Shown here: piece by piece, positions 1-10,798 of the stretch
Numbering within the stretch: position 1 is the first letter of the stretch
Layout of the letters: every line of letters begins with the position of its first letter
Assembly (NCBI GenBank): GCA_020216655.1
Contig: JAIWNU010000166.1
Location: 1-10,798 of the forward strand
DNA: 10,798 bases
Direction of reading: 5' to 3'
Origin: Treponema sp.
GTDB taxonomy: Bacteria; Spirochaetota; Spirochaetia; Treponematales; Breznakiellaceae
Program-made: the position numbers and the translations under genes
Notes under the pieces: generated by a model
What the model saw: only the letters and a program-made list of their open reading frames with translations
Databases searched by the model: none
Told to the model about the DNA's origin: nothing

Positions 1-1
1 G

Positions 2-1831
2 CCAGAGGTACTCCTTCTCCTAGGAAGGGCTTACCATACCCTGCGGCGCTATCCCAAGGCACTGGCCATATTCAACGATTACATTCGTCTCGCCCCTCAT
101 GCCGCGCAAGGGTACTTTTTTGCCGGCAGGACCTATCTCGCCCTCGGAATGAGCATGCATGCCCTGCCGCTTTTACGAAAAGCCCTTGCGCTCCGGCCAG
201 ATGAGCCTCAAATATTGGCCATGCTCGGTATAGCCTGCCTTAAAAGCAAGCGATCCCGAGAAGCGGTCGATTGCCTCCAAAAAGCAGTAGAACTCGCTCC
301 AGACAACCAGCGGATTTACCGGTCCTATTTGAATGCCCTGCTTGTCCGGGGCATCAAACTTTGCCGAATCGGAGAAACCGATTTGGGCTCCCAGATGCTT
401 CAGTTTGTCCTGAACAACGGGCTCGAAGCTCCCCTTCCCCATCTGGAACTCGGCCGGATCTATCGCGAAGCGGGTCAACTGCAGGAAGCCCTATTCCATT
501 ATACAGCCGCGTGCAGGCTTGCACCGGACGATGCGAGCATCCGCTGGTATAGGGCAAGTCTTCTCATGATGTTAAACCAACATCAGGAAGCCCTTAAAGA
601 AATCGAAACGATACGGGATTTGGGAAGCGAGGTTCCCGAGCTTAGCTGGAATGCGGAACTCATTGAACGATTTATGATTCGGTCTTTTCTTGCCGATGGA
701 GCCTGGAGCAGAGCTGCCAGAGCGTGCAGCCTGTGGCTCAAAAAACGGGGACCGGATCCTATGATCCACGCCATGTATGCCGAAGCGCTTCGGAATCTTG
801 GAGACCTGGACACAGCCCAAAATCATCTTTCTAAAGCCATAGAATTAGCAGGGCAGCAGGCTGAACTCCGCTACGCTCAGCTCATGCTTGCATGGGAACG
901 GGAAGATTGGTCAACCCTGCAAAAAACCCTCGCAATTTTGCAGCGCCTCGAGGGCGATTCATCTATCATCCAACGTTTCAAAGCCCTCGTATTAGACCAT
1001 ACATCAGAAAATGATAAGGAAGTCATTTCACAGCTCCAGCAAGCCATCAGAAACACAGGGCCGAGTCCTGAGCTTATGTTCGCCCTCGCCCAGCGCTATT
1101 TTCACATCGGCATGCCCGACCTGGCTGAAACTTGGTATGAAAAAACGATACAGGTCCAGCCGGACCATGAACGGGCATACCTAGGCTCAATCGCATCCCT
1201 TGAAATCTTGCTGCAGGACGGACAAACTGCAGCAGCTGATGCTTTAATACAACGGTATACAGACTATCTTGACCGCTGGCCGGACAATCGGAGCATTCGT
1301 AGAGAATATGCCCTTTTCCTGGTAAAACAGGAACGGTACGAGCTGGCGGAACAAGAATTGGAAGCCCTCTTAACATGGGATTCGGCTAACAAGACCCTGA
1401 GACGGCTTTTAGCATACATATACCGGAAAAACCGCCGTTATCGGGATGCGGCGGTGCTCCTTAAGGGTTTGCTTAAGGAGGATCCCCAAAATGTGGCTCT
1501 CTTGCTTGAGCTCGTAGGCTGTATGGATCGGTCTAACCTTAAAACATATACCTATCCAATTCTTGAGAAGGCTATAAAGCATTTTAAGCATTCTGCAGAT
1601 ATTGCCCTCGCCTTTGGTGATGCGGCTTACCGGGCAAAAAAAATAGAACAAGCACTCGACGCATATCGAGAAGCAGCATCCCGCGCCCCCGATGATCCCA
1701 GGCCATACCAAAGACTTGCCCTTGTGTATAGGAAACAGGGGGTCACAGAACTGGCAGATCGATATGAAATGGAAGCAAAAAACAGGGAAAAGCAAAAAAA
1801 CAAGTTGCCGAATTCCCAAAAAAAACTATAA
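2..1831 (+). CDS. Tetratricopeptide-repeat protein, 5' end outside window
   Basis: The frame ending at the TAA at 1829-1831 is open back to base 2. The residues before the first ATG (149) are themselves TPR-like, for example FAGRTYLALG and GRAYHTLRRY, so the gene starts upstream of the window and 149 is not its start. At least 609 residues are visible. I can trace roughly 11 to 13 TPR-like units along almost the whole length, with the usual small and aromatic positions and helix-ending APDD, APDN or RPDE turns. No membrane segment or enzymatic domain is visible in this part; the tail is lysine- and glutamine-rich. TPR arrays are protein-binding scaffolds, and the partner cannot be read from the sequence. 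A gap of 19 bases separates it from the next plus-strand gene, so the two are probably co-transcribed. The TPR call is firm; the specific role is unknown. Confidence 0.88.
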   Translation, partial: PEVLLLLGRAYHTLRRYPKALAIFNDYIRLAPHAAQGYFFAGRTYLALGMSMHALPLLRKALALRPDEPQILAMLGIACLKSKRSREAVDCLQKAVELAPDNQRIYRSYLNALLVRGIKLCRIGETDLGSQMLQFVLNNGLEAPLPHLELGRIYREAGQLQEALFHYTAACRLAPDDASIRWYRASLLMMLNQHQEALKEIETIRDLGSEVPELSWNAELIERFMIRSFLADGAWSRAARACSLWLKKRGPDPMIHAMYAEALRNLGDLDTAQNHLSKAIELAGQQAELRYAQLMLAWEREDWSTLQKTLAILQRLEGDSSIIQRFKALVLDHTSENDKEVISQLQQAIRNTGPSPELMFALAQRYFHIGMPDLAETWYEKTIQVQPDHERAYLGSIASLEILLQDGQTAAADALIQRYTDYLDRWPDNRSIRREYALFLVKQERYELAEQELEALLTWDSANKTLRRLLAYIYRKNRRYRDAAVLLKGLLKEDPQNVALLLELVGCMDRSNLKTYTYPILEKAIKHFKHSADIALAFGDAAYRAKKIEQALDAYREAASRAPDDPRPYQRLALVYRKQGVTELADRYEMEAKNREKQKNKLPNSQKKL

Positions 1832-1840
1832 TTAGGAAAT

Positions 1841-1846
1841 GGAGGG
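1841..1846 (+). promoter_or_regulatory. Ribosome binding site that sets the 1851 start
   Basis: GGAGGG lies 4 bases before the ATG at 1851. The alternative in-frame ATG at 1839 would place this motif inside the coding region and has only AGGAA directly abutting it. The Shine-Dalgarno position therefore favours 1851. Confidence 0.7.
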
Positions 1847-1850
1847 AACA

Positions 1851-2417
1851 ATGCCAAGCAAAGCGATGGATCTCTTTGAGGCTTACGCCCAGGACAAGCT
1901 ACCAAAAGACGAGGGATATATCATATCCTCATTTTTTAGCAATACATCAGCTTATTCTAAGTATGAGATTGTGTCATATTCCGGTGTAAAGTCCATTTAT
2001 TTAACCGATGAGGGGCTTACATTCCAAACCAACGGCAAAAAGCTGCATATTTTAATTGAGCCGCCCAATTATCCCCATAAGGCGATTGAGCCCTATGTGC
2101 GTTCATCCAACGAACAGATACCCCTGCGGTTCAGCGAACTGGAACAGATTGTGGCAAAAAACCAAACCAGAATCATGATTGCAAAAAAGCCGATTATTTC
2201 ATTTTCTTCTTTCACCATTCTGAAGCCGACGGGCATTAATTTTGCCCTCGCGTTCTACAGCCTCCCCGATCTTTACGATACGTTAGCCATCTTCTTTGAA
2301 AAGACCTATAACAAAGAAGCGGGAGTTCCTATGGCGGATGCTAAAAAAGCGGCGCTTAAAACTGTCGAAATTGTTAAAAAAACCATGAACTTCTCAGGGG
2401 AATTCAAAGACGAGTAA
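1851..2417 (+). CDS. Conserved-type hypothetical protein, 188 residues
   Basis: I do not recognise this protein. The start at 1851 (MPSKAMDLFEAY) is chosen because GGAGGG precedes it at good spacing; an in-frame ATG at 1839 would add four residues. It has no signal peptide, no lipobox cysteine and no clear transmembrane helix, so it is probably cytoplasmic. The N-terminal half alternates short hydrophobic strands with polar turns (IVSYSGVKSIYLTDEGLTF). A more helical C-terminal part follows, ending in a lysine-rich segment (DAKKAALKTVEIVKKTMNF) and an acidic tip. This would fit a small alpha/beta domain. It follows the TPR gene by 19 bases and precedes a strong terminator, so it is probably the last gene of that operon and may act with the TPR protein; that link is inference from position only. 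Confidence 0.75.
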   Translation: MPSKAMDLFEAYAQDKLPKDEGYIISSFFSNTSAYSKYEIVSYSGVKSIYLTDEGLTFQTNGKKLHILIEPPNYPHKAIEPYVRSSNEQIPLRFSELEQIVAKNQTRIMIAKKPIISFSSFTILKPTGINFALAFYSLPDLYDTLAIFFEKTYNKEAGVPMADAKKAALKTVEIVKKTMNFSGEFKDE

Positions 2418-2453
2418 TGCTAGCTCGCTTAGCAAAAGCCGCTAGCCTAAAAC

Positions 2454-2498
2454 AAAAGGCCTTTTCAGAGGTTTTACCTTCTGAAAAGGCCTTTTTTT
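2454..2498. terminator. Bidirectional intrinsic terminator between convergent genes
   Basis: A 16-base arm at 2454-2469 (AAAAGGCCTTTTCAGA) pairs perfectly with 2480-2495, with a further GG/CC pairing inside across a one-base bulge and a short T-rich loop. Seven Ts at 2492-2498 follow on the plus strand. On the minus strand the stem is followed by TTTTGTTTT. It lies between the 188-residue gene (stop at 2417) and the end of the PPDK-like gene (stop at 2532), and so can end both convergent transcripts. Confidence 0.88.
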
Positions 2499-2531
2499 CT
2501 CTGCACTAAACCGCGAATTTCAACTCATGGT

Positions 2532-5168
2532 TTAACTTGCCTGCTTCTCGATTTCGGCTTGAGCTACCGCAAGGAGTGCGATAGGAACTGAATAGGAAGA
2601 ACAGGACACATAATTAAGACCCGCATCCATACAGAACCGAACATTTGCGGGATTTGCCCCATGTTCGCCGCAGAGTCCGCAGACCAGATCGGGTCTTGTC
2701 ATTCTGCCCCGTTCTACCGCCATGACAATAAGTTCTTTAACCCTTGGATCCAAGGTACTAAAGGGATTTCCTTCCAGCAGATCAAAAAGCGTATAGTCAG
2801 GCATAAAGGACGTAAAGTCATCCCGCGAAATCCCCAAAGTAGTCTGGGTAAGGTCATTGGTACCAAAGCTAAAGAACTGGCCATATTTGGCGATTTCTCC
2901 GGCGCCGAGAGCTGCAGCAGGCAGCTCTATCATGGTACCGATGCGGTAGGGTACCGGTTTTTTCTGAAGCTCCGTACGAATTTCTTCCTCCACATCCACG
3001 ATGCCATGGTAATTTTTGCCCTCAATCTTTTTACCAAATGCGATGAGCTTGAGTTCATTGGCATTCATTACGATCGGCACCATGATTTCTGGGAAAACTT
3101 CTATTTTTTCTTCTCGGAGCTTAAAAGCAGCCTCAAAAATAGCCTTTACCTGCATCGCATAAATTTCTGGATATGAAACTGCGATACGGCAGCCTCGATG
3201 ACCTAGCATGGGGTTGAACTCGGCCAAGGACTCTATCCTTGCAAGTAATTCCGCCTTGTTTGGTTTTTTGCCCCTGGTCTTTTCAAGATAAGCCATGAAA
3301 ACCGCTAGTTCATCATCGTTGTGTGGCAGGAACTCATGGAGCGGAGCATCAAGGAGCCGGATGGTAACCTCTTTGCCAGCCATAGCCTTGAAAATGCCGT
3401 AAAAATCGTCCCGCTGCATGGGCCGGAGCCGCTCAAGCACCGCAGCGCGTTCTTCGATCGAATCAGAGAGAATCATTTCTCTAAATACATTGATTCGATC
3501 CTTATGGAAAAACATGTGTTCGGTTCGGCACAGGCCAATTCCCTCGGCGCCGAAGGAAAGCGCCAGATTCGCATCCCTTGGGCTGTCTGCGTTTGCCCGA
3601 ACATGGAAACCCTTTATAAATTTCTTCGCCATCGCGATATATTCTAAGAGCCCGGACTCGGTGGGATCGGGTTCTATAAGTTTTGCCTGTCCGAGATATA
3701 CCGTTGGGTCTCCATAGTAGGGAACGTTGAGGGTGATATAATCCCCTTCGGAAAAACTAATATCCCCGATGGTTGCTTTCTTACCCCTTATTTTCATGGA
3801 TGGTATTACGACAGAAACTTTTCCATACTGACGTGCAACAACAGAAGCATGGGCCGAATAGCCGCCTTCGCAGGAGAGAACACCCGTTGCAACCTCGATA
3901 GCCTTAACATCGTCTGCAAAGGTTGCAGGCATGACAAGAATAAAACGGTGATCCTCATTTTTCTGCAGTGCAGTTTTATGAGCTTCCAGGAGGGCGTCCG
4001 TATTAAAATAAACCCGGCCAATAGCGGCTCCCGGTGCACCAGCGATACCGCCGCTCCATTTTGGAAGCCCCTTGATTGCCGCGGTATCAATAATCGGGTG
4101 AAGTATTTCATTAAGCCGCGGCGGCTGAATCGCCTTAACCGCATACGCCTCATCTATGATTTTCCGTTTTGCTAAATCTAAAAGGAGCTTAATATCCGCC
4201 TGGGTCGATTTCTGATCCACCGGACGCTGTTCAATAAGCCATAATTTTCCCTTTTCGACGGTGAACCGGATCTGCCGTATTTCCTTAAAGCGATCTTCCA
4301 GGGTCCAGGCAATATTCTGAAGCTGCTTGAGATGTTCAGCACCGATTTTTTCAATTTCCTGTCCCGTAGCCCCAATTTCATTAAATTTTTCCCGGTAAAA
4401 CTCTCCCTGGAGCTTTTTTTCTCCCGTTACAATGTTTCTGCTATAAAACGCACCAGAACAAGAATCCTTCCCATAGTTCCCATACACCATAGGTTGAACC
4501 ATGAGGGCCGTATCATTATCGTTTTGGCTATCCAAGGCCAGTAATTTGGAAAGCTCCCTAAGGGTAATCATTAACTGTCCATCGGCGGATTCAAAAAATT
4601 CTGAGGGTACATAGGGCGCATAAAAATCCATGTACTCAAGAGCAGACTTTTCAGGATGGTCCGAGTCAATTTCCTTATTCAGTTTAGCAAGGAGGTCTTT
4701 GTAAAGTTTCAGCTTTTCCTGGTCTTCCTGTAAAGCCGCTATCTGTTCTTCAATTTTAAGGATTCCCCGAACCATGAACAGTACTTCGTGGGCCGCAAAG
4801 GTGTCCCCAACCCACTTTGCGAATCCGGGAATGACTGAGCGAACGAGGCCAAAATTATGCAAAGCAGGATAATTCGAAACAGCCAGATTGGAGGATACAA
4901 CGATCTTAAGAAGCATCGGATTTTCTGGATCACCAAATCGTTTCCCCACAATGGAAGCACATTTTTCGAGCAGGGTTTTTACATCCTTTTTTATATCCAC
5001 CGTGTCCAACTGCGATGCGAGGAGTGTATTTATAATAAACCCGGGGAGTATCGGGAACCCCAGCTCTGCAAATTCGTTCGCCTGCCTTCCGCGGATTCCA
5101 AGCAATTCTCCGTCCACCTTCTTAGGTATTACATCCGTGGAACTAAAAAAATGTATGCGGTTATCCAT
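2532..5168 (-). CDS. ppdK: Pyruvate phosphate dikinase family protein with degenerate ATP-grasp domain
   Basis: The protein has 878 residues, about the usual PPDK length. The phosphohistidine domain is recognisable at about 370-500 with GGYSAHASVVAR (putative catalytic His440). The C-terminal TIM-barrel PEP/pyruvate domain at about 515-878 keeps GLCRTEHMFF (Arg548), TIRLLDAPLHEFLP (Arg604), MLGHRGCR, TMIELP (Glu748), FGTNDLTQTT (Asn771-Asp772), CGEHG and the acid/base Cys856 in NYVSCSS. True PPDK interconverts ATP, phosphate and pyruvate with AMP, pyrophosphate and PEP in the cytosol. The N-terminal ATP-binding domain (1-320) is abnormal: the usual RSGA/MPGMMDT region reads as IVVSSN...NYPALHNFGL, and the DIEFT acidic pair reads as QIRFT. 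It also carries a charged, coiled-coil-like stretch at about 136-176. The start has AGGAGG at 5174-5179, 5 bases upstream of the ATG. The stop of the preceding TP0747-like gene is 14 bases away, so the two are co-transcribed. Family membership is secure; dikinase activity is doubtful. Confidence 0.9.
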   Translation of the reverse strand: MDNRIHFFSSTDVIPKKVDGELLGIRGRQANEFAELGFPILPGFIINTLLASQLDTVDIKKDVKTLLEKCASIVGKRFGDPENPMLLKIVVSSNLAVSNYPALHNFGLVRSVIPGFAKWVGDTFAAHEVLFMVRGILKIEEQIAALQEDQEKLKLYKDLLAKLNKEIDSDHPEKSALEYMDFYAPYVPSEFFESADGQLMITLRELSKLLALDSQNDNDTALMVQPMVYGNYGKDSCSGAFYSRNIVTGEKKLQGEFYREKFNEIGATGQEIEKIGAEHLKQLQNIAWTLEDRFKEIRQIRFTVEKGKLWLIEQRPVDQKSTQADIKLLLDLAKRKIIDEAYAVKAIQPPRLNEILHPIIDTAAIKGLPKWSGGIAGAPGAAIGRVYFNTDALLEAHKTALQKNEDHRFILVMPATFADDVKAIEVATGVLSCEGGYSAHASVVARQYGKVSVVIPSMKIRGKKATIGDISFSEGDYITLNVPYYGDPTVYLGQAKLIEPDPTESGLLEYIAMAKKFIKGFHVRANADSPRDANLALSFGAEGIGLCRTEHMFFHKDRINVFREMILSDSIEERAAVLERLRPMQRDDFYGIFKAMAGKEVTIRLLDAPLHEFLPHNDDELAVFMAYLEKTRGKKPNKAELLARIESLAEFNPMLGHRGCRIAVSYPEIYAMQVKAIFEAAFKLREEKIEVFPEIMVPIVMNANELKLIAFGKKIEGKNYHGIVDVEEEIRTELQKKPVPYRIGTMIELPAAALGAGEIAKYGQFFSFGTNDLTQTTLGISRDDFTSFMPDYTLFDLLEGNPFSTLDPRVKELIVMAVERGRMTRPDLVCGLCGEHGANPANVRFCMDAGLNYVSCSSYSVPIALLAVAQAEIEKQAS

Positions 5169-5182
5169 CTTAACCTCCTGGA

Positions 5183-6202
5183 CTAGAACAGCTTGAGCAC
5201 AGTACTGACAGGACCTTTAAGGAAGGCTTCAAACTGGGGACTAGCACCTTGCATTAAATATCTTTGCAATTTAGCCACATCCTTAATATCCTTGCCGGCC
5301 ACAGCAAACTGGATGGTGCTGCCGTGTTTTACCTTTCCCCATTTGAACAGCGAATTTATATTGATAATCCGCTCGCCTTCATAATAAATATAGACTTCCA
5401 AACCAGGGTATTTTGTCTTGTAACTTTCTATAATTCGTTTCCATGCCTCTACGTTTCCGTTATGAAACAGTTCATTCCGTACAACGACTGAATACATGGG
5501 AGTCATTCGCATACCTGCTTTTTGGCTTGAAGCGCTTGAAACATCAGCAGGTATCTTTTCGGCCTTTGCTGCCACTTTTTCTTTTGCTGGCTGCTTTGCC
5601 GCTTTTTTCGTTACTGATTTACCACTTTCTTTTGCGATAGCTGCTTTTTTCTCAGGCTTCGCAGGCTTTACAGAAAATTCACCCTTGTATAGCTCCTCGG
5701 GAATTTTCACCTTCTGTCCCTGGAACAGGGACAACGCAAGGTCAGCCGCTTTTTGACAAAGTTCATCAGTTGGTTTTCCCATCTTGCCTGCAAAGACAAC
5801 TAAAAGTTCGTGTTTTTTAAACGGTCCAATTGATGCAAGACTTTCTTTTTGTTTAGGATTAGCAACCTGAACACCCATATCAGGGTGATAATAAGCTACA
5901 ACTAGGTCCACCGCTTTCCAGCGAGAAAATTCGTCTGCTAAGGACGATAGGTCTTCAATAGCCGCAGTAAGATTTGCTGAAGCGGTCTTGTATCCCATTT
6001 TATCGACCAGAAGCATCCGTAAAATTACCGGTCGTTGTTCGTTTGAGAGTTCTTCTCCTTCCGCTTCTTCCAATAGGTCTGCTAAGTTTTTATTTGCCGA
6101 AATTAAATCGATAATGGATAAGGTTTTTTTTATATGCCGCACCGCAGTATTAAAACCAGCCCTGGTGGATAAAATATCCAAAGACCCCATATTATTTGCC
6201 AT
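5183..6202 (-). CDS. TP0747-like hypothetical protein next to cfpA
   Basis: A 339-residue protein with three visible parts. Residues 1-175 are mostly helical and include TRAGFNTA near residue 14. Residues about 178-225 form a low-complexity linker rich in lysine, alanine and proline. A C-terminal globular domain at about 233-339 is rich in aromatic and beta-type residues (MYSVVVRNELFHNGNVEAW, EVYIYYEGERIININSLF). There is no signal peptide or membrane helix, so it is likely cytoplasmic. By position between cfpA and ppdK it corresponds to T. pallidum TP0747, for which I know no established function. A short motif around GFNTA is shared with CfpA, which hints at a role with the filament. AGGAGG at 6208-6213, 5 bases before the ATG, supports the start. 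The cfpA terminator lies directly upstream. The function is unknown; the gene itself is clear. Confidence 0.85.
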   Translation of the reverse strand: MANNMGSLDILSTRAGFNTAVRHIKKTLSIIDLISANKNLADLLEEAEGEELSNEQRPVILRMLLVDKMGYKTASANLTAAIEDLSSLADEFSRWKAVDLVVAYYHPDMGVQVANPKQKESLASIGPFKKHELLVVFAGKMGKPTDELCQKAADLALSLFQGQKVKIPEELYKGEFSVKPAKPEKKAAIAKESGKSVTKKAAKQPAKEKVAAKAEKIPADVSSASSQKAGMRMTPMYSVVVRNELFHNGNVEAWKRIIESYKTKYPGLEVYIYYEGERIININSLFKWGKVKHGSTIQFAVAGKDIKDVAKLQRYLMQGASPQFEAFLKGPVSTVLKLF

Positions 6203-6215
6203 ACCAGCCTCCTAG

Positions 6216-6243
6216 AAAAAACGCCCCCGTTTTTCGGGGGCGT
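6216..6243 (-). terminator. Intrinsic terminator after cfpA
   Basis: Read on the minus strand, ACGCCCCCG and CGGGGGCGT form a perfect 9-bp GC-rich stem with a 5-base loop, followed by six Ts (6216-6221 on the complement). It begins about 20 bases after the cfpA stop (6264-6266) and ends 3 bases before the AGGAGG of the next gene at 6208-6213. There is no visible room for a separate promoter between the hairpin and that ribosome binding site. Confidence 0.93.
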
Positions 6244-6263
6244 CATCATGTAGCCGTAAGGGA

Positions 6264-8309
6264 TTAGACTTCCTTTAGGCCGTCGCTGCCGGCCGAACGG
6301 GCTTTACGTCCCCGTTTTGCGGACTTCTCATCTACAACACCTTTGGCTGCTCTTCCGCGGCCCCTGGAAGCTTTGGGCTCTGCCTTAACTGTTTCTGGAA
6401 TAAGGTTGTTATTTTCCTCTGCATTCAGCATATCCAGATAGGCTTTGCCGGGATCAAGAGCTGCAGGACCTTCTGCTGTGGATTCAGCAAAGGACTGGGC
6501 AATATCCTGACGAACCGTAGAGCGGCGGCGGCTGAAGGATGCAAATGCAGCATCCTGGAAGCCCTTGGAAACACCATGGAGGAATTCGTTCAGCACGTTT
6601 GCCATACCATCCAGTGTGGCCTTTTTGCGTTTGATCGACGTAATATCCACATCAAGGAGCAGACCGGGCTGGATATGATAAGGATTAATCATATAGTCAA
6701 ACCGGTTGAATTCCTTTTCGAGGAAGTTAAGCCGCTCTTCCATGACACGCCGCTGGATAGGATACTGGTATCCATACATGGACTTCATTTTTTCCCGCAT
6801 CAGGATAAGCTTGTGCCGCAGCTTGTCCTTTTCGTACAGATAGGTGCGGTTCATCCGCTCAACTTCTGTTTCAGCGGGCTTAATAAAGGAAATTTCGTCC
6901 CATACCTTGGCAATATCCTCATACAGCGGATCGCCGGTCCGTTCCTTAATGTTCTTCCGGATCTTTTTCTTGTAAATCTTAGCCAAATCGGCAAAATCGG
7001 TAACCCGGGTAAGGAACTTGGAATCTTCATAAATCATGTCCAGAACATCCCACAGGTGCTGGACTTCAGTCTCAAAGCTCTTTACCTGTACATCATAGGC
7101 CTTGCGCTCTTCAATCAACTGGGCATTGTCATAATAGCGCATGCGGATCTGGTACCGTTCATCGGGGAGGTTAGCCACATCGGTATCCTCATATTCCCGG
7201 ATGATGAGCTCGCGGGCATTCTTGAGGTTTTCGATGTACTGATAGCCCATTTTGGAGGTATCCAGAATGGAGGTAATCGAGTTAATAGCCGTATTAAAGC
7301 CCCGGTTGCGGATATTTTCCATATCCACAATCTTTTTAATATTTTCACGGATATTGAGCTGATCAAAGGAAGCGGGGTCAATTTCTGCCCGAAGGTCATT
7401 AATCCGCTCCATCAAGGCTTTGGCGATGATCGTATAGCGCTTGGATTTGGGATCCTCGACTTTGTCATCGGTATAGTTTTCCACCTTGTTTATTTTGGCG
7501 AAAATGATTTCGCTATCCGAAAGCTCATCTAAGCCCTGGTCTATCCGCTCATCTTTCAGTTTTTCGATTTCCTTATCGATGGTATCGATAATGTGCTTAG
7601 AAATCAGGTCCTTAATGAGGTATTCCACGGTTACCTGGTAGTGGAATATGGGGCTGATAAGCTCAGAATCCAGGATGTTAACGGAAAGTTTAACATCCGC
7701 AACAGTCTTGGGCTTTACGATATTGTCTTTGAAAGCACACTTAACAACCGAATAGGCATTTTCGCCCCGAATAAAGGCACCCACATCGGTTTTCTGCCGG
7801 AGCAGGCTGTTCGTGAGGTTTTCAAGGTCATTAACACCCCGCTGGATATGGCCCTGCAGGTGTCCGTACATGTTCACAATGGATTTTTCAATTTCGCCGG
7901 TGTTGAACTTGTCGGCACCGCCTACCTGGTCCAGAAGGTCCGCAATTTCTTTGGGGGTATACCGAGCAAGGACCTTGGTTTCTTCCTTATCGATATAGTT
8001 CCGGATCTTTTTGACCATTTCATCTTCAGCGGTAACCATGTACCGGTTGAACATGTTCTGGTAATTCTGGTTGAAGTAGTTATAAAGCTTTTCCTTTAAA
8101 CCACCCATAACATCCAGCCGTTCCAGAACTTCTTTAGGAAGTTTAGCCTGGAGATGGTGGAGTACTTTATTCGTTTCCTCTTCGAGGAGTTGGTTCACTT
8201 CCTTTTGCTGGTCCCGGTATTCCTGGGCTAGCGAGTTCCGTGAACCTACAGCACTCGGCTTCTCGGGATGAAATACATTCGGGCTCTTGGGCAGGTCAAT
8301 GGCTCCCAT
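6264..8309 (-). CDS. cfpA: Cytoplasmic filament protein A
   Basis: A 681-residue, highly charged and largely helical protein that I recognise as CfpA, which is about 678 residues in T. pallidum. In treponemes CfpA builds the ribbon of cytoplasmic filaments that runs under the inner membrane along the cell; loss in T. denticola is reported to disturb cell division and chromosome organisation. The N-terminus reads [18 protein letters not shown]. Long stretches have coiled-coil-like heptads, for example around 85-125, 225-260, 296-335, 390-425 and 480-540. There is no signal peptide or membrane segment. Residues about 636-681 form a basic, low-complexity tail ([20 protein letters not shown]). 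AAGGAG lies 8 bases before the ATG (8318-8323). A sigma70-like promoter with an A-rich upstream element precedes it and a strong terminator follows, consistent with high and partly separate expression. Confidence 0.93.
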
Positions 8310-8366
8310 AATCCTGACTCCTTGTTTAACGGTGATTCCGTTTGATTACTGTACTTACTCCTATAG

Positions 8367-8411
8367 ATTATCAACATTGCGGTAAAAATGTAAAGCGTTT
8401 TTTATTTTTTT
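8367..8411 (-). promoter_or_regulatory. Predicted cfpA promoter with UP-like A tract
   Basis: On the minus strand TTTACA (complement of 8389-8394) and GATAAT (complement of 8367-8372) are separated by 16 bases; each matches the sigma70 consensus at five of six positions. Directly upstream of the -35, the complement of 8398-8411 is A7-T-A6, placed like an UP element. The predicted transcript start, near 8360, would give a 5' leader of about 50 bases before the cfpA ATG at 8309. Confidence 0.65.
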
Positions 8412-8428
8412 GTGCCATCTTTACGCAA
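8377..8428. repeat. Imperfect inverted repeat in the divergent promoter region
   Basis: TTGCGGTAAA at 8377-8386 and TTTACGCAA at 8420-8428 are inverted copies with one extra G. Inside them GTAAAG (8390-8395) and CTTTAC (8419-8424) also form an inverted pair. They flank the predicted -35 and A tract of cfpA and lie upstream of the plus-strand vWFA gene. They could be an operator, but AT-rich spacers yield such pairs by chance. Confidence 0.3.
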
Positions 8429-8450
8429 TAATGTGTTAAAGTAAGGGTAT

Positions 8451-9068
8451 ATGAGAAGTATAATGCATGTTCGGCCAATGTGGATACTTTTTTTTACCAT
8501 CCTCTTTACAGGAAATACCGCTTTCGGCGAAGATTTTCGGAAAGGGCTCATCGATTTGTACCTTCTTATAGATACAAGTGCATCGATTTCTGCCCATTAT
8601 GGTGAGGCCATTTCCTGGGTCCGCAGGACGGTTTTGGATGAAATACTCCAAAAGGATGACACAGTTACCATTATCAGTGCTGGCTCATCGGTCCAATTGC
8701 TGACCGAGAACCGGATTTCGGGACCTGAAAGCACAACGGATCTTGCAAAAACCTTGCAAAGTATTAGCATTCAAGGAAACTTTGCTGATCTGGCCGGCGC
8801 AATCCGGGAAGCAAAAAAGCGGGATGCAGCGAAGGCCAAACAGCAGACTATGGCTATTGCGCTGATGATTACCGGGACTGACAGCACGGGAACCAGCGTA
8901 AATCTGCCAAAAACTAAAGATTTGGAGGCTTTGCTAAAGTATTCAAAAGTTGAAGATTTTCCTGGCTGGAAAGTAATCGTCATTGGTCTTAACCTGGAAG
9001 CAAAGATTCAAACCGCGGCCAAGGAATACCAGGCTTTTGTAGAAACCTTGCAGCAGAAGACACCATGA
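8451..9068 (+). CDS. Exported von Willebrand factor A domain protein (TP0750-like)
   Basis: A 205-residue protein with a Sec-type signal peptide: a basic start, a hydrophobic core (WILFFTILFTGNTAF) and a likely signal peptidase I site after AFG, before EDF. There is no lipobox cysteine. A single vWFA domain fills the rest. The MIDAS metal site DTSAS is intact at 41-45, and the later NFADLAGAI (110-118) and MITGTDS (139-145) segments sit where the other MIDAS loops are expected. By sequence type and by its place next to cfpA it resembles T. pallidum TP0750, a surface vWFA protein reported to interact with host clot and matrix components; whether this homologue does so is unknown. The ribosome binding site (AAGGG, 3 bases before ATG 8451) is close and weak. 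A second in-frame ATG at 8463 would also keep the signal peptide. It is the first gene of a compact plus-strand operon. Confidence 0.82.
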   Translation: MRSIMHVRPMWILFFTILFTGNTAFGEDFRKGLIDLYLLIDTSASISAHYGEAISWVRRTVLDEILQKDDTVTIISAGSSVQLLTENRISGPESTTDLAKTLQSISIQGNFADLAGAIREAKKRDAAKAKQQTMAIALMITGTDSTGTSVNLPKTKDLEALLKYSKVEDFPGWKVIVIGLNLEAKIQTAAKEYQAFVETLQQKTP

Positions 9069-9078
9069 ACGATAACAT

Positions 9079-9083
9079 AAGGA
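9079..9083 (+). promoter_or_regulatory. Ribosome binding site favouring the GTG start at 9091
   Basis: AAGGA ends 7 bases before GTG 9091, a normal spacing, but only one base before the in-frame ATG 9085, which is too close for initiation. This favours GTG as the true start of the DHH phosphoesterase gene. Confidence 0.6.
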
Positions 9084-9090
9084 AATGTAT

Positions 9091-10074
9091 GTGAATACGG
9101 TGCAGGATATTCTCGCATTTATCAATACCTATGACGCGTTCATTATCACAACCCATACGGGTCCTGATGCGGATGGTATTGGTGCGGAAATTATGCTGTA
9201 TCATATACTAAGGTCCTTAAAAAAACATGTCCGCATTATCAACGCAGACCCGGTTCCGCAGCGGTTCTCTTTTCTCGATCCCGATGGGGTCATAGAATGC
9301 TGGAACAATAGCCGCCATTTTCATTTACCCGAACAGGGCGGCATGATGATTGTCGATACTTCCGATGAATTTAATCTGGGATGTATGCTCGACGAAGCGC
9401 TCCCCCATGCCCAGGGTGTATTCTTAATTGACCATCATGAACAAAGCCCCTTTACCCATCTGGATGGCTATATTGATATATCCGCCGCATCAACTACCCA
9501 AATACTGGTGGACCTTACCCAGGCTGCAGGTCTTTCTGTCTCAAAAGAAATTGCGATCCCTGCTTATGCAGGATTGATCTATGACACGGGGTCTTTTATC
9601 TATTCAAAAACAAGTGCAAAAACCTTTGAAACCGCTTTACTTTTGGTTCGAGCCGGAGCGGTCCCCCACGAGATTTACCGGAACCTTTTTGAAAGCAATT
9701 CTCTCTCTGTATTGATGCTGCAAAAGCGGGTTATGGCCAGTCTCGATATTCAGGGACAGGGTACTGTTGCCATTCAAGTCATGACCAAGGCGGATCTGGA
9801 AGAAACGGGAGCTGCCTATGAAGACGCGGAAAATTTCATCAATATACCTTTACAAATTAAGGAAATAGAAGTTTCTATCCTTATAAAGCAGAATAAAGAA
9901 GGCTTTGTCCGCTGCTCCCTCCGTTCCAAAGGAAAAGTGAATGTGTCCCTCCTAGCCCAACAATTCGGAGGCGGGGGGCACAAAATGGCGGCGGGCTTTA
10001 AAAGCAATATGGGGCTTGAAGAAACCCGTACAAAGGTGCTACAAAAGGTTCTTACAGCTTTGGGAATGGCATGA
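9091..10074 (+). CDS. nrnA: DHH/DHHA1 phosphoesterase, NrnA-type nanoRNase/pAp phosphatase
   Basis: A 327-residue protein with the two-domain DHH/DHHA1 layout of NrnA. DHH motifs are all visible: THTGPDADGIGAE (His22, Asp26, Asp28), IVDTSDE (Asp89), IDHHEQ (Asp114-His115-His116) and YAGLIYDTGSF (Asp165), which together bind two metal ions. The C-terminal DHHA1 substrate loop is FGGGGHKMAAGF at about 292-303. NrnA removes mononucleotides from 2-5 nt RNAs and dephosphorylates pAp to AMP in the cytosol; c-di-nucleotide breakdown products are another known substrate class of this family. The start is set to GTG 9091 by the AAGGA position; an ATG at 9085 would add two residues. The vWFA stop lies 22 bases upstream, and the next gene starts inside this gene's stop (ATGA at 10071-10074), which indicates translational coupling. 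All catalytic residues look intact. Confidence 0.9.
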   Translation: MNTVQDILAFINTYDAFIITTHTGPDADGIGAEIMLYHILRSLKKHVRIINADPVPQRFSFLDPDGVIECWNNSRHFHLPEQGGMMIVDTSDEFNLGCMLDEALPHAQGVFLIDHHEQSPFTHLDGYIDISAASTTQILVDLTQAAGLSVSKEIAIPAYAGLIYDTGSFIYSKTSAKTFETALLLVRAGAVPHEIYRNLFESNSLSVLMLQKRVMASLDIQGQGTVAIQVMTKADLEETGAAYEDAENFINIPLQIKEIEVSILIKQNKEGFVRCSLRSKGKVNVSLLAQQFGGGGHKMAAGFKSNMGLEETRTKVLQKVLTALGMA

Positions 10075-10798
10075 AACATAGACACATTAATATATTTGTA
10101 CCTCTTTTTTTTATAATTACCCTGGGCGTCATTGTATATTTTTTATTCAATCAACAGAGTTTTTCTGTTCGAAATGCGCAAATGCGTCAGACAAAGGTCA
10201 TTACGCCTCAAACCAATAGCTATATTGCAGACAGCGCTCCTGATTCCGTCGCGGAGCGAATGGCCTACGAAGACTTAAATATGTCAAAAATTGCCCTCGC
10301 AAGCGATGAGCAAATTGTATCTATTATTACCCAAAACATGGATGGGGACCCTCAGGACGAACAAATCATTGCGTATCGCAAAAACACGGACTTGAACGGG
10401 CCAATTATGGTAGCCTACATCGATTTTGATGAGGCCACCGGTTTGTATAAGAAGGCCTGGGAACGACCTACGCTCGCAACAAAGGCACGAACCGTGCGGC
10501 TCTTACTGAAAGACCTTATAGGGGACCGAAGCAATTGTATTATTCTTGAAGGTCTTAATGATTCTGGGGAACAAACTTTAACAGCCTTTCTTATCCCTGC
10601 GTCTGGGTATGATATTAAAAAGATTGCCGAAATGAAGGTTGACGGAACCATCGTGATTACCGAAACAGATAGATCCCAGGCATATGCGATGGGTATCTCA
10701 TCTGGGGCAGCTTTTACGATTTCGACCTTTGGCAGAGATGTGGAATCCACCAATTTACTTGACCAGATTGAAATTAAATATGCCTACAATAAGGATTC
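10071..10798 (+). CDS. Pallilysin-related (TP0751-like) membrane-anchored protein, 3' end outside window
   Basis: The frame opens with ATG 10071, overlapping the nrnA stop in ATGA, and has no stop before the window end; 242 residues are visible. An N-terminal hydrophobic segment (VPLFFIITLGVIVYFLF, 10-26) follows a short basic start and has no lipobox cysteine, so it is probably a single-pass anchor or uncleaved signal. The outer part begins with a polar, probably disordered stretch (about 28-75). It then shows beta-rich units carrying acidic calcium-loop-like segments, NMDGDPQDEQIIAY (89-102) and DLIGDRSNCIILEG (148-161), similar in style to FG-GAP/VCBS loops. Context (cfpA, vWFA, then this gene) points to the treponemal pallilysin family, of which T. 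pallidum TP0751 is a host-matrix-binding adhesin and reported metalloprotease. No HExxH zinc motif is present in the visible part. The family call rests largely on synteny. Confidence 0.65.
   Translation, partial: MKHRHINIFVPLFFIITLGVIVYFLFNQQSFSVRNAQMRQTKVITPQTNSYIADSAPDSVAERMAYEDLNMSKIALASDEQIVSIITQNMDGDPQDEQIIAYRKNTDLNGPIMVAYIDFDEATGLYKKAWERPTLATKARTVRLLLKDLIGDRSNCIILEGLNDSGEQTLTAFLIPASGYDIKKIAEMKVDGTIVITETDRSQAYAMGISSGAAFTISTFGRDVESTNLLDQIEIKYAYNKD

Follow-up and report, generated by a model that had tools for sequence, protein, structure and literature searches.

In the window, the whole 10,798-nucleotide stretch of DNA analysed here, three genes follow one another on the minus strand. 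The first is cfpA (6264..8309), encoding cytoplasmic filament protein A and identified by a match to NF040882 (1254.8 bits against a cut-off of 500). It is followed by a partner gene (5183..6202) for a 339-aa protein in the position of TP0747/TDE0843, and 14 nt downstream of that gene by a PPDK-like gene (2532..5168) for an 878-aa protein of the TP0746 type and, judged by gene order, the TDE0844 type. A G+C-rich terminator-like hairpin lies between cfpA and the partner gene (6220..6244, minus strand), as picked out by a consensus scan that performed at chance (9 sites found, 8.9 expected); a promoter scan did no better than chance, with 8 sites against an expectation of 11.1.

The PPDK-like protein has the full-length fold of PPDK (EC 2.7.9.1; TIGR01828; PDB 1KBL, 5JVL) and its domain order of ATP-grasp, His domain and PEP barrel. 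Residues 1-325 (4194..5168) form a degenerate ATP-grasp domain; residues 366-500 (3669..4073), a swivelling phospho-His domain with His440 (codon 3849..3851); and residues 501-878 (2535..3668), a PEP-binding barrel with Arg548, Arg604, Glu748, Asn771, Asp772 and Cys833 (codon 2670..2672). Pfam recognised the PEP-utilising C-terminal and mobile domains, and the PPDK_N comparison proposed with the original prediction gave a weak match only, best over residues 270-324. The protein scored 672.1 bits against the NCBIfam PPDK model (TIGR01828), below the equivalog cut-off of 843.45, and 96.5 bits against the PTS enzyme I model (TIGR01417), below the cut-off of 341.7; the HPr-docking domain of enzyme I had no Pfam match up to an E-value of 1. 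An AlphaFold2 model (m506d3f6d2f29) reached a mean pLDDT of 89.6, and its best Foldseek matches were PPDK structures.

Conservation of active-site residues

The original prediction held that this protein had lost most of the ATP-site residues of PPDK. We aligned 73 rows of its clade with 71 canonical PPDKs and Clostridium symbiosum PPDK by using MAFFT. The clade rows comprise 72 distinct sequences, which group into 67 clusters at a threshold of 95% identity. Before counting, we removed copies of the window (L003, L084), fragments (L029, L138, L139, L068, L073) and a duplicate (L141). We scored Lys22, Arg92, Arg135, Glu279, Asp280, Asp321, Glu323 and Gln335 (C. symbiosum numbering), which, together with the MPGMMDT loop, we take to be the ligands of the ATP site. 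At most one of the eight is kept in 73 of 73 clade rows, and all eight are kept in 71 of 71 canonical PPDKs, so the predicted loss extends across the clade. None is kept in 33 clade rows and one in 40, the survivor being Glu279 (33 rows), Asp280 (6) or Asp321 (1), with the columns of Arg135, Glu279 and Asp280 lying near gaps and being less certain in the alignment. At the five best-aligned positions, the original residue is missing throughout in 72 of 73 rows and survives at one position in the other.

The replacements follow a pattern. Lys22 has become Arg and Arg92 has become Val or Ile in all 69 clade rows with a letter there; in the four rows without letters at columns 22 and 92, which were begun at an internal Met, the upstream residues (GIRG, KIVIS) are the same replacements. 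Arg135 and Gln335 are gone from 73/73 rows (Gln335 being Glu in 62), and Glu323 is Arg or Lys in 70/73 and Met or Ile in the others; each of these five residues is present in 71/71 canonical PPDKs. The MPGMMDT loop, which had been reported as gone, is replaced in the clade alignment. In the window protein, the MAFFT alignment bears out the pairs first drawn by eye: Arg26, Val90, Gln299, Arg301, Glu313 and Arg315 stand at C. symbiosum Lys22, Arg92, Asp321, Glu323, Gln335 and Arg337, respectively, and Phe131 stands at Arg135. The accompanying statement that only Arg337 remained is right as to Arg315 (the position is Arg or Lys in 58/73 clade rows) but overlooked Glu264, which stands at Glu279.

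It is very improbable that the protein is a genuine PPDK whose ATP-binding site has shifted or been rebuilt. Although the overall PPDK fold is retained, as are Arg or Lys at position 337 in 58/73 rows and Glu279 in 33/73, none of the five best-aligned ATP ligands survives in 72/73 rows, and four of them are replaced in the last. Passages of a study of plant PPDK (PMC5507339) state that Arg95 and Glu324 bind ATP directly and that their mutation likely abolishes activity, and these residues are taken here as the counterparts of C. symbiosum Arg92 and Glu323. Shifted ligands in particular were set aside, as the phmmer alignment has no gap beside the Lys22, Arg92, Asp321, Glu323, Gln335 and Arg337 sites; its one-residue gaps fall within the MPGMM loop and directly following Arg337.

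The other half of the active site is intact. Window His440, Arg548, Arg604, Glu748, Asn771 and Asp772 correspond to C. symbiosum His455, Arg561, Arg617, Glu745, Asn768 and Asp769, all of which, together with the catalytic Cys831, are kept in 73/73 clade rows, as had been expected of the window residues. The catalytic Cys had been misassigned: Cys831 corresponds to window Cys833, and Cys856, the residue originally named, corresponds to Cys854.

The old ATP site has also acquired conserved basic residues, namely Arg26 (69/69 rows), Lys88 (69/69), Arg298 (73/73) and Arg or Lys301 (70/73). These would suit a nucleotide-free enzyme converting PEP and Pi to pyruvate and PPi, whose rebuilt N-domain binds Pi/PPi through these residues and whose phospho-His440 gives up its phosphate to Pi and thereby supplies PPi-dependent glycolysis. 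The loss of Arg92 and Arg135 speaks against such an enzyme, which we regard as improbable.

As a separate observation, the position of C. symbiosum Arg219, which we take to lie on the His-domain docking face of PPDK, is Asp or Glu in 62/73 clade rows. According to the title of PDB entry 2r82, the triple mutant R219E/E271R/S262D of the C. symbiosum enzyme takes up a second conformational state.

Evolution and distribution of the clade

The PPDK-like clade is monophyletic within the Spirochaetota, with a support of 1.0 in trees of either half of the protein. Over 300 sampled pairs, the mean tree distance within the clade was 2.46 for the N-part and 1.00 for the C-part; the corresponding values for canonical PPDKs were 1.25 and 1.24. 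Without four late-started rows, the distances were 2.40 and 1.03 for the clade and 1.22 and 1.24 for canonical PPDKs. The ATP domain of the clade diverges approximately 2.4-fold faster than the rest of the protein, which further argues against a functional ATP site. Mean entropies agree: 1.06/1.08 bits (clade) versus 1.24/1.25 (canonical) for the His/PEP domains, and 1.88/1.50 versus 1.14/1.02 for the N-domain.

A PPDK-type match at an E-value of 1e-30 or better was found in 240 of 296 Spirochaetota genomes, and the degenerate gene in 106 of the 296 among the matches listed, the class being assigned by identity and score in matches down to an E-value of about 4e-148, so that weaker pieces (e.g., in G109) lie outside this count and one genome (G199) is included from a contig-end piece at 46% identity. 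Among the best 80 of 176 loci in a pattern-limited contig scan, the 27 closest (58-99% identity) are all from spirochaetes and the other 53 are at 41% identity or less; the locus L004 matches the window protein at 99%. The reading frame is broken in one genome (G288). A recent pseudogene or a sequencing artefact was set aside as an account of the window gene, the clade being phylum-wide.

One complete genome, G212 (4,059,867 bp, single contig), encodes a PPDK-like protein of 586 aa that has no ATP-grasp domain but keeps the His, both Arg, Glu, Asn-Asp and Cys intact. Its gene directly follows the partner gene, whose end its GTG start overlaps. This arrangement weighs against ATP binding, and also against the nucleotide-free enzyme, in that the N-domain is gone and the gene still sits beside the partner. 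The cfpA match of this genome sits elsewhere and contains one in-frame TAA, so decay of the module is a possible alternative there. Together with the alignment, these data give strong support to the conclusion that the 878-aa protein is not an ATP-dependent PPDK.

The partner protein

The adjacent 339-aa protein matched no Pfam family, and its C-terminal domain (residues 234-339; 5186..5503, minus strand) is predicted to adopt an HPr fold, on the basis of a structural model and a weak profile match. The modelled topology is beta-alpha-beta-beta-alpha-beta-alpha(-alpha), with His247 (codon 5462..5464), the proposed phospho-acceptor, as the first residue of helix 1. The mean pLDDT is 76.2 overall, and ten-residue blocks from residue 231 on score 87, 62, 85, 90, 88, 75, 83, 90, 84, 68 and 63, the block with His247 being the one at only 62. 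In Foldseek, HPr and Crh structures made up the first 7 and 35 of the best 50 of 341 matches (E 10), with a probability up to 0.99, a TM-score to the target of 0.71 for the best match and up to 0.74 overall, and a best E-value of 0.052; no match reached E 0.001. A doublecortin- or ubiquitin-like domain was considered and dropped, because the model places a single strand ahead of helix 1 and its best structural match is HPr.

Profile comparisons gave less. With hhalign, the partner aligned weakly to HPr in the expected register (P 0.024 over 46 columns; 6/300 column permutations as good), and the full-length partner profile gave a different alignment through an N-terminal stretch. PF00381 had no match at the partner gene in nine genomes at E 10, so the partner was rejected as a plain Pfam HPr; HPr was also absent among the best 25 of the 30 weak families that the partner matched, and a profile search of PDB sequences reached a best E-value of 0.059. 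The His-Ala-Arg-Pro motif of HPr is absent, and HNGN is found in 32/32 rows. This His is invariant: the motif N[E/D]LFHNGNVEAW occurs in 83/83 loci holding the gene. Ninety loci were scanned, with the same place included twice at least for L018/L091 and L027/L141, and the seven without the motif are those without the partner gene. The invariant blocks of the partner, 243-255 and 285-292, are presumably equivalent to the surfaces by which HPr meets enzyme I.

Gene pairing and co-inheritance with cfpA

Of 76 loci around degenerate PPDK-like genes, 69 contain the partner gene. In the seven remaining cases it lies elsewhere in the genome: at a distance of 5-6.5 kb on the same contig in four (G062, G105, G172, G193), and on a different contig in three (G084, G052, G211). 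Among the matches listed, the partner was found in 107/296 genomes and together with the PPDK-like gene in 104/296, the five mismatches falling in genomes that are 67-84% complete. On the same footing, cfpA was found in 110/296 genomes, all three genes in 102 and none of them in 183. Since the families f1, f2 and f11 each include genera with all three genes and genera with none, the trio tends toward joint gain or loss; part of this co-occurrence is shared ancestry and operon linkage, and a Fisher test of the pairing, which takes no account of ancestry, was given no weight. The linkage to the partner and cfpA would be left unexplained by a nucleotide-free PEP-to-pyruvate enzyme.

In T. denticola, TDE0842-0844 are, by gene order, cfpA, the partner and the PPDK-like gene. 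TDE0844, annotated as pyruvate phosphate dikinase, stands in the same gene order as the window gene in passages of two papers (PMC3931704, PMC3914990). According to the former, the 16 major proteins of the envelope fraction include TDE0844 ('PPDK') as band 1 and CfpA as band 3, which could be ordinary cofractionation; according to the latter, TDE0842-0844 are together among the genes repressed with other oral species.

Co-inheritance with cfpA and abundance alongside CfpA in this fraction (passages of PMC3931704) would also fit a catalytically limited or inactive PPDK relic that serves the filament as a structural component or a PEP sensor; the HPr-like domain would then be used for docking and not as a phospho-carrier. 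However, a phospho-His, PEP ligands and Cys that are invariant in 73/73 rows, and a partner His that is invariant in 83/83 loci, exceed the needs of a scaffold, and we consider such a relic rather unlikely.

Glycolysis in the window organism and T. pallidum

The original prediction had raised a concern for glycolysis should this be the only PPDK of the organism. That concern does not hold for the window organism: the proposed search for a second ppdK or a pyruvate kinase found both, the PPDK as a canonical N-terminus where contig C78 ends. A PEP-barrel piece on contig C70 is taken as its other end, and the canonical gene is complete in a near relative (G194).

It does hold for T. pallidum. In the genome G056, residue 869 (Ala) of a 901-aa PPDK-like copy is encoded by nucleotides 810770-810772 and residue 655 (Pro) by 811412-811414. 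Passages of PMC10013896 place the TP0746 variants A869T and P655S at 810772 and 811414, and PMC3373638 gives TP0746 as 901 aa; G056 was thus taken as T. pallidum Nichols or a near-identical strain. TP0746, annotated as pyruvate phosphate dikinase, falls in the same clade as the window protein, in the order cfpA-partner-PPDK, and its ATP-site residues are likewise lost, as the proposed comparison with TP0746 bore out. No pyruvate kinase match was found in G056, nor a PPDK_N match at E 0.001, and its two PEP-barrel matches are TP0746 and a 690-aa EI-like frame. The absence from T. pallidum of matches to pyruvate kinase, to PPDK_N and to any third PEP barrel favours a true PPDK, and a nucleotide-free enzyme would give this species a PEP-to-pyruvate step without pyruvate kinase. 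Matches to OAD_beta and PEPCK_GTP are present, so a route from PEP through oxaloacetate to pyruvate is available, and by inference from these matches T. pallidum may use it. Passages of PMC10013896 and PMC8525777 treat TP0746 as a glycolytic PPDK, contrary to its residues in the alignment, and the latter tabulates T. pallidum ppdK among the genes with the highest expression.

Ordinary HPr occurs in all nine genomes tested, as do several EI-like proteins, which counts against the relay reading set out below. The PPDK-like protein was rejected as a stand-in for a missing PTS enzyme I of T. pallidum, where the 690-aa EI-like frame and HPr are present.

Discussion

Loss of the ATP site, retention of the PEP and His sites, gene pairing and co-occurrence support a reading, to which we give a probability of about 0.6, in which a former PPDK no longer works with ATP and instead forms, with its neighbour, a filament-linked relay from PEP through His440 to the HPr-like His247; both the transfer and the filament effect are inferred from sequence and models. 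PEP bound in the C-terminal barrel very likely phosphorylates His440, given the intact site, and pyruvate would be released; PTS enzyme I works in this way, as does PPDK in its PEP half-reaction. The phosphate would then probably pass to His247 in the predicted HPr-fold domain of the neighbour rather than to AMP/PPi, as gene pairing, the predicted fold and the invariant His suggest. Built on a PPDK scaffold, the pair would form a relay of the PTS type that is coupled to the co-inherited CfpA; action on or at the cytoplasmic filament is a tentative proposal that draws on co-inheritance and cofractionation. The original prediction had offered ATP-free exchange between PEP and His440, transfer to another acceptor as by enzyme I, or a regulatory role; the acceptor option gains support from the co-inherited partner, its predicted HPr fold, the invariant His and the truncated gene of G212, with the transfer step still conjectural.

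The pair resembles several known systems and was filed under none, because one defining feature of PPDK, of enzyme I and, for the partner, of HPr is absent. The window protein shares with PPDK the phospho-His, the PEP ligands and the catalytic Cys, but its ATP site is lost and it is paired with a predicted HPr-fold protein. Like PTS enzyme I/EI-Ntr (TIGR01417), it combines a PEP barrel with a swivelling phospho-His and would use an HPr-like acceptor and no nucleotide; unlike enzyme I, it is closer to PPDK in sequence and has no match to the HPr-docking domain. The partner C-domain resembles HPr/NPr/Crh (PF00381) in its modelled fold and in the His that starts helix 1, and differs in having no Pfam match, HNGN in place of HARP around the His, a longer helix 1 and a fused second domain, with no Pfam family for the partner.

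Our search of the open-access literature found no description of a degenerate ATP site in TP0746-type proteins or of an HPr-like TP0747; TP0747 itself was not found by text search, and PMC4403809 gave no match for 0747.

To our knowledge, little is known of the partners of the spirochaete cytoplasmic filament. One speculative extension, which we consider doubtful, is that a spirochaete PEP relay of PPDK and a cryptic HPr-like protein reports glycolysis to the filament or controls it, with T. pallidum ending glycolysis via PEPCK and a sodium-pumping oxaloacetate decarboxylase. An accepted step in T. pallidum metabolism rests on an annotation, that of TP0746, which the sequence contradicts. The relay, if true, would mean that PTS-like phosphotransfer chains have evolved by a second route, and would offer a chemical means of approaching the cytoplasmic filament of spirochaetes.

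Genes and hairpins around the PPDK-like gene

The PPDK-like gene is followed by a convergent ORF on the plus strand (window positions 1839–2417) encoding a 192-aa protein, which had no match in Pfam or NCBIfam in searches up to an E value of 1; the ORF was found again near the PPDK-like gene in many of the loci compared. A hairpin scan placed one terminator-like hairpin between these two genes (2454–2495) and another, on the minus strand, between cfpA and the partner gene (6220–6244), with the total number of such sites in the window at chance level. Read-through out of cfpA could be attenuated by the 6220–6244 hairpin. At the window end, the start of a pallilysin-related adhesin-like gene was detected on the plus strand (10071–10796, truncated; NF033751, 180 bits).

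Related genes in other loci

Another protein of the window genome matches PPDK_N (922 aa; locus L001, 829–3597, contig C153), and its make-up differs from that of PPDK. G288 shares its genus with the genome taken as T. pallidum (G056) and consists of a single contig; its PPDK-like frame (L138/L223) is split into two pieces, reflecting either decay or a sequencing error. The EI-like frame of T. pallidum itself (L180, 508–2580) is open across 690 aa and carries a phospho-His-like motif, although it has been described as a pseudogene. In G212, whose PPDK-like gene lacks the ATP-grasp domain, cfpA (L222) is sited apart from the partner/PPDK-like module and forms an unusually long frame with one in-frame TAA.

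The N-domain of the partner

In the predicted model of the partner protein (5183–6202, minus strand), the strand-helix order of the N-domain (residues 72–160) matches that of HPr, and given this order, the partner may perhaps hold a tandem HPr-like fold.
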